A stretch of DNA of 64,000 nt from positions 2,913,001-2,977,000 of the forward strand of contig NC_009901.1 in the NCBI RefSeq assembly GCF_000018285.1, given 5' to 3'. Of the stretch, positions 1 through 64,000 are shown in pieces. A program made the position numbers and the translations under genes. The stretch's first letter is position 1; each line of letters starts with the position of its first letter. The notes below the pieces were generated by a model. The model worked only from the letters and a program-made list of their open reading frames with translations, did not search any database and was not told the DNA's origin. The stretch is from Shewanella pealeana ATCC 700345 (lineage in GTDB: Bacteria > Pseudomonadota > Gammaproteobacteria > Enterobacterales > Shewanellaceae).

Positions 1-460
1 ACGGCTTGAGTACTGTCATATTCACATTCGCAGCAGTACTATCTGTGTAAGACTTAACGGCCAAGTGATTCACTGCAATTTCGGTAAAGACCTGAGTCGA
101 AAACCAACCTTGATGCTCAGTCATCAAACCTAGCTGAAATTTATAATAACTCGCATTTCCATGTGGAGAGCCTGTTTTAGCATGTTGCACTGAAGCTCTC
201 ACATTTAGCTGATCCGTCGAATATAAATAGCCCATGTGCCACTTGTCGCCACCTAAATTAGTATTGGCGGAAAACTTTTGATGACTAGTCGCAAAACTGC
301 CCCCAAGCTTAAAAACATCGCCATCGAAGCCAACATAAAGCGAATCATTTAAATTAAGGGGATCGGCAATATGCCTGAAATCATTAGCATAAGTAGGCAA
401 AGAGATAGCAGAAAGTAATAAAAGAGAGCCTACAGAAGCTGTGAACGCCTTTACTGACAT
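1..460 (-). CDS. Partial exported hypothetical protein (N-terminal part)
   Basis: This reading frame opens with ATG at 460 and stays open to the window edge (153 codons), so the C-terminus is missing. The N-terminus is a textbook signal peptide: MSVKAF, a hydrophobic stretch, then TYA-ND around residue 25. The mature part alternates polar and aromatic residues (LYVGFDGDVFKLGG, WHMGYLYSTDQLNVRA, KFQLGLMTEHQG), which looks like beta strands of an outer-membrane or periplasmic beta-rich protein. I do not recognise the family. No strong Shine-Dalgarno precedes the ATG. It is transcribed divergently from the alkyltransferase-like gene at 662, with about 200 bases between them. Confidence is good that it is coding and low on function. 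Confidence 0.75.
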   Translation of the reverse strand, partial: MSVKAFTASVGSLLLLSAISLPTYANDFRHIADPLNLNDSLYVGFDGDVFKLGGSFATSHQKFSANTNLGGDKWHMGYLYSTDQLNVRASVQHAKTGSPHGNASYYKFQLGLMTEHQGWFSTQVFTEIAVNHLAVKSYTDSTAANVNMTVLKP

Positions 461-661
461 TATATATACCGTTAAAAAGCGCTATTATTACTTTAGCGCC
501 AAACTTCAGCAAGAGGTTTCACCTTATATTACAAGCAGATAACACATACACACAAATAACAGCAGCAAACCAACAAGTGTTGCCGTCAATGCTGAATGGC
601 GAATACAAACAAGCCTAAGAGTTGATTTTACCTATGTTAAAACCTACCGTAATAAAAGGAA

Positions 662-1024
662 ATGAGCACCATGCAAGCGAGTAGTAAACCTTCACCCATG
701 GCACAAATATGGCACATAGTGTCTATGATCCCTCAAGGTAAGGTCTATTCTTACGGTAAGGTGGCCGACTTAGCAGGCCTACCCGGCCGGGCACGTCTGG
801 TCTCAAAAGCATTACGCGCCGCTCCACCTGAGATGGCACTTCCATGGCACAGAGTGATCAATAGCCAAGGGAAAATATCCTTCGCTGAACATACGCCGCC
901 CTTTATAGAGCAGATGCAATGTTTACGGGCAGAAGGCGTTATAGTGAACCGTGGCAGAATTAAGCTGTCAGACTATGAATGGCAACCCGATATCGCAACG
1001 TTAGTGCTTTCCCTGCCATATTAG
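662..1024 (+). CDS. Alkyltransferase-like protein (ATL, YbaZ type)
   Basis: A 120-residue homologue of the C-terminal DNA-binding domain of O6-alkylguanine-DNA alkyltransferases. Residues 61-65 read PWHRV where active alkyltransferases have PCHRV. The acceptor Cys is replaced by Trp, the defining mark of ATL proteins, which bind O6-alkylguanine without repairing it and flag it for nucleotide excision repair. The winged-helix part (IPQGKVYSYGKVADLAGLPGRARLV, residues 23-47) is intact. The start is uncertain: ATG 662 lies one base after an AAGGA, while ATG 671 has a more usual spacing of about 10. Another gene follows 21 bases downstream on the same strand, so the two may be cotranscribed. The function is established for the family and inferred here. 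Confidence 0.9.
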   Translation: MSTMQASSKPSPMAQIWHIVSMIPQGKVYSYGKVADLAGLPGRARLVSKALRAAPPEMALPWHRVINSQGKISFAEHTPPFIEQMQCLRAEGVIVNRGRIKLSDYEWQPDIATLVLSLPY

Positions 1025-1045
1025 AAAGCAAATAAGGAGGTAAAT

Positions 1046-1831
1046 TTGCCTAGAAAGATACCGACTCTATTCGCTATTAGCCTGTTAGCAGCAAGCGGAA
1101 CAACGCTTGCCGACACCACAGTGCTAACGCCCCATACTGCCGAGTATCAAGTTTATTACGGCAGCATAGAGCTTGGGCGTGCTCGCTATATTCTTGAGGC
1201 TCCACAGGGCAATTTTTTTCAGTATCGTTTCGATAGCGATGTTGGACTATTAATGCTGTCCGACAAGCGTCACATCCTTAGCGAATTTACCTTAGAAGAT
1301 GCTAATCAGCTGGTGCCTATGCGCTACTCCGTCGAACGCACAGGTACAGGCCCGAGTTTTCGGGAGCAAGCCGCCTTTGCTAAAGGGCAGAATGTGGTTC
1401 ACAGCCGCTATAAAGATGAGCGCGCTAAGTTCCCCTACGACAATCAACTATTTGATCCATTGATGGTCCAACTGCAATTTAGACTCGATATGCAAGCCCA
1501 TAAAGATGAGCTGCATTACACCATGGTAAAAGAGGGAGAAGTCGATGACTACGCCTTTAAAATCGTGGGGAAGGAACGAGTTAATATAGAAAGTGGCAGT
1601 TATCAAACCGTCAAATTTGAAGTTGTACGTGATAGTAAAAAACGCCAAACCTTCTTTTGGATGGCGCCAGATCTCAGTTATCTGCCAATACGGTTAACCC
1701 ATTTTGAAAAAGGCAGTAAGCAGCTGGATATCAAGCTTCTTAATTATCGTTTTGGACCGAGTGATGAAAAGTTACAACCAACAACTGAGCAGGCGCTTGT
1801 CGATGATAAGGCTAGCAACGAGGAAGGCTGA
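1046..1831 (+). CDS. DUF3108 family exported protein
   Basis: A 261-residue protein that starts at TTG 1046, chosen because a strong TAAGGAGG lies at 1033-1040. A signal peptide (LFAISLLAASGTTLA, cleaved near residue 22) precedes a beta-rich domain that opens with HTAEYQVYYGSIELGRARY, typical of DUF3108 proteins, whose role is unknown. The C-terminal 25 residues are acidic and look unstructured. The gene follows the ATL gene by 21 bases and ends before a bidirectional terminator at 1858-1892, so the two genes probably form one transcription unit. The family assignment rests on the overall pattern and is fairly secure. No biochemical role can be given. Confidence 0.8.
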   Translation: MPRKIPTLFAISLLAASGTTLADTTVLTPHTAEYQVYYGSIELGRARYILEAPQGNFFQYRFDSDVGLLMLSDKRHILSEFTLEDANQLVPMRYSVERTGTGPSFREQAAFAKGQNVVHSRYKDERAKFPYDNQLFDPLMVQLQFRLDMQAHKDELHYTMVKEGEVDDYAFKIVGKERVNIESGSYQTVKFEVVRDSKKRQTFFWMAPDLSYLPIRLTHFEKGSKQLDIKLLNYRFGPSDEKLQPTTEQALVDDKASNEEG

Positions 1832-1857
1832 CTTTACTAACCATAAACATGCCAATA

Positions 1858-1892
1858 AAAAAGCTCGCTAGGTTTAACCTTGCGAGCTTTTT
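1858..1892. terminator. Bidirectional rho-independent terminator
   Basis: A GCTCGC-tAGG stem with its complement CCT-t-GCGAGC is flanked by an A-run on the left and a T-run on the right. It separates the convergent DUF3108 gene (+) and yafJ (-), and can serve both. Confidence 0.85.
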
Positions 1893-1908
1893 ATTTTCTA
1901 GCAATTAT

Positions 1909-2694
1909 TTAGCTCTGTGATGAACTCACCAACTCACCTTTTTTAAACAGCTTCCACTCACCTGGTGTAAGCACATTCCACTGTTCATTATTGGTGAGCG
2001 GTCGCGTGGCAATCACTGTGACCACATCATTAGGTGTCGTCTCTTTATCAAAATCGATTACCACATCGGTATCAATCAATTTAGCCTTGCCGAAAGGAGC
2101 ACGGCGAGTGATGTAACAAAGGTTATTACTACAATAACTCATTAAATGCTCACCATCACTTAAGATCATATTGAACACGCCTAAGGCGCGAATTTCATCT
2201 GCGAGGGTCGATATGTATTGATAAACAGTTAACCTATCATCGGGAGCTTGATCACCAAACTTCTCTACCACTTGATCCATGATCCAGCAAAAAGCCATTT
2301 CACTATCTGTATCTCCAACCGCAGTAAAACGCTTGGACACAAACTTGTCTTCATAATCACTCAACTGGCCATTGTGGGCATAAGTCCAATATTGCCCCCA
2401 AAGCTCCCGTGTAAACGGATGAGTATTCTCAAGAGAGACACAACCACGGTTGGCTTGACGAATATGGCTTACTACCACTTCGCTCTTTATCGGATAAGAT
2501 TTAATTAACTGGGCAATATGAGATTCGCTGCTAGGACGAGCATCCTTAAAAGTGCGATTGCCCTTACCTTCGTAGAAAGTGATCCCCCAACCGTCGACAT
2601 GAGGCCCAGTGACTCCGCCCCTTTGTGCTAATCCAGTAAAACTAAATACTATATCAGTCGGTACATTGGCGCTCATGGCCAGCAACTCGCACAT
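1909..2694 (-). CDS. yafJ: Class II glutamine amidotransferase, YafJ type
   Basis: A 261-residue protein close in length to E. coli YafJ. It begins MCELLAMSANVP, so the N-terminal nucleophile Cys2 of class II (Ntn) glutamine amidotransferases is present. Also visible are the HVDGWG motif near residue 33, SHIRQAN near 76 and THPF/AHNGQ near 91-111, which form the glutaminase pocket. There is no fused synthetase domain, so the partner and product are unknown for the whole family. In E. coli, yafJ lies close to fadE, as it does here. The substrate is unresolved. Confidence 0.9.
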   Translation of the reverse strand: MCELLAMSANVPTDIVFSFTGLAQRGGVTGPHVDGWGITFYEGKGNRTFKDARPSSESHIAQLIKSYPIKSEVVVSHIRQANRGCVSLENTHPFTRELWGQYWTYAHNGQLSDYEDKFVSKRFTAVGDTDSEMAFCWIMDQVVEKFGDQAPDDRLTVYQYISTLADEIRALGVFNMILSDGEHLMSYCSNNLCYITRRAPFGKAKLIDTDVVIDFDKETTPNDVVTVIATRPLTNNEQWNVLTPGEWKLFKKGELVSSSQS

Positions 2695-2786
2695 TAATCT
2701 CTATCCCATTCAATCTACTACATCATTAATAACGCCATTCTAACCACTTGATAGCCATTGTGGAATGCTGACTGCGTACAAATAAA

Positions 2787-2803
2787 TTAAACATTTGTTT
2801 GAA
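2787..2803. promoter_or_regulatory. PsrA-like operator upstream of fadE
   Basis: TTAAACATTTGTTTGAA is a 17-base imperfect palindrome that matches the PsrA-type fatty-acid-responsive operator (TTCAAAC-N3-GTTTGAA) known from Pseudomonas and Shewanella fatty acid regulons. A weaker related palindrome, TTAACGAACGTTTAA, sits at 2821-2835. Both lie upstream of the predicted -10 box at 2866. Assignment to PsrA is by motif only. Confidence 0.6.
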
Positions 2804-2842
2804 AACTACTTGTATTAAAATTAACGAACGTTTAAATTTTAT

Positions 2843-2871
2843 GAAACACAGGTCTGACCACAGGCTATAAT
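2843..2871 (+). promoter_or_regulatory. fadE promoter with FadR-like operator in the spacer
   Basis: A perfect TATAAT -10 box lies at 2866-2871. Seventeen bases upstream, GAAACA (2843-2848) is a weak -35. The spacer carries AGGTCTGACCAC (within 2847-2864), which holds the GGTCnGACC core of the FadR consensus. FadR bound there would block RNA polymerase, the usual mode of repression for beta-oxidation genes that is relieved by long-chain acyl-CoA. Confidence 0.65.
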
Positions 2872-2938
2872 TGTGAGATAGAACTCAAAATAAGTGTCTT
2901 TAGGTTAACTATAGCTCACACATAAAAGGAGAATTACA

Positions 2939-5386
2939 GTGACTACCCTACTTTGGATCATGGCGTTGATTTTTACCATAGGCGCTTTAGCTTATCTAAG
3001 AGTCTCTCTTTTAACCGCCACCTTAGGCACCGCGGTTGTATTAGCAATCGGAACCGGCGCCGCGAGCTTAAGCCCATTACTCTGGGTAGTATTTCTTGCC
3101 ATTGCCCTGCCTCTTAATATCAGCTCATTCAGACAGAACGTCATCACTCGACCCCTTCTTAAGATGTACCGTGGCATTATGCCGGAGATGTCTTCAACAG
3201 AAAAAGAAGCCATCGAAGCGGGAACCACATGGTGGGAAGCAGACCTATTTGCAGGTAAGCCCGATTGGAGCAAACTTCATAACTATCCAAAAGCTAGCCT
3301 AAGTGCCGAAGAGCAAGCTTTCCTCGACGGTCCTGTTGAAGAAGTTTGTCGCATGCTAAACCAACATCAAGTTTCTCATGAGTTAGGTGATTTACCAGAA
3401 GAAATCTGGCAATACCTTAAAGATCATGGCTTCTTTGCGATGATCATTAAAAAGAAATATGGCGGCTTAGAGTATTCAGCTTATGCACAATCACGTGTAT
3501 TGCAAAAACTTGCAGGTCTAAGCAGCGAGCTTGCCTCAACGGTTGGTGTTCCTAACTCATTAGGCCCTGGTGAACTACTGCAGCATTATGGCACCAAAGC
3601 TCAGCAAGACCATTACCTGCCCCGTCTTGCTCAAGGTCTAGAAGTCCCTTGCTTTGCATTAACTAGCCCAGAAGCTGGCAGCGATGCAGGCGCTATTCCT
3701 GATTTCGGTATCGTGTGTAAAGGCGAATGGGAAGGCGAAGAAGTACTGGGTATGAAACTAACCTGGAACAAGCGTTATATTACCCTTGCGCCAGTAGCTA
3801 CAGTACTTGGCCTTGCATTTAAGCTTCGCGATCCAGACCAATTACTTGGCAATCAAGAAGATTTAGGCATTACCTGTGCACTTATTCCTACCGACATTGA
3901 AGGTGTTGAAACTGGCCGCCGCCACTTCCCACTAAACTGTATGTTCCAAAATGGTCCTACTCGCGGTAATGAAGTGTTTGTACCACTGAGCTTCATTATT
4001 GGTGGCGTTGAAATGGCTGGCCAAGGCTGGAGAATGCTGGTTGAGTGCCTATCGGTTGGACGTGGTATTACTTTGCCGTCAAACTCTGCCGGTGGTATTA
4101 AAACTGCAGCCGTTGCAACGGGGGCTTACGCCCGCATTCGCCGCCAGTTCAAGCTACCTATCGGTAAACTTGAAGGCATCGAAGAGCCGATGGCTCGCAT
4201 TGGTGGTAACGCTTATCTTATGGATGCGGTAACCACACTGACTACAACGGGTATCGACCTTGGTGAAAAGCCATCGGTTATCTCAGCGATTGTGAAATTT
4301 CATCTCACTGACAGAATGCAACGATGTGTCATTGACGCCATGGACATTCACGGTGGTAAAGGGGTGTGTTTAGGCCCAAATAACTATCTTGGTCGTGGTT
4401 ATCAGGCAGCGCCTATTGCAATTACGGTTGAGGGGGCAAACATTCTCACTCGCTCGATGATTATCTATGGTCAAGGTGCTATTCGCTGCCATCCGTATGT
4501 ATTAGCCGAAATGGAATCGGCGTTCGATCCAGATGCAAACAAGGGCCTACGTGATTTTGATGCGGCTATCTTTGGGCATATCGGATTTACCACCAGCAAC
4601 CTAGTACGTAGCTTGTGGATGGGTCTAACGTCTAGCCGTTTCTCTAATGCGCCATACTCGGATAAGACGAAGCGTTACTATCAGCAGATGAACCGGTTCA
4701 GTGCAAACTTGGCGTTACTATCAGATCTAGCAATGGCAACATTAGGTGGTAACCTTAAGCGCAAAGAACGGATCTCAGCACGTCTTGGCGACTTACTCAG
4801 CCAGCTTTATTTAGCATCGGCAACCCTTAAGCGCTACGAAGATGAAGGCCGACTCACCGAAGATCTACCATTAGTACAGTGGGCAGTTGAAGACTCACTC
4901 TACAAATTACAATCATCTTTAGATGATCTACTCGACAACTTCCCCATGGGTTTAGGTATTGGACTACGCGCAGTGATCTTCCCATTCGGTCGTCCACTTA
5001 AGCGCCCAAGTGATGTGCTTGACCATAAGGTCGCTAAGATCATGCAAACCCCTTGTGCAAGCCGCGACCGCCTTGGTAAAGGCCAGTTCTGGACGCCAAC
5101 AGAGCATAATGCTGTGGGTATTCAAGAGCAGACCTTTAAGGATATCTTGGCATCAGAACCTATCTACGACAAAGTCTGTAAGGCCGCAGGTAAACGCCTA
5201 CCCTTTATGTGGTTAGATAAAATAGCTGCAGAAGGTAAAGAGCTTGGTGTGCTAAGTGAAGAAGAAGTCGCATTACTTGAACGAGCCGAAATTGGCCGTA
5301 TGAAGTCAATCAACGTCGATGACTTTGATCCTGAAGAGCTAAAAGCTCGCACGCTTGAGTACACAAAAGAGGTGCAAGCAGCTTAA
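2939..5386 (+). CDS. fadE: Acyl-CoA dehydrogenase FadE
   Basis: An 815-residue protein, the same size as E. coli FadE (814). It starts at GTG 2939 behind AAGGAG at 2927-2932. Two N-terminal membrane segments (about residues 3-55) precede the flavin-dependent dehydrogenase core. The core includes [14 protein letters not shown] near residue 240 and the EGANILTRS segment near 497, whose Glu is the expected catalytic base. It should catalyse the first step of beta-oxidation, acyl-CoA to trans-2-enoyl-CoA, at the inner membrane. The upstream region holds PsrA-like and FadR-like sites, consistent with induction by fatty acids. A strong terminator follows, so it appears monocistronic. Confidence 0.95.
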
Positions 5387-5408
5387 TTACTGAGCAGAAG
5401 CACGCAGT

Positions 5409-5440
5409 AAAAGGCTTAAGTATTCACTTAAGCCTTTTTT
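5409..5440 (+). terminator. fadE rho-independent terminator
   Basis: Perfect 13-base arms (AAAAGGCTTAAGT and its complement) around a 4-base loop, followed by a T-run, beginning 23 bases after the fadE stop. Confidence 0.9.
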
Positions 5441-5475
5441 ATTTTTCATTCGTAATCAGCTTTCAACTAATCCAG

Positions 5476-5520
5476 TACTAAAACTAAGCTCTAAAACAAC
5501 TAAGTACTAAAACAACTAAG
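5476..5520. repeat. Short tandem repeat, 16-base unit
   Basis: The unit CTCTAAAACAACTAAG is followed by TACTAAAACAACTAAG and preceded by a shortened copy, TACTAAAACTAAG. It lies between the fadE terminator and the 3' end of the radical SAM gene and has no obvious function. Confidence 0.55.
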
Positions 5521-5540
5521 AGCTTAACGGCTAGCAAACA

Positions 5541-6827
5541 TTAAGCGGCCAACTCAATTGCTTGCTCACGTAAATAATCCATTCCCGCTAAAAAACCACT
5601 AAACATTTTTAGCGCAATAAATTGGCCAGCCTCGGTGGTAAAATAGCTATCCCCTTGCTTAATTAGCGCGCCAGAAGCTAATAGGTAAGTGAGTTCGACA
5701 GGAAAGGCTTGCCACAAGCTCTTACCCGTATGGGCTTTAAACAGCGCGTTATCTAAGCAGCCTTTCCCCATCATTATCATTAAATGATGCTGATTTATCG
5801 ATTTTACGCTAAGTAATTTATGATGACTTGTACCTACGCCGCCTTGATTAATCAATTGAATATATTTATCAATACTAAAGCTTGATATCTGAAATTGCTC
5901 GCCAAAGCGACCAAACGCACCCGATCCCACACCAAAGCAGTTTTCACCATCTAACACGTATTTGTTCTCAACAGCTTGGCCGAAATTACGGCTGTAAGTC
6001 CATGGGAACTCCATCATATAGCGATCTGACATCACCTGCTTAACGGCCAAAAACTGTGGAAAAAGATCTTTAGGCTCGCCCGCTAAACATTGAGACTTTT
6101 TACGACTCTTACCTATCCCTAGCGTCAACGGGTAGGTGGTTATTTGGTCGGGTTCCAATTGGATCAACCGCTTAATATCCGTCACGACACTATCGGGAGT
6201 CTGGCCTTTAAACCCGTACATTAAGTCCACATTAACCGTAGGAAACAGTTCGATGCCGCGTCTAATATCAATTTCTTGTTCATCACCTGAACCGAACTTT
6301 TCAAACCGGCTACTGGCTTTTAATATTCTATCGTCAAAGCTCTGTAAACCAATAGACATTCGATCTACTAAGCCATTAAGTACTTCAGGATGACCCGTTC
6401 TAAAGTAGCTAGGGTCAGTCTCACAAGAAATTTCACGCACTGTGGTTAAGCTTTTAATTAACTCGATGGTCTTAACTAACTCATCTTCTAGTATCGTCGT
6501 TGTACCGCCACCAATGTATACCCGGTTAAAACGAAGACCGCTCTCAATCACGTGGCGTATTTCTTTTCGTAAAGCCTGGAAATATTCGAGCGCTTTTTGT
6601 TGGTTATATTTAATTTTATGAAATGAGCAGAAGCGGCAAAGTGTATGGCAAAAAGGAATATGAATATAAAGGGTTTCAATATGTTGCTCTTGGGTAAAAG
6701 CTACTGATGACAGCGAGGCTGGAAGCACTGTAGCATCCGCTAAGCTAAGCGAATGCGTAATTGTATGCTGCATAACAAAATCCAGGCTTTGTGTTGCTAA
6801 ACTTAAACGTAGATCGGCAAATGACAT
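5541..6827 (-). CDS. HemN/HutW-like radical SAM protein
   Basis: A 428-residue radical SAM enzyme with the [4Fe-4S] motif CX3CX2C at Cys60, Cys64 and Cys67 (CHTLCRFCSFHK) and the YIGGGTTTIL SAM-binding loop typical of the HemN superfamily. The next residues are SFHK. True oxygen-independent coproporphyrinogen dehydrogenase (HemN) has an extra Cys two residues on (CX2CXC), so this is more likely a HemW/HutW-type relative involved in haem handling or degradation. No hut or haem-transport gene is adjacent to confirm that. The start is supported by an AAGGTGAG just upstream of ATG 6827. The substrate is inferred only at superfamily level. Confidence 0.75.
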   Translation of the reverse strand: MSFADLRLSLATQSLDFVMQHTITHSLSLADATVLPASLSSVAFTQEQHIETLYIHIPFCHTLCRFCSFHKIKYNQQKALEYFQALRKEIRHVIESGLRFNRVYIGGGTTTILEDELVKTIELIKSLTTVREISCETDPSYFRTGHPEVLNGLVDRMSIGLQSFDDRILKASSRFEKFGSGDEQEIDIRRGIELFPTVNVDLMYGFKGQTPDSVVTDIKRLIQLEPDQITTYPLTLGIGKSRKKSQCLAGEPKDLFPQFLAVKQVMSDRYMMEFPWTYSRNFGQAVENKYVLDGENCFGVGSGAFGRFGEQFQISSFSIDKYIQLINQGGVGTSHHKLLSVKSINQHHLMIMMGKGCLDNALFKAHTGKSLWQAFPVELTYLLASGALIKQGDSYFTTEAGQFIALKMFSGFLAGMDYLREQAIELAA

Positions 6828-7215
6828 AACTCACCTTGTGATGCTGAGTTTACCTAAACCTCAGGTAAGTGATTACCTAATACCTTACTCCTTGATTACA
6901 TTAAAAAGTGTGTTACAAAGCCGATGTTTAATGATAAAGCTCCCCTCTTGCACTAAGCCCGTCACAGAACAAAGCATTGAGCTCAGACAACCCCTGTAAA
7001 CAAACTCTAAACACAAAATACAGGGGCGTGGTATTAATCCTCACTCTCGTAACGTTGATTTTCTACATTTTAAAACCCCATACAGACCTTTGGCCAGTCT
7101 AAAGGCATCGGCTTTTCGAAAATGACAGAGGATCAACAACTCGATGTAGTGATCGCTTTTGCGAGGCAGGATCCTCAGCCTCTTACCATCAAGCAGGTGA
7201 AACTACACCATAGAC
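6828..7215. other. Intergenic region without recognised gene
   Basis: About 390 bases between the radical SAM gene and the small exported-protein operon. I see stop-rich frames, an inverted repeat CCCCTGTA (6991-6998) with TACAGGGG (7019-7026) around a 20-base loop, and a short AGAC/GTCT stem near 7084. The first could be a weak hairpin downstream of the operon at 7216-7958. Nothing else is supportable. Confidence 0.5.
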
Positions 7216-7587
7216 TCAGTTATTATCGTTAGCGATTGCAGTTGCTGCTCCAATAATAGCCCCGCCCACTATGACACCAGTCAAGAAATTATCATTGTTA
7301 TTTCTCCACTGGTCATGGCGGTTATCATGCAGAGCATGACGGATTTCGCGGCGCGCTTCGCGTTTTTCTCTGGCGACCTCTCGGTAACCCTCACGAATTT
7401 CACGTTTGGCACATTTGCGGGTCTTGCAACGTAATACTTCACGGGCTGCTTCGCGCTTTTCACGGTTAACTTCGCGGATCCCCTCACGGATCTCTTTGCG
7501 TACTTCGTAGCGGCCAGCATTGGCATCAAAGCTCCCTAGACCGGCAACCAGCAATACTGTCAGGGCGAGTGTCAGGTCTTGTTTCAT
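7216..7587 (-). CDS. Small exported Arg/Glu-repeat protein
   Basis: A 123-residue protein with a signal peptide (cleaved after DANA, near residue 24). The mature part is dominated by alternating Arg/Lys and Glu: two related segments of about 21 residues (KEIREGIREVNREKREA near 31-47, REIREGYREVAREKREA near 62-78) flank a Cys pair (CKTRKC). Such a pattern predicts a long charged helix. The end (FLTGVIVGGAIIGAATAIA) is a Gly-rich hydrophobic stretch like glycine-zipper segments, perhaps membrane-inserting. Its start overlaps the stop of the upstream gene (ATGA), so the two are translationally coupled. I do not recognise a named family or function. Confidence 0.75.
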   Translation of the reverse strand: MKQDLTLALTVLLVAGLGSFDANAGRYEVRKEIREGIREVNREKREAAREVLRCKTRKCAKREIREGYREVAREKREARREIRHALHDNRHDQWRNNNDNFLTGVIVGGAIIGAATAIANDNN

Positions 7588-7958
7588 TTTTTGCCTCTCG
7601 TGTCTTGATGAAATGCTGCGGCACGTTTTTCAAAGTTTGCTAACGCTTGTTTGCACTCCTGCACATTGAGTTCTATATTGGTGCCGTAACCAAAGCTAGC
7701 GGCATAGAGAAACGCTCGGTCACCACCCAGAGTGCGACTGATTTCGCTATTGATATTCATTGCCTCGGTTTCTAATTGTGCGCGTTGTTCTGCGGCCACA
7801 CAGCCAAGAGCTAAGCCTGTCTGATAGCCGAAATTCTTCAGTCCTGTATCAATTTTCTCTTCTTTTAATAAAATTTCCTGCTGAGGTTCGTCAGCCCAGA
7901 CTGGTGTTGTCAGTGTCGTTATCGCGACGAGTAACAATGTATTTGAGGTGCGACGCAT
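7584..7958 (-). CDS. Small exported hypothetical protein
   Basis: A 124-residue protein with a clear signal peptide (MRRTSNTLLLVAITTLTTPVWA-DE). It starts at ATG 7958 behind a GGAGAG. The mature part is mostly helical and contains two Cys (in ALGCVAAEQ and NVQECKQAL) that could form a disulfide. It is the first gene of a two-gene operon and its last codons overlap the start of the Arg/Glu-repeat gene by four bases. Coupled expression and shared export suggest the two proteins act together in the periplasm. The family is not recognised. Confidence 0.75.
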   Translation of the reverse strand: MRRTSNTLLLVAITTLTTPVWADEPQQEILLKEEKIDTGLKNFGYQTGLALGCVAAEQRAQLETEAMNINSEISRTLGGDRAFLYAASFGYGTNIELNVQECKQALANFEKRAAAFHQDTRGKK

Positions 7959-8391
7959 AAATCTCTCCAGGTCCCCAACTTTTGATTAATTCCACTTAGT
8001 GAAGTTTGCACTTCACTATAAGTGAGTCAGTTTCAGTGATTATTCGCTGATGGTGCTAGTAGGCCTGTGTGAAGATGAACGCAAGCTGAACGCTGACCGT
8101 AGGGCTGGCACTGCAGCAACGACAAGGGGTTGATTAGATTGACTGTTATAATTAATCACAGCGACAAATACCTGAGTGTCGACATAGAAAAACACTGGCA
8201 GATAGCCAGTGCTTTAGTTTCATCGCCCAGTAAAAAAATCGCCACAAACCATCGTTAATCAAAAGCATAGCCAAACAGGATGGCGACGATTAATAGTTCA
8301 AAGATCAATACTGCTCTTGAAATCAGTAAGGGAGGTCCATCTCTGATGGCTAAAGAGAACAAAAGCCCATGGCTCCTGTCCTCTTTTTATT
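7959..8391. other. Intergenic region with two hairpins
   Basis: About 430 bases between the serine permease 3' end and the small exported-protein operon, and the presumed promoter region of that operon. It holds a hairpin at 8193-8211 (CACTGGC/GCCAGTG) and a longer imperfect hairpin at 8352-8386. No open frame worth reporting was seen. Confidence 0.5.
8352..8390. terminator. Hairpin after sdaC, possible terminator
   Basis: An imperfect stem (AAAGAG..ACA..AGCC with GGCT..TGT..CTCTTT) just past the permease stop. The T-run is stronger on the plus strand (CTCTTTTTATTTT) than on the minus strand, so it may be a weak terminator for sdaC, or a plus-strand terminator of an unseen short transcript. 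Confidence 0.5.
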
Positions 8392-9693
8392 TTACTGTAC
8401 CAATGAATAGAAGATTGCCGAGATTGAAACTAATCCGATAATCACTACAAAAACATTACTGATGGTACCTGAGTATTGCTTCATCGCTGGTACTTTCATG
8501 ATGGCGTACATAGGCATGATAAACAACAGCAGAGCGATGATTGGTCCACCTAAGCTTTCAATCATTCCCAAAATATTGGGGTTGATAGTTGCTACAGCCC
8601 AAGTGGTCAGTAGCATAAAACCTGCAGTAACACGATTCAGAGTAACAGGGTTGACCTCTTTGCCCTTACCGCGTGCAGCCTTGATGATTAAACCATTAAA
8701 GCCTTCACTCGCCCCGATATAGTGGCCAAAGAATGACTTAGTGATAGCGATGATCGCAACAATTGGCGCAACATAAGCGATAATCGGCGTATCAAAATGG
8801 TTCGCTAGATAAGTTAATATCGAAACATTTTGCGCTTTAGCCTCAGCTAGATTGGCAGGCGATAGGCTAAACACACAACTAAACACGAAAAACATCACTG
8901 TTACAACCATAAGAATATGGCTAAAAGCTAAGATCCGTGAACACTGTTTTTCAGCATCATCACCGTGAAATTTTCTACGATCGACCGCAAAGGAGGAGAT
9001 AACCGGAGAGTGGTTAAATGAAAATACCATCACAGGCAGTATCAACCACAAAGCCATTAAAATGGTACTTATTCCACCTTCTGCAGGCATCACATTGCTA
9101 AATATTGACGTGTTCCAGTAAGGGATCAGGTAAACAGAGAGCAGCAGAAGCACGGCAACGAACGGGAAAACCAGTATACTCATCGCTTTGATAATTAACT
9201 GTTCACCTAAACGAACTACGGCAATCAAGCCAATAATCAAGATTAAGGCCAATGTTGCACGGTTAGGCGGAGTCATGCCCAGCTGATGTTGCATAAAGCT
9301 TTCAACAGTATTGGTAAGTGCAACACTGTAGACGAGTAAAATCGGGTAAATAGCAAAGAAATAGAGTAAGGTGATGACCTTACCCATGCCTACACCAAAA
9401 TGCTCCTCTACCACTTCGGTGATCCCTGCTTCTGGGTTTGATCCCGATAACACAAAACGTGTTAAGCCGCGATGAGCGAAGAAGGTCATTGGCAGTGCCA
9501 GTAGAGCCATAAGAATGAGCGGGACCAAGCCACCTTGCGCCGCATTAATTGGCAGGAAAAGGGTGCCAGCCCCCACTGCCGTACCATAAAGCCCCAATAC
9601 CCATAGAGTATCGCTCTTGTTCCAGCTTGATTTTACCTTGAGTTGTGCCGAGGTATTTTCAGTTTTGTTAATTACAGAGTCCATTATGGACAT
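8392..9693 (-). CDS. sdaC: Serine permease of the HAAAP family (SdaC)
   Basis: A 433-residue inner-membrane transporter with about 11 membrane segments. It matches E. coli SdaC nearly throughout: KSDTLWVLGLYGTAVGAG at the first segment, LTRFVLSGSNPE, FFAIYPILLVYSVALTNT, VMVFSFNHSPVISSFA and ILGMIESLGGPIIALLL. SdaC imports serine with protons, and the hydroxy/aromatic amino acid permease family also includes threonine carriers, so threonine transport cannot be excluded. No serine deaminase gene lies next to it. A CRP-like sequence lies about 200 bases upstream. The family is secure and the substrate is likely. Confidence 0.9.
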   Translation of the reverse strand: MSIMDSVINKTENTSAQLKVKSSWNKSDTLWVLGLYGTAVGAGTLFLPINAAQGGLVPLILMALLALPMTFFAHRGLTRFVLSGSNPEAGITEVVEEHFGVGMGKVITLLYFFAIYPILLVYSVALTNTVESFMQHQLGMTPPNRATLALILIIGLIAVVRLGEQLIIKAMSILVFPFVAVLLLLSVYLIPYWNTSIFSNVMPAEGGISTILMALWLILPVMVFSFNHSPVISSFAVDRRKFHGDDAEKQCSRILAFSHILMVVTVMFFVFSCVFSLSPANLAEAKAQNVSILTYLANHFDTPIIAYVAPIVAIIAITKSFFGHYIGASEGFNGLIIKAARGKGKEVNPVTLNRVTAGFMLLTTWAVATINPNILGMIESLGGPIIALLLFIMPMYAIMKVPAMKQYSGTISNVFVVIIGLVSISAIFYSLVQ

Positions 9694-9884
9694 CTCCTTA
9701 GACGGTTCTTATATGACCTTTTAAGGGTTCTGTTTTCATACCTAACTTCACATCACGTAGCCGCTGAAAATATCAACCAAAGCAACATCGACAACATAAG
9801 ATAGGGAGTTTAACTTCAAAACCTGAATGAAAAACTAGCAGAGCCCCACAAAGGCCGCGCAGTATAGGGGAGAGATTTGGGGAT

Positions 9885-9906
9885 AAATGTGATTTCAGAC
9901 AAACTT
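9885..9906. promoter_or_regulatory. Possible CRP site upstream of sdaC
   Basis: AAATGTGAT at 9885-9893 matches the left half of the CRP consensus perfectly. The right half (CAaAcTT) matches only partly. It lies about 190 bases before the sdaC start, which is far for direct activation, so this is a tentative call. Confidence 0.3.
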
Positions 9907-10109
9907 ATTTAGGTTTTACAAATTTAAGAAGCTGATCGTTGCTTTTTCAAGCAACCAAAGAAAGAGTCAACTGCAGCCACGCCAATTTCTGCTTGTTATA
10001 ACTGACATAGACTTAACAGAGCTGCTAATTGGAGGAAGTGAAAATCTATACAGGCACAGAACAACCCAATAGACAAGAACCGTACTTAGGGTAAGACTCA
10101 CTCTCATAA

Positions 10110-10508
10110 GTAAAAGATCCACCTTCTGAAGAAGGTGGCTTTGCCCATCTGTTATAAAGCAGACTCCCTAAAAGGGAGCTTTCCTACCGTGCGTTAACAA
10201 GACGCCGTAAATATATCCCTATAGGCTCTACTAAATCATCCCTGATTTAGAAGCTTGTACCGCACTATTAGCAAAGCTCAAGTATCACTTGAGTTAATAA
10301 GCTATATTTAAATGAACTTATAAGCCGTGTATCGCATGGATGCGATAAGCGAGCCTCCATGGACACTTTCTCTTCAAACAAAAGTCGGCGTGCTTATAAG
10401 TCGTTAAACATTGCCTTACTCCGCAATGCCATTGAACGTACTTCAGGCAGAGCCTAATTAATGATAACGGCCCCTACTGAAGTAGGTGGTTTAGGGCTGA
10501 AAACAAAA
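10110..10508 (+). mobile_element. Palindrome-ended repeat element, copy 1 (non-autonomous, IS200/IS605-like)
   Basis: A 399-base element that recurs at about 96% identity in inverse orientation at 54819-55214. It begins with GTAAAAGATCC and the stem-loop CCACCTTCTGAAGAAGGTGG (10119-10138). It ends with the stem-loop family CCACCTACTGAAGTAGGTGG, here degraded on its left arm to GGCCCCTACT, followed by TTTAGGGCTGAAAACAAAA. The ends are hairpins, not terminal inverted repeats, and no target duplication is seen, as in IS200/IS605 transposons. There is no transposase. Internal stems include ACTCCC/GGGAGC, CTAAATCA/TGATTTAG, CTCAAG/CTTGAG and ATCGCAT/ATGCGAT, so the middle could be a structured RNA. 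A 32-codon frame lies at 10359-10457. Confidence 0.7.
10359..10457 (+). other. Conserved 32-codon frame inside repeat copy 1
   Basis: Runs from an ATG to a TAA and encodes a basic peptide that ends NAIERTSGRA. The same frame is present in copy 2 with one synonymous change (GCC/GCT) and no amino-acid change. There is no Shine-Dalgarno. It could be a relic of a transposon protein C-terminus or chance, since the two copies are closely related overall. Confidence 0.3.
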
Positions 10509-10554
10509 TGAGCACACACCTCACGCGTACCCTACACTTAATTTATTACGGACA

Positions 10555-12525
10555 ATGACGGTAAATTACATGGATTTAAGTGATATTTCGATAAGAGCAA
10601 GATTACTTGCTAGTAATATTATTATTTGTAGCATCCTGATTGTATTCAATATTGTTGTATACAAATCAATATCAACCATGGAAACAACTTCACACTGGGT
10701 AGACCACACTGAAGAGGTAATAGCTCTAACCAATGGTCTCGTCAACTCAATGGTTAATCAAGAAACAGGAATTAGAGGGTATGCCATAACTGGAGAAAAT
10801 GAATACCTAGAGCCCTATTTATCAGGCAAGGAAGACTTTCAAACATTTTTTAATGCTGCAAAATTGTTAACCTCAGACAACCCTTCTCAGCAAGTACGCT
10901 ATGATGACGTTGCAAAGCAATCAAAGCTATGGGGTGAGTATGCCGAATCCATTATTTCGCTGCGTAAAAATATCCGAAGTGGTGAACAAATTAATACACA
11001 GCTTAAGGAATTAATTAATTCAGGTATCGGCAAGCAACAAATGGATAACATAAGGCTTGAGTTAAATAAGCTTGGATCTTCAAATTTAAATATCACAGTA
11101 CTAAATGCCATGGTTAATATGGAGACAGGTTTACGCGGCTTTTTACTCAACCGTCAAGAAACTTATCTTGAACCATATCAAACTGGAAAAAACGTGATAG
11201 ACCAACAAAACTCCAATATCAAGGAAACTAGACTCGCAGAGTCTATTGATTCATGGATTAATGACTACGCCCAACAAGCGATTACATTAACTCGTCAATC
11301 AACTCAGTTCAAATCAATGTCAGATCTCTATGCTGTGCTAGACAAGAAGCAGGGGAAAGTATACATGGATGAATTGCGTTCGAAAGTAACTGGCATCATT
11401 GATGTTGAGCTTAGTTTGATGGAACAAAGAAAAGCCGAATCAGCAAGTGCGGCAACTATGGCAACAAGGGTCATCATATGGGGTTGCATTATAGTCATTC
11501 TACTTGTCTTTGTATTTTCTCATATCACATCAGTAAGTATCATTAACCCCATCCAACAAGCCGTAGCCTATGCAAAACAATTAGCCGCAGGTAATTTAAA
11601 TATTAATGTTGGACAACAAGGTAAGAGTGAATCAGGCGTACTGCTATTAGCAATCCAAACTGTTTCAAATAATCTGAAGGACATGATCGGACACATTGCA
11701 CAAACCAGTAGTAAACTCAATGACGCTTCAACGTACCTAAACTCAGTGCTTGATAAGACAGGCTCTGGCGCAAAAGATCAGCTAGATAAAACTGAGCAAA
11801 TAACAGATGCCATGCAACAGTTATCGCTTGCCGTACAGGAGGTCTCGCAAAATACCGTAAATGCTTCGCATGTCGCGACGAAAGCTGTTGATGAAGCCGA
11901 GGCTGGCTATGGAGTTATCCAAAATACCATCGGACATATTGGTGATTTAAATGATGAGATTAAACGAACGTCCTTAAAAATTACTAGTCTTGCAGAAGAG
12001 ACAAACAATATCGGTAAGATTCTCGACGTAATTGGTGGCGTTGCTGAGCAAACTAATTTATTGGCACTAAACGCTGCGATAGAAGCTGCTCGGGCGGGTG
12101 AACAAGGGCGAGGATTTGCAGTTGTCGCTGACGAAGTGCGTGTGCTAGCTCAAAGAACACAAGAATCGACTACTGAAATACATTCTTTAATTGAAAGTAT
12201 TCAAAGTGGTACAAAAGATGTTGTTAATAGTATGCAGCAAAGTACTGGCTTATTAACAGCAAGCATCGACTCAGCAAGTCATTCAGGTGGGACATTTTCA
12301 GAAATTACGCGATCCATCACCAAAATTAATGACATGAATACGCAAAGCGCTAGCGCAACAGAGCAGCAAAGCGTTGCAACTGAACAAGTTAATACTAGTA
12401 TGTTGGCAGTCAATAGCATCTCTCAAGAAAATTACACTTTAATGATGGACTCAGTTAGGTCGTGTGAAGACCTAACAAACCTGTCAAATTCATTAAATGC
12501 TACTGTTAAGCAATTCAAGATGTAA
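10555..12525 (+). CDS. Methyl-accepting chemotaxis protein with two CHASE3-like segments
   Basis: A 656-residue chemoreceptor. A membrane segment (about 17-37) is followed by an extracytoplasmic region with two CHASE3-like repeats, each with the signature M-V-N-x-E-T-G-x-R-G (near residues 64-73 and 186-195) followed by a YLEPY motif. A second membrane segment (about 303-325), a HAMP domain and a long signalling helix pair follow. The hairpin tip [19 protein letters not shown] lies near residue 500. It should relay periplasmic signals to CheA/CheW, and the ligand is unknown. The start is uncertain, with a weak Shine-Dalgarno before ATG 10555 and an alternative ATG at 10570. It begins 47 bases after the repeat element. 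Confidence 0.92.
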
Positions 12526-12530
12526 CCAGA

Positions 12531-12570
12531 AATACTGACTTAATTAAAGTATGTAAATTAAGTCAGTATT
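12531..12570 (+). terminator. Hairpin after the chemoreceptor gene
   Basis: Perfect 15-base arms (AATACTGACTTAATT and its complement) around a 10-base loop, beginning 6 bases after the stop. It lacks a long T-run, so termination is likely but not certain. Confidence 0.7.
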
Positions 12571-12701
12571 CATCGCTAGCTAGGGTTAACCATGGCTATA
12601 GCCAAATTGAACTCGGTTAAAATTAGCCCCCTATCTCAAAGTGGCTAACTCTCTATTAATCAAATTGATTTGTAAGGCCTAGTTAGGTTAATACAATTTC
12701 A

Positions 12702-12875
12702 CTAGGCTAGTGTTACTCGAAATAGCAACTGACTATGGCTATTCTCGACTGGATAACCTGGAACATGCTTTTTTACTAATGCAATAACATCGACAATAAT
12801 TAGCTGGATGAACATCAATCCCCCCACTAAGCCTACAGCTAAGATTGTTGCGTGATATTCACTAAAGTACTCCAT
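12702..12875 (-). pseudogene. Truncated MAPEG-like membrane protein (57 codons)
   Basis: A 57-residue frame starting at ATG 12875 behind a good GGAGATCC Shine-Dalgarno and ending at TAG 12702. One hydrophobic segment (ILAVGLVGGLMFIQLIIVDVIAL) is followed by KKHVPGYPVENSHSQLLFRVTLA. This resembles the N-terminal helix and conserved loop of MAPEG-superfamily proteins (about 130 residues with four helices). The rest of the fold is absent: past the stop the frame meets further stops and no related coding. It is therefore either a decayed gene or a short membrane peptide that reuses the first helix. The family call comes from memory of the motif and is moderate in confidence. Confidence 0.55.
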
Positions 12876-12948
12876 TTTCGGATCTCCATATCAAAAATGT
12901 TAACGAGCGAACACAGCCAAGAGTTTTATCCCCTTATCCATTAGTTAG

Positions 12949-13653
12949 CTAAATGCCATCAATACTCACCTTAAAGAACTTAACCTTATCCGATAATTGA
13001 TTGAACTTCCAAGGCGGATCTATGACCGAAATATTCCTTACCCCAAACTTAGCTAAGTCTTCCAACGAGTAATACCATCCTACATAGTCCTCAGCCTGAT
13101 GAACCTTCTGGTAGTTAGGATTTTGCCCAAGATAAGTTATTTCTTGATCGACACCGATTACATTAAAAAAGTGTTTTTCTCTTAATGTCGTCGCTGCAAT
13201 ATACTGCTCGAAGCTTGCTCTTGCTGAACTTTGTGAGGCTTCGGGCAAACTTTTTAAATACTCTTTAGTAGCCTCAAGCATACCCGTTGTACCGCCGTGA
13301 AAGCCGATCACAGCGTGGTTCGAAATACGATGAGTGATAGATGAAGAAAAGACATAATTGGCGCAGGAAGATATACAGTAGTCGATGACTTCAACTCCGA
13401 TGTTATGTTTAAAGATGAACTCCCCCAAATCCATTCCATTATTGACTTCGCCACCTTTACTTTTTATCGATATCCATTTTATCAAGTCAGTATGTTCTTC
13501 AAAGAGCAAAAAAGCGGCTTGATTGGCATCTTCTGTTAATGCTCCCTCGTAATAGATTGTATCTTTTTTAAGGCTGACCTTAGTCAATTCATCTGCTTTG
13601 ACTATAAATGGAACGCTCAGCAATAACATGGCTAACACTATAAATCTATTCAC
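12949..13653 (-). CDS. Periplasmic ClpP-fold-like protein
   Basis: A 234-residue protein when started at GTG 13653, which has a GGGAG five bases upstream and gives a clean signal peptide (MNRFIVLAMLLLSVPFIVKA). A longer frame back to 13710 adds residues that do not look like a leader. The body has ClpP/crotonase-fold hallmarks: IKSKGGEVNNGMDLGEFI (substrate-binding Gly loop), then YCISSCANYVFSSS with the Ser-Cys segment where the nucleophile sits, then AVIGFHGG with a possible catalytic His. It resembles COG3904-type predicted periplasmic serine proteases. The N-terminal 'YYEGALTEDANQAAF' also fits that group. The substrate is unknown and no partner gene is adjacent. Confidence 0.7.
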   Translation of the reverse strand: MNRFIVLAMLLLSVPFIVKADELTKVSLKKDTIYYEGALTEDANQAAFLLFEEHTDLIKWISIKSKGGEVNNGMDLGEFIFKHNIGVEVIDYCISSCANYVFSSSITHRISNHAVIGFHGGTTGMLEATKEYLKSLPEASQSSARASFEQYIAATTLREKHFFNVIGVDQEITYLGQNPNYQKVHQAEDYVGWYYSLEDLAKFGVRNISVIDPPWKFNQLSDKVKFFKVSIDGI

Positions 13654-13978
13654 GCAGTCTCCCTGTGGCAATTGACAGTTTGCTTCCCCAGAGTCTAGGA
13701 TAAGCCCCAACCATATTAACTTGAATTCAACATACCAATGTAAGCTATTGATGTAAAGCGACTAATCCAAGGTGTTTATTGGATCAACATGAGTCAACGT
13801 GATAGTGATGAAGCCATCAAATAAAGTAAAATAGCGGTAATGATGTCGTATTTCTGTAAGGTTTGATCCACATACCACACTAACAGAATTAGATTCGGCC
13901 TTCACAGGAAGACCGAATTAACTCAATAAATCAACTCTACATCGATAGATGCCTGACTAAATCGACCACACTCACTTG
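13654..13978. other. Intergenic region between antiporter and periplasmic protein
   Basis: About 325 bases. The only structure seen is a near-perfect hairpin at 13893-13919 (ATTCGGcCTTC with GAAGaCCGAAT), probably the 3' hairpin of the antiporter gene. No coding frame of note. Confidence 0.5.
13893..13919 (-). terminator. Hairpin downstream of the antiporter gene
   Basis: Eleven-base arms with one mismatch and a five-base loop, 60 bases past the antiporter stop. No clear T-run, so it is a possible terminator only. Confidence 0.45.
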
Positions 13979-15856
13979 TCACTCAGGTGCCTTGCTGACA
14001 GCCAGATTCTCATCAGCTATAACAGTCGAACTTGTCTCCCCAGTGTCAGGATGGTTGTCACTGTTACAGTCTAACTTGATTGCATCCACGGGGATTAAGC
14101 TGATTAACTCGACTCCTATCGGTATCTCAAGTTCACCGCTAATCAACCTCACCTTCCCCTCTTGCAGGTAAATAAGCGGGATGGCAGCTTCTGCATACTG
14201 CTTCATAAACATAGCGTAATTGAAGTTCTCAGTGAGACGGGTGCTTTTAATGGTTGCCCCCTTTGCCATTAAGCTTGCGAGCTTAGAGTAAGAGACATCA
14301 TCACCAAATAAACTTAAGCGTTCCAAGTAAGACTCAGATAATTGATGCCTTGCACTTGAGATTTCACCATTATTGAGTCCAAAAACTTTTTTACTACCAA
14401 ATACATCTTGAAAATAGAAAGTTACGAGAGGATTAAGCTGCCTATATGGCGACATCACCAGAACTCGACCTATTCCCGCCATATTCATATGATTCTCGGC
14501 GTGTTCCGATGCTGGATTACCGAAATATACTGGAATGCTATCCATACGGGCTAAGCGAACATTATCCCAGTTATTATCGGCAAGCAGCACAGTGACCCCC
14601 TTTGACTGCAATGTTTTAGCCAGTGCTCGTGGAAACTTGGATGCACCGAAAATTAATAACCCTTGAGAGGAGTCTGCGGTAACGCCGAGTACCTTAGCCC
14701 ACCTCCCCGCAGTTAAGCTTTGGATCACTACAGTACCAATAATAATGAGGAAGACTAAAGGTACGATAAGCTCCGCGCCTTTAATGCCGATAGCTTCCAA
14801 TTTAATGGCAAATAAGGATGACACGGCCGCTGCGACAATACCTCGTGGTGCGACCCAGCTTAAAAACCATTTATCCCCCTTTGAAAGCGAGGTACCGATG
14901 CCACAACACCAGATACTTAAGGGACGTGCAATTAACATCACCACCGCGAGTAGTGCTAAGCCTTCCCAGCCTAGGCTTAACAGCGCATCGGCATTGAGTC
15001 TTGCCGCAAGTAATATAAACAACGCAGAAATAAGTAATACCGTCAGGGTCTCTTTAAACTCGAGAATATCGGCAATATCCACGCCTTTCATGTTCGCCAG
15101 CCAAATGCCCATCACGGTCACCGAGAGCAAACCGGCTTCTTCTTGTAATAGGTTTGAGCCAACGAAAACCGCTAGCATTAGGGTGAGAACAGCCGTATTA
15201 CGCAAATAGTGTGGCAATAGATTATTACGCAAAACGAGGCCAACTAAATAGCCACTTATCACACCAAAGCCAAGACCAACGGCCAACATGGCACTTAAAG
15301 CATGCAGAACATGTGTGGTTGGGTCGGCCGCAACCGCGATATATTCAAACACCAACACGGCAAGCAGCGCACCTATTGGGTCGATGACTATCCCTTCCCA
15401 GCGCAATATACTCGCAAGTTCAGTTTTTGGTCTTACACTTCGAAGCATAGGCACAATAACAGTCGGACCAGTTACCACGACCAAGGCACCAAATAAAAGC
15501 GCCATTGACCATTCGAAATCGAGTAGATAGAAGGTGCCGACCGTAATACAGGCCCAAGTGATCACAGTGCCGAGTGTCACCAAGCGGGTCACCATAACAC
15601 CGTGCTCTTTTATTTCTTTGAAGTTAAGGGTTAATGCACCTTCAAAAAGAATGACCGCAACACCAAGAGAGATGATAGGGAACAACAAGTCGCCAAAAAT
15701 AACATCTGGCTGTAAGAAACCAAGACCTGGTCCAAGCAGGAGGCCGCATAGTAACAGGGGTAAAATGGCAGGTAGTCTCAATTTCCACCCTATCCACTGA
15801 CAAAACAACGATAACACACCTAGCAAAGCAAGCATCGCAGTGATCTGCTCCAGCAT
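13979..15856 (-). CDS. CPA1-family Na+/H+ (or K+/H+) antiporter with regulatory domain
   Basis: A 625-residue protein. The first 390 residues carry about 12 membrane segments of the NhaP/CPA1 type: LRLPAILPLLLCGLLLGPGLG near the N-terminus, LFEGALTLNF near 71-80, VTGPTVIVPML near 130, WEGIVIDPIGALLA near 153 with the conserved acidic residue, and SWVAPRGIVAAAVSSLFA near 332. A soluble tail with a TrkA-N-like start (LLIFGASKFPRALAKTLQSKG) follows, so nucleotide control is plausible. The usual second GxG is modified. It exchanges monovalent cations for protons across the inner membrane and serves pH and salt tolerance. Cation choice cannot be read from sequence. A heptamer array lies 165-330 bases upstream. 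Confidence 0.88.
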   Translation of the reverse strand: MLEQITAMLALLGVLSLFCQWIGWKLRLPAILPLLLCGLLLGPGLGFLQPDVIFGDLLFPIISLGVAVILFEGALTLNFKEIKEHGVMVTRLVTLGTVITWACITVGTFYLLDFEWSMALLFGALVVVTGPTVIVPMLRSVRPKTELASILRWEGIVIDPIGALLAVLVFEYIAVAADPTTHVLHALSAMLAVGLGFGVISGYLVGLVLRNNLLPHYLRNTAVLTLMLAVFVGSNLLQEEAGLLSVTVMGIWLANMKGVDIADILEFKETLTVLLISALFILLAARLNADALLSLGWEGLALLAVVMLIARPLSIWCCGIGTSLSKGDKWFLSWVAPRGIVAAAVSSLFAIKLEAIGIKGAELIVPLVFLIIIGTVVIQSLTAGRWAKVLGVTADSSQGLLIFGASKFPRALAKTLQSKGVTVLLADNNWDNVRLARMDSIPVYFGNPASEHAENHMNMAGIGRVLVMSPYRQLNPLVTFYFQDVFGSKKVFGLNNGEISSARHQLSESYLERLSLFGDDVSYSKLASLMAKGATIKSTRLTENFNYAMFMKQYAEAAIPLIYLQEGKVRLISGELEIPIGVELISLIPVDAIKLDCNSDNHPDTGETSSTVIADENLAVSKAPE

Positions 15857-16020
15857 AGCCTATTTCCTTATCTGATCGTTTCTATTGAAACGATGTTTGT
15901 TAAAACATGCAGTTGAGTGTAAAAACTATAGTCAAACCTGAGTAAAATACGATAACGCTAAGAAAAGTAAATCAATATTATCGTTAAATAATCTAGGTGG
16001 GTAAGAATGCAGCAAGGCAG

Positions 16021-16185
16021 AGGTGCTAGGTGCTAGGTGCTAGGTGCTAGGTGCTAGGTGCTAGGTGCTAGGTGCTAGGTGCTAGGTGCTAGGTGCTAGG
16101 TGCTAGGTGCTAGGTGCTAGGTGCTAGGTGCTAGGTGCTAGGTGCTAGGTGCTAGGTGCTAGGTGCTAGGTGCTAGGTGCTAGGT
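16021..16185. repeat. Tandem heptamer array, GCTAGGT x 23.6
   Basis: An uninterrupted, perfect array with period 7 (165 bases). All six frames are closed because the period forces a TAG every seven codons on both strands, so it is not coding. Every unit contains CTAG, a tetranucleotide usually rare in proteobacterial genomes. It lies between the antiporter promoter region and the tRNA-Asp cluster. Confidence 0.95.
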
Positions 16186-16224
16186 AAATAGAAAAGCGGA
16201 CAAACTATAGAATTAAAAGCAGTA

Positions 16225-16340
16225 AAACGAAAAAAACCTTACAACGCTGTAGAAGCTTTCGTTTTTATGTTTGCGGAGCGGATTGGCTTGGATTACTGCC
16301 GAACCCACGAACGAAACGTGACATGCTAACTCATTTCAAC
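16225..16340 (-). pseudogene. Decayed tRNA-Asp copy with its decayed terminator
   Basis: The segment repeats the architecture found at 16381-16505. It has AAAACGAAAAA, then a broken version of the terminator stem (ACCTTACA..TGTAGAAGCTTTCGT), then TTGCGGAGCGG matching the tRNA 3' end (CCA changed to CAA). Further on come GAACCCaCGA, CGTGACAtGC and CTAAC at the places expected for the T arm, anticodon arm and D arm of tRNA-Asp. Insertions and substitutions destroy the cloverleaf. It appears to be a fifth, dead copy at the 3' end of the tRNA cluster. Confidence 0.7.
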
Positions 16341-16384
16341 AATGTTGCTAGACTAAAACAACCAAACCAGCAAAAACAACAAAA

Positions 16385-16419
16385 CGAAAAAAGCCCTTAC
16401 ATTGCTGTAAGGGCTTTCG
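16385..16419 (-). terminator. Terminator of the tRNA-Asp operon
   Basis: Perfect 11-base arms (AAGCCCTTACA) around a TTGC loop. The minus strand continues into a T-run. It begins 10 bases after the last tRNA. Confidence 0.92.
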
Positions 16420-16428
16420 TCTTTGTGT

Positions 16429-16505
16429 TGGCGGAGCGGACGGGACTCGAACCCGCGACCCCCGGCGTGACAGGCCGGTATTCTAACCAACTGAACTACC
16501 GCTCC
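16429..16505 (-). tRNA. tRNA-Asp (GTC), copy 4 of the transcript
   Basis: A 77-base gene with encoded CCA. The minus strand begins GGAGCGGTAGTTCAGTTGG and has the anticodon arm CCGGCCTGTCACGCCGG with anticodon GTC and T arm GCGGGTTCGAGTCCCGT. Same sequence as the other three copies. It is last in transcription order, directly before the terminator. Confidence 0.97.
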
Positions 16506-16776
16506 AAAACTTTTCTAGAAACCATTAATTCTGATTTCTAAAGTCATTGCTATGTCACTAACATGACTTACGACTAACTAAACTAGCTAGCTTTTACTAA
16601 ATTGGCGGAGCGGACGGGACTCGAACCCGCGACCCCCGGCGTGACAGGCCGGTATTCTAACCAACTGAACTACCGCTCCAAAACTTTTCTAGAAACCATT
16701 AATTCTGATTTCTAAAGTCATTGCTATGTCACTAACATGACTTACGACTAACTAAACTAGCTAGCTTTTACTAAAT
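16506..16776. repeat. Tandem duplication unit of the tRNA-Asp cluster
   Basis: The spacer at 16506-16602 is repeated base for base at 16680-16776, and with the intervening identical tRNA gene this gives a 174-base period. Within the spacer a CTAGCTAG motif is noticeable. Confidence 0.9.
16603..16679 (-). tRNA. tRNA-Asp (GTC), copy 3 of the transcript
   Basis: A 77-base gene including CCA, identical to its neighbours. It and the following 97-base spacer form one unit of a perfect 174-base tandem duplication with the copy at 16777. Confidence 0.97.
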
Positions 16777-16853
16777 TGGCGGAGCGGACGGGACTCGAAC
16801 CCGCGACCCCCGGCGTGACAGGCCGGTATTCTAACCAACTGAACTACCGCTCC
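16777..16853 (-). tRNA. tRNA-Asp (GTC), copy 2 of the transcript
   Basis: A 77-base gene including CCA, identical to the others. The 97-base spacer 16680-16776 after it is identical to 16506-16602, which shows a recent duplication. Confidence 0.97.
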
Positions 16854-16936
16854 AAAACTTTACTAGAAATCAATCGTGTCAATTTCCAATGTTACTCGTT
16901 ATGTCACTAACAAATAACTAAAATTTAGTACTTGAT

Positions 16937-17013
16937 TGGCGGAGCGGACGGGACTCGAACCCGCGACCCCCGGCGTGACAGGCCGGTATTCTAACCAACT
17001 GAACTACCGCTCC
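16937..17013 (-). tRNA. tRNA-Asp (GTC), copy 1 of the transcript
   Basis: A 77-base gene including CCA, first in the transcript and directly behind the promoter at 17030-17058. Its 83-base downstream spacer is only partly similar to the other spacers, so it is the older copy. A tRNA-Asp gene (aspV) also lies next to dnaQ in E. coli. Confidence 0.97.
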
Positions 17014-17029
17014 ACATCAAGTGCGGTGA

Positions 17030-17058
17030 ATAATACGTAGAGTGAGGTAGTCCGTCAA
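17030..17058 (-). promoter_or_regulatory. Sigma-70 promoter of the tRNA-Asp operon
   Basis: On the minus strand TTGACG (17058-17053) is followed after exactly 17 bases by TATTAT (17035-17030), then by the GC-rich stretch TCACCGCAC before the first tRNA. The GC-rich discriminator is typical of stable-RNA promoters under stringent control. Confidence 0.85.
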
Positions 17059-17137
17059 TAGGTTTTTCATAAGATTTTAACTGACTAATCGAAAAATAAA
17101 CAATTCGTTTTTTCCTTAGACGATTTAGCAAGAAACA

Positions 17138-18472
17138 CTAGCTTTTTCCAAGCTGATTATCGGTATCTTCTGGCATGGTAAGATCGATTTGGTCCAACTC
17201 AAGCAAAACTTTCTCTTTACGGATCTCTTTTTCCAGTCGAGCCTCTGTCGCAGCTAATGCTTTTTTAAGATTACTACGCTTACGAATAAACAATAAAACC
17301 AATACACCAACCACTATCAGAACAATATTGATTAAAACTATCAGTAAAATCGCTTCTTCTTTAGCTGCCTGCTCCTGTACCTTGGCTATCGCTTCGGCTC
17401 TGGCTGCAAGCTCTTCTTCACTAGGTGGTGGCTCAGGAGGTTCAATCAGATTAAAAAATAGTTCTGGTAGGCTTAAATAGATCTCTCTTCCATCAAGGGT
17501 TGTGCTCATCGCGCTAATTTTCAGATCGTAACTTCCAAAGTCTATGACTCTAGGTAGACTGAACTGACTTTGCTTTTCGGTGAAATTCGCGATTGAGACA
17601 GGAATAACCTTACCCGTAGGCCCCATAATTTCGGCCTCTAAATGAGTCTGCTCCAATAACAGTACTTCATCGTCTATCTCAACATCCAATGTCCAGAGCC
17701 CGAGATTAGGAGTTTCAGTGGGGAGCAACTTCACGTCAATTGGGCGTTGAGACAACCTAAAGTCTTGTGTGTACTCTCGCTCTAACACCGTATTTTTCGC
17801 CTGAACTTGCAAGGCGTAATCTCCCCAGGGCTGCTCCAAATCTAAATCACTGGTAAATATGCCGTCATCTGGTTTCTCATCGAGTGCCTCACCGTTATCT
17901 CGATAAGCACCTACGATTACGGTTCCCGCAGCGTAGTTTTCATCTGCGGTATTATTCTTGCTAATAAAACGTGCAGTCCAATTCATCATAAAATCTAGAC
18001 CAGGTAGGCGAACTTTCTGCTCATCTCCTAATAATCTGGCTGTTAATTTAAGACGTTCCCCTTGGAACAGAGGTTGAGGGATGGCATCGACCTCGATTGT
18101 CAGTATCGAGACCTTTTCAATAACAGAGCCCTGCACCACTTGTCCAAGCAACTGCCAAGGACCTGGCATCGGCTTTTTAATGGTGATCATGTCACCCGTT
18201 AGGCCCTCCATCCAAGTGACTTTATCTTCTGGGTGACGATTCACATACCATTTACTGCCATCTGGACGCACAATCACCACAGGACCACTGCCGTACTCTC
18301 TGTGGATGAGCAGTGTCATAGAATCGACCATGTGGTCGATTCTAAACCGATTTTTCAGTTCCGAGGCATGATTAGAGAGCACGACATTGGCGAATGTTGC
18401 CGCGCTCAGTGAGCAATAGCAGAGTAAGAAAGCAGTAAACAGTTTAACTCTTCTAACCATATTGGGACTCAT
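17138..18472 (-). CDS. TIGR03503-like membrane-anchored protein
   Basis: A 444-residue protein with an N-terminal signal peptide (FTAFLLCYCSLSAATFA), a large extracytoplasmic beta-rich region, a Pro-rich acidic stretch (EPPEPPPSEEELAAR near 345), one membrane helix (LLIVLINIVLIVVGVLVLLF near 377-396) and a charged cytoplasmic coil. The conserved opening, 'MTLLIHREYGSGPVVIVRPDG', and the PGPWQLLG segment recall the TIGR03503 family and von Willebrand-associated surface proteins. Its role is unknown. It lies 10 bases after dnaQ on the same strand and is probably cotranscribed with it. The assignment is from memory, at moderate confidence. Confidence 0.65.
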   Translation of the reverse strand: MSPNMVRRVKLFTAFLLCYCSLSAATFANVVLSNHASELKNRFRIDHMVDSMTLLIHREYGSGPVVIVRPDGSKWYVNRHPEDKVTWMEGLTGDMITIKKPMPGPWQLLGQVVQGSVIEKVSILTIEVDAIPQPLFQGERLKLTARLLGDEQKVRLPGLDFMMNWTARFISKNNTADENYAAGTVIVGAYRDNGEALDEKPDDGIFTSDLDLEQPWGDYALQVQAKNTVLEREYTQDFRLSQRPIDVKLLPTETPNLGLWTLDVEIDDEVLLLEQTHLEAEIMGPTGKVIPVSIANFTEKQSQFSLPRVIDFGSYDLKISAMSTTLDGREIYLSLPELFFNLIEPPEPPPSEEELAARAEAIAKVQEQAAKEEAILLIVLINIVLIVVGVLVLLFIRKRSNLKKALAATEARLEKEIRKEKVLLELDQIDLTMPEDTDNQLGKS

Positions 18473-18482
18473 AAAGTGACAT

Positions 18483-19211
18483 TTATCCGCGCCAGAGGCA
18501 TTGTCCTGATTTTGCGACTAAGTCTAATCGCTCTTCGTGTCTAATCAGTTCATCGGCCGATGCGGCGATCACTTTAAGTTTTGTTCTATCAGCGCTTAAA
18601 CGTTGGATACCACCGCCCTCTTGTCCTGCTTTTTCGCTTGAAAGGTTAAATTTAGTCTGACCACCCGTCATTAACAGGTATACGTCAGCCAAAATCTCAG
18701 CATCGAGTAATGCGCCGTGAAGATCACGGGCAGAGTTATCGATACCGTAGCGCTTACATAGTGCATCCAAGTTGTTCTTTTGGCCTGGATGTAAATGCTT
18801 AGCGATGGCTAACGAATCAAGGATTTGGCAGATGTCAGCAGTTTTTGGACCTAGCGGCTGCAACATTGAAAATTCGTGATCCATAAAGCTAACGTCGAAG
18901 TTAGCGTTATGTGCCACAATTTCTGCCCCATCGATAAACTCGATAAAGCTTTGGGCTACTTCATGGAACTTTGGCTTGTCTGCAACAAACTCATTGGTAA
19001 TACCATGGACCGCGATAGCCTCTTCATCGATAGGCTGTTGCGGATTAATGTATTCATGATAATGACGACCCGTTAAACGGCGGTTCACCACTTCGACACA
19101 ACCAATTTCAATAATTCGATGGCCTAAATAAATTGGGCCACTCGATTGGTTCATACCTGTGGTTTCGGTATCGAGAATAATTTGCCGCTTGGCACTTGAA
19201 ACAATATTCAT
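18483..19211 (-). CDS. dnaQ: DNA polymerase III epsilon subunit (3'-5' proofreading exonuclease)
   Basis: A 242-residue protein that matches E. coli DnaQ (243). The three exonuclease motifs are present: ExoI LDTETTG (Asp and Glu near 14-16), Exo[12 protein letters not shown] and Exo[13 protein letters not shown]. The C-terminal part that binds the alpha subunit is present. It proofreads within the polymerase III core. It is divergent from rnhA with 72 bases between the starts, the same arrangement as in E. coli, where the two promoters overlap. Confidence 0.96.
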
Positions 19212-19283
19212 ATGAATTTATACATTTCTCAGTTAAATTTTTTGGGTATACTCGCCCGCAATTATAGCTATGGTAGCAACTTG

Positions 19284-19769
19284 ATGACTGGACTGAAACA
19301 GATCTCTATCTATACCGACGGTTCTTGCCTAGGAAATCCGGGCCCTGGCGGTTATGGCATCGTTTTAAAGTACAAAAAACGCACCAAAGAACTGGCCGAT
19401 GGTTTTGCCCTCACCACCAATAATCGTATGGAGATGCTTGCGCCGATTATAGCCCTCGAAGCGCTAAAAGTGCCATGCGAGGTCATATTAACCAGCGATA
19501 GCCAATATATGCGTCAAGGGATCACCCAGTGGATCCATGGTTGGAAACGTAAAGGGTGGATGACTTCAACAAACCAGCCCGTGAAAAATGTCGATCTTTG
19601 GAAGCGTTTAGATACAGTATCACAACGCCACCAAGTTGAATGGCGCTGGGTAAAAGGCCACGCAGGACATAGCGAGAACGAACGCTGTGACGATCTTGCG
19701 CGCCAAGCTGCAGAGGCTAAGCCCACACAAGAAGATAACGGGTACCTAGCTCAGCAAAAACAAGACTAA
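19284..19769 (+). CDS. rnhA: Ribonuclease HI
   Basis: A 161-residue RNase HI that cuts RNA in RNA-DNA hybrids. The start at ATG 19284 ([13 protein letters not shown]) matches the family. An in-frame ATG at 19212 would add 24 residues without a family counterpart. The acidic metal-binding residues appear in order: Asp in [11 protein letters not shown], Glu in NNRMEM, Asp in TSDSQYM and Asp in [10 protein letters not shown]. The His of [11 protein letters not shown] is also present. It has a short hydrophilic tail. Its position opposite dnaQ follows the enterobacterial gene order. Confidence 0.96.
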
Positions 19770-19841
19770 TAATAAACTCGGCCTAGAACCTGTCACGCTG
19801 GCTGGTTCTAAGCTTTATCTTTAGAACTTATCTTTGGAACA

Positions 19842-20738
19842 TTAGTGCTCCGTATTAAGAAAAGTTCGGCAAAAATCAATAAAGGCTAAACCCACCGGGG
19901 TAAAGTGGCGGCTCTTATGATGGATTCGATAAAACTGTCGCTCTAATCCTAACCCTTCAACTTCGATGACTGACAACTCTTTACGGATCAGTTCTTTCTC
20001 AAGAGTTAGCTCAGATAACACCCCAAGCCCTGCTCCCTGCTTTACCGCTTGTTTAATCGCATCCGGAGTCGAAAATCGGAACTTTTCTTGTGGTTGCATA
20101 TCCAGAGCATTCGCCGCACTGACAAAACAATCTCGAGTGCCAGAACCCTCTTCTCGCATCACCCAGGGCATGCCGCTGAGCTCACTCGGCGCAACAGTTT
20201 TACCCGCGAGCGGGTGCGCAGGATGACAAAAAACCAACAACTTGTCTCTGTGCCACGCTTCGACGGCAATACGACTGTCGAGACATTGCCCCTCAATAAA
20301 ACCCATCTCACTTCTAAACTCTAAAACCGAATTAATGACCTTTTGGCTATTTTCGATATCGACATTCACCAAGGTATTAGTGTACTGCTGACAAAATGCA
20401 ACCGCCGACTTTGCTAACAGATAATTACCTATCGTAGAGCTAGCGCTAACGTTGAGGTTACCGCCAAGCTCGGTGCCGGCTGGCGAAAAAGCATGTTCAA
20501 TTTGATCAATCTTTTGCAGTGCTTGGGTAGCTAAAGGTAACAGTAGACTCCCTTGAGAGTTTAACCGTAAGCGATTACCAATACGTTCAAATAAACGCGC
20601 ATCCAGTTGCTTCTCTAATTCTGACAATGCCATAGAGGTGGCTGGAGACGATAAACTCAACATCTCGGCCGCCTTTGCAACTTGCCCGCTGCGAGCTACC
20701 GCTTCAAAAACGGCTAGCTGTTTTAATGTAATACGCAT
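19842..20738 (-). CDS. LysR-family transcriptional regulator (YeiE-like)
   Basis: A 298-residue regulator with an N-terminal helix-turn-helix (LKQLAVFEAVARSGQVAKAAEMLSLS, residues 4-30) and a C-terminal inducer-binding domain from about 88. The pattern SSPATSMALSELEKQLDARLFERIGNRL resembles the YeiE/CbbR-like group. The ligand and targets are unknown. It lies 8 bases downstream of the yafS-like methyltransferase on the same strand and may be cotranscribed. It interrupts the E. coli gene order yafS-rnhA, so it is an insertion specific to this lineage. Confidence 0.85.
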   Translation of the reverse strand: MRITLKQLAVFEAVARSGQVAKAAEMLSLSSPATSMALSELEKQLDARLFERIGNRLRLNSQGSLLLPLATQALQKIDQIEHAFSPAGTELGGNLNVSASSTIGNYLLAKSAVAFCQQYTNTLVNVDIENSQKVINSVLEFRSEMGFIEGQCLDSRIAVEAWHRDKLLVFCHPAHPLAGKTVAPSELSGMPWVMREEGSGTRDCFVSAANALDMQPQEKFRFSTPDAIKQAVKQGAGLGVLSELTLEKELIRKELSVIEVEGLGLERQFYRIHHKSRHFTPVGLAFIDFCRTFLNTEH

Positions 20739-20746
20739 TAAGTCTC

Positions 20747-21505
20747 TTAATATTTATCTGAAGATTTTGGCGCATGGCCTGCACGACTCGCACTGGGCGC
20801 CGTCGACCAACTTGGCCGCTTAACTTTACGTTTTAGTTGTATTGGGGTCAGAGGGCTCTCTAATTTCTTCGCCACCAAGACATATACGCTACCAGTACTG
20901 GGCAACCAAGACTTAAGCGCATGAGACCAAATATTGTCTGTTTTCATTTCTTTAAGCAGATGATGATGTAATAAACGCTCATCGGCAACCACTTGATACC
21001 CCAGTAGACCTAGCCAGTCTTTTACCCGTGAGGGCATAAAAAAACGACCGCACCATGGAATATCTTGCTGATGGCTAGGCAGGATTTTCCCCATAAACAT
21101 AGGGCTGAGAGGGTTAAATCCGGTTATCACCAAGTGACCACCAGAAATGAGCACTCTATCGACTTCACGCAGTAAACGATAAGGGTCGGCTTCAAACTCG
21201 AGGAGGAAGTTCATCACTACCGCATCAATGCTGGTGTTTTGGATCGGTAACTGGCAGTAATCCCCCTCTATATTCGCCTGAGCCTCATCGAATAAAGAGT
21301 ACTGTCGACTAATACCAACCCCAGTTTTTGCCATTTTATGACTCAAGGGGCCTAGATTAAGCATGAAATAACCAAAAATTCTTGGCCACCAAGGAGATAA
21401 AGCCTGCTCTACGCTTTGGCGTATAACGGGCCCATTCGGGAGTTCTGACCAATGATAAGGCTTTAACGGTAATTCAGACTGTGACAAATCAATCTCCAAA
21501 ATCAC
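20747..21505 (-). CDS. yafS: SAM-dependent methyltransferase, YafS-like
   Basis: A 252-residue class I methyltransferase-like protein. The central region has EGDYCQLPIQNTSIDAVVMNFLLEFEADPYRLLREVDRVLISGGHLVITGFNPLSP (given here as separate motifs: LPIQNTSIDAVVM, FEADPYRLLREVDRVL, GGHLVITGFNP), the motif II-III pattern of Methyltransf_11 proteins. The classical Gly-rich motif I is weak or absent. It is divergent from gloB with 120 bases between the starts, the same order as in E. coli. The substrate is unknown. The N-terminal half binds less clearly to known families. Confidence 0.8.
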   Translation of the reverse strand: MILEIDLSQSELPLKPYHWSELPNGPVIRQSVEQALSPWWPRIFGYFMLNLGPLSHKMAKTGVGISRQYSLFDEAQANIEGDYCQLPIQNTSIDAVVMNFLLEFEADPYRLLREVDRVLISGGHLVITGFNPLSPMFMGKILPSHQQDIPWCGRFFMPSRVKDWLGLLGYQVVADERLLHHHLLKEMKTDNIWSHALKSWLPSTGSVYVLVAKKLESPLTPIQLKRKVKRPSWSTAPSASRAGHAPKSSDKY

Positions 21506-21625
21506 TGACGTTCTACTTTAATAACGAAAGCGGTATACAAGCAATAGCTTTGCTCAGTAAACTAACTAAAGTGCTCAATTTATTTTGCTGGAGCGCTTAA
21601 TTATATTAAATGAGAGAGTTTAGAC

Positions 21626-22417
21626 ATGTTACATATCACTCCATTAGCCGCGTTCAATGATAATTATATCTGGGTGTTCCAATCTCAGCAAAATACTGGT
21701 GCCGAAAGTAGTGGCATCTACGTCGTAGATCCTGGTGATGGCCAAGTTGTCATCGACTACTTAATCCAAACAGGACAGGCACTGCTAGGCATACTCATCA
21801 CCCACCATCATCATGATCACACCGGTGGGATCGAACAGTTGATCCGTCGATTTGGTGCACAAATTGCCGTTTATGGACCGCAAAGCGAGAATATTATCGG
21901 TGTAAATCACCCTATCGTGGCAAACGGTGACATCTCCCTCACAAATGCAGGTTTAAATGCAAAAGTTATTCAGCTACCCGGCCATACCTTAGGTCATATC
22001 GCTTATTTAATCGAAGATGTTCTATTTTGTGGTGATACTCTGTTTAGTGCTGGCTGTGGTCGTATTTTTGAAGGCAGTGCCGAGCAGATGTACCAATCAC
22101 TCAGTGAGCTAGGTCAGCTGCCTGACAATACCAAAGTTTGCTGTGCTCACGAATACACCATAGCGAATCTAGCATTTGCTAACAGGGTTGAGCCTAATAA
22201 TGCAGCCCTCATAGATTACACAAAAAAAGCCCAAGCCCTTCGAGCTCAAAATCTGCCGACCTTGCCTTCATCAATTGGACAGGAAAAGGCGATTAACCCC
22301 TTTTTAAGAAGCGATAGTGAAGAAATTTGCCAATCTTTATCCATTCAATTCCAACAACCTATCAATAATCCATTGCAAAGCTTCTCACTTCTACGCCAAT
22401 GGAAAGACAATTTCTAA
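21626..22417 (+). CDS. gloB: Hydroxyacylglutathione hydrolase (glyoxalase II)
   Basis: A 263-residue metallo-beta-lactamase-fold enzyme. The metal-binding motif THHHHDHTGG lies at about residues 55-64. Further ligands are visible in LPGHTLGHIAY (His near 117), FCGDTLFSAGCGRIFEG (bridging Asp near 139) and CCAHEYT (His near 176). It hydrolyses S-lactoylglutathione to glutathione and D-lactate in methylglyoxal detoxification. Size and motifs match E. coli GloB (251). A GAGAG lies upstream of ATG 21626. It precedes mltD on the same strand with a 90-base gap. Confidence 0.95.
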   Translation: MLHITPLAAFNDNYIWVFQSQQNTGAESSGIYVVDPGDGQVVIDYLIQTGQALLGILITHHHHDHTGGIEQLIRRFGAQIAVYGPQSENIIGVNHPIVANGDISLTNAGLNAKVIQLPGHTLGHIAYLIEDVLFCGDTLFSAGCGRIFEGSAEQMYQSLSELGQLPDNTKVCCAHEYTIANLAFANRVEPNNAALIDYTKKAQALRAQNLPTLPSSIGQEKAINPFLRSDSEEICQSLSIQFQQPINNPLQSFSLLRQWKDNF

Positions 22418-22507
22418 AAAATAATCTACAATAGCCCGCTATTCTAGCGCCACTAGGCCAGATTTACTCTGGTTTTTTTGAGCCTAAATTAAGGACACTG
22501 ATTTTAG

Positions 22508-24067
22508 ATGCGCGTACCATTTTTATTTGTCGCAGGGGGTATTGCTCTGTTGACAGGTTGTCAAACTTTAGACAACCAACAGACTTCGGAAGGGATCCCT
22601 GCCAAGCCAGTTGCAGTTGAGAAAGTCGCCCCTAAGCCTATTGAGCCAGAGATTGTTGAGGTCGTTGAAGTCACCGATATTTGGCAACGAATTCGTCTCA
22701 ATATGCAGATGGAAGTCCCCGATGAAAAACTCGTTCGCCAATATCGCGACTGGTATATAAAACATCCTCAACATTTAGAGCGCGTATCTGAGCGAGCGAC
22801 GCCATTTATGTATCTGATTGTAGATGAGATCGAGAAGCGTAATCTACCAATCGAGTTGGCTCTGCTACCCATTGTTGAGAGTGCTTTCGATCCTTTTGCC
22901 TACTCACATGGTGCAGCATCAGGCCTTTGGCAATTCACTTCGCCAATGGCACGTCACTTCGGCCTACAGATGAACTGGTGGTATGACGGTCGCAGAGATG
23001 TCCCCGCCGCCACGATTGCCGCTTTAGATATGCTTGAGTACCTTCATGGTAAAACGGGGCAAAATTGGTTATATGCCATTGCCGCCTACAATACAGGTGA
23101 AGGACGCGTGATTAACGCGGCTAAGCGCAACAAGAAAAAAGGATTATCGACTGATTTCTTTAGTTTAAATCTTCCAAGAGAAACTGAGCGCTATGTTCCT
23201 CAGTTACTTGCGTTAGCCGACGTGATCAAAAATGCCGATAAATATGGCATTAAACTGACCCCCATCAGCAATGAGCCACAAATTGAAGTCATCAATATTG
23301 GTAGTCAAATCGATTTAGCGCTTGCCGCTGACATTGCCAATATGACCACATCAGAGCTACACAAGTTAAACCCAGGTTTTAACCGTTGGGCCACGGCTCC
23401 TGATGGGCCACACAAACTTGTATTGCCCGTTGATAAAGCCGATGCCTTTAAACTGGCATTAAATGACACTAGCACAACCGATCGCCTCAACTGGGAACGC
23501 TATAAGATTGAGTCAGGCGACAGCTTAGGATTAATCGCAAAACGTTACCGCACTACGATTTCGGCATTGAAGGCAGTCAATGATATCAATGGCAACACCA
23601 TTGTTGCCGGAAAGTACCTGTTGATCCCCGTTGCAGCGAAGAACCTTGATGAATACCTGTTGTCAGCCGATCAACGTCTAGCGCGTCAACAAAATAAAGC
23701 CCGTGGTGCCAGTAAAATTACCTATAAGGTCAGATCCGGTGATTCTCTGTGGAAAATTGCCAAGCAGCACAAGGTGAAAACGGCCCAACTTGCCAGCTGG
23801 AATAGCATGGCACCTAAAGATCCGCTGCAGATTGGCCAGAAGCTCGTCATCTGGTCTGGTACCGTATCTAACAAGAGTGGCTTAAGCGAAGTGATGCGTA
23901 CCGTAAATTATAAGGTCCGTAATGGTGACTCTTTGGCTCGCATCGCCAATAAGTTCAATGTCAGCGTTAGCGACCTCGTTCGTTGGAACTCACTCGAAAA
24001 GAGCAAGTATATTCAACCCGGTCAAATGCTTAAGCTGTATGTTGATATGACAAAAGTCAGAACATAA
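22508..24067 (+). CDS. mltD: Membrane-bound lytic murein transglycosylase D
   Basis: A 519-residue lipoprotein. The signal sequence ends in the lipobox LLTGC (Cys near 18). An SLT catalytic domain (about 100-250) contains the catalytic Glu in LPIVESAFDP near 123 and the GLWQFT motif. Three LysM peptidoglycan-binding modules follow (about 334-377, 402-445, 467-510, each with a GDSL signature). E. coli MltD is shorter (452) and has two LysM modules, so one extra module is present. It cleaves glycan strands to 1,6-anhydro ends at the outer membrane. A strong terminator follows. Confidence 0.95.
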   Translation: MRVPFLFVAGGIALLTGCQTLDNQQTSEGIPAKPVAVEKVAPKPIEPEIVEVVEVTDIWQRIRLNMQMEVPDEKLVRQYRDWYIKHPQHLERVSERATPFMYLIVDEIEKRNLPIELALLPIVESAFDPFAYSHGAASGLWQFTSPMARHFGLQMNWWYDGRRDVPAATIAALDMLEYLHGKTGQNWLYAIAAYNTGEGRVINAAKRNKKKGLSTDFFSLNLPRETERYVPQLLALADVIKNADKYGIKLTPISNEPQIEVINIGSQIDLALAADIANMTTSELHKLNPGFNRWATAPDGPHKLVLPVDKADAFKLALNDTSTTDRLNWERYKIESGDSLGLIAKRYRTTISALKAVNDINGNTIVAGKYLLIPVAAKNLDEYLLSADQRLARQQNKARGASKITYKVRSGDSLWKIAKQHKVKTAQLASWNSMAPKDPLQIGQKLVIWSGTVSNKSGLSEVMRTVNYKVRNGDSLARIANKFNVSVSDLVRWNSLEKSKYIQPGQMLKLYVDMTKVRT

Positions 24068-24079
24068 GTTGAACCCATT

Positions 24080-24108
24080 AAAAAAGGCGACCTTAGGTCG
24101 CCTTTTTT
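24080..24108. terminator. Bidirectional terminator between mltD and the BsuPI-like gene
   Basis: Perfect 13-base arms AAAAAAGGCGACC and complement around a TTA loop, 13 bases after the mltD stop. It serves both convergent genes. Confidence 0.93.
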
Positions 24109-24131
24109 ATAGCTATGACTTGGTTAACCAG

Positions 24132-24695
24132 TTAGTAGCTGTATATTACAGGAAGCATGGCTGGCACTTGAGATTCAGTCGCACGTCCGGCGAAGATCGC
24201 CTCAAGGCTATAACCTTTACCTATCTTCATTGCGACGTTCGCAGGGATTTCAAATTGTACTCGTTGAGTCTTACCCGCTGGCATCACTAGTTCACGAATT
24301 GCCTGAGTAAACATCATCTCATTTGACCAAGCCCAGACTCGGTTTCCTTGCGGATCGAATAACCATAAGTCTGCCGTCATTCCTGAAGGAAACATCAAAG
24401 GTACTCCATAAGGCTGATTATTTGTGTATTCCAGCGTAATATCAGCCTTGCTTTTCACCACAAGCTGAGCATCTAATAAGCCCTGACTCACAGATTTCCC
24501 CTCTTTAACCTCTCGCTGTTCATCCTTAGCACCTCCAACAATAGCAGCTGGGGCAACGACAACTGCCGCCAGATCTTGTTGAACACTCGCCGTGTTATTC
24601 GCAGTAGCGCTATCAAGATTTTTGGCCTCGGTTTGCTGACCAGAACAGCCCAGCAAAGCAACAGCGATTAAAGGCGGTAAAAGTGTCTTAACCAT
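24132..24695 (-). CDS. BsuPI-domain lipoprotein
   Basis: A 187-residue protein with a lipoprotein signal (AVALLGC, Cys near 17) and a low-complexity Ala-rich linker to about 60. Its C-terminal beta domain contains FPSGMTADLWLFDPQGNRVWAWSNEMMFTQ (key residues SG, D, G..VW.WS, F.Q), characteristic of the BsuPI family (intracellular proteinase inhibitor-like), here as an exported version. The partner protease is unknown. The ATG overlaps the stop of the AsmA-family gene by one base (TAATG), so translation is coupled. The role is unknown, and the domain call is fairly good. Confidence 0.7.
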   Translation of the reverse strand: MVKTLLPPLIAVALLGCSGQQTEAKNLDSATANNTASVQQDLAAVVVAPAAIVGGAKDEQREVKEGKSVSQGLLDAQLVVKSKADITLEYTNNQPYGVPLMFPSGMTADLWLFDPQGNRVWAWSNEMMFTQAIRELVMPAGKTQRVQFEIPANVAMKIGKGYSLEAIFAGRATESQVPAMLPVIYSY

Positions 24696-26533
24696 TAAAG
24701 GCCTCCAAATTTCTTAAATAAGCTGTCTTTTAGCTTATTGGTTTCATCTTTAAGTTTTGAGTCCAGTAATGCTTTAGTGTCTAACGCAAATTTTGGCTCT
24801 GACATAGTACCGCTAATGGCAAATGGGATCTCGACGCCATAAAGTGAATCGCGAGTGTCTCCGCCTTGCCCTTCAAGTGAACCAACCACAGATGTGGTTA
24901 ACTTATAATCTAAAGCTTCACTGATAATGTTAGCCGTACCCGCCCCTTTTAAGCGAATAAGTGGTGAAGCCATATCCAGATCAGGATTTGTAACTACACC
25001 CTTAGCGACATTAAATGAGCCTGTCATGCTGGTAAAGTCTGTCTTCTTTTCAGTAGAGCCAGAACTTGCCGACAGATCGCCACCCAACTTAGCTTTTGCT
25101 TCACGGATCATCTGTGGAATATTAACGCCATGAATTGCACCATCAGTAATTTCAAACTGACCGTTTGCGATAAGGTTGCGCTTTAAGTTATCGGGGACTA
25201 GGCTACGCCCCTTACCCGCTACGTTAAAGTTAGCCTTACCATCGAGCAGATCTACTTCGGCCATATCGATTAGCAGTGCACGAATGTCCACGCCTGAAAG
25301 ACGCTTATCAAACTGATAGTTAGCTACTTTTTCTCGGCCATCGAGTTTTGCAGTTGCATTGATTTTTCCGCCATATAGATCAGCTGATAATTGCTTAATA
25401 TCGGCTACACCGCCTTTCAGCAGCAACTTCATCACCCAGTTTTGAGTCTTTAAGTTAGCCACTTTGACTGACTTGATCCGTACATCAACGTCAAGATTAA
25501 CCGACTTCATCGCGGTTAAATCTGGCTCAATCGCTTTCGATGGCTTTGCTGTTGGCTTATCTTTTGGTTTATCTTGCTTAGCCGCCTCGCCCTCATGCTT
25601 TGGCAATAATGCATCAAGGTCGACATCTCCCACCTCAAGCTTAGCGACAACCTGAGGTACTTTACTACCGTACGCGATATCAAGCTTACCGTTGGCGTTG
25701 ATATTGGCAGCACTAAAGCTTGAAAGCACTAGACTCAATGTTTGCTTATCTAATGCCACGACTAAAGAGGTGGTTAAATCAGCCTTTAAGCTACCATTGG
25801 GTATACCTTCACCAGTGACTTGATTATTAACGACGAAATCATTAATGGTAATAGTCTGAAGATCTTGAGCGACCTTTATCTGCCCTTCCCCTTGGCTAGT
25901 TACAGCCATATCAGGCATGGTGGCAGCAAATTCATACTTTAAAGGCGCAAACTCTCCCAACTGGAACCGACCTAAGGTTAACTCTTTTAAGGCAAAAACT
26001 TGTTCGCTTTGGCTTAAATGGTCAATATTAGTAATTTGAGTATTGGTAATTGCGATACCACCGATATCTAGCCGTGCTAGCGTGGCATGACTCGAAGCCG
26101 TGTTTTGTGTCGCGCCTTTTGAGACGCTCTTCTTGTCCGCGTTACCCGCTAAGCCATCGAAACTGTTTCGCCCATCCTTTTGCGTTTCCAGCATCAAGGT
26201 CAAGCCATCAAGGTTTAGCTGAGATATCTCCACCTCTTTCTTTAATAGCGGCATTAATGCAACTTCGGCAACGACTTGGTTCACCGACACCATGGATGCA
26301 TTTTTAAAACCTTCTGGATTTGAAAGTGTGATCTTCCCCAACTCTATCCCCAAGCTAGGAAAAAATGTCCACGATAAGTCACTACCAATAGCCAACTCAC
26401 GGCCCGTTTGCTTTTTCACCAGCTCGACGATTTGCGGCTTGAAGTCATTAGGGTCAAAAATCACGGTGACATATAGCACCAAGGCGAGGACTAATCCTAA
26501 GAGCGTTATAAAAAACCATTTTAAAAATTTCAT
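24695..26533 (-). CDS. AsmA-family protein
   Basis: A 612-residue protein with an N-terminal membrane anchor (FLKWFFITLLGLVLALVLYV) followed by DPNDFKPQIVELVKKQTGRELAIGSDL (abbreviated: DPNDFKPQI, TGRELAI), the standard AsmA opening. A long beta-rich periplasmic region follows, with an AsmA C-terminal domain (NGQFEITDGAIHGVNIP near 455). AsmA relatives bridge the periplasm and are linked to phospholipid transport and outer-membrane biogenesis. ATG 26533 is preferred because a GGGA lies six bases upstream. ATG 26545 adds only four residues. It is cotranscribed with the BsuPI-like lipoprotein. Confidence 0.88.
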   Translation of the reverse strand: MKFLKWFFITLLGLVLALVLYVTVIFDPNDFKPQIVELVKKQTGRELAIGSDLSWTFFPSLGIELGKITLSNPEGFKNASMVSVNQVVAEVALMPLLKKEVEISQLNLDGLTLMLETQKDGRNSFDGLAGNADKKSVSKGATQNTASSHATLARLDIGGIAITNTQITNIDHLSQSEQVFALKELTLGRFQLGEFAPLKYEFAATMPDMAVTSQGEGQIKVAQDLQTITINDFVVNNQVTGEGIPNGSLKADLTTSLVVALDKQTLSLVLSSFSAANINANGKLDIAYGSKVPQVVAKLEVGDVDLDALLPKHEGEAAKQDKPKDKPTAKPSKAIEPDLTAMKSVNLDVDVRIKSVKVANLKTQNWVMKLLLKGGVADIKQLSADLYGGKINATAKLDGREKVANYQFDKRLSGVDIRALLIDMAEVDLLDGKANFNVAGKGRSLVPDNLKRNLIANGQFEITDGAIHGVNIPQMIREAKAKLGGDLSASSGSTEKKTDFTSMTGSFNVAKGVVTNPDLDMASPLIRLKGAGTANIISEALDYKLTTSVVGSLEGQGGDTRDSLYGVEIPFAISGTMSEPKFALDTKALLDSKLKDETNKLKDSLFKKFGGL

Positions 26534-26617
26534 AGCAGATCCCATCTGTTATCACTAAAAGACTTTTATAAAAATCATATAATGAGCCTTTATAAAGCGT
26601 CTAATTTGAAGAAATAA

Positions 26618-27115
26618 TTATAAATTGAGTACCGAAATATCTAGCGCTTCATTCGATATAGCCACTCCGTTACCGTCGGCATAGATAAATGATTGAGGTG
26701 AAATAATAACGCCGTATATTTCTACAGCAATGTTAACTTCACCAATACCCTTTTTCACTGTTTTGATTGGGTTAGCACCAATAGCTTGAATTCCGAGGTT
26801 AATCGTTTTCAATGTACCGACATCTCGCACACAGCCTAAAATGACCACTCCTTGCCAGCCGTTATCCGCAGCATTTTGGGCTATCATATCGCCTAATAGC
26901 GCGCAATCCATCCCTCCTTGGCCGTCAACAACTAAGACTTTACCTCGACCGTCTTGCGCGAGTAACTCTTTGACTTTTGAATTGTCTCGATAGCATTTTA
27001 CAGTGACGACTTCACCCCAAAAGCACTCCTGTTTACCATAAGAAATGAACATAGGGGGGAGTAATATGAGTTTGTCGCCATAAGTGTCGAATAAATCGGG
27101 TAACAGATCTAGCAT
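26618..27115 (-). CDS. RraA-family protein
   Basis: A 165-residue protein from ATG 27115, which follows a perfect GGAGG (ATGGAGGCTTG). An earlier in-frame start at 27145 lacks such a site. It aligns well with E. coli RraA (161): LPDLFDTYGDKL at the start, GKVLVVDGQGG, WQGVVILGCVRDV and IGIQAIGANPI-like segments. RraA binds RNase E and lowers its activity. Some members of the fold are 4-hydroxy-4-methyl-2-oxoglutarate aldolases, and the Arg/Asp residues of that site (CVRDV) are retained here, so the role cannot be fixed. It stands alone. Confidence 0.75.
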   Translation of the reverse strand: MLDLLPDLFDTYGDKLILLPPMFISYGKQECFWGEVVTVKCYRDNSKVKELLAQDGRGKVLVVDGQGGMDCALLGDMIAQNAADNGWQGVVILGCVRDVGTLKTINLGIQAIGANPIKTVKKGIGEVNIAVEIYGVIISPQSFIYADGNGVAISNEALDISVLNL

Positions 27116-27302
27116 CAAGCCTCCATGCATAGGTAGAAGTAACACATCTGCCTAGATTGACAGGTAAGGAGTCGAAACCCAAGTATTAACACAGAAATTT
27201 ACGATAATTTATGTCATCTAGACTTTTCCACGAACAAAATACAAACTATAATATTAATCAATGTCTCAAACAAACTCCTCTGTTAGTTAACCGTAGGTAA
27301 AA

Positions 27303-27620
27303 ATGAACACTAATATCGAATTAGAAAGTGCTCTCGCAGCACTTGACCAATATGGTTATGATAAAAAACATTCCAGTGATTTAGAGCAAGCTCGTAATAA
27401 AGCCCAGATGTTAAAATATATCGACTCACTAGACTTTAGCCTTCGTCGGTTATTAATCTTACAAGAAGCGGTTAATGAGCAAGTCGAAAAAGAAAAGAAG
27501 CTAATCGCTCAGAAAGAAAGTATTCAAACCTATAAAACAAAAATCATTAATCTTTCACGTCAATTTAATCTTTCCTACGATGAAGTTGTTCAGATAATGA
27601 AACAACAAGAAAACGGTTAA
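27303..27620 (+). CDS. Small coiled-coil protein, possibly H-NS-like
   Basis: A 105-residue, mostly helical, highly charged protein. Residues 45-90 (LRRLLILQEAVNEQVEKEKKLI and KESIQTYKTKIINLSRQF) form a likely coiled coil, and the end reads NLSYDEVVQIM. The layout (helical oligomerisation part, short linker) recalls the N-terminal half of H-NS-type proteins, but the C-terminal DNA-binding motif is missing, so it could be an H-NS-truncated type antagonist or be unrelated. I do not recognise it with confidence. No strong Shine-Dalgarno is evident, but the frame is clean and begins after a plausible promoter region. Confidence 0.6.
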   Translation: MNTNIELESALAALDQYGYDKKHSSDLEQARNKAQMLKYIDSLDFSLRRLLILQEAVNEQVEKEKKLIAQKESIQTYKTKIINLSRQFNLSYDEVVQIMKQQENG

Positions 27621-28155
27621 AAAACAACAACCTCATGCATGTGTTATAGCTAAACGCAATAGCTTATAACTTTAGTTGTTAACTTTAAATTACGGATTAA
27701 TAAGTGACTAAATAAGCCTTTAAGTTTTTTAATATCATCTAACTGCAGATTTATAGCCTATGGATGGGCTAAACTATCAAAATATATAAACATCCGCGCA
27801 ACGACTACAGCAAACGAATGATGCCCATTCGATAACAAATTGATTTAAACACTAAAGCGAGACTTAGCGGCAGCTCAAAGTGTTCCGCCCAGCCCCTTCT
27901 CACCTACTTACTTACTATAAACAACGTTTTACCAAAAATCTTATTGCTGGTTCTGAATGACTCGCCACCTGATGGTGTAATGAGTTATTTACTCTCGTTC
28001 TCTTCTTGATTCTAGTCTTAAAGAGTAGACTAACGGGAATAATTTTTATTTGTCATTGTCGATGAGAACAGCATTCAAAATATAAATAGAGTTTAAATAT
28101 GCAATTAGTCTCCCAACTTAGCCGCCCTTACCTCCCCCCACTTACTTTACTGCTC
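27621..28155. other. A/T-rich intergenic region, no gene seen
   Basis: About 535 bases between the coiled-coil gene (+) and the msrQ 3' end (-). I found no tRNA, no clear terminator and only one short frame (ATG 28099, 21 codons, no Shine-Dalgarno). Imperfect repeats such as ACCTACTTACTTACT near 27902 are present. Nothing is supportable as a gene. Confidence 0.5.
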
Positions 28156-28785
28156 TTACTTTAAAGGAATGCTGAAATACTTTGAAAATATCCGTTTCCA
28201 ACTTCTAATTTTTTTAAGTCTAACTCCGAGTACCATACTAAAAAAAAGTAAGTACAAGCTAGGTTCAATAATTTCAGATTTAACAGACCAATAAAAGTGT
28301 ACAGGAACTAAGACCGCGATAAGATATATAAAATTATGGAGTCTTTGCCAACGTTTTCCCATTTTTCGTCTAACTGCGTTAAACGAAGTAATAGCTAACG
28401 CAAATAACAAGATATAAGCTGTCGCGCCGACAAGTATGTAAGGACGCTTTACTACTTCTTCAAAAAATAGTGACCACGCAAACAGTAGATCCAAGCTAAA
28501 AAAAGCCAACACATGCAAACTCGCATAGGTAAACACATACAATCCCACTAAGCGCCGAGTTTGCAATAATAGCCCTAGTTTAAATTTCTTGGCCAAGGGT
28601 GATATCAGCAAAGTTGCCGCTAACGCGTTAAGCGCTCCGGTACCAGTAAAGTGGATAATATACTGCACAGGATCTCCGCCCGCATTATCACTCAACACCT
28701 TGAGGACTAAGTAAACTATTGGGCTTAATCCAATGAGGTGAAATGATGCTTTTAGCCAAAACAAATGACGGCTAGTCGAGCCCAT
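28156..28785 (-). CDS. msrQ: Haem-binding membrane subunit of methionine sulfoxide reductase MsrPQ
   Basis: A 209-residue inner-membrane protein with about six segments of the YedZ/ferric-reductase type. His residues in the membrane (FHLIGLSP, YVFTYASLHVLAFF, RLHNFIYLIAVLVPVHFYW) are the expected haem ligands. MsrQ takes electrons from quinones or flavin and passes them to MsrP. It lies 44 bases downstream of msrP on the same strand, so the two form an operon. Length and motifs match E. coli MsrQ (211). Confidence 0.93.
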   Translation of the reverse strand: MGSTSRHLFWLKASFHLIGLSPIVYLVLKVLSDNAGGDPVQYIIHFTGTGALNALAATLLISPLAKKFKLGLLLQTRRLVGLYVFTYASLHVLAFFSLDLLFAWSLFFEEVVKRPYILVGATAYILLFALAITSFNAVRRKMGKRWQRLHNFIYLIAVLVPVHFYWSVKSEIIEPSLYLLFFSMVLGVRLKKIRSWKRIFSKYFSIPLK

Positions 28786-28829
28786 GAAAACCTCCTTCGA
28801 ACGTTTTCTTAAATACCAGTGTCACCACT

Positions 28830-29852
28830 TTAATAGAATCGTTTCAGATCTATGCCGCTATAGAGACTAGCAACTGACTCGCCATAGCCATTAAAAGGCA
28901 GTGTTGGGATCCTTTTGGCGGAAAATAATCCCCCCTGCGAGATTCTTCGCTCCGAAGCCTGAGACCACCTTGGATGATCCACCGAGGGGTTAACATTGGC
29001 AAAAAAACCATATTCATTTGGGGCAAGTTGATTCCAAGATGTGGCAGGCTGTTTATCGGTCAAGCGAATACGCACTACCGACTTAATACTCTTAAAACCG
29101 TACTTCCAAGGGACGACCAATCGAATAGGTGCGCCATTTTGCGGTGGCAATGTTTTGCCATATAGTCCAACCGACATGAAAGTTAAATCATTCATCGCTT
29201 CGGCTAAGGTTAACCCCTCTACATAAGGGTAATTGATCCCCCCTCCCACATATGGATTCTTCTGCCCCGGCATCTGCTCGGGATCGTACAAGGTTTCAAA
29301 AGCCACGTATTTTGCTCTGCTGTTTACCCCTACTTTTTTAAGCAGCGACGCCAGAGAGAAACCAACCCAAGGGATCACCATAGACCAAGCTTCTACGCAA
29401 CGAAAATTATAGGTACGCTCCTCTAACGGAAACAGACTAAGCAAATCGTCATAATCCAGTGTCATCGGCGTATCGACTTCACCATCAATAATCAACTTCC
29501 AGGGATCGACTTTTAGCTCCTGAGCATTATCTTGGGGATCTGTCTTACTGGTGCCAAATTCAAAGAAGTTATTGTGAGAGATAATCTTCGATTCAGGGGT
29601 TAGCTCACCATAGAGTAAATGATCATACTCAGTTTGTTTTTCAAAGGGTAACGCCTTGGTGGCAAAAGCCGCTTTTTGCTTATCACTTGAGAATAGATCG
29701 AGTATTCCAGCATTAGCATGGGAAGACAGTAGCGCTCCGGCACCAACAAAGCCTAATTGTTTCAAGATTTGCCTACGGTCTTGATAGATCTCTTCAGGGG
29801 TGATATCGCCCTCTTTATATTTGTTCCATGCTACTGCTTTTCTTATATTCAT
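28830..29852 (-). CDS. msrP: Periplasmic methionine sulfoxide reductase, molybdopterin subunit
   Basis: A 340-residue protein exported by the Tat path. The twin arginines are Arg26-Arg27 ([15 protein letters not shown]), with cleavage after SHANA. The sulfite-oxidase fold follows, with the molybdenum-ligand Cys152 in NFRCVEAW, the family-typical [14 protein letters not shown] near 262 and a YGFFANVNP segment. It repairs methionine-S/R-oxides in periplasmic proteins, receiving electrons from MsrQ just downstream. Its start lies about 214 bases from the divergent rmuC start, in a region with a 22-base palindrome at 29981-30002. Confidence 0.94.
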
Positions 29853-29980
29853 TCGCTAACACCACCCTAGGCTGTGGACTAATCCATTTCACTTAACTAA
29901 TCAGACCGACAAAACAATAAAAAGGTTTCACCCTTTTCCTATTACATCTCATTAACAGCTGCCTATGTCTGCAGCACTTA

Positions 29981-30002
29981 CTTAACCAATCGCTTGGTTA
30001 AG
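29981..30002. promoter_or_regulatory. Perfect palindrome in the msrP/rmuC divergent region
   Basis: CTTAACCAA-TCGC-TTGGTTAAG has perfect 9-base arms with a 4-base centre, about midway between the two divergent starts. It could be an operator for a dimeric regulator or a hairpin. No known consensus is recognised. Confidence 0.45.
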
Positions 30003-30066
30003 CTTGCAGTGTCTAAACTGCCGTGACACCCTAAGGCTTCATTTATCATGTTAAGAGCCTTCTCAC

Positions 30067-31590
30067 ATGCCATTAGAGTTAGCCTTCTCCACCCCACAAA
30101 TTGTCGTTATTGCCGCTATAGCCTTTCTATCAATGCTAATTGGCGCTCTATTTAATCAAAAAAAGACCCGTAGTCGATGGGAGCAAGCACGAAGCCAGCT
30201 AACCGAGGAGATGGAACAAACAAAGCTAGAACTTAATGAAGATATTCTTGAACTTAAAGAAACAATTCATCAAAAAGAATTAGTGATAGATCAATATCAA
30301 GACAAACTAGAGTTTCGTTTAGAGCAATTAGGCAAAGCCCAAGCCCAAGCCGAGCGCACCCTTGAGCTTGAACAGTCACTGGCGGATAACCAACGCAAAC
30401 AGATGGAAACGCAACTGGCATTGTCAAAGTCTAACGCCATGCAACAAACGCTTACTGCCAGTTTCGAAGCCAAGCAACAAGCGCTCAATGACAAGATCCA
30501 GCTACTGGAAGATTCTGAGGTTCGCCTTAATGCCCAGTTTGAAAATTTAGCCACTAAAATTTTCGAATCAAGAAGTGAAAAACTGCAAACCCAGAATAAT
30601 CAACAATTAGATAGTGTACTGGCCCCTTTCAAACAGCAACTTGAGGGTTTTAGAGCACAGGTTCAAGCTTCATACTCACATGAGCAGACACAGCGAAGTG
30701 CACTTAAACACCAACTCGACTCATTAACTGAACTTAATTTAAAGATGAGCCAAGATGCTGTTAACCTGACTAAGGCGCTCAAGGGTGACAACAAGCAGCA
30801 AGGTAACTGGGGTGAAGTCATTCTTGAACGAGTCTTGCAAGAAAGCGGCCTAAGAGAAGGTCACGAATACGATACTCAGACCGATCTCAAAAATGAAATA
30901 GGTAAGCGCTTTAAACCCGATGTAATTGTTCACCTACCAGAAAATAAAGATGTGGTTATCGACGCCAAGATGTCACTCGTGGCTTACGAGAGATACTTCA
31001 ACAGCGACGATGAAGCCGTACGAGCCCAGGCGATTAAAGAACATATTATCTCGGTACGCGGTCATATTAAGGGCTTAAGCCAAAAAGATTACCAAAAGCT
31101 GCATGGTTTAAAGAGCTTAGATTACGTATTGATGTTTATCCCACTTGAGCCTGCGTTTCTTTTGGCACTCGAGCATGATCCTAGCCTGGTCAACTATGCT
31201 CTCGAGAGCAATATTATGCTCGTCAGCCCAACCAATTTATTGGTGGCTCTACGAACCATTAACAATATCTGGCGCTACGAATACCAAAATCAAAATGCGC
31301 AGTTAATTGCCAAGCAGGCCGGAAGGATCTACGACAAGTTATGCGGATATCTTGACGACATGGAAAAACTTGGTCGTGCAATTGAGTCGGCGGATAAAAA
31401 CTTCAGCAACGCCATGAGTAAGTTATCGACGGGTAAAGGGAACGTCATCCGTCAAGCGCACCAGATGCAGCAACTTGGAGTAGAAACCAGTAAAAAAGTG
31501 GATGCCCAACTTCTAGATAAAGCGCTAAGCTTATCTGGTGATGATTTTCATCATGATGAATTGACTTTAGATACCGAAAAAATTTCTTAA
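30067..31590 (+). CDS. rmuC: DNA recombination protein RmuC
   Basis: A 507-residue protein with an N-terminal membrane anchor (PQIVVIAAIAFLSMLIGALF) and a coiled coil of roughly residues 30-230 rich in Glu, Gln and Leu. The RmuC core (about 250-440) follows, with NWGEVILERVLQESGLREGHEY and FKPDVIVHLPENKDVVIDAKMSLVAYERY (key: PDVIVHLP, DAKMSL), which looks like a PD-(D/E)XK-related nuclease fold. In E. coli, rmuC limits inversion at short inverted repeats. ATG 30067 is the only reasonable start. The next gene, slt, begins 27 bases downstream. Confidence 0.93.
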   Translation: MPLELAFSTPQIVVIAAIAFLSMLIGALFNQKKTRSRWEQARSQLTEEMEQTKLELNEDILELKETIHQKELVIDQYQDKLEFRLEQLGKAQAQAERTLELEQSLADNQRKQMETQLALSKSNAMQQTLTASFEAKQQALNDKIQLLEDSEVRLNAQFENLATKIFESRSEKLQTQNNQQLDSVLAPFKQQLEGFRAQVQASYSHEQTQRSALKHQLDSLTELNLKMSQDAVNLTKALKGDNKQQGNWGEVILERVLQESGLREGHEYDTQTDLKNEIGKRFKPDVIVHLPENKDVVIDAKMSLVAYERYFNSDDEAVRAQAIKEHIISVRGHIKGLSQKDYQKLHGLKSLDYVLMFIPLEPAFLLALEHDPSLVNYALESNIMLVSPTNLLVALRTINNIWRYEYQNQNAQLIAKQAGRIYDKLCGYLDDMEKLGRAIESADKNFSNAMSKLSTGKGNVIRQAHQMQQLGVETSKKVDAQLLDKALSLSGDDFHHDELTLDTEKIS

Positions 31591-31617
31591 TAGGGACTTT
31601 TAGGAGGATAGTTACCA

Positions 31618-33549
31618 ATGCACAAGCAGTTGAGTCGCATTTTAATCGGGGTAATCGCAGTATTTGCATCCTCCTCTGCTGTTGCTTCCTCGTTTACTCA
31701 AGAGCAGCAGCAATATTTAGACGCCAGAACCGCACTAAAGAAAAAGCAATTAGATCGTTACCAATCTCTTAGGGGTGAGCTGGATGATTATCCTCTCACC
31801 ATCTACCTTGATTTTCATAACAATGTTAACGACATTGTAAATCTTCCCGCGAAACAGGCCAAACAAGCATTTGCTGTTTTTGAGGGCAGCCCGCTGTATA
31901 ACACCGCTCGCTACCGCTACCTAAAGCGCAGTGGCAGTGAAAAACGCTGGAAGGACTTCCTAGCCGTCAGTCCAGACAAGCCAAATAATGTCGCCCTACA
32001 GTGTTACTTTTACCGTGCACAATTACAGCAAGGTAATCAACAACTCGCTTTTGATGGCGCCGAATCACTATGGCTTTATGGGCGTTCTCGACCAAAAGAG
32101 TGCGACCCGTTATTTAAAGAGTGGCAAAAAGCTGGCCTTCGGACCCAAGAGTTAATTTGGTCACGTATGCTACTCAGTTTCGAGCAGGGACAATATGGAC
32201 TGCTCTCTTACCTTTCTCGCCAATTGACCAGCAATAAAGGCGATGCGAAACGATTACTCGCGGTGTATAAAGATCCCCGCAGTCTTCGTCATAAATCAAA
32301 ATTCAGCGGCTCGGCAAAAATCAATGCCACGATTGTGGATCTGGGTTTAAGAAAATTAGCTAAGAAAGATTTAAAACGAGCAGTCAAACTGTTTGCCACT
32401 TATCAAAAGGCAGACCGTTTCAGTGATTACCAAGGAAGAAAACTCAGTCGCTACCTAGTCAGAAGAGCGCTGATTTATCAAGTACCCGAGTTGCAAAGCT
32501 ATGTTGATACCATTTTGCCCCTGCTCGATAGCGATGACTTAGTCGAAATGCGTCTACGCTGGGCCCTGAGAGATAATGATCAAAAAAGTTTTAACCAATT
32601 CTTACCCCAGCTAAGCGAGCAAAAACAAAATACAGCCCGCTGGCAATACTGGCGAGCCTCTGTTTTGGCTGATGAAAATACTGACACAAGCCTACAGCAA
32701 TCAAAAGCATTGTTTGAAAAGCTCAGTCACAAACGTAATTTTTATGGTTATCTAGCCGCGGCTAAACTTAAGCAGCCCTACAAGTTGCAGCACCAAGCGA
32801 CGAAAAGCGATAAAGGCTTACAACCTAGTTTATTCACAGACAAAGGACTTGCCCGAGTACAGGAATTACTCGCTATCGACAAACAATCGGATGCCAGAGC
32901 CGAATGGGTGATGTTGCTTAATCGGCACAATAAGCAGATGCAAAAAGAGTATGCGGTCTATGCCGTTGAGCAAAAGTGGCACAGTTTAGGGGTTCAGGCC
33001 AGCATACAAGCTCAGCTTTGGAACGACATGGATATGCGTTTTCCTTATGCTGCACAAGAGTCTTTTAGTCGAGCCAGTAAGAAGTACGCCGTGGATATCG
33101 ATGAGATCCGCGCTATTTCTCGCCGAGAAAGTGCCTACTACCCCAATGCAACATCGGGAGTCGGAGCTAGAGGGTATATGCAGTTAATGCCAGCGACGGC
33201 AAAACAAACAGCCAAGAAAGCCAAACTGCCTTATAAAGGCACTAAAAGCCTATACGATGCCAAGCTCAATATCGCTTTAGGCAGCGCCTATTACGGTGGT
33301 TTACTCAAGCAATTTGATCATAATCGAGTTCTGGCTACCGCTTCTTATAATGCCGGGCCTCATCGTATAAATCGCTGGTTAAAAAGAACTGACGGTAAAC
33401 TCGATGTGGTGAGTTTTATCGAGTCAATTCCCTACCGAGAAACAAGGGAATACGTGCAAGCGGTATTGAGCTATCGAGTTATTTACCAAGTTAAACAAGG
33501 AAAAGCACCTGAGCTACTCTCAGAGCAAGAGTTAGAATTTAACTATTAA
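31618..33549 (+). CDS. slt: Soluble lytic murein transglycosylase
   Basis: A 643-residue periplasmic enzyme with a signal peptide cleaved after SSAVAS (residue about 24). A long helical superhelical ring domain is followed by the SLT catalytic domain near 490-610. The catalytic Glu is in AISRRESAYYPNATSGVGARG near residue 504, and GYMQLMPATA follows. It cleaves the beta-1,4 bond between N-acetylmuramic acid and N-acetylglucosamine, making 1,6-anhydro ends. A strong AGGAGG-type site precedes ATG 31618 and rmuC lies 27 bases upstream. The length fits E. coli Slt70. Confidence 0.95.
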   Translation: MHKQLSRILIGVIAVFASSSAVASSFTQEQQQYLDARTALKKKQLDRYQSLRGELDDYPLTIYLDFHNNVNDIVNLPAKQAKQAFAVFEGSPLYNTARYRYLKRSGSEKRWKDFLAVSPDKPNNVALQCYFYRAQLQQGNQQLAFDGAESLWLYGRSRPKECDPLFKEWQKAGLRTQELIWSRMLLSFEQGQYGLLSYLSRQLTSNKGDAKRLLAVYKDPRSLRHKSKFSGSAKINATIVDLGLRKLAKKDLKRAVKLFATYQKADRFSDYQGRKLSRYLVRRALIYQVPELQSYVDTILPLLDSDDLVEMRLRWALRDNDQKSFNQFLPQLSEQKQNTARWQYWRASVLADENTDTSLQQSKALFEKLSHKRNFYGYLAAAKLKQPYKLQHQATKSDKGLQPSLFTDKGLARVQELLAIDKQSDARAEWVMLLNRHNKQMQKEYAVYAVEQKWHSLGVQASIQAQLWNDMDMRFPYAAQESFSRASKKYAVDIDEIRAISRRESAYYPNATSGVGARGYMQLMPATAKQTAKKAKLPYKGTKSLYDAKLNIALGSAYYGGLLKQFDHNRVLATASYNAGPHRINRWLKRTDGKLDVVSFIESIPYRETREYVQAVLSYRVIYQVKQGKAPELLSEQELEFNY

Positions 33550-33557
33550 CCTCATAA

Positions 33558-33848
33558 GTTCAGCGAGCCATAACGACTGCCCCAATCGTTCTGGCTCGTA
33601 GTGACAATAGCCATACATTTGGTCGTACTGATGCGAAGTTATCAGATAGTTTCATCAATCTGCTTATTAAAGAGCAGATAGACGTAGCCCTAGATGATGT
33701 GGATGCGCCCCACTCCATGCTCTCAATTGAATTGATGAGCAAGATTAATGTCGATTTAGTACAAGGGAATTTATTTCGACCTCAGTTCATCCACATCCCC
33801 GGTCAAACAAGTGTAGACACACTACTGCAAACACAACTATTAGCTTAA
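33558..33848 (+). pseudogene. Orphan reading frame, likely gene fragment
   Basis: Ninety-six codons are open directly after an in-frame stop (33555-33557) and end at TAA 33846-33848. No ATG, GTG or TTG opens the N-terminal half: the first in-frame ATG comes at about codon 53. The predicted chain (APIVLARSDNSHTFGRTD, FINLLIKEQIDVALDD, SMLSIELMSKINVDLV, FIHIPGQTSVDTLL) is protein-like with balanced composition and includes an amphipathic helix, so it looks like the C-terminal remnant of a gene that lost its start. I do not recognise the family. It fills most of the 396-base gap between slt and the MoxR gene. Confidence 0.45.
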
Positions 33849-33945
33849 TAGCACTGGAAAGTGGGCTGAATTTCCACCATAGTAGGAAACAGAACGGATT
33901 TGTCTGCCCTTAAAAAATATCAACATTGTTTGCACAAGGAACTCT

Positions 33946-34857
33946 ATGCACAATGACAATATTAACGCTGTTTTGCAGCAACTCGACACAGTACTACTCG
34001 GTAAGCCTCACCAAATTAAGCTAGCGCTGACCTGTATTTTAGCTAAGGGGCACCTGCTTATTGAAGATCTTCCCGGTATGGGGAAGACCAGTCTCTCTCA
34101 AGGTTTGGCGCAAACCTTAGGCCTGAGTTACCAAAGGATCCAGTTTACTAGCGACATGCTGCCAGCCGATATTCTTGGCGTTTCCATTTTCGATAAAGAA
34201 CAGTCTCAATTTACATTTCATCCGGGTCCGATTTTTAGGCAGATGATCCTCGCCGATGAGATCAATCGTGCCAGCCCTAAGACCCAGAGTGCGTTACTAG
34301 AAGCGATGGCAGAGCAACAGATCACCGTAGATGGTAAGACCCTCCCATTACCGCAACCCTTTTTTGTCATCGCGACTCAAAATCCCTGTGAACAATCGGG
34401 CACATTTCCACTTCCAGAATCACAGCTTGACCGATTTATGATGCGGATAGCCATCGGCTACCCAGCGCCCAAGGCTGAACTGGCAATGTTAAAGGGGCAA
34501 GATAGCACTTCAAGTGAACGAGTCTTACCTCAATGCCTAACCCAGTTAACCTTGCAAGAGTTACAGACACTGACTCAAGAAGTCAGCGCGTCAGACTCTC
34601 TGCTGCAATATATTCTCGCCTTAGTTAACGCCTCTAGAGCTGAGTCTCAAGGCTCAGGACTCTCTCCAAGAGCCAGCAAGGCAATACTGCAAGCCGCGAA
34701 AGCTTGGGCGATGATCCATGGGAGAAAATATCTAGTCCCAGAAGACGTTCAAGCGATATTTCCCCATGTAGCAGAGCACAGAATTAGACAATTTTCTCAT
34801 CAGCAAGGTGAGGCGCTATCGGCTAAAATTCTCAATAAAGTCAACCCAATACTTTAG
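33946..34857 (+). CDS. MoxR-family AAA+ ATPase
   Basis: A 303-residue AAA+ protein. Walker A is GMGKTSL near residue 46, Walker B is ILADEINRA near 107, sensor 1 sits in FVIATQNP near 142, and the GTFPLPESQLDRFMMR segment is typical. It is the first of three adjacent genes (MoxR ATPase, DUF58 protein, transglutaminase-like protein) that recur together in many bacteria. The ATPase probably acts as a chaperone or remodeller of a VWA-like or DUF58 partner. The exact role here is unknown. It lies about 70 bases upstream of the DUF58 gene on the same strand. Confidence 0.92.
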   Translation: MHNDNINAVLQQLDTVLLGKPHQIKLALTCILAKGHLLIEDLPGMGKTSLSQGLAQTLGLSYQRIQFTSDMLPADILGVSIFDKEQSQFTFHPGPIFRQMILADEINRASPKTQSALLEAMAEQQITVDGKTLPLPQPFFVIATQNPCEQSGTFPLPESQLDRFMMRIAIGYPAPKAELAMLKGQDSTSSERVLPQCLTQLTLQELQTLTQEVSASDSLLQYILALVNASRAESQGSGLSPRASKAILQAAKAWAMIHGRKYLVPEDVQAIFPHVAEHRIRQFSHQQGEALSAKILNKVNPIL

Positions 34858-34929
34858 TTATCCAGGCTAAACGTTTCTAGGCTGGGCCCCTTAAGCTGAT
34901 TTAAACCAGCACTAGAGTGACAGGAGATT

Positions 34930-35946
34930 ATGCAAAACCAGACTAAGATAAAAACCAAGCTCAACCGACAGTGGCAAACTTGGATCTCACGCCGATTACC
35001 CGCAAGAGAGCAGATAACCCTCAGTCACAAGAGTATTTTCATTTTACCAACAGGCTTTGGTCTGGCTTGGCTCGTCCTGCTGGTTGTATTGTTTTTGTTT
35101 GGCACCAACTACCAAAATAATCTGGTCATGGGGTTAAGCTTCTTGCTGTTAAGCATTTTCAACACCTGCATCATCTATAGCTATAAAAATCTCGCCGGAT
35201 TAAGCCTCTCTAGCAGTAAAGCAAATAATACTGTTGCAGGCCAAGCTATCTATTTCCCGATCAATCTATCTTGTCCGAATCGAGCCTACGAAGTTCAGCT
35301 TAACTTTCAAAATCAACCTCTAGAAGTCGTCAAAAAAGTAAGCGAACACCAGACACAAGCATTGGTCACCTATAACAAAGCCCATCGCGGCATCAATCAT
35401 CCAGGCCGAGTAAAAATCGAAACACGCTATCCTCTAGGGCTTTTTCGGGCTTGGTCACATATCGACCTCGCGCAGGCCCAGCTAGTCTATGCCGAGCCAG
35501 TTATCGACCCTAACCCAGTTTATTTAAATTCAGACCATACAAGCGAGCAGCAAGATACGGGTAAATATGTGGCAGGAATTGATGAGTATAAAGGTTTACG
35601 AGAATACGTTCTTGGCGAGTCATTAAAGCAGGTTGCCTGGAAACAATGGGCGCAGGGACGAGGCATGTTGACCAAAGAGTTCGAAGAGCCCCAAGGGGCA
35701 CCTATGTGGTTATCATTAGATCCTAAGTCCAATGATATCGAACTGGCCTTGAGCCATCTTGCCTGGCATACCGAGCAACTAAGTGCTAAGAGACAAGTTT
35801 TTGGTTTAAAGATTGGTGGGAGTACTATCCACCCCTCTCATGGCGAGCACCACAGAAACAAGGTCCAGACGCAACTCGCCTTATATCCGAGTTCAAGCCC
35901 ACACCCAAATCCAAGCCCAAAGTATGCCCCTAAGGCTGGCCTATGA
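34930..35946 (+). CDS. DUF58 family protein
   Basis: A 338-residue protein with two N-terminal membrane segments (IFILPTGFGLAWLVLLVVLFLF and NLVMGLSFLLLSIFNTCIIY). The DUF58 core contains the signature GLREYVLGESLKQVAWKQWAQGRGMLTKEFEE (key: REYVxGxSxKxVxWK, KEFE) near 219-251. Its C-terminal tail has a Ser/Pro/His-rich stretch. DUF58 proteins accompany MoxR ATPases and are proposed to bind their target. Its stop overlaps the next gene by four bases (ATGA), so translation is coupled. The function is not established for the family. Confidence 0.9.
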   Translation: MQNQTKIKTKLNRQWQTWISRRLPAREQITLSHKSIFILPTGFGLAWLVLLVVLFLFGTNYQNNLVMGLSFLLLSIFNTCIIYSYKNLAGLSLSSSKANNTVAGQAIYFPINLSCPNRAYEVQLNFQNQPLEVVKKVSEHQTQALVTYNKAHRGINHPGRVKIETRYPLGLFRAWSHIDLAQAQLVYAEPVIDPNPVYLNSDHTSEQQDTGKYVAGIDEYKGLREYVLGESLKQVAWKQWAQGRGMLTKEFEEPQGAPMWLSLDPKSNDIELALSHLAWHTEQLSAKRQVFGLKIGGSTIHPSHGEHHRNKVQTQLALYPSSSPHPNPSPKYAPKAGL

Positions 35947-38012
35947 CACAGAAAGAGCGCCAGAGTATTTCCCGCCATACCTTGATGTGGCTACTACTTG
36001 CCAATATTGCCATTTTATCTCCGCTCTATGAGCAGGTCACGCTGTGGTCACTGGCAATTTGCACTATCTGCATCTTCTGGCGAATTGGCATCTATCTAGG
36101 CAGAGTCGCTAAACCGCCTAAATGGCTGGTGACTAGCTTAGCCTTTGCCGCGGCCGCAACTCTGGCAATGGTGGCTGGCCAAATTGGCGTGCTTACCGCC
36201 ATGGTCAACCTGCTTATTTTAGGTTATGCACTCAAATACATAGAGATGCGGAATCGCCGAGATGTACGCGCCGTCGTGTTAGCGGGGTATTTTCTAATTG
36301 CGTTTACCTTTATTCACCAGCAAAGCCTGCTCTCTAGCCTACATCTCGTGATTGTTACCATGATTAATACCTGCGTGTTGATCAGCCTCTATCACGATGA
36401 AGGTAACTTCAAATACGCGGCAAAGTTAGGCGGTAAAATCATCCTACAAAGTATCCCCTTGGCAGTTATCTTATTTCTTGTTTTACCCCGACTGCCTCCG
36501 CTGTGGATGGTGCCCCCACAAAATGGCGCCCAAACAGGGCTTTCAGATAAAGTGAGCTTTGGTGATATTGGCCAGTTAACCCGCTCCAGTGCTTTAGCTT
36601 TTAGAGCTACTTTTACTGGTAATGCACCAAGTAACGACAAACTTTATTGGCGCGCCATTGTACTAGAAGACTATAACGGCAAAGATTGGACTCAAAACCC
36701 AAGTATTATCGAGGCGCAGTCATCGCCTAATAGAACCAGTCCGAGTAACAGGCCTTTTTCAAGTAACGAGCGGACTCGAGTCCAAGCAAATGTATCGACA
36801 ATCGATTACCAAATAATCGCCGAGCAGAGCGCCCAGCACTGGCTATTTGGTTTAGATGTCGCAACCAGCCAAGATCGCGGCATAAAACGCCTAGCCGATT
36901 ACAGCCTCTATGCCACTCGCCCCATAGATCAGAGACGCCTATATCAAGTCACCAGCTTTAACGAATCGATAATGGACAGCCAGCTCAGTGACAGCAGTAA
37001 AACAGTTAACCTCACGCTACCAACAGGGAGTAACCCAAAAACCCAAGCCTTGGCGGCGCAGTTTGCCACTCACTATCCCTCTGCTGAGCAAAGGCTTAAC
37101 GCCATGATGCAGTACTTCGCTCAGCAGCCCTATTATTACACCTTACAACCTCCTAGAGTCGGTAAACAGCAAATCGATGATTTCCTGATTGAGAATAAGG
37201 CGGGATTTTGCGTTCATTACGCCAGTGCATTCGCCTTTATGGCGCGCGCAACGGGGATCCCTGCTCGGCTCGTCACGGGTTATCAAGGGGCGGAGTTCAA
37301 TCCAAGTGCTGGGTATTACAGTATCTACCAATATATGGCTCACGCCTGGGTTGAAGCATGGCTGCCAAATCGAGGCTGGGTACGCTTCGATCCCACCGCA
37401 ATGATCGCGCCGGAACGGGTCGAGCAAGGATTCGATGCGTTTTTTGACCCAGAATCCACCTACCTGATGGACAATCCTTTTAGTGCGCTTGCCTATCGTG
37501 ATAACCCCTTTATAAACCAGATGCGAATGCAACTTGCCAGCGTCGACTATTTTTGGAGTGTTTGGGTTCTCGGCTTCAATGATCAAAAGCAACAAAGAGT
37601 ATTGGAGGAGATCTTAGGCGAAGTGACCCAAACTAAACTCACCATATTTATCCTTATTAGCCTTTGTGTCATAGGCTTGGCCATCGCCTATAGCGCAGGG
37701 CTGGTGCAGTTTCACCGTTCAAGTGATAAGCACCTTAATGCCTATTACTCTGTGTGCAAAATGCTACGTCAAAGAGGGCTTGCTAGAGCCCACCACGAAG
37801 GCCCACTCGATTACAATCAGCGGGTGGCAGCGGCCTTTCCTGACATAGCCGAAGACTTTAACAAGTTAACCCACTACTTCATCACCATTCAGTATCAAAA
37901 CCTCAGTAAGCGCAGCCATAAAAGCTTCTCTCGATTACTTATCAAGCAATCGAGATGGCTAAAAATCAATATCGTTAAACAGAGATTGGCACTTAATAAA
38001 ACAAACACATAG
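35943..38012 (+). CDS. TgpA-like membrane protein with transglutaminase domain
   Basis: A 689-residue inner-membrane protein. Five or six N-terminal membrane segments (about 15-185, DUF3488) are followed by a periplasmic transglutaminase-like domain. Its catalytic Cys lies in NKAGFCVHYASAFAFMARATG near 423 and its His and Asp in AHAWVEAW and WVRFDPT near 463-484. A further membrane helix sits near 560-580 and a C-terminal DUF4129-like tail follows. Pseudomonas TgpA is an essential homologue. Start overlap with the DUF58 gene supports a three-gene operon. The target cross-linked or hydrolysed is unknown. Confidence 0.9.
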   Translation: MTQKERQSISRHTLMWLLLANIAILSPLYEQVTLWSLAICTICIFWRIGIYLGRVAKPPKWLVTSLAFAAAATLAMVAGQIGVLTAMVNLLILGYALKYIEMRNRRDVRAVVLAGYFLIAFTFIHQQSLLSSLHLVIVTMINTCVLISLYHDEGNFKYAAKLGGKIILQSIPLAVILFLVLPRLPPLWMVPPQNGAQTGLSDKVSFGDIGQLTRSSALAFRATFTGNAPSNDKLYWRAIVLEDYNGKDWTQNPSIIEAQSSPNRTSPSNRPFSSNERTRVQANVSTIDYQIIAEQSAQHWLFGLDVATSQDRGIKRLADYSLYATRPIDQRRLYQVTSFNESIMDSQLSDSSKTVNLTLPTGSNPKTQALAAQFATHYPSAEQRLNAMMQYFAQQPYYYTLQPPRVGKQQIDDFLIENKAGFCVHYASAFAFMARATGIPARLVTGYQGAEFNPSAGYYSIYQYMAHAWVEAWLPNRGWVRFDPTAMIAPERVEQGFDAFFDPESTYLMDNPFSALAYRDNPFINQMRMQLASVDYFWSVWVLGFNDQKQQRVLEEILGEVTQTKLTIFILISLCVIGLAIAYSAGLVQFHRSSDKHLNAYYSVCKMLRQRGLARAHHEGPLDYNQRVAAAFPDIAEDFNKLTHYFITIQYQNLSKRSHKSFSRLLIKQSRWLKINIVKQRLALNKTNT

Positions 38013-38071
38013 AATGGTTTAATCTGGCAGCCTCCCTGCCCATTCGACTGCATCGTTGTTAAAGGACCGCC

Positions 38072-41000
38072 ATGCTATATCTAGTGCAATCAAACCAAAT
38101 GGAAGCGTTATCTAAGCTTTTAGCTAATGAATTACGCACGCCATTGCCTAACAGCCCATTATTAATGCCAGAGCATATTTTGGTGCAGAGTCCGGGCATG
38201 TCTACCTGGTTAAGATTAGAGATAGCAAGACAAAATAACATCGCTGCCGGCCTTGAGTTTCCACTGCCATCAAGTTTCATCTGGCAGTTGTGTCATACCC
38301 TATTAGAAGATGTGCCTAAAGAGAACGCCTTCACTAAGGCGGCAATGACTTGGAAGCTGATGGAGCTGCTGCCCACACTTATCGACGATGAAGATTTTGC
38401 CCCACTGGCAAATTACCTCAACAATGGTAACGCTAGCCAAGAAAGTGTTGTCAAACCCGCTGACTCTGACGATACCCTAGCTGACTCGTTCTCATTAAGT
38501 GGTGATAGCGAAGAGACACAAGAGAGTGAAGACCAAGGTGAGAGCGAGCAAAATCCACTTAAGCTATATCAGCTCTGTGGCCAAATTGCCGATATTTTCG
38601 ACCAATATCTTGTGTACCGCCCTGATTGGATCAGCGCCTGGGAGGCGAACGAGCCTACCTTGCCGCCTAAAGGCGATAAGCTTAGCCCTGCTCAAGCCTG
38701 GCAGCCCATTCTCTGGCGCGCGCTCATCGATTTTAATGCCAACACCTTAGGAAAAAGTCGCTATCACCGCGCTAACTTACACCAAGCACTGTTTGATGCT
38801 CTCGATGATCCTAATACTAGCCTAGAGGCGCTACCTAGGCGCTTATTCGTGTTTGGGATCTCCTCAATGGCGCCACAAACACTCGATGTCTTGCATTATT
38901 TAGCCAAGCGCATCGACGTGATAATGCTCAATTTGAGTCCCTGTCAGCACTATTGGGGGGATATTGTCGATCCGCGTCTGCGCGCACGTATGGCGCTGCA
39001 ATACGCCGATAAACACAAATTGGAAGTAGAATGGGAAGATAAACTTGAAGTGGGTAACCCACTGCTTGCCAACAATGGCAAGATGGGCCGTGAGCTGCTC
39101 GACTTGCTGTTAGAGCTGCCCGAGGAGCATACCGCATTCGATCTTGATTACTATCAAGCGCCTAGTACCCAAACCATGCTAAATGGTGTGCAATATGACA
39201 TCTTAGAGCTGACCACACGAGGCCAGAGTCTAGGGCCCGATGCCGCGCTGTACTTAAGCTTAGATGGAAGACGAGTCATTACTGATTCCGATGACTCGAT
39301 CACGGTTCGCAGCTGTCACAGCCCGCTACGTGAAGTTGAAACCCTACACGACCATCTGCTAGAGATGTTATCTCGTCCTCTCACAGATGAACAACTTGCA
39401 AATGGTGAAACACCGCTGGCGCCAAAAGATATCGTGATCATGATGCCTGATGTCGCGGCTTATGCTCCCTATATTGACGCGGTCTTTGGCGCAAAACAGG
39501 GCGGTCACTATATTCCCTATGCGATTGCCGATCGCGGCGCCGCTCAAGAATCGCCGCTTATCGCCAGTTTTCTACACCTATTAAAAATCAATCAGAGCCG
39601 CTTTGGCCTGACTGATATTATCAGCATTTTAGAGGTCCCAGCGGTGCTTCGCCGTTTCGAACTCGACGATGAGAGTCTCGCGGTAATAAAGCGCTGGTTA
39701 GATCAAGCCGGAGTTCGCTGGGGACGAGATGAGACCAGCCGCACTGAGTTTCAACTGCCCGCATTTGAACAAAACTCTTGGGCCTTTGGTATTAAACGCT
39801 TAATTTTAGGCTATAGCTTTAGCGATGACGCGCCACTTTATCAAGAGCGATTATCGGTGAATGGCGTAGAGGGACAAACGGCGCAGGCATTAGGTAAATT
39901 GCTCGACTTTATCGAAGCACTCGATCACGTGCATCACTCACTCGCTCAAGTCTGCAGCTTAAGTGAGCGCATGACGCAGCTCGAAGCTATCCTCGAAGAT
40001 TTTTATGAAGTCGACGATGACGAGATTGTCCAGCGACAAGAGATCCGTGAGGCCATCGTTAAACTCAACGAGGAGCTTACCGAAGCAGGCCACACTACGC
40101 CTCTAACCATAGAGGTGATCCAGAATTGGTTTAACAGCCGCTTATCAGAATCTCGAGTAGGCCAGCGTTATCTTGCCGGTAGTGTTAACTTCTGCACCTT
40201 GATGCCTATGCGCTCTATTCCTTTTAAACTTGTGTGTTTATTAGGTATGAACGATGGCGTATATCCACGTGTTCAGCATCCCGTTGGCTTCGATCTTGTG
40301 GCGCAAATGGGGCCGAGAAAAGGTGACCGCTCGCGTCGATTAGACGACCGATATCTGTTTCTTGAGGCTATCCTATCGGCTCGCGAGCAGCTCTACATCA
40401 GCTATATCGGTAATAGTGAACGCGATGACTCAGAGCGGATCCCATCTATGTTGGTATCTGAGCTTATTGAGTATTGTCAGTTGGTTTATCTACCACATGA
40501 TCTTGAACAACAAGCAAGCACTCATGAGCTTGAGGCCGATGGCAACGCATCACAGCAACTTATCGAAAAGATAGAGAAAGGCGTAGCAAAGCACCTGATC
40601 CGCAAGCAGCCTCTACAACCCTTTGATCCGCGACTTTATAGCGCACAAAACAGCCTAAAGAGCCAAGATAGTGCCGCTCCTAAACTACAACAAAGCTACT
40701 CCGCTCAGTGGTGTCCGCAGGGCGCTCAGTCAAGCGATACCTTTACGGCATTTCGCAACAGCTATAACGGCTTTATCGGCCACAACGCTCAACTACTGCC
40801 TTTCAGTGAAAAGGCACATGCTGAAACAATAGACGGCATAGAAACCGAAGAGCTGGAACTATCGGCACTGATCCGTTTCTTTAGAAACCCTGCACAATAC
40901 TTTTTTAATCGAAGTTTAAAGGTTGATCTGGGACTGGATATTCAGGCAGATGATAATGACGAGCCCTTCAGCCTCAATGCACTAGAGCGCTATAAGCTAC

Positions 41001-41881
41001 AGGCAACACTGCTAGATAACGCTATCGGCAACGGTGAAGAGCGACCAGAACAAGCGCTACTTGAGCGATTAAAGGCGCAAGGTAACTTACCATTAAAGCC
41101 CTTTGACGACCTGATTTTAAATCAGTATCTACATGATATTAAGCCGCTTATCGGCCGCTGTTTATACCTAAAAGGCGAAGCTTCTCATTCGGTTGACATC
41201 GACCTGTTATTCGATGAAACAGATGTTGACCTTGATGATAACAGTAATAACGAACTTGATAATCGTTTAGCCCTGAACCTTGTTGGCCGTATCGATGACT
41301 TAAGTGCAAAAGGCTTGGTTAACTACCGCCCCGGCACCGCCAATGGCCGGGATTTAATTCGTGTCTATTTACGTCACCTTTGTCTATGCGCCATGGGAAG
41401 CCGCACCCAAGTTCAGGCGCAAAGTGACTCAGTCGTAGCAAACACCAACATGGTCAGTTATCTGCTCGATATTGGCCATTTCCATGCCTATGCGCCAATC
41501 ACGCCTAAGCAAGCAAAGACTCAGCTAAAGCAATGGATCAGCTGCTTTAAACTCGGTCAAGTGCAGCCATTAATGTTTATGCCGCGTACCGCTATGGCCT
41601 ATGTGGAAGCAGAAGGAAGTCACAGACAGAAACTTCTCGAGGCGCAATCACAATGGCTCGATGAACAGAGTCAATTAGGTGAAGGCTTAGAGCCCCACTT
41701 TCAGCGTCTATACCGTTTCCCTGAAGACTTTAGTGAGCAAACCTTCGCTAAAACGGCAACCCGTTTACTTGAGCCACTTTTAAGCTTGTATCATAAAGAC
41801 AAACTCAGTGAGTTGGCCAGCTTCGTCGAGGCCGGTCTAGATACAGTGGATCTAACTGATGCACTAGGCGAGGCTAACTGA
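38072..41881 (+). CDS. recC: RecBCD subunit gamma, exodeoxyribonuclease V
   Basis: A 1269-residue protein against 1122 in E. coli. The extra length is partly an acidic, low-complexity insert near residues 125-168 (Asp/Ser/Glu-rich, e.g. DSDDTLADSFSLSGDSEE). RecC recognises Chi and holds RecB and RecD. Conserved parts include YLVQSNQMEALSKLL at the start, SMAPQTLDVLHYLA and FCTLMPMRSIPFKLVCLLGMNDGVYPR (key: PMRSIPF, LLGMNDG). ATG 38072 is preceded by an AAGGA. recB starts two bases after its stop, so the subunits are cotranscribed. Confidence 0.95.
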   Translation: MLYLVQSNQMEALSKLLANELRTPLPNSPLLMPEHILVQSPGMSTWLRLEIARQNNIAAGLEFPLPSSFIWQLCHTLLEDVPKENAFTKAAMTWKLMELLPTLIDDEDFAPLANYLNNGNASQESVVKPADSDDTLADSFSLSGDSEETQESEDQGESEQNPLKLYQLCGQIADIFDQYLVYRPDWISAWEANEPTLPPKGDKLSPAQAWQPILWRALIDFNANTLGKSRYHRANLHQALFDALDDPNTSLEALPRRLFVFGISSMAPQTLDVLHYLAKRIDVIMLNLSPCQHYWGDIVDPRLRARMALQYADKHKLEVEWEDKLEVGNPLLANNGKMGRELLDLLLELPEEHTAFDLDYYQAPSTQTMLNGVQYDILELTTRGQSLGPDAALYLSLDGRRVITDSDDSITVRSCHSPLREVETLHDHLLEMLSRPLTDEQLANGETPLAPKDIVIMMPDVAAYAPYIDAVFGAKQGGHYIPYAIADRGAAQESPLIASFLHLLKINQSRFGLTDIISILEVPAVLRRFELDDESLAVIKRWLDQAGVRWGRDETSRTEFQLPAFEQNSWAFGIKRLILGYSFSDDAPLYQERLSVNGVEGQTAQALGKLLDFIEALDHVHHSLAQVCSLSERMTQLEAILEDFYEVDDDEIVQRQEIREAIVKLNEELTEAGHTTPLTIEVIQNWFNSRLSESRVGQRYLAGSVNFCTLMPMRSIPFKLVCLLGMNDGVYPRVQHPVGFDLVAQMGPRKGDRSRRLDDRYLFLEAILSAREQLYISYIGNSERDDSERIPSMLVSELIEYCQLVYLPHDLEQQASTHELEADGNASQQLIEKIEKGVAKHLIRKQPLQPFDPRLYSAQNSLKSQDSAAPKLQQSYSAQWCPQGAQSSDTFTAFRNSYNGFIGHNAQLLPFSEKAHAETIDGIETEELELSALIRFFRNPAQYFFNRSLKVDLGLDIQADDNDEPFSLNALERYKLQATLLDNAIGNGEERPEQALLERLKAQGNLPLKPFDDLILNQYLHDIKPLIGRCLYLKGEASHSVDIDLLFDETDVDLDDNSNNELDNRLALNLVGRIDDLSAKGLVNYRPGTANGRDLIRVYLRHLCLCAMGSRTQVQAQSDSVVANTNMVSYLLDIGHFHAYAPITPKQAKTQLKQWISCFKLGQVQPLMFMPRTAMAYVEAEGSHRQKLLEAQSQWLDEQSQLGEGLEPHFQRLYRFPEDFSEQTFAKTATRLLEPLLSLYHKDKLSELASFVEAGLDTVDLTDALGEAN

Positions 41882-41882
41882 A

Positions 41883-44800
41883 ATGAGTGACGAAAACCGT
41901 GAGAACCAAACAGTAAATATGACAACTTCAGCCAGTAGCCAGTTAAGTGCCAATATCGTCACCGAAGCGTTAGATACCCTAACCCTTCCCTTTGGCGGTA
42001 GCCGTTTAATCGAGGCCAGCGCCGGTACAGGTAAAACCTTTACCATTGCCGGACTCTATGTGCGCTTACTACTCGGTCATGGTATTGAAGCGCCGCTCAC
42101 CTGCGAGCAAATTTTGGTGGTGACCTTTACCAACGCCGCAACGGGTGAACTTAGAGACCGTATTCGTAAGAAAATTCAGCTGGCGTATCGCTGTTTTATC
42201 GGCCTTGAAGTGGACGATGAACTGATTAACTCTCTCTATCAAGCCACGCCTGAAGCAAGCCTGCCTATCGCCCGTAAACGTCTAGACTTGGCGTTAAAAT
42301 CCCTCGATGAGGCGGCTATTTTCACTATTCACGGTTTTTGTCAGCGCATACTGGCGGATATGGCGTTCGAGTCATCCTTGCTATTTGAGTCAGAGTTTAC
42401 CCTAGATGATAGCGAGTTCCTGCACCATGCGGTACGGGATTTCTGGCGCGAGAGATGCTACCCGTTAACAGGCTGCTTAGCCGATGCGATTATCAGTAAA
42501 TTTAGCGATCCCGATACCCTTTCTCGTCAGCTCAGGCCGCTTCTTGGTGCCAGCAGCGCTGTCGCCAGTCCAAAACCTCAAGCCTTTGAAAAACTTGAGG
42601 CTGAACTAAGCCAGAGTCTAAGCCGCTTTAAACTTATCTGGCCTAGAGAGCGCGAACAAACCGAAACCTTGTTACACGCCTTGCCGCTCAACGGCGCACG
42701 TTTTGGCAAGAAAGCTGACGGCTACCCGAAACTGGCTAAGATGCTCGATGATCTCGATAACTGGGTCGCCTTCGGTCAGGCTCTGCCACCAGCAAAAGTA
42801 CTTGAAGCCCTATCGCTTAACGAGCTTAAGTTAAATAAAGGCGGTGAAGTGCCCACGGCGCAGCAAGCGCCTATGCTGGATCATATCGAAAGACTGGCAC
42901 AACTTATCGCAAACCTTATTCCGAGCTTTCTGTATTGTGCAAGAGATGGCATCGCCTCACGTTTTGCCAAGCAAAAGCTTGAGCGTAACCTGCTGACCCC
43001 AGATGATCTGCTGCTAACACTGGCTAAAGCACTTAACGTCAGCCAAGATAATCGCTTAGCCAGCAGTATCGCCCAACGCTTTCCGGTGGCGTTAATTGAC
43101 GAGTTCCAAGATACTGACCCATTGCAGTTTGAGATCTTTAACGCTATCTATCAAAGCAGTGGCTCTAAAAGTACAGCAGCTAATGGTGATAAAACGCCAA
43201 ACGACAAACTCAGCCTGCTAATGATTGGCGATCCCAAACAGGCGATCTACGCCTTTCGCGGCGCCGACATTCATACTTATATTCAGGCTCGCGCCCAAAC
43301 GGCTAAACACTATAACCTAGATACCAACTATCGCTCTAACAGGCAGATGGTGGATGCGGTCAACGGGATCTTCAACCACAGAGACGATCCCTTTATCAGC
43401 CAATCTATCCCCTTCGAGCCAGTAAAAGCATCAAGCTTTGCTGACAAGAAAGTGCTTAATGAAAGAGCAGCAGACAGCAGCGCTCTCAGGTTAAGGCTAT
43501 TAAGTGAAGAAGCTGAAAAAGGGCTCAATAAGACCACGGCCAGACAGTTAATCGCCGATGATGTGGCCGATGAAATTGCGAGGCTGTTAATTGATGCACA
43601 GCAAAATCTTTGTGCGATTGGCACCAAGCCACTTAGAGCCAAAGATATTGCAATCTTGGTCAGAGACAGACACGAAGCCAATGTGGTCCGAGCTGCATTA
43701 AGTGAGCGTCAAATTGGCTCGGTATTCTTAAGCCGAGATAGCGTATTTAACACTTTAGAAGCCAGAGAGCTTGCGCTAGTGCTGTATGCGATGGCCGATC
43801 CTAAAGATGAGCGCGCATTAAGAAGTGCTCTAGCCACCTCATTGCTCGGTTATAGCGCCGAGGCGATCCATAGCTTTAACCAAGATGAAGATAAGCGTCA
43901 GACACTGCTCGAACAATTTGCGCAGCTACATCAAGTTTGGTTAAAGCGCGGGATAATGCCTGCGCTACTGACACTTGCTAGCCAAACACAGATCATCGAG
44001 CGTTTGCTTAGTGGTGAAGAGGGAGATAGACGCTTAACTGACTTTAGACACCTAGGTGAGCTATTGCAGCAAAAAGCCACCGAGCTCGATGGTAGCAGCG
44101 CGCTTATCAACTGGTATGAGCAAGCGCTTATTGAAAACCTGCCAAATGAAGAGGCGCAGCTGCGTTTAGAGAGCGAGCAAAACCTTGTCCAAGTAGTCAC
44201 GATTCATAAGAGTAAGGGACTCGAATACCCTATCTGTTTTGTGCCCTTTGTCAGCCTGAGCCGCGATAACCGTAAAAGACCTGCCCCCATGCTTTACCAT
44301 GATGACAATCAGCTTATCTGGGATATTGAACAGACAGATGAAGGCTGGGATCGACAAAAGCGTGAAACCTTGGCCGAAGATCTGCGCCTACTCTATGTTG
44401 CGCTGACAAGACCCGTGCTTAAGTGTTATCTGTATATCGCCAATCATAGCCGATTTACTAAAAAGTCGGGTATGAGCAGTCAATTACATGAAACCGCCAT
44501 AGGTTATCTGTTGGGCGTTGAAGATAAGGCCTGCGATTATGACCGACTACTCGCCCAAGCCCAATTACTGCAACAAAAGGATCCTCAGGCCATCAGCCTG
44601 TCAGAGCTACCTGCGGCGGGTTCAGATGAATACAGTGACACAACACTAGTCGTGCTAGAAAAAGAGGACACCACTGAACAGCAGCTTGCGCCTAAAATAC
44701 TAAACAGGCCTATGTTAACGCCGTGGCGTGTAGGCAGTTACTCAGGCCTCGTAAAACATTTAGCCCATGAAAAAGTGCTACCGGGTATGGATGATGAGCA

Positions 44801-45599
44801 GTTCCCTGAGCTCGATGTGATCCAAGATGAAGTGGATAGCTCGCCATCACGCTTTACCTTTGAGCGCGGCGCTAACGCCGGTAGCTTTATGCACTTAGTG
44901 CTGGAGCTGATTGATTTTACCCAAGCCGAAACAGATCTTGAGCAGCAACTGCCTATCGCCATGGCAAAATACGGTATAGACGAGAGCTGGACTGAGGTAC
45001 TTAAAGATTGGTATCTGGATCTGCTTTATGCGCCGTTAGCCAGTGATAACTCCTTAATGCTGGCCCAGCTGACTGCGGGGCAAAAGTTGGTTGAGATGGA
45101 GTTTTACTTGCCAATCAACGCCCTTAGTTGCGACAAACTCAATAGCCTCTTAACTGAATTTGGTTACAGTGCAGGCCTTAGTTTTGACGAATTGCAGGGT
45201 ATGTTAAAAGGTTTTGTGGATTTAACCTTTGAACATAATAATCAGTTTTTTATTGCCGATTATAAGTCGAATCACTTGGGCGATGACTTGAGTCAATATC
45301 ATTATGCCAATATGCAACACGCCATTCGCAGCCACAGGTACGATCTGCAATACATCATCTATACCCTTGCTCTGCACCGATATCTGGCGCTTAGAATGGC
45401 GAACTATGATTACGATCTGCATATCGGTGGCAGCTTTTACCTCTTCTTACGGGGCATGTCGACAAGCAGTCCACAATCCGGCGTCTTTTATGATAAGCCG
45501 CCTAAGTTACTAATTGAGAAGCTCGATGCCTTATTCGGGAACCAGATGACAGCACAAAGTATTGAACAGTCAAATAACGCTCAAGTGGAGGTCAAATGA
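41883..45599 (+). CDS. recB: RecBCD subunit beta, helicase-nuclease
   Basis: A 1238-residue protein (E. coli 1180) with the UvrD-type helicase motifs: Walker A EASAGTGKTF near 47, VVTFTNAATGELRDRI, LIDEFQDTDPLQ near 404, DPKQAIYAFRGAD near 450 and HKSKGLEYP near 775. The C-terminal nuclease domain is intact: HLVLELIDF, FVDLTFEHNNQFFIADYKSN (Asp..Asp-Tyr-Lys) and the QYHYANMQHAIRSHRYDLQYIIYTLALHRYL region (key: YDLQ..IYT). ATG follows the recC stop by a base. Its last codons overlap recD by four bases (ATGA), so RecB and RecD are translationally coupled. Confidence 0.96.
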   Translation: MSDENRENQTVNMTTSASSQLSANIVTEALDTLTLPFGGSRLIEASAGTGKTFTIAGLYVRLLLGHGIEAPLTCEQILVVTFTNAATGELRDRIRKKIQLAYRCFIGLEVDDELINSLYQATPEASLPIARKRLDLALKSLDEAAIFTIHGFCQRILADMAFESSLLFESEFTLDDSEFLHHAVRDFWRERCYPLTGCLADAIISKFSDPDTLSRQLRPLLGASSAVASPKPQAFEKLEAELSQSLSRFKLIWPREREQTETLLHALPLNGARFGKKADGYPKLAKMLDDLDNWVAFGQALPPAKVLEALSLNELKLNKGGEVPTAQQAPMLDHIERLAQLIANLIPSFLYCARDGIASRFAKQKLERNLLTPDDLLLTLAKALNVSQDNRLASSIAQRFPVALIDEFQDTDPLQFEIFNAIYQSSGSKSTAANGDKTPNDKLSLLMIGDPKQAIYAFRGADIHTYIQARAQTAKHYNLDTNYRSNRQMVDAVNGIFNHRDDPFISQSIPFEPVKASSFADKKVLNERAADSSALRLRLLSEEAEKGLNKTTARQLIADDVADEIARLLIDAQQNLCAIGTKPLRAKDIAILVRDRHEANVVRAALSERQIGSVFLSRDSVFNTLEARELALVLYAMADPKDERALRSALATSLLGYSAEAIHSFNQDEDKRQTLLEQFAQLHQVWLKRGIMPALLTLASQTQIIERLLSGEEGDRRLTDFRHLGELLQQKATELDGSSALINWYEQALIENLPNEEAQLRLESEQNLVQVVTIHKSKGLEYPICFVPFVSLSRDNRKRPAPMLYHDDNQLIWDIEQTDEGWDRQKRETLAEDLRLLYVALTRPVLKCYLYIANHSRFTKKSGMSSQLHETAIGYLLGVEDKACDYDRLLAQAQLLQQKDPQAISLSELPAAGSDEYSDTTLVVLEKEDTTEQQLAPKILNRPMLTPWRVGSYSGLVKHLAHEKVLPGMDDEQFPELDVIQDEVDSSPSRFTFERGANAGSFMHLVLELIDFTQAETDLEQQLPIAMAKYGIDESWTEVLKDWYLDLLYAPLASDNSLMLAQLTAGQKLVEMEFYLPINALSCDKLNSLLTEFGYSAGLSFDELQGMLKGFVDLTFEHNNQFFIADYKSNHLGDDLSQYHYANMQHAIRSHRYDLQYIIYTLALHRYLALRMANYDYDLHIGGSFYLFLRGMSTSSPQSGVFYDKPPKLLIEKLDALFGNQMTAQSIEQSNNAQVEVK

Positions 45600-47590
45600 T
45601 CACCACCACTAAGCCGATTAACGATTTACTCAAAGAGTGGCAAGAGCAGCGGCTTCTCACCTCGCTCGACCGGCACTTTGCCCTGCAATTAGCCCAGCTT
45701 CATCAAGAAACTGCGCCGTTATTCACGCTTATTTGTTCCTTAGTGAGTCAGTATCTCTCAAGCCAGCATACCTGTCTGCCGCTAAAACAGATTGATACCA
45801 GCAATCCATTTAAAGAGCAGATCAGCCAATGCCAAATCAATATCAACATTGATGAGCTTGAACAAACGTTGTTGCAGTTTGACGCCATTGGCACTGCCGA
45901 TGACGCCGAGCTTAAACCTTTGATAATCGATAAAGGTAACCTGTATCTTCAGCGTTATTTTAGCTACGAGACGCAGGTTGCCGAACATCTGAATCGACTC
46001 TCTTTTGCGCCAGTTGACTCTAGTCTTAATGATGACACTGAACTGGCGAGCGCCAGTGAACTATTAAATCAGTTATTTCCAGCCAATGAGCAGCAATATG
46101 ACTGGCAAAAGATCGCCACCGCCACTGCTATGACAAAAAAGCTAGCCGTTATTACAGGCGGCCCTGGTACGGGTAAAACCACAACCGTTACTAAGCTGCT
46201 GTATTTATTATGCTCAAGGCAGGAGATGACGATTAGGCTAGTCGCCCCAACGGGTAAGGCTGCGGCGCGCCTTAGTGAGTCGATTAAAGCGTCAAAGCTT
46301 AGACTTGCCAGTGAGATGAGCCAAATTGGCACTGCAGATCTCGAAAAAAACATCGCTAAAATCCCAGAAGAAGCGGCCACCCTACACCGCTTACTTGGGG
46401 TGATCCCAAATTCACACCAATTTAGGCATCATAAAGACAACCCACTCAGGCTGGATCTGTTAGTGATAGATGAAGCCTCCATGGTTGATTTACCTATGAT
46501 GCACAAGGTGCTATCGGCTCTGCCTGAGCATGCTAAATTAATTCTACTTGGCGACCAAGATCAGCTCGCCTCAGTTGAAGCGGGCGCGGTGCTTGCCGAT
46601 ATCTGTGCTGGTTTAAAACAAGTTAATAAGAAAACAAAGCAGAGTCGCTGGCAGATGCATTACTCACCAGCGCAAGTTGAGCTACTGAGCCAGTTAACCA
46701 GCACCTCCTTAGCGGAGTTTGCCAGCGCAAATCCAAAAATCGGTGATAGCTTATGCATGCTGATGCACAGCCACCGCTTTCAGGGGGATGCCGGTATTGG
46801 TCAATTGGCAACGGCGGTCAATCACTCTAACTTACCTCGTATCGCCGAGGTTTGGCAGACAGGCTATCAAGAATTATGCTGGATAGAACATGCTATCGCT
46901 AATACTGCCCACGGCAGCAGTTCGCAAGTAAATAGCTCATCAGCTAATAAAGGGCTTGAAGCGCTACTTGTTCAGACCATTGAGCAATATGGCGTGTACC
47001 TAGCGGCCATCTCACAAGGGGACGTCGATGCAGACAAGATCATCGACAGCTTTAATCAATACCGTATTTTATGTGCCATGCGCGCCGGAGAATATGGCGT
47101 CGAGGGAATAAACCAGAGTGTCACTACAGCACTAGCCGCTAAGGGACTCATCCATCCGGAGCAAGAGTTTTATGCTGGCCGCCCTATCATCATTCAGAGC
47201 AATGATTACAACCTAGGCTTATTTAACGGTGATATCGGCTTGATTTTACCCGATAGCAGTAGCCAAACAGGTCGTTTAATGGCGCACTTTATTCAGGCCG
47301 ACGGCAGCTTACTTAAGGTGCTACCAGCGCGATTACCGAGCCATGAGACCTGTTATGCCATGACTGTACATAAGAGCCAAGGTAGTGAGTTTAACCATGT
47401 ATCCTTGGTGCTACCGATAAAACCAAGTATCGCACAGCAACAGCTCTTAACTAAAGAGTTAGTCTATACCGCCATCACTCGCGCAAAGCATCACTTTACC
47501 TGCCTTGGCAGCCAGAGAGTGTTTGAGCAAGCCAGTCGCTGTCTAACCCAGCGAGCCTCGGGCTTGGCGCAACGTTTATGGCGCGATTAA
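45596..47590 (+). CDS. recD: RecBCD subunit alpha, helicase
   Basis: A 664-residue SF1B helicase (E. coli 608). Walker A GGPGTGKTTT lies near 187, with APTGKAAARL near 219, DEASMVDLPMM near 291 and LGDQDQLASVEAG near 320. The C-terminal motif YAMTVHKSQGSEFNHV lies near 588 and TAITRAKHHF near 625. It moves on the 5'-ended strand in RecBCD. Its start overlaps recB by four bases, so it is made by translational coupling. No clear terminator follows within the next 100 bases. Confidence 0.95.
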   Translation: MITTTKPINDLLKEWQEQRLLTSLDRHFALQLAQLHQETAPLFTLICSLVSQYLSSQHTCLPLKQIDTSNPFKEQISQCQININIDELEQTLLQFDAIGTADDAELKPLIIDKGNLYLQRYFSYETQVAEHLNRLSFAPVDSSLNDDTELASASELLNQLFPANEQQYDWQKIATATAMTKKLAVITGGPGTGKTTTVTKLLYLLCSRQEMTIRLVAPTGKAAARLSESIKASKLRLASEMSQIGTADLEKNIAKIPEEAATLHRLLGVIPNSHQFRHHKDNPLRLDLLVIDEASMVDLPMMHKVLSALPEHAKLILLGDQDQLASVEAGAVLADICAGLKQVNKKTKQSRWQMHYSPAQVELLSQLTSTSLAEFASANPKIGDSLCMLMHSHRFQGDAGIGQLATAVNHSNLPRIAEVWQTGYQELCWIEHAIANTAHGSSSQVNSSSANKGLEALLVQTIEQYGVYLAAISQGDVDADKIIDSFNQYRILCAMRAGEYGVEGINQSVTTALAAKGLIHPEQEFYAGRPIIIQSNDYNLGLFNGDIGLILPDSSSQTGRLMAHFIQADGSLLKVLPARLPSHETCYAMTVHKSQGSEFNHVSLVLPIKPSIAQQQLLTKELVYTAITRAKHHFTCLGSQRVFEQASRCLTQRASGLAQRLWRD

Positions 47591-47648
47591 CTTTTTGAGG
47601 TTTGTCTAGCTAAGCTTTCACTTTTAGTGGCTTAACAGTTGAGCAGTG

Positions 47649-47704
47649 TTGTTAAGTTCAAGTTGTTAAGCTCTAGTTGCTAAGTTCAAGCTTCTAACTT
47701 CTAA
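47649..47704. repeat. Degenerate heptamer-based tandem repeat
   Basis: Four 14-base units built on TTGTTAAGTTCAAG: units 1-3 are close, unit 4 is CTTCTAACTTCTAA. It can also be read as eight diverged heptamers. It lies between recD and ddl. The period (7/14) echoes the perfect GCTAGGT array at 16021, which suggests a common class of intergenic heptamer arrays at different stages of decay. Confidence 0.6.
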
Positions 47705-47861
47705 AAGCGGAATAAAATACCCAATTAAGGCGCATTAAGAGCAAATTCTCGAATATAAAAACAGCATTTAAGCTAAATCGGCTAGGCAATACTTGCATTA
47801 AAAAGTGATTACGCCATAGTGATCCGGCTGACTTTTATCATGGGTAACAGGTGGAGACAAA

Positions 47862-48866
47862 ATGACCCAAAAGAATTTATTATTGTTGTGTGGTGGTGGC
47901 GGTGATGAGCACAGTATCTCACTCTTATCGGCCAACTTTTTTGAAGCGCAACTCGCCACTTTGCCACACTTTAATGTGCTGCGCGTTGAACTCAATGCTA
48001 AAGGTCAATATCACACCCAAGCGGGCGAGCTTTGCGAGCTAACCAATAGCCAGCAGCTCCGCTTTGATGATGAGACCAAAGCCCCATGGAATGTGGACTA
48101 TGTGATCCCTTGTATTCACGGCTACCCAGGTGAGACAGGTGACATCCAGTCCTATTTTGAATTGATTAACCTACCCTATTTTGGCTGTGACTCAGAATCA
48201 AGCAGCAACTGCTTCAATAAAGTCACCGCTAAGATGTGGTTTAGCGCTCTTGGGATCCCCAATACGCCTTATATTTTCTTAAGCGAATTTAATCAGCAAT
48301 CTTTGGAACAAGCCGAGGCTGCATTGGCAAAATGGGGGTCTATCTTTATTAAAGCCGCCTCACAGGGCTCATCTGTCGGTTGTTACCGCGTCGATAGCAT
48401 AGAGCAGCTAGCAAGCTCATTAGAGGAGGCATTTACCTTCTCGCCATATGTGGTGATCGAGAAGACAATTACCGCCCGTGAATTAGAGGTAGCCGCCTAT
48501 GAAGCCGATGGTGAAATCATCGCGACCAAACCGGGTGAAATTATCTGCGCTAGCAATACTTTCTATAGCTTCGATGAGAAGTATGCAGAAAACAGCCAAG
48601 CACAGACTGTGATTGAAGCTGATGTTGATGAGGCAATTGCCAAGCAAATTCAAGAATATGCGATTAAAGCGTTTAAGGGGATGAAGTTACGTCACCTATC
48701 GAGAATCGACTTCTTCTTAACCGAAGACAATGAAATTTTGCTTAATGAGATCAACACATTCCCAGGTCAAACGCAGATATCTATGTTCCCTAAGATGCTA
48801 CAAAATCATGGACATAATTTTGCTCAGTATCTTTCAGGTAATATTTTGGCGCAGTTAAAAAGTTAA
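47862..48866 (+). CDS. ddl: D-alanine-D-alanine ligase
   Basis: A 334-residue ATP-grasp enzyme. N-terminal [19 protein letters not shown] contains the Glu-His pair that binds the first D-Ala. [15 protein letters not shown] (near 87-100) and [14 protein letters not shown] (near 163) follow, with [25 protein letters not shown] near the C-terminus holding the Mg ligands (Asp, Glu, Asn). It makes the D-Ala-D-Ala dipeptide for peptidoglycan in the cytosol. The layout is closest to DdlA-type enzymes. A GGTGGAG-type site precedes ATG 47862. An IS3 element has inserted 51 bases downstream of its stop. Confidence 0.93.
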
Positions 48867-48949
48867 TGTAAAAAGCCTAGATATAAAGCTTAGAGTAAAG
48901 ACTAACGTCTTTAGCCTTGTCCCGTCCTGAAATAGGTTGACGGTTTTTA

Positions 48950-49702
48950 CTAGACCAGTAGCTTCTGCTGCTGGTCTTTTTTATGCACTTGATTAGGTGT
49001 TTTCATACCCAAGCTTAAGTGCGGTCTCAGCTCATTGTATATAAAAATTGACTCCTCAACGAGTTGCTTTAACTCATTAAGGTTGCAGCAAGGAGATAAT
49101 AGAAACTCTTGCTTTAATATCCCATTTATACGTTCTGCTAGTGCGTTTTGGTAGCAGTCATATCCATCGGTCATTGATGCGCGGATGTCACTTCTTTGCA
49201 ACGCTAACTGATAAACGGCAGAGCAATACTGTAACCCTCTGTCTGAGTGATGCACTGCTCGATGTTGATACTGCCGATTACTTATCGTCATTTCTAACGC
49301 TTTGACTACGTCTGTAGCTTTCATTTCATTACTTAATTCATATCCCATTATTTTACGACTGAACGCGTCAGTTACCAATGATAGATAATGTATGCCTTGC
49401 TCTGATTGCACATATGTTATATCACTAACAAACACCTCTTCAGGTGCTGTTGGCACTAACTCTTTCAGTAAATTTGGATGTTTCTTCATCCAATGTTTAC
49501 TGTTAGTCGTCTTGGTATAATTACGCTTAGGTTTGACTAACAAGCCTTCACTTTTCAAGTAACTAAAGAAGTTATCGCGCCCAAGTTTAATCCCTTTCTC
49601 GATGAACTTAGGTTTAAGTAAAAAGTAGAGTTTCTTGCCACCAATCCGAGGCATAAACCGACGGATATCTAGTATCATCGCTCTTACAGGGGCTAACTCC
49701 AT
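48950..49702 (-). CDS. IS3-family transposase, catalytic part (OrfB)
   Basis: A 250-residue DDE integrase-fold protein when counted from ATG 49702. The catalytic residues are visible as Asp in VSDITYV near 94, Asp in HHSDRGLQY near 154 and Glu in ALAERINGILKQE near 190. The same frame runs upstream without a stop past the ATG (codons for QKVTSLNRACKLLGITRQAIY) into the end of orfA, so the working product is the fusion OrfAB made by a -1 frameshift. A stretch C-AAA-AAC in orfA just before its stop is a plausible slip site. Confidence 0.93.
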   Translation of the reverse strand: MELAPVRAMILDIRRFMPRIGGKKLYFLLKPKFIEKGIKLGRDNFFSYLKSEGLLVKPKRNYTKTTNSKHWMKKHPNLLKELVPTAPEEVFVSDITYVQSEQGIHYLSLVTDAFSRKIMGYELSNEMKATDVVKALEMTISNRQYQHRAVHHSDRGLQYCSAVYQLALQRSDIRASMTDGYDCYQNALAERINGILKQEFLLSPCCNLNELKQLVEESIFIYNELRPHLSLGMKTPNQVHKKDQQQKLLV

Positions 49703-49785
49703 TGCTCTACAATTCGCTCTTCGTTCTCTTTGATAGATAGCTTGTCTTGTTATACCCAGAAGCTTACAAGCGCGATTTAAGCTCG

Positions 49786-50184
49786 TTACTTTCTGTTTTT
49801 GAAGACTTCTCGCTCCCTGGCTAAGTACTTTTTTCTAAGGCCAGCTCCATATTCTGCATCAATAATATCAACGGCTTCATTGAGTAATAGATTACGTAAG
49901 TGCTCATCTTCCAGCTCTTTTTCAAGGCGCTTAATCTTTTGAGCTGGGGTTTCTTTAGCTTTAGTTGTTTTTGGCATAGTCATTCTCACTGGTTGAGTCC
50001 AGTCCATCTTACCGTGCTTTCTAAGCCAAGTAAGTACCGTGGAGCGACCTTGGATGCCATAGGTTGTTTGAGCTTGTTTATAAGTCATATCGCCTTTTTC
50101 TACGGCAGCTACAACTTGTAATTTAAAGCCTAACGAATAATCTCGCTGTGTTCGCTTAACGCGGGCTGGTATTGGTGTAGTCAT
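49786..50184 (-). CDS. IS3-family OrfA (DNA-binding, HTH)
   Basis: A 132-residue protein with an N-terminal helix-turn-helix (YSLGFKLQVVAAVEKGDMTYKQAQTTYGIQ, residues about 16-46), which binds the ends, and a C-terminal coiled coil (Leu-rich KIKRLEKELEDEHLRNLLLNEAV, shown here in part: KRLEKELEDEHLRN) for dimerisation. It overlaps orfB in the -1 frame. Alone it acts as a regulator, and fused it forms the full transposase. Confidence 0.93.
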   Translation of the reverse strand: MTTPIPARVKRTQRDYSLGFKLQVVAAVEKGDMTYKQAQTTYGIQGRSTVLTWLRKHGKMDWTQPVRMTMPKTTKAKETPAQKIKRLEKELEDEHLRNLLLNEAVDIIDAEYGAGLRKKYLAREREVFKNRK

Positions 50185-50235
50185 TATAAAGTCCTAAATG
50201 TGTAAACACATTTCAGGACAAGACACCTTAAATAC

Positions 50236-50264
50236 AAAAGCCAGCGCAATATGCGCTGGCTTTT
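50236..50264. terminator. Terminator of the nap operon
   Basis: A perfect AAAAGCCAGCGCA arm with its complement and a 3-base loop lies 30 bases past the napC stop. It ends in a T-run on both strands. The IS element inserted just beyond it. Confidence 0.92.
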
Positions 50265-50293
50265 TAGTTTCAAGCTATTGTGACAAGATTAGA

Positions 50294-50893
50294 TCACCAA
50301 CCTTCAACACCTTTCATATCAGGAAGGTGATGGGCAATACCCTTGTGGCAGTCGATACAGGTCTTCTCACCACTGGCAAGAGAGGTTGAGTGCATCTTAG
50401 CTGCACGTGGTGATTGGCGAGTAAAGTCCATGTAATCGAAGTTGTGACAGTTACGGCACTCCAGCGAATCATTGGCTTTTAAACGCGCCCACTCATGTTC
50501 AGCAAGCTCACGACGCTTCTCTTCGAACTTTTCGCGAGTATTGATGGTACCGAACACCTTACCCCACACTTCTTTCGATGCTTGCATCTTACGAGCAATC
50601 TTATCGGTCCAGTTATGAGGTACGTGACAATCGGGACATGTCGCTCGCACACCACTGCGGTTAGTGAAGTGAATCGTTGTTTTAAGTTCTTCGTAAACGT
50701 TATTTTCCATCTCATGACAGCTAATACAAAACGCTTCAGTGTTAGATACTGTCAACGCAGTGTTAAAGCCACCCCAGAAAATCACCCCAGCTACGAAGCC
50801 ACCGAGCGTTAAAAAGCCTAAGCTGTAATGAACACTTGGCTTTCTCAGCACTGTCCATACCTTTTTAAGGAAAGATCGTAATTTAGCGATCAT
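50294..50893 (-). CDS. napC: Membrane-anchored tetrahaem c-type cytochrome NapC
   Basis: A 199-residue quinol dehydrogenase with one N-terminal membrane anchor (residues about 24-45) and four CXXCH haem sites: Cys56-His60 (CISCH), Cys86-His90 (CPDCH), Cys146-His150 (CRNCH) and Cys179-His183 (CIDCH). It moves electrons from menaquinol or ubiquinol to NapAB. It is the last gene of the nap operon, eight bases after napB. It matches NapC/NirT family length and spacing. Confidence 0.95.
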
Positions 50894-50901
50894 AACTACT
50901 C

Positions 50902-51387
50902 CTAGTGTGCTTTCTTATTAGAATCGGCTTTCATTAGCTGGTCCATATCCACAAACTCATTCGGCACTAGAATTTTAGCGTCTAGTTGTGGCACGTGGCA
51001 TTGGGTACAGAAGTAACGTCTTGGAGACAGGGTCGCAAGGAAGTTGTTCTCGCGGTCCATATAGTGAGTCACGCTCACCATAGGTGCTTGTGACTCACCC
51101 GTGCGGCTACGGTCGTGACAAGACATACACTTATTAACCTTTAAGTTAACCTGATAGCCATCAATCTTATGGGGGATCACTGGTGGTTGCATCGGGTAGT
51201 TACGCACTTCTTTTACATCAGAGTTAATCACTTTTTGCATCGCAGGTGGCGTTGGCTCAACGTTCAGCGGAGCCTCACGTAGCGTCGCTATCTTGTCAGC
51301 TGGAATAACCTCTGCTGAAACACTAAAAGCACTTGCTAAAGATAAGCTCATCAAAGCAGCTGCAGATACTCGTGTTAATGTTTTCAT
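50902..51387 (-). CDS. napB: Dihaem cytochrome c NapB
   Basis: A 161-residue periplasmic protein with a signal peptide cleaved near SVSA-EV (residue 25) and two CXXCH motifs: Cys87-His91 (CMSCH) and Cys127-His131 (CTQCH). It passes electrons from NapC to the catalytic subunit NapA. The order napA-napB-napC places it as the small subunit. It begins 12 bases after the napA stop. Confidence 0.95.
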
Positions 51388-51399
51388 TATTATTTCTCC

Positions 51400-53895
51400 T
51401 TATGCCTTGACGATCTTCACTGCGCACTTCTTAAAGTCGGTCTGCTTAGACAGTGGATCGGTTGCATCGAGAGTCACCTTATTAATCAGCTGACTCGCAT
51501 CGAACCAAGGCACGAACACTAATCCCACTGGCGGCTTGTTACGACCACGAGTTTCGACTCGGGTCTTAATTTCACCTCGGCGAGAAATCACCCGTACTTC
51601 ATCACCGCGGCGTAAGCCTCGCTGTTTGGCATCTTGTGGATGCATAAAACACACAGCATCAGGGAAGGCTCGATATAGCTCAGGTACGCGCTGCGTCATT
51701 GAGCCTGAATGCCAATGTTCCAGTACACGCCCCGTCGATAACCAAATATCAAACTCATCATCTGGCGACTCAGCAGCTGGCTCGTATGGCAGTGCAAAAA
51801 TAACCGCTTTACCGTCTGGCTTACCGTAGAACTCAAAACCAGAACCCGCCTTCACATAGGGATCACTACCTTCTTTAAAGCGCCATTTAGTTTCTTTGCC
51901 ATCCACAACAGGCCAGCGTAGGCCGTGAACCTCATGGTAAGTATCAAATGGTGCCAAATCATGGGCATGACCACGACCGAAGGTGGCATACTCCTCAAAT
52001 AGACCTTTTTGAACATAGAAGCCAAAGTCTTCAGCTTCGTCATTCATGTATTTACTGTTTCTGTCTGACAGTGGGAATTTCTCCACGTTGCCGTTTTGAT
52101 ACAGCACTTCAAACAGTGTCTTACCTTTAAATTCAGGGTTTGCAGCAAGTACATCGGCAGGCCAAACTTCGTCAGTAGTGAAGCGCTTTGAGAACTCCAT
52201 TAGCTGCCAAAGATCTGAGCGAGACTCACCCGGCGCTTTCACCATCTGGTGCCAGAATTGGGTACGACGCTCGGCGTTACCATAAGCGCCCTCTTTCTCT
52301 ACCCACATCGCGGTTGGCAGAATAAGGTCCGCAGCCTGCGTGGTTACTGTTGGGTAAGCATCTGATACCACGATGAAGTTTTCAGGGTTGCGATAACCCG
52401 GCAAGCCTTCTTCGTTGATATTAGGACCGGCCTGCATATTGTTGTTCACCTGAACCCAATAGGCATTGATGTCACCATCTTTTAGACGACGGTTTTGCTC
52501 AACTGCGTGATAACCAGGCTTTGGTGGAATAATGCCACTTGGAATACGCCAAATCTTTTCAGCAATCGCTCTATGCTTTGGATTTTTAACCACCATGTCT
52601 GCAGGCAGACGGTGTGAGAAGGTTCCCACTTCACGTGCAGTACCACAAGCCGAAGGCTGACCAGTAAGAGAGAATGGGCTGTTACCCGGAGTCGAAATCT
52701 TACCCGTTAACAAGTGAATGTTGTAGATAAGGTTGTTACACCACACACCACGAGTATGCTGATTAAAGCCCATGGTCCAGAAAGAGGTTACTTTCTTATT
52801 TGGATCGGCATAAAGCTCAGCCAGCTCTATTAGCTTATGTTCTGGTACCCCAGAAAGCTTGCTAACAGACTTCACGTCGTAATCGGCAACAAACTTCTTA
52901 AATGCCTCAAAGTCGATAGGTGTTGAGTCGCCGGCTGTTTTGACGTTCTTAGCGGCTTTTTGTAGCGGATGAGATGGACGCAGGCCATAACCGATATCGG
53001 TTTCACCTTTGCGGAAGTTAACGTGTTTGTTAACAAAGTCCCAATTCACTTTATCGTTTTGAATGATGTAGTTTGCAACGAAGTTCAGCATTGCTAAATC
53101 AGTCTGTGGCGTAAATACGATGCCTAAATCGGCAAGGTCGAACGATCTATGTTCAAATGTCGAAAGAACTGCCACATTCACATGAGGGGCGCTTAAGCGG
53201 CGATCTGTCACACGGCTCCAAAGGATCGGGTGCATCTCTGCCATATTAGAGCCCCAAAGCACGAATGCATCGGCCGCTTCCATATCATCATAGCAACCCA
53301 TTGGCTCGTCGATACCGAAGGTACGCATAAAGCCACCTACGGCAGAGGCCATACAGTGACGAGCGTTAGGGTCGATATTGTTTGAACCAAAGCCCGCTTT
53401 CATCAGTTTTGAAGCCGCGTAGCCTTCCCAAACAGTCCACTGACCAGAACCAAACATACCAATTGCGGTTGGTCCTTTGTCTTTAATGGTTTTCTTCCAC
53501 TTTTGCGCCATAGTATCAAACGCGGTATCCCAAGATACGGAAGTAAACTCACCGTTCTTGTCATACTTACCGTCTGTCATACGTAGCATTGGGGTTTGAA
53601 GTCTATCTTTACCGTACATGATCTTAGATAGGAAGTAGCCCTTGATACAGTTAAGGCCCTTGTTCACTTCACTTTCTGCATCACCATGTGTTGCAACCAC
53701 TTTGCCGTCGCGTGTCGCAACAATCACCGAGCAACCTGTACCGCAAAAACGACACGGCGCCTTGTTCCATTCTAGTTTTGTTTCTTCAGAACTGGTGATC
53801 AGGTTACTCGCGGTAGCGGGTAAGGCTAGGCCAGCGACACTCGCTGCAGTCAAAGCAGCGTTGGCCTTCATAAATTCGCGTCTGTTCATTTTCAT
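51400..53895 (-). CDS. napA: Periplasmic nitrate reductase, catalytic molybdopterin subunit
   Basis: An 831-residue enzyme (E. coli 828). The Tat signal [19 protein letters not shown] lies at the N-terminus. The [4Fe-4S] ligands are Cys48, Cys51, Cys55 and Cys83 ([13 protein letters not shown]). The molybdenum ligand is Cys181 in [10 protein letters not shown]. It reduces nitrate to nitrite in the periplasm. The start at 53895 overlaps the napD stop by four bases. The E/D/A/B/C gene order is that of the Nap-alpha type described in Shewanella. It is unlike the Nap-beta type (DAGHB), for which no genes appear here. Confidence 0.97.
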
Positions 53896-54158
53896 TGTTC
53901 ACCCTCTTCAAGCACTTCACTTTGGTGATAAACCATTGCAGCCGACAACACTCCTGGTATGGCATTAATAGTTTCGATACTTGTCATTAATGATTTCTGG
54001 CTATTGCCTTCTAGCACTACGACCAATTTCACTTCGTTATTTACCGACAATTCGGCATTTTCCATCTCAATAATGGTTTGCCTTACTGCTGACATCTGCT
54101 CAGGTTGTACTTGAAGTACTAAGCTCGTTACGTGAAGTTCATTGCTCATCTTTATCAC
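53892..54158 (-). CDS. napD: NapD, Tat-signal chaperone of NapA
   Basis: An 88-residue cytoplasmic ferredoxin-fold protein that binds the NapA twin-arginine signal during maturation. Start [26 protein letters not shown] (shown in part: [15 protein letters not shown]) matches the family. A second ATG at 54149 (MSNELHV) is an alternative start. It overlaps napA by four bases (ATGA), which couples synthesis of chaperone and enzyme. Confidence 0.92.
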
Positions 54159-54189
54159 TCTACTTATTTATTTTTTTGTTTTTATAGGT

Positions 54190-54348
54190 TTAACCTGCTC
54201 CAGGTGGGCCGGTTAGAATTTGGCTGAACCAAATTGCAAAGCCGAGTCCAGAAACAAGCAAAACAGATAAAAGGGGGGCGAGAAATACAGTCAGAAAAAT
54301 GAATATTCTAAACTCTAGTTTTTTCTCATCATTCGGTGTGGAACTCAT
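54190..54348 (-). CDS. napE: NapE, small membrane protein of the nap operon
   Basis: Fifty-two residues, from ATG 54348 with a GGAGG nine bases upstream to TAA 54190. A charged N-terminus (NDEKKLEFR) precedes one membrane helix (IFIFLTVFLAPLLSVLLVSG) and the conserved end LTGPPGAG. The pattern charged-helix-GPPG is that of NapE. It is the first gene of the nap operon, 31 bases before napD, and is short enough to be missed by automatic gene calling. The function of NapE is not known. Confidence 0.88.
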   Translation of the reverse strand: MSSTPNDEKKLEFRIFIFLTVFLAPLLSVLLVSGLGFAIWFSQILTGPPGAG

Positions 54349-54495
54349 AAATCCTCCAACGAGTGGGGCTATCTAACATGTTTTTATGGTGAATCGATTT
54401 ATGTTAAAGCGAGAAAGTCAACCATCTATTACAACCATTAACTCTGTGCTTTCATCTTGCACAAAATGATATCAACAAGTTAACAAACTTATGTA

Positions 54496-54511
54496 TACCT
54501 ATAATTTGGTA
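54496..54511. promoter_or_regulatory. NarP-type 7-2-7 operator
   Basis: TACCTAT-AA-TTTGGTA is an inverted heptamer pair with the 7-2-7 spacing of NarP sites. The first heptamer fits TACYYMT and the second agrees at 5 of 7 positions. It lies about 150 bases before napE, as expected for nitrate/nitrite control by NarQP. Confidence 0.6.
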
Positions 54512-54525
54512 AAATCATACCTAGG

Positions 54526-54539
54526 TTGATCCAGATCAT
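54526..54539. promoter_or_regulatory. FNR/EtrA box of the nap operon
   Basis: TTGAT-CCAG-ATCAT differs from the FNR consensus TTGAT-N4-ATCAA in the last base only. It lies upstream of the NarP-type site, with centres about 29 bases apart, in the order used in E. coli napF. It suggests anaerobic activation by the FNR homologue EtrA or by CRP-family proteins. Confidence 0.7.
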
Positions 54540-54818
54540 CATTTTTAAACAACAAACACCAAGATCACCCTTCTTAAACATTAAAACCGATTAATTGATC
54601 AATAGAATCACTTGTTAAGCTATTCATAACATTCTAAACAATGGAACAAACTAGGCTAAATTTCAAACAATGCGAATGGTTTTATAACAAAATATTCAAT
54701 AAGAGGTATTAAGCTTATTTTAAGGCTGGTCAAATATCACACTATTAAACGACAAAACGGTAGGTTATGAAGAATTGTGGAGGGGAGCTCTGCGACAACT
54801 AATAGAGAAAAACAAACT

Positions 54819-55214
54819 TTTTGTTTTCAGCCCTAAACCACCTACTTCAGTAGGTGGTTATCATCAATTAGGCTCTGCCTGAAGTACGTTCAATAGCATT
54901 GCGGAGTAAGGCAATGTTTAACGACTTATAAGCACGCCGACTTTTGTTTGAAGAGAAAGTGTCCATGGAGGCGAGCTTAGCATCCATGCGATACACGGCT
55001 TATAAGTTCATTTAAACATAGCTTATTAACTCAAGTGATACGTGAGCTTTACTAATAGTGCGGTACAAGCTTCTAAATCAGGGATGATTTAGTAGAGCCT
55101 ATAGGGATATATTTACGGCGTCTTGTTAACGCACGGTAGAAAAGCTCCCTTTTAGGGAGTCTACTTTTATAACAGATGGGCAAAGCCACCTTCTTCAGAA
55201 GGTGGATCTTTTAC
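54819..55214 (-). mobile_element. Palindrome-ended repeat element, copy 2
   Basis: A 396-base copy of the element at 10110, in inverse orientation and about 96% identical. Its ends are better preserved: both CCACCTACTGAAGTAGGTGG and CCACCTTCTGAAGAAGGTGG (on the element's top strand) are perfect. The flanks after the ends differ from those of copy 1, so the boundaries GTAAAAGA and GAAAACAAAA are well supported. It lies between the hrpA terminator and the nap promoter. No transposase is present. Confidence 0.72.
54868..54966 (-). other. Conserved 32-codon frame inside repeat copy 2
   Basis: Same predicted peptide as in copy 1 (ends NAIERTSGRA), one synonymous change, no Shine-Dalgarno. Reported because it stays open in both copies. 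Coding status is unproved. Confidence 0.3.
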
Positions 55215-55232
55215 TTTTATCATTTAATGATT

Positions 55233-55262
55233 AAAAAAACGCGCGGCGTTAACCGTGCGTTT
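55233..55262 (-). terminator. hrpA rho-independent terminator
   Basis: Ten-base arms AAACGCGCGG and CCGTGCGTTT with a six-base loop, followed on the minus strand by a T-run, 31 bases beyond the hrpA stop. Confidence 0.88.
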
Positions 55263-55292
55263 CTTCAGTGCTAAAACAGATCTAGCTCAACA

Positions 55293-58200
55293 TCATGCTT
55301 GAGCTATCTGATTTAAAATTCGCTTTTCTGAGATTGGATAAGCCGTACCTAACACCTGGGCAAAACAGGACACCCGATACTCTTCAATCATCCAGCGAGC
55401 TTCAATTAACACATCAGGGACAGGCATAGACTTAGGTAACTTAGCCAATTGTGCCCTCAGTAACTCTTGTACCTTATTGACGCTAAGCATATGCAAGCGG
55501 TCTCGGTTAGGGTCAACAGGTAACTTTTCTAGACGGTTTTCAATGCCTTTTAGATATCGGTTCAGGTCGCCTAATCGTTGCCAGCCAGATTGTTCTACAA
55601 AGCCTTTAAACACCAACTGGTCTAATTGGCTTTGAATATCACTCATCGCAAAAGCGATATCTAGACTTATTTTGCCCTTCAAGCGCTTCTTAATACGATT
55701 GTAGATGGTTAAGATCTCTTCGACCTTTAAGGCGATTTTCTCGGCGGTAGGGTTAAGCTCCTGCCTTACCCAGTCTTTGGCCTCGGCAAAGGCTGTTTCT
55801 GAACGAACGTCTATGCCCTTCTCATCCAGCAGCTGTTGTACAGCAGCCGATAAAATATCATCGATGAGAATATTTACTTGCCCAAATGGGTTGAAGTACA
55901 TCGCTAATTTGGCTTTGTTTGGTAAGGATTTTTGTAAGTGCTTTACCGGTGACGGAATATTAAGCAGCAATAAACGTTGTAAGCCGATACGATGCTGCTT
56001 TTGCGCCTCAAATTCATCATCAAATAATTTGATCGACACGCTGGTTTTATCATCCACCAGCGCCGGGAAAGCTTTAACTTCAAAGTTACCTTTCTTCTGC
56101 TCAAACTGCTTTGGTAAATCGCCAAAGGTCCATTGCTCAAGGCCTTTTTTCTCTATGCCTGAGTCCGCAACCTTTCGAATAGCTTGCACCACTTGGCCTT
56201 GCATACTGGCTTTTAACGGCTCTAGCTCACGGCCTTCTGCCAACAACTTGCCTTTATCGCCTTCAATTTTAAAGTTAACTAACAGGTGTTTAGCAAATTG
56301 TGACGAGTCAAAGTCATCTGGCGAAATACGCGTGCCGCTCATACGCAGCAGCTGTTTACACATGGCATCGACAAGAGGTAGCTCAAACGGTGTCATCGCC
56401 TGTAAACAAGCCTTGGCGTAATCAGGCGCTGGCACAAAGTTACGCCGCAGTGCCTTAGGCAGTGACTTGATGAGTGCAATGCACTTCTCTTCACGAAGGC
56501 CCGGTACTATCCAATCAAAGTCTTGCTCATCGACTTGGTTGATCAGTGCCACAGGAATATGCACAGAAACACCATCATCTGCTAGTGATGGTTCAAAATG
56601 ATAACTCACCTTAAGGACTAAGTTGCCTTTATGCCATTTCTCAGGAAAATCCAACGCAGAGATGTGGTCACTACTTCGTTGCATCAAGGTTTCACGCTCG
56701 AAATCGAGCAAATCAGGCGTTGTCTGCTTAGTTTTTTTCCACCACTTTACAAACTTAGGCGCGTTATAGATCCCATCTGGAATTTTAGGCTCGTAAAACG
56801 CATACAGCGCCTGCTCATCCACCAAAATATCGCGGCGACGGGACTTATGTTCAAGCGACTCAATATCTAGCAATAACTTTTGGTTATTAATAAAAAAGGC
56901 TTCATTGGTTCTGAGCTCACCGTCTGCCAGTGCCGAACGAATAAAGATCTCTCGCGCTTCAACAGGCTCAACGGGACCGTATTGCACCTTGCGTCGATTA
57001 ACTATTTGCAGGCCAAAAAGCACTTGGTTCTCTAATGCGACCACTGAGCCCAGCTTAGACTCAAAATGTGGCTCAACATAGTTCTTCTTCACCAGATGCG
57101 CCGCCAGTGGCTCAACCCACTCAGGTTGAATTTTGGCGCAGCAGCGAGCAAACAAACGCGAGGTTTCCGTCAGCTCCGCCGCCATAATCCACTTAGGGCC
57201 TTTTTTCGCTAATGGCGAGCCTGGGAACACAAAGAACTTGCGATTACGGGCGCCTAAGTATTCATTGTCTTTATCTTTAAAACCGATATGGCTTAACAGC
57301 CCCGTCAGTAACGAGCGGTGCAGTGCTTCATAGTCCAGCTCTTCGCTCGGCGAGTTCAGCTTCCATTTAAGCTCATGGGTCGCTTGCCTTAGCTGAGTGT
57401 ACAAATCTTGCCATTCACGAACGCGCAGATAAGCCAAGAACTCTGTCTTACACTGCTTTCTAAATTGGCTGCTGGACAGCTCTTTCTGGCTCTGCTTTAA
57501 ATAATCCCACAGATTAAGCCATGAGACGAAATCGGAGTCTTTGTCAGTGTAGCGACTATGAGCCTGATCTGCCGCCTGCTTTTTATCCATTGGGCGTTCG
57601 CGGGGATCTTGAATAGAAAGGCCCGCAGTGATCACTAAGGCTTCATGCAAACAGCCATTTTGCTGCGCCTCAATCACCATACGTGCTAGGCGGGGATCCA
57701 CGGGAATATGTGCCAACTGACGACCCAGCTGAGTAAGGTTTAGCTGACCTTTGTTTTGGATCACTGCCTGCAACTCTTCAAGCAATAAGAAACCATCTCG
57801 AATATAGCGAGAGTCAGGTGGCTGAATAAACGGGAAGCCTTCGATATCACCAAGCCCAATCGACAACATCTTCAAAATAACCGAGGCTAAGTTGGTGCGA
57901 AGAATTTCGGGATCGGTAAACTGAGGACGAGAGATAAAGTCATCTTCACTATAAAGCCTGATACAAATACCCGGAGCAACACGACCACAACGCCCTTGTC
58001 GCTGGTTAGCACTGGCTTGAGAGATTGGCTCAATAGGTAAACGCTGCACTTTAGTACGGTAACTATAGCGACTAATGCGCGCCGTGCCTGGGTCAATGAC
58101 ATAACGAATACCCGGTACCGTGAGAGAGGTTTCTGCTACGTTGGTCGCCAATACAATGCGGCGGCCTACATGGCTACTAAAGACTTTTGATTGCTCGCCG

Positions 58201-59180
58201 TAAGATAAACGAGCATACAAGGGTAAAATTTCAGTATCGCGATATTGACGACGATTAAGCTGCTCGGCGACGTCACGAATTTCACGCTCACCATTCATAA
58301 AAATAAGAATGTCGCCAAGGCCTTCCTGCATCAGCTCATCGGTTGCGGCGAAAATACCTTCAACAAGATCTAAATCTTCATCTTGGTCTTGCACCAATGG
58401 ACGATAACGAGTCTCTACCGGATAAGTACGGCCAGAGACTTCAATCACAGGGGCATTATTAAAGTGTTTAGAGAAGCGGTCCACGTCGATCGTCGCCGAG
58501 GTAATAATCACCTTAAGATCAGGGCGCTTATTCAGCACATTTTTCAAATAACCCAAGATAAAGTCGATATTCAGGCTACGTTCGTGTGCCTCATCGATAA
58601 TAATAGCGTCGTATTGATTTAAGTATTTATCATTCGTTAACTCGGCTAGCAAAATACCGTCGGTCATTAACTTGATATAGGAGTCACTGTTTATTGCATC
58701 GGCAAAGCGGACTTTAAAGCCAACAGCTTCGCCTAGTGGCGTATTCATCTCTTCAGCGATACGCGTGGCAACACTGCGCGCGGCTAATCTGCGAGGCTGA
58801 GTATGGCCAATTACGCCCCGAGAACCTAAGCCAAGTTCGAGACAGATTTTAGGCAACTGAGTCGTTTTACCCGAGCCGGTTTCACCCGCCACAATCACAA
58901 CCTGGTTTTCGGCTATCGCGGTGGCAATTTCGTCGCGCTTTTGCGATACAGGTAAACTATCGGGATAGGTAATTTTAGGGCGGTTAGCCAAACGCAACTC
59001 GACTTTCTGCCGAGACTCAAGCGCTAACAGCTCGAGGCTTTCAAGGGTAGCCGTTTTCTTTTCTGAGTCAGGATCTTTTCTGAGCCTAAACAGACGACGC
59101 CTAATTTTAGCGGCGTCCGCTTCATAACAGGATTTTAAGAATGCGTTAGATAAAGGATGCTGTTGCGAACTCAAGTGCAA
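55293..59180 (-). CDS. hrpA: ATP-dependent RNA helicase HrpA
   Basis: A 1295-residue DEAH-box helicase (E. coli 1300). Walker A is AGETGSGKTTQLPK near residue 95, the DEAH motif is IIDEAHERSLNID near 195, SATIDVDRFSKHF follows, and motif VI QRQGRCGRVAPG lies near 391. A helicase-associated domain, an OB-like fold and a long C-terminal HrpA-specific region follow. HrpA processes some mRNAs (daa fimbrial mRNA in E. coli) and helps resolve collided ribosomes. It has its own terminator. No operon partner is visible. Confidence 0.95.
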   Translation of the reverse strand: MHLSSQQHPLSNAFLKSCYEADAAKIRRRLFRLRKDPDSEKKTATLESLELLALESRQKVELRLANRPKITYPDSLPVSQKRDEIATAIAENQVVIVAGETGSGKTTQLPKICLELGLGSRGVIGHTQPRRLAARSVATRIAEEMNTPLGEAVGFKVRFADAINSDSYIKLMTDGILLAELTNDKYLNQYDAIIIDEAHERSLNIDFILGYLKNVLNKRPDLKVIITSATIDVDRFSKHFNNAPVIEVSGRTYPVETRYRPLVQDQDEDLDLVEGIFAATDELMQEGLGDILIFMNGEREIRDVAEQLNRRQYRDTEILPLYARLSYGEQSKVFSSHVGRRIVLATNVAETSLTVPGIRYVIDPGTARISRYSYRTKVQRLPIEPISQASANQRQGRCGRVAPGICIRLYSEDDFISRPQFTDPEILRTNLASVILKMLSIGLGDIEGFPFIQPPDSRYIRDGFLLLEELQAVIQNKGQLNLTQLGRQLAHIPVDPRLARMVIEAQQNGCLHEALVITAGLSIQDPRERPMDKKQAADQAHSRYTDKDSDFVSWLNLWDYLKQSQKELSSSQFRKQCKTEFLAYLRVREWQDLYTQLRQATHELKWKLNSPSEELDYEALHRSLLTGLLSHIGFKDKDNEYLGARNRKFFVFPGSPLAKKGPKWIMAAELTETSRLFARCCAKIQPEWVEPLAAHLVKKNYVEPHFESKLGSVVALENQVLFGLQIVNRRKVQYGPVEPVEAREIFIRSALADGELRTNEAFFINNQKLLLDIESLEHKSRRRDILVDEQALYAFYEPKIPDGIYNAPKFVKWWKKTKQTTPDLLDFERETLMQRSSDHISALDFPEKWHKGNLVLKVSYHFEPSLADDGVSVHIPVALINQVDEQDFDWIVPGLREEKCIALIKSLPKALRRNFVPAPDYAKACLQAMTPFELPLVDAMCKQLLRMSGTRISPDDFDSSQFAKHLLVNFKIEGDKGKLLAEGRELEPLKASMQGQVVQAIRKVADSGIEKKGLEQWTFGDLPKQFEQKKGNFEVKAFPALVDDKTSVSIKLFDDEFEAQKQHRIGLQRLLLLNIPSPVKHLQKSLPNKAKLAMYFNPFGQVNILIDDILSAAVQQLLDEKGIDVRSETAFAEAKDWVRQELNPTAEKIALKVEEILTIYNRIKKRLKGKISLDIAFAMSDIQSQLDQLVFKGFVEQSGWQRLGDLNRYLKGIENRLEKLPVDPNRDRLHMLSVNKVQELLRAQLAKLPKSMPVPDVLIEARWMIEEYRVSCFAQVLGTAYPISEKRILNQIAQA

Positions 59181-59314
59181 ATTCCATAGCCAAGACGAAA
59201 GAGAGTGATCCTAGCAAGGAACGCGGGAGGTTGGTATAGCCGTCTTAAAAATACTTTATCTTCTCAAGCCTAACACGGCATTTTAGTCGGTGTTTCGCCT
59301 TGATATCGATATTC

Positions 59315-59352
59315 TTTGATAAGAGTTGGCGCCATGATCAACTCTTATCAAA
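59315..59352 (-). terminator. Hairpin after the CBS gene
   Basis: Perfect 13-base arms TTTGATAAGAGTT and complement around a 12-base loop, just past the stop of the CBS gene. No T-run follows, so it may stabilise the mRNA end as well as terminate. Confidence 0.6.
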
Positions 59353-59382
59353 TTACCACTCTAACAAATCGCTAATTTGTCA

Positions 59383-59799
59383 TTAAGCGGGTGATAGATA
59401 ACACTGCTGCATATAAGTGTTAATCGCTTCGAGTACGTTCGCACGGCTAATGGTACCTACCACCTTACCCTCTTCGACCACAGGATAGATTTTTGGCTTA
59501 GGCCCCAGCATCTGCTCAGCCAGTTGCAGCACACTCGAATCAGGCGTGACAGAGAGCACATCTGTGCGCATACAATCTTTCACTATCGCAATTAAGTCAC
59601 AGTGGTAGCTACTTTTCAGCATTACGGCAAGACAGTCCTGTTGTGATAAGAATCCCACTAGTTGCCCATCAGCTTCAACGACTGGTGCGCCAATCTTTGT
59701 ATGCTTTAGCAGTTGTTCTACAGCGGTCGCTAGCGACATAGAAGGCGTTAACAATACAGGATGGCGATCCATGTGCTCTTTTACATTGATTGAATCCAT
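59383..59799 (-). CDS. CBS-domain protein
   Basis: A 138-residue protein made of two CBS motifs: residues about 8-62 (MDRHPVLLTPSMSLATAVEQLL..GAPVVEADGQLVGFLSQQDCL, given as key parts) and 72-130 (MRTDVLSVTPDSSVLQLAEQML..IYPVVEEGKVVGTISRANVL). A CBS pair binds adenosine nucleotides and often regulates a partner. There is no second domain, so it is a stand-alone sensor or regulator. No neighbour suggests the partner. Confidence 0.9.
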   Translation of the reverse strand: MDSINVKEHMDRHPVLLTPSMSLATAVEQLLKHTKIGAPVVEADGQLVGFLSQQDCLAVMLKSSYHCDLIAIVKDCMRTDVLSVTPDSSVLQLAEQMLGPKPKIYPVVEEGKVVGTISRANVLEAINTYMQQCYLSPA

Positions 59800-59941
59800 T
59801 TCGTTCCCCTATTTGGTTGTTCTATTGTTAGTTTAGCTAAGATTGAATAACTAGGGCGGAGATTAAAGCGATAAGCTTAATCGAAAGGATCAATAGCGAC
59901 GGGGAACTAGCACTATCTCCCTTAATTGAATAATCAAATGC

Positions 59942-60481
59942 TTATGTTTTATTCACACTTCTGAGAATTGCATCTGACTCAACTAATGCGTCGATAACCT
60001 TTTTAACTCCTGTCGATTCAAAAGTAACACCAGCGACCTCTAAACCATTAAATAAAGCATAGGTAATGCTATTTAATTTTTGGTCTTCAATTTTAGAGAA
60101 GCCTGAGGAAAAAACATATTCAGCAGATAATTCGCCATCCATGCAATAATTATTGCTCACAACCCTCATGTATTTATGACCCACTAAAATAATAGATTCA
60201 ACTGTATGTGGTACTTGTTCATTAGCATTACAACTACCAATATTTTCAACCAGCTTCACAGAATGGCGACCATCTAGATAATTCTTAATCTGTGCAATCA
60301 TTTCCGTACCATTATCTCGTACAGCAGTACCAACAGCACTGACAGTGTAATCATGCTGTTGATTCACAATCCAATGATGTGCGGTTGTTTCATCGCCTGA
60401 AGTTATGGAGGTGTTTTGTGTAACGCAGCCACTTAACATAGTTATGCTACAAGTAATTAATATTGAAAAATACTGTTTCAC
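59942..60481 (-). CDS. Hypothetical lipoprotein
   Basis: A 179-residue protein when started at GTG 60481, which gives the lipoprotein signal MKQYFSILITCSITMLSGC (lipobox LSGC). An upstream frame to 60544 would put unrelated residues before the signal, so I prefer the GTG. An AAGAG lies about 10 bases upstream. The mature part begins with a polar stretch and has paired Cys (GSCNANEQ, NNYCMDGE) likely to form a disulfide, ending in VIDALVESDAILRSVNKT. I do not recognise the family. It probably lies in the outer or inner membrane facing the periplasm. Confidence 0.6.
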   Translation of the reverse strand: MKQYFSILITCSITMLSGCVTQNTSITSGDETTAHHWIVNQQHDYTVSAVGTAVRDNGTEMIAQIKNYLDGRHSVKLVENIGSCNANEQVPHTVESIILVGHKYMRVVSNNYCMDGELSAEYVFSSGFSKIEDQKLNSITYALFNGLEVAGVTFESTGVKKVIDALVESDAILRSVNKT

Positions 60482-60747
60482 AGTCGTAGGTCTCTTTATA
60501 GGCAATATTTGATATAATATTGCTCCACTTCCTCTAAATAGCATTTAAGTAATCAAAGATTTCTAATAAAACTAATTGAGCTTGCATGAAAATGCTGAAG
60601 GGGGGTTATTTTTATTTACAATCAATCGATTATAACCGACAAAAGTTTGGCATCAACCTCTGACAGTCAATCTTCTGACTCTTATCTCAATAAAAACAAT
60701 CCACTCAAAGTGAGTCACTAGTTTAGGGGGGAAAATTAGAGCTGACA

Positions 60748-60795
60748 GTAAAAGAGCCACCTACTGAAGTAAGTGGTTTAGGGCTGAAAACAAAA
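60748..60795 (+). mobile_element. Minimal 48-base derivative of the palindrome-ended element
   Basis: The left boundary GTAAAAGAGCC of the 399-base element joins directly to the right stem-loop (CCACCTACTGAAGTAAGTGG, one arm mutated) and tail TTTAGGGCTGAAAACAAAA. It is what remains if the two end stem-loops recombine and the middle is lost. Its tail runs into the T-run of the gpt terminator. Confidence 0.65.
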
Positions 60796-60819
60796 AAACC
60801 GAGGCTAGGCATCGGTTTT
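60795..60819 (-). terminator. gpt rho-independent terminator
   Basis: AAAACCGA and its complement around a nine-base loop, 17 bases past the gpt stop. On the minus strand a T-run follows, and it is extended by the tail of the 48-base element. Confidence 0.88.
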
Positions 60820-60835
60820 ATTTAAATCTAATTTA

Positions 60836-61291
60836 TTACTTACAAAGTGGCTCTCTAAAGCTCACGCCTGTATCCCAAGGCTGCTCAATCCATGTGTCTT
60901 GTGCGATATCAACGATATAATCATCGACTAATGGCTTACCGGCAGGTTTTGCACAAACGGTCACAAACTTAGCCTTAGGGTAAATTTCACGAACGATTTT
61001 TGCTGTCGAACCACTATCAACTAAATCATCAATAACGATAAAGCCTTCACCGTCGCCTGGTGCTTGCTTAATGATTTTAGTTTCACGTTGGTGATCATGA
61101 TCGTAGCTAGAGATACAGATGGTATCTACATTACGAATACCTAATTCGCGAGCTAGAATAGCCGCAGGTACTAATCCGCCGCGGCTTACCGCAATAATGC
61201 CTGTCCACTGCTCTGCAGGTAATAGGCGCTCAGCCAACTCACGGGTATAACCTTGCATTTGATCCCAAGTGATCAGAAATTTCTTGCTCAT
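60836..61291 (-). CDS. gpt: Xanthine-guanine phosphoribosyltransferase
   Basis: A 151-residue protein that matches E. coli Gpt (152) throughout, including the PRPP-binding loop [16 protein letters not shown] near 80-95, [21 protein letters not shown] and [12 protein letters not shown]. It salvages xanthine and guanine to their monophosphates. The ATG at 61291 ([11 protein letters not shown]) follows AAAGG with normal spacing. A TTG two codons earlier is unlikely. Confidence 0.96.
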
Positions 61292-61578
61292 GTGCAACCT
61301 TTTATGCGTATTCGCTATTTTAGGGGAAAGAGATTGCGCGGCATTTTGGCTTGTTATTCAGATCCATACAAATTTATGTTCGTGATGTATTTCACAGATT
61401 TCGATTAACTTAGCAATGATAGGGTGCAGCATTGAAAGAGTTAGATAAAAGCGTTACACAATCGGTAACGACTCTATAGGTTATTGTTAGTGATTATGTT
61501 GGAACTCAATGCTTGTGATAGGTTAAAACTGACTTGCAATCGACCTAGCTTATTAAAATATTTTACAGCGGTATTGCT

Positions 61579-61917
61579 CTAGGTTAAATCAGTACTTTTC
61601 AATTGCTGGTACTTCTCTAATACACCGTTGCGAACTAGGCCACGTTTTACGTTAGTGCACAGTTTGCCAAAACGACGAATGTCATCGAATTGTGGGATCT
61701 GACCATTAGTGATCGCCGCTTCCCAATAACTGAGTTCAGTATCGACTAATTCTAATAACTTTTTAGGACACCCCTGACAATTACCGTCAGGGCCACAGAC
61801 AAAAGTCTCAGACTCGTATAACGGAAACTCCAGCTTCACCTGCTCGATAATGTGCAGCATAGCTGTCTTTCTATCAGGCTTTTGAGCTATCGTGCTTTGT
61901 GAATTTTCAGTCGTCAT
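61579..61917 (-). CDS. Conserved hypothetical protein with CX5CX2C motif
   Basis: A 112-residue soluble protein. The segment FVCGPDGNCQGCPKKLLELV (near 39-58) carries three Cys in the spacing CX5CX2C, and a further Cys is in RRFGKLCTNVKRG near 87. This looks like a small metal or iron-sulfur site. I recall nothing that fixes a function, though similar short proteins occur in marine gammaproteobacteria. It has no close operon neighbour (281 bases to gpt, more than 200 to the isoaspartyl peptidase). Confidence 0.7.
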   Translation of the reverse strand: MTTENSQSTIAQKPDRKTAMLHIIEQVKLEFPLYESETFVCGPDGNCQGCPKKLLELVDTELSYWEAAITNGQIPQFDDIRRFGKLCTNVKRGLVRNGVLEKYQQLKSTDLT

Positions 61918-62126
61918 CAGATAATTCGCGAGGTTTAATTTCGCTCATTATATAACCTTACAAACAGTTTTATTAGTAAATAATAATTTAACTCGTTTGT
62001 TGGGTCTAAAATGATAAAGCTTAAGGCAAAATACTAAAGCGTGTAAAAGCGCACCAAGCTCAGAATAGTGAACTTAAGTGCGCGTCGTCATAGATAAAGT
62101 GAGTAAAATGAATGTTCACAAGTTGG

Positions 62127-63224
62127 TTATAAATCTGACCAGATCATCACTTGCGCAGGTTCATTATTTTTTCGTGTAGCTCGGTACATGCCCTCAGTGT
62201 TAAAGGGCGTGGCGATATTGCCGCGTTGATCGATGGCGATCACACCGCCAGTGCCACCAGCCGTAATAAGCCGTTGATTAATCACTTCATCGGCTGCTTG
62301 AATAATCGATTTCTTCTGATATTTCACCTTAGCGCAAATATCCCCCGCCACATGGTAGCGAATAAAGTACTCTCCGTGGCCAGTTGCCGACACGGCGCAA
62401 ACACCGTTCTCGGCATAGGTGCCAGCACCTATAATGGGCGAGTCTCCAATGCGGCCAAATCGCTTTGCCGTCATGCCCCCAGTTGAGGTTCCTGCCGCTA
62501 AATTACCATTTTGATCTAGGGCTACTGCGCCCACAGTACCGAACTTATAGTCAAACTCGCTATAATCGAGGGCACTTTGTTTATAATTATGGTGAGAATT
62601 AGGGCCAGTACTAGAGCCTGTACTCAATCCTGTGCTTGCTTGATATTCAGGGCTCGACTCCGCTTTTTGAATTTTCTCTTTAGCACTCTTTAACTGCTGA
62701 TAACGGCTTTCAGTATCAAATGAATTAACTGGCACTAATTGAAAACCCTGAGTCAGTGCAAATTCCTCTGCACCTTGGCCAGATAGCATCACATGAGGAG
62801 ATTTTTCCATTACAGTCATTGCTAAATCAATTGGATTTTTAATATGTTTCACTCCGGCCACCGCTCCGGCATTCATGGTTTTTCCATCCATAATCGACGC
62901 GTCCATCTCGTGGCTGCCATCATAGGTATACACAGCGCCGAGCCCCGCATTAAATAGCGGACTATTTTCTAGGATATTAATCGATGCACGAACGGCTGAT
63001 AAGCTGTCCCCCCCTTTTGCGAGAATATCGTAACCCGCGTCGACGGCTTGTTGGAGTTTGTCGCGATAAGATTTTTGCTGCTCGGGTGTCAAATTAGCCT
63101 TAGAGATGGTGCCTGCGCCACCATGAATCGCAATTGAAAACGGCTTATCACTGGCCATGGTACCTGTCGAAATGAGTGACGATAAAACAAGCAAGACTGT
63201 ACTACGGAGCATCGTATACTTCAC
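62127..63224 (-). CDS. iaaA: Isoaspartyl peptidase/L-asparaginase (Ntn hydrolase)
   Basis: A 365-residue plant-type asparaginase when started at GTG 63224, which has an AGGA eight bases upstream and gives a signal peptide (MKYTMLRSTVLLVLSSLISTGTMA) typical of exported members. Autocleavage exposes the nucleophile Thr in KFG-TVGAVALDQNGN (Thr about 230 here), followed by GTSTGGMTAKRFGRIGDSPIIGAG. A Ser/Gly/Thr-rich linker just before the cleavage site is longer than usual. It removes isoaspartyl residues from peptides and hydrolyses asparagine. An in-frame ATG at 63266 would extend it without leader character. Confidence 0.9.
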   Translation of the reverse strand: MKYTMLRSTVLLVLSSLISTGTMASDKPFSIAIHGGAGTISKANLTPEQQKSYRDKLQQAVDAGYDILAKGGDSLSAVRASINILENSPLFNAGLGAVYTYDGSHEMDASIMDGKTMNAGAVAGVKHIKNPIDLAMTVMEKSPHVMLSGQGAEEFALTQGFQLVPVNSFDTESRYQQLKSAKEKIQKAESSPEYQASTGLSTGSSTGPNSHHNYKQSALDYSEFDYKFGTVGAVALDQNGNLAAGTSTGGMTAKRFGRIGDSPIIGAGTYAENGVCAVSATGHGEYFIRYHVAGDICAKVKYQKKSIIQAADEVINQRLITAGGTGGVIAIDQRGNIATPFNTEGMYRATRKNNEPAQVMIWSDL

Positions 63225-63359
63225 AAACTGTATCCTATTGTATTTATTTGCTCTCTTTGTAACCATTTTCGGCCATAATTACAATCAGCAACTTGCTTGA
63301 GTTAACGATTCTAGTGACAATAGCTTGTCTCAATTAAACTAATGATAAGAGTCTAATTT

Positions 63360-64000
63360 TTGTTAATAAGTTTGCTTCGTGTGCTGACCATAACTTTTCT
63401 GCTTGTCAGTGTTATATGCGTGACATTTTCCGTTCGAGCCAATGACTGGTTAACACTCAAAATTAATGGCGTTGAAGGTAGTCTCGAACGTAACGTAAAG
63501 GCTCACCTTGGTGCTCTACCCGAATCGAGTGTGCAACGCCGTGCTTTTATCTTTAATGCCGAAGACAACATAGAGGCCGCGATGCATTCTATGGGCTATT
63601 ATCACAGCCGTGTTTCTCAAAATGTTATTAATAATGAAAAACGTGCTTGGGTGTTAAATCTAGACATAGATGCAGGTAAGCCCACGCTTATCAGCTGGGT
63701 TGATATTCAGGTCAAAGGTGAGATGCGTAATGATCCGATCTTTGAAAAATGGCTCAGCCAATTAAAAGTCAGGCCAGGCGACAGACTCAATCACGGTGTT
63801 TATGAAGATGTGAAAGCGCAACTGCTAACACTGGCACTGGCACGTGGTTATTTTGATGGTAAGTTTGATCAAGCTGAAATTGCGGTAAATCGCGACTTTA
63901 ACACCGCAAAAATCTCGCTCTACTATGACTCTGGTAAACGCTACCACATAGGAAAAGTCAGCTTTACTGGATCTAACTTAGAGCCACAAATTTTAGAAGA
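63360..64000 (+). CDS. tamA: TamA-like outer-membrane assembly factor, N-terminal part
   Basis: Partial: the frame opens after a stop at 63354 and runs to the window edge. The first start is TTG 63360 with AAGAG nine bases upstream. A signal segment (LLRVLTITFLLVSVICVTFSVRA) is followed by successive POTRA-like modules: LKINGVEGSLERNVKAHLG, ISWVDIQVKGEMRNDPIF, then YHIGKVSFTGSNLEPQILEE. This layout is that of TamA, which with TamB helps insert autotransporters and moves lipids. The barrel would lie beyond the window. BamA itself has five POTRA and a different opening. Confidence 0.82.
   Translation, partial: MLISLLRVLTITFLLVSVICVTFSVRANDWLTLKINGVEGSLERNVKAHLGALPESSVQRRAFIFNAEDNIEAAMHSMGYYHSRVSQNVINNEKRAWVLNLDIDAGKPTLISWVDIQVKGEMRNDPIFEKWLSQLKVRPGDRLNHGVYEDVKAQLLTLALARGYFDGKFDQAEIAVNRDFNTAKISLYYDSGKRYHIGKVSFTGSNLEPQILE

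Follow-up and report, generated by a model that had tools for sequence, protein, structure and literature searches.

Two inverse copies of a 399-nt sequence with hairpin ends lie in the 64,000-nt stretch of the Shewanella pealeana ATCC 700345 genome analysed here (contig NC_009901.1, positions 2,913,001 to 2,977,000; termed the window and numbered from its first nucleotide), and they raise the question of what kind of element they represent, which protein moves it and what determines where it inserts. The first-pass annotation, made from the nucleotide sequence alone, had taken them for an undescribed-looking type of non-autonomous IS200/IS605-like element, possibly with an omega- or HEARO-like RNA in its middle.

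Copies in the window and their ends

The two copies, first drawn at 10110-10508 and 54819-55214, are in opposite orientation and 96% identical, as annotated. The right boundary drawn for the 399-nt unit probably takes in about 6 nt of target (CAAAA...). With this boundary shifted from 10508 by means of empty target sites of related complete ISs, copy 1 is a long non-autonomous IS200-group element at 10110-10502 on the minus strand, and copy 2 is its inversely oriented counterpart at 54825-55214 on the plus strand; these limits hold to within 1 nt, and the junction is ambiguous by one T. On the transposing strand of copy 1 (minus), the right end follows ...TTTTAC at 10110 and the left end lies at about 10502. 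Both annotated stem-loops, CCACCTTCTGAAGAAGGTGG and CCACCTACTGAAGTAGGTGG, were found, the second being imperfect in copy 1. The right-end (RE) hairpin of copy 1 (10119-10138, minus strand) scores as terminator-like together with its tail ATCTTTTAC, and the imperfect left-end (LE) hairpin lies at 10471-10489 (minus strand); in copy 2, the LE hairpin is at 54838-54857 and the RE hairpin, again terminator-like with its tail, at 55186-55205 (both plus strand). The hairpins are subterminal and lie on one strand in the same sense, and perfect terminal inverted repeats are absent. In copy 1, the LE hairpin is immediately preceded on its 5′ side by TAAA (10490-10493, minus strand), which is complementary to the target TTTA/TTTG and is proposed to act as a guide by analogy with IS608, as described in PMC5934647. 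The settings given earlier, just before a chemoreceptor gene for copy 1 and between hrpA and nap for copy 2, are consistent with the neighbouring ORFs as read by eye. Elsewhere in the window, four tRNA genes stand in a row on the minus strand (16432-17013) with equal Rfam scores (70.5 bits).

Complete insertion sequences with the same ends

Repeats matching the final ~65 bases of the element were present elsewhere in the genus (at most five candidates scored per genome). They often lay at contig ends, as insertion sequences (ISs) do, and the shared left end had 82-93% identity over about query positions 333-399 among the matches listed. One of these loci, L050, is a complete IS of ~615 nt. On its transposing strand, TTTTCAGCCCTAAA at the start is followed by the hairpin CCACCTACTTCAGTAGGTGG, a second small hairpin and a transposase gene (144 aa), after which come the hairpin CCACCTTCTTCAGAAGGTGG and the tail ATTCTTTAC. 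The left end of ~60 nt that is common to the element and the complete IS corresponds to 10442-10502 (minus strand) in copy 1 and includes the second small hairpin (AGGC...GCCT); the right-end hairpin region is common to both as well. The partner transposase belongs to the IS200-type Y1 HUH enzymes (PF01797, 132 bits; NF033573, 148 bits), with HVH at residue 61 and YVRHQ at residue 126, and IS608 TnpA is among its solved relatives. Of 117 genus genomes, 34 contained homologues (E ≤ 0.001), one of them 13 copies, and at least 19 of the 34 had a near full-length homologue with at least 60% identity. At the same threshold, the genome of S. pealeana ATCC 700345 had none.

As the element has the ends of a complete IS and no such transposase was found in its own genome, it is a non-autonomous derivative, and we infer that TnpA mobilises it in trans. 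The hairpin-ended, non-autonomous IS200/IS605-type element of the first-pass annotation was thus borne out by complete ISs with the same ends, and these make it no unknown type, the ends being those of an IS200-group IS with one Y1 transposase. The expected TnpA with matching ends was not found in the own genome and was found in complete ISs of relatives in the genus. Complete partner ISs that were read carry TnpA only, without TnpB. The TnpB profile (PF07282) had no match in the own genome, with its control detected; the IscB profile (PF14239) gave no signal in the genome, its control being likewise silent. In one genome (G047:C1), 4 of 13 tnpA copies carry one in-frame TGA each, and on these reading frames an inactive copy may have been multiplied in trans.

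Copies, solos and derivatives

The count of two copies was far too low. In the complete genome, a single contig of 5.17 Mb, 38 matches to the element were found. Sixteen long copies are among them, ten detected as one match and six as two matches each, and nine of the long copies have 49-64 extra nt near positions 117-131. About 12 further units in the genome are solos, in which a single hairpin stands between the right-end tail and the left-end flank. The solo in the window (60748-60789, minus strand) adjoins a hairpin with a T-tract (-9.8 kcal/mol), downstream of the minus-strand ORF 60836-61297. Some solos have LE-type and others RE-type stems, and because both types occur, deletion between the two end hairpins, which resemble each other, best accounts for the solos. 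In the solo search, L181 was a false match and L173 was matched at the wrong place, though its solo was seen separately.

Across 197 genomes of the order (at most three candidates scored per genome), the long matches listed were only in the own genus, and the ends alone recurred in other genera. Other cores lie between the same IS200 ends at L053, L054, L056, L058, L060 and L108, also behind terminators, and L060 is an internal-deletion derivative that by eye retains a remnant of the start of tnpA. The insertion at L010 is common to other genomes (L134, L138); therefore, some copies are old. Relatives without the element at the L010 site and in the hrpA-nap gap indicate that the element there was inserted or lost, and a base-exact junction for the element itself was not obtained because the flanks of these relatives have diverged too far.

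Left ends behind intrinsic terminators

When the copies were lined up, most left ends abutted a terminator hairpin with its T-tract, a different one each time. The same placement was found in complete ISs, including subgroups with only 62-70% identical transposases, in one complete IS of E. fergusonii and at three of five E. coli loci; at the remaining two (L166, L167), the left end has decayed and a terminator is lacking. The element strand is the T-tract strand and the coding strand of the gene that the terminator serves. Most copies, complete or defective, lie outside genes, with their left end abutting the T-tract of an intrinsic terminator.

This placement was measured as the folding energy of the 45 nt upstream of the left end. 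In a first set of 77 sites, -8 kcal/mol or lower was reached by 31 of 32 complete ISs (drawn from 11 genus genomes), 15 of 16 elements of the own genome and 28 of 29 elements of relatives, and -10 kcal/mol or lower by 72 of the 77. At the latter threshold, a control taken from one genome, 464 kb of the own one, gave 34/71 for intergenic TTTTTRTT sites, 71/155 for TTTTTRT and 98/349 for TTTTRT, and the window alone gave 15/50 for TTTTRT and 6/18 for TTTTTRT (Fisher p 3e-10 to 9e-28 for the first set against the controls). The T-tract alone therefore fails to explain the pattern (72/77 against 34/71), though terminators are common among such sites.

A second set was found by the transposase alone in named genomes of more than 20 genera, including Pseudoalteromonas, Alteromonas, Vibrio, Enterovibrio, Thaumasiovibrio, Endozoicomonas, Ferrimonas, Serratia, Kosakonia, Kluyvera and Xenorhabdus. 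From the best 80 of 300 loci, 7 without a usable left end and 1 repeat were removed, and of the 72 counted, 64 reached -10 kcal/mol and 67 reached -8 kcal/mol. The genomes number fewer than 72, since one genome each of Thaumasiovibrio, Vibrio coralliilyticus and Serratia rubidaea supplied several loci. The second set firms the terminator rule and leaves the choice among mechanisms unchanged. Eight of the 11 clean solos also reach -10 kcal/mol, the others having -9.8, -9.5 and -7.4 kcal/mol.

The exceptions speak against an absolute rule. Both window copies are atypical: copy 1 adjoins, on the target side of its LE, a weak terminator-like hairpin (10510-10532, minus strand, -10.5 kcal/mol) and lies ahead of a plus-strand gene, not behind a minus-strand gene; copy 2 has no terminator hairpin at its left end (-3.4 kcal/mol) and faces the region upstream of nap-like ORFs. 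The other misses of the first set are L094, L098, L162 and L064. Clear misses of the second set are L219, L223, L239 and L245, joined by L234 (Shewanella decolorationis S12), whose 45-nt flank is identical to that of L064 from G045 and which thus repeats that site; in L233, L279 and L294 the left end was probably misread. Loci of both sets were chosen as best matches, and L010 and L032 are not independent, sharing one terminator by descent. Left out of the first set were L041, which has no left end (hence 29 of 30 loci of relatives), L063 and L070 (assembly gaps), L166 and L167, L069, L073 and L077 (same sites as L123, L126 and L128), and L071, L072, L075, L076, L079, L080-L090, L042, L043, L102 and L104. 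Part of the preference could reflect the survival of harmless insertions.

Exact junction

The IS200-group element of E. coli was located behind the ompX terminator (L163), behind trhN on an IncHI-type plasmid (L164) and behind reiD (L165), and one E. coli chromosome (CUPF09) had nine places in the search for it. Exact empty counterparts exist for the insertions at ompX and trhN. Behind ompX, the empty site is GGCGGATTTTTGT^TTTTAAGG, and the IS begins with TGTTATCCC and ends with TCTTTTAC. At trhN, the corresponding site reads CCCCTTTTGTTAT^TTTG, in which the cut lies three bases farther from the T-tract. Both complete ISs are inserted cleanly within the T-rich tail, with nothing duplicated and nothing lost, and the cut may be placed one T further on. 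Insertion without target duplication, which had been expected from the family, was thus shown for two complete relatives and only approximately for the element itself. Where IS copies within a single genome have ends that are equal in every other respect, the R preceding the cut is G in some and A in others; it therefore belongs to the target, which is why the earlier right boundary probably holds about 6 nt of target. In a base table, which is blurred by one-base shifts of the pattern and was used for the right flank only, T comes first in 52 of 57.

The structured middle

The folding energy of the 399 nt lies well below that of shuffled sequences (z -6.2 on the plus and -6.0 on the minus strand; none of 100 shuffles as low). 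Cores alone fold less: 4 of 10 strand values from five cores of this family, and 10 of 22 from all eleven cores, were weaker than z -2, compared with 5 of 6 for three 270-nt stretches of the window and with -2.0 and -2.8 for tnpA. Both ends were obtained for 41 of 50 loci, and 20 copies with a similar core and without a large insert were compared. Across 93 predicted pairs, 96.3% of cells hold standard pairs. Changes on both sides were found in 7 of the 93 pairs (28 of 500 shuffles reach seven) and in 22 cells, against 8.2 in shuffles (0 of 500 as high), with much lower values in slid controls; on either strand, covariation contributes almost nothing to the energy (+0.1 and -0.8 kcal/mol). Maintained pairing of the middle thus has modest support in these alignments, and no more than modest because related sequences inflate such counts; RNA and single-stranded DNA give the same signal. 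The structured RNA suggested by the first-pass annotation accordingly stands as to structure, with modest covariation, and is unsupported as to an omega or HEARO nature, since no Rfam family reached its gathering score within the element in a covariance search, the own genome has no TnpB and the partner ISs that were read carry TnpA only.

One module, at 10148-10257 (plus strand), resembles Ysr224 (RF02770). It aligns over the whole model, with 32.4 bits against a gathering score of 70, and contains the hairpin CTAAATCA-TCCC-TGATTTAG. In the own genome, the Ysr224 model had six places at E 0.001 (150 of 465 candidates scored), all within copies of the element. Ysr224 is listed among the most frequently annotated bacterial sRNA families in PMC9029176, and such a frequency would suit an interspersed repeat; here the module differs from Ysr224 in lying within a transposable element. 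At L044-L048, L051 and L059, no IS ends were seen by eye within 250 nt of the Ysr224-like module. They represent another intergenic repeat, present in several copies elsewhere in the genus, and in some, arms resembling CACCTGCCTTGAGCTTTTGCAAGC / GCTTGCACAGCTCAAAGCAAGTGAG surround a Ysr224-like core. A second module (10304-10411) is a long hairpin, ATTTAAATGAACTTATAAGCC ... GGCGTGCTTATAAGTCGTTAAACAT, with inner stems. We read the core as a composite of captured repeats.

Several other candidates were set aside. The second module was dropped as an independent repeat, as its occurrence at L023 may be a decayed copy of the element. TCCC/GGGA tetraloop hairpins were not retained as a code of their own (they account for 2 of the 12 four-base loops of the window, both within copies of the element, and for 8 of 60 in the loci), nor were GGA loops of the CsrA type as the function of the core, GGA loops being present on both strands. 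Coding content was rejected, with only ORFs of 20-51 aa overlapping copy 1, as was a promoter, with 0 sites in copy 1 (1.3 expected) and 1 site in copy 2 (1.1 expected).

Proposed mechanism and alternatives

The joint reading, which we consider very probable, is that of a non-autonomous IS200-group derivative, moved in trans by the TnpA of a partner IS since lost from the genome, inserting behind the T-tracts of terminators and carrying a captured middle. TnpA would act on the T-tract strand in single-stranded form, cutting it immediately after the T-tract (..R-T^T), and the TAAA of the LE would pair with the T-tract as a guide; subgroups have AAAA or GAAA in its place, which are likewise complementary to the T-tract. 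For known Y1 transposases, a guide 5′ of the end hairpin is described as pairing with the tetranucleotide at the cut site (PMC5934647). The preference for a hairpin would arise if TnpA, or access to the target, treats a terminator hairpin with its T-rich tail like the right end of the element itself. We favour target choice by this resemblance, since the right end also consists of a hairpin followed by a T-rich tail and scores as terminator-like in both copies. More specifically, and only tentatively, at a little under an even chance, the transposase of this IS200 subgroup may select targets by DNA structure, the terminator being a mimic of the right end, the cut falling several nt downstream and TAAA pairing as the guide. 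The structured middle would be captured cargo, with any function hypothetical, and deletion between the similar end hairpins would produce the solos.

The main rival to right-end resemblance is exposure coupled to transcription, whereby RNA polymerase paused at the terminator presents the non-template T-tract to TnpA as single-stranded DNA. The element lies on the T-tract strand, which is also the coding strand of the gene whose transcription the terminator ends, and Y1 transposases are described as using single-stranded DNA in PMC6006769; the same source, however, gives the lagging-strand template as the target of IS608 and ISDra2, and a cruciform or a single-stranded hairpin would yield the same pattern, so that we regard this exposure as possible but somewhat unlikely. 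Unlikelier still is that a short T-rich target (TTTTRT) suffices, selection having purged other insertions and intergenic T-tracts often being terminators. Nearly half of the intergenic TTTTTRTT sites (34/71) are already terminator-like, and known IS200/IS605 members are described as needing only a tetra- or pentanucleotide (PMC5934647, PMC7290912), but the comparison with 72/77 leaves odds of about 16, and the excess is also seen in the complete ISs from 11 genus genomes and, over more than 20 genera, at 64 of 72 sites.

Two further explanations concern the element rather than its target. A functional structured RNA in the middle, an sRNA or a guide, might be the reason for its persistence, as the fold of the whole element (z about -6), the paired cells across the 93 predicted pairs, the 22 cells changed on both sides and the Ysr224-like module would suggest. 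Against this stand the seven pairs with both-side changes, a number that shuffles also reach, the inflation of such counts by related copies, the covariation energies, the 4 of 10 strand values weaker than z -2 among the five cores, promoter-like sites at chance level and a position behind terminators that disfavours transcription, and we think this improbable. Least credible is mobilisation by the lone RAYT-like Y1 gene (G000:C1:4036364-4036687; L031 1453-2151, plus strand), which would make the element a REP-type repeat. It is the sole PF01797 gene found in the own genome, encoding 232 aa (NF047646, 71 bits, under the cut-off of 80), and the solos look REP-like; yet no matching end hairpins and no repeats of this element were found in the 3.3 kb read around it (about 1.5 kb on each side), and the ends belong to an IS200-group IS, on which grounds it was rejected.

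Relation to known elements and significance

The IS200 group of the IS200/IS605 family includes IS200, IS1541 and IS1004. The partner IS resembles this group in its single Y1 TnpA (PF01797, NF033573), its length of ~615 nt, its subterminal hairpins and the lack of inverted repeats and target duplication, and it was not matched to an ISfinder name; the 399-nt element departs from the group in having no tnpA and a foreign structured middle. The palindrome-associated transposable elements (PATEs) of IS605 are likewise described as ends-only and presumed to be mobilised in trans (PMC7290912), but the present element is multi-copy, with a conserved composite core and a clear terminator target. IS608 follows a tetranucleotide rule, in contrast to the hairpin-plus-guide choice proposed here. 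Group IIC introns also insert after intrinsic terminators, and are RNA-based retroelements; no intron family matched in the window. For IS1541, an IS200-like element, Odaert et al. in 1998 reportedly found terminator-like stem-loops at 8 of 14 sites in Yersinia and proposed terminator-like hot spots; added here are the junction, orientation, strength, controls, the range over many genera and the inheritance by defective copies and solos. Apart from that report, no paper on this element or on IS200-group elements that target terminators was among the matches listed in a literature search. Both the element family and the rule, sharp, oriented and extending over many genera, look new, and the kind of element is known.

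As most insertions neither break genes nor catch read-through, a minimal transposon with one protein appears to have a safe-harbour rule. If the proposed structural selection is true, hairpin-plus-guide target choice would be a built-in safe-harbour rule for complete ISs, defective copies and solos across gammaproteobacteria. A hairpin that is read directly would extend the guide-pairing model of Y1 transposases and would suggest tools for terminator-directed insertion. In Shewanella, Vibrio, Pseudoalteromonas and enterobacteria, the finding also accounts for an easily overlooked class of repeats situated behind genes, and complete relatives of the element occur in many marine and gut bacteria.
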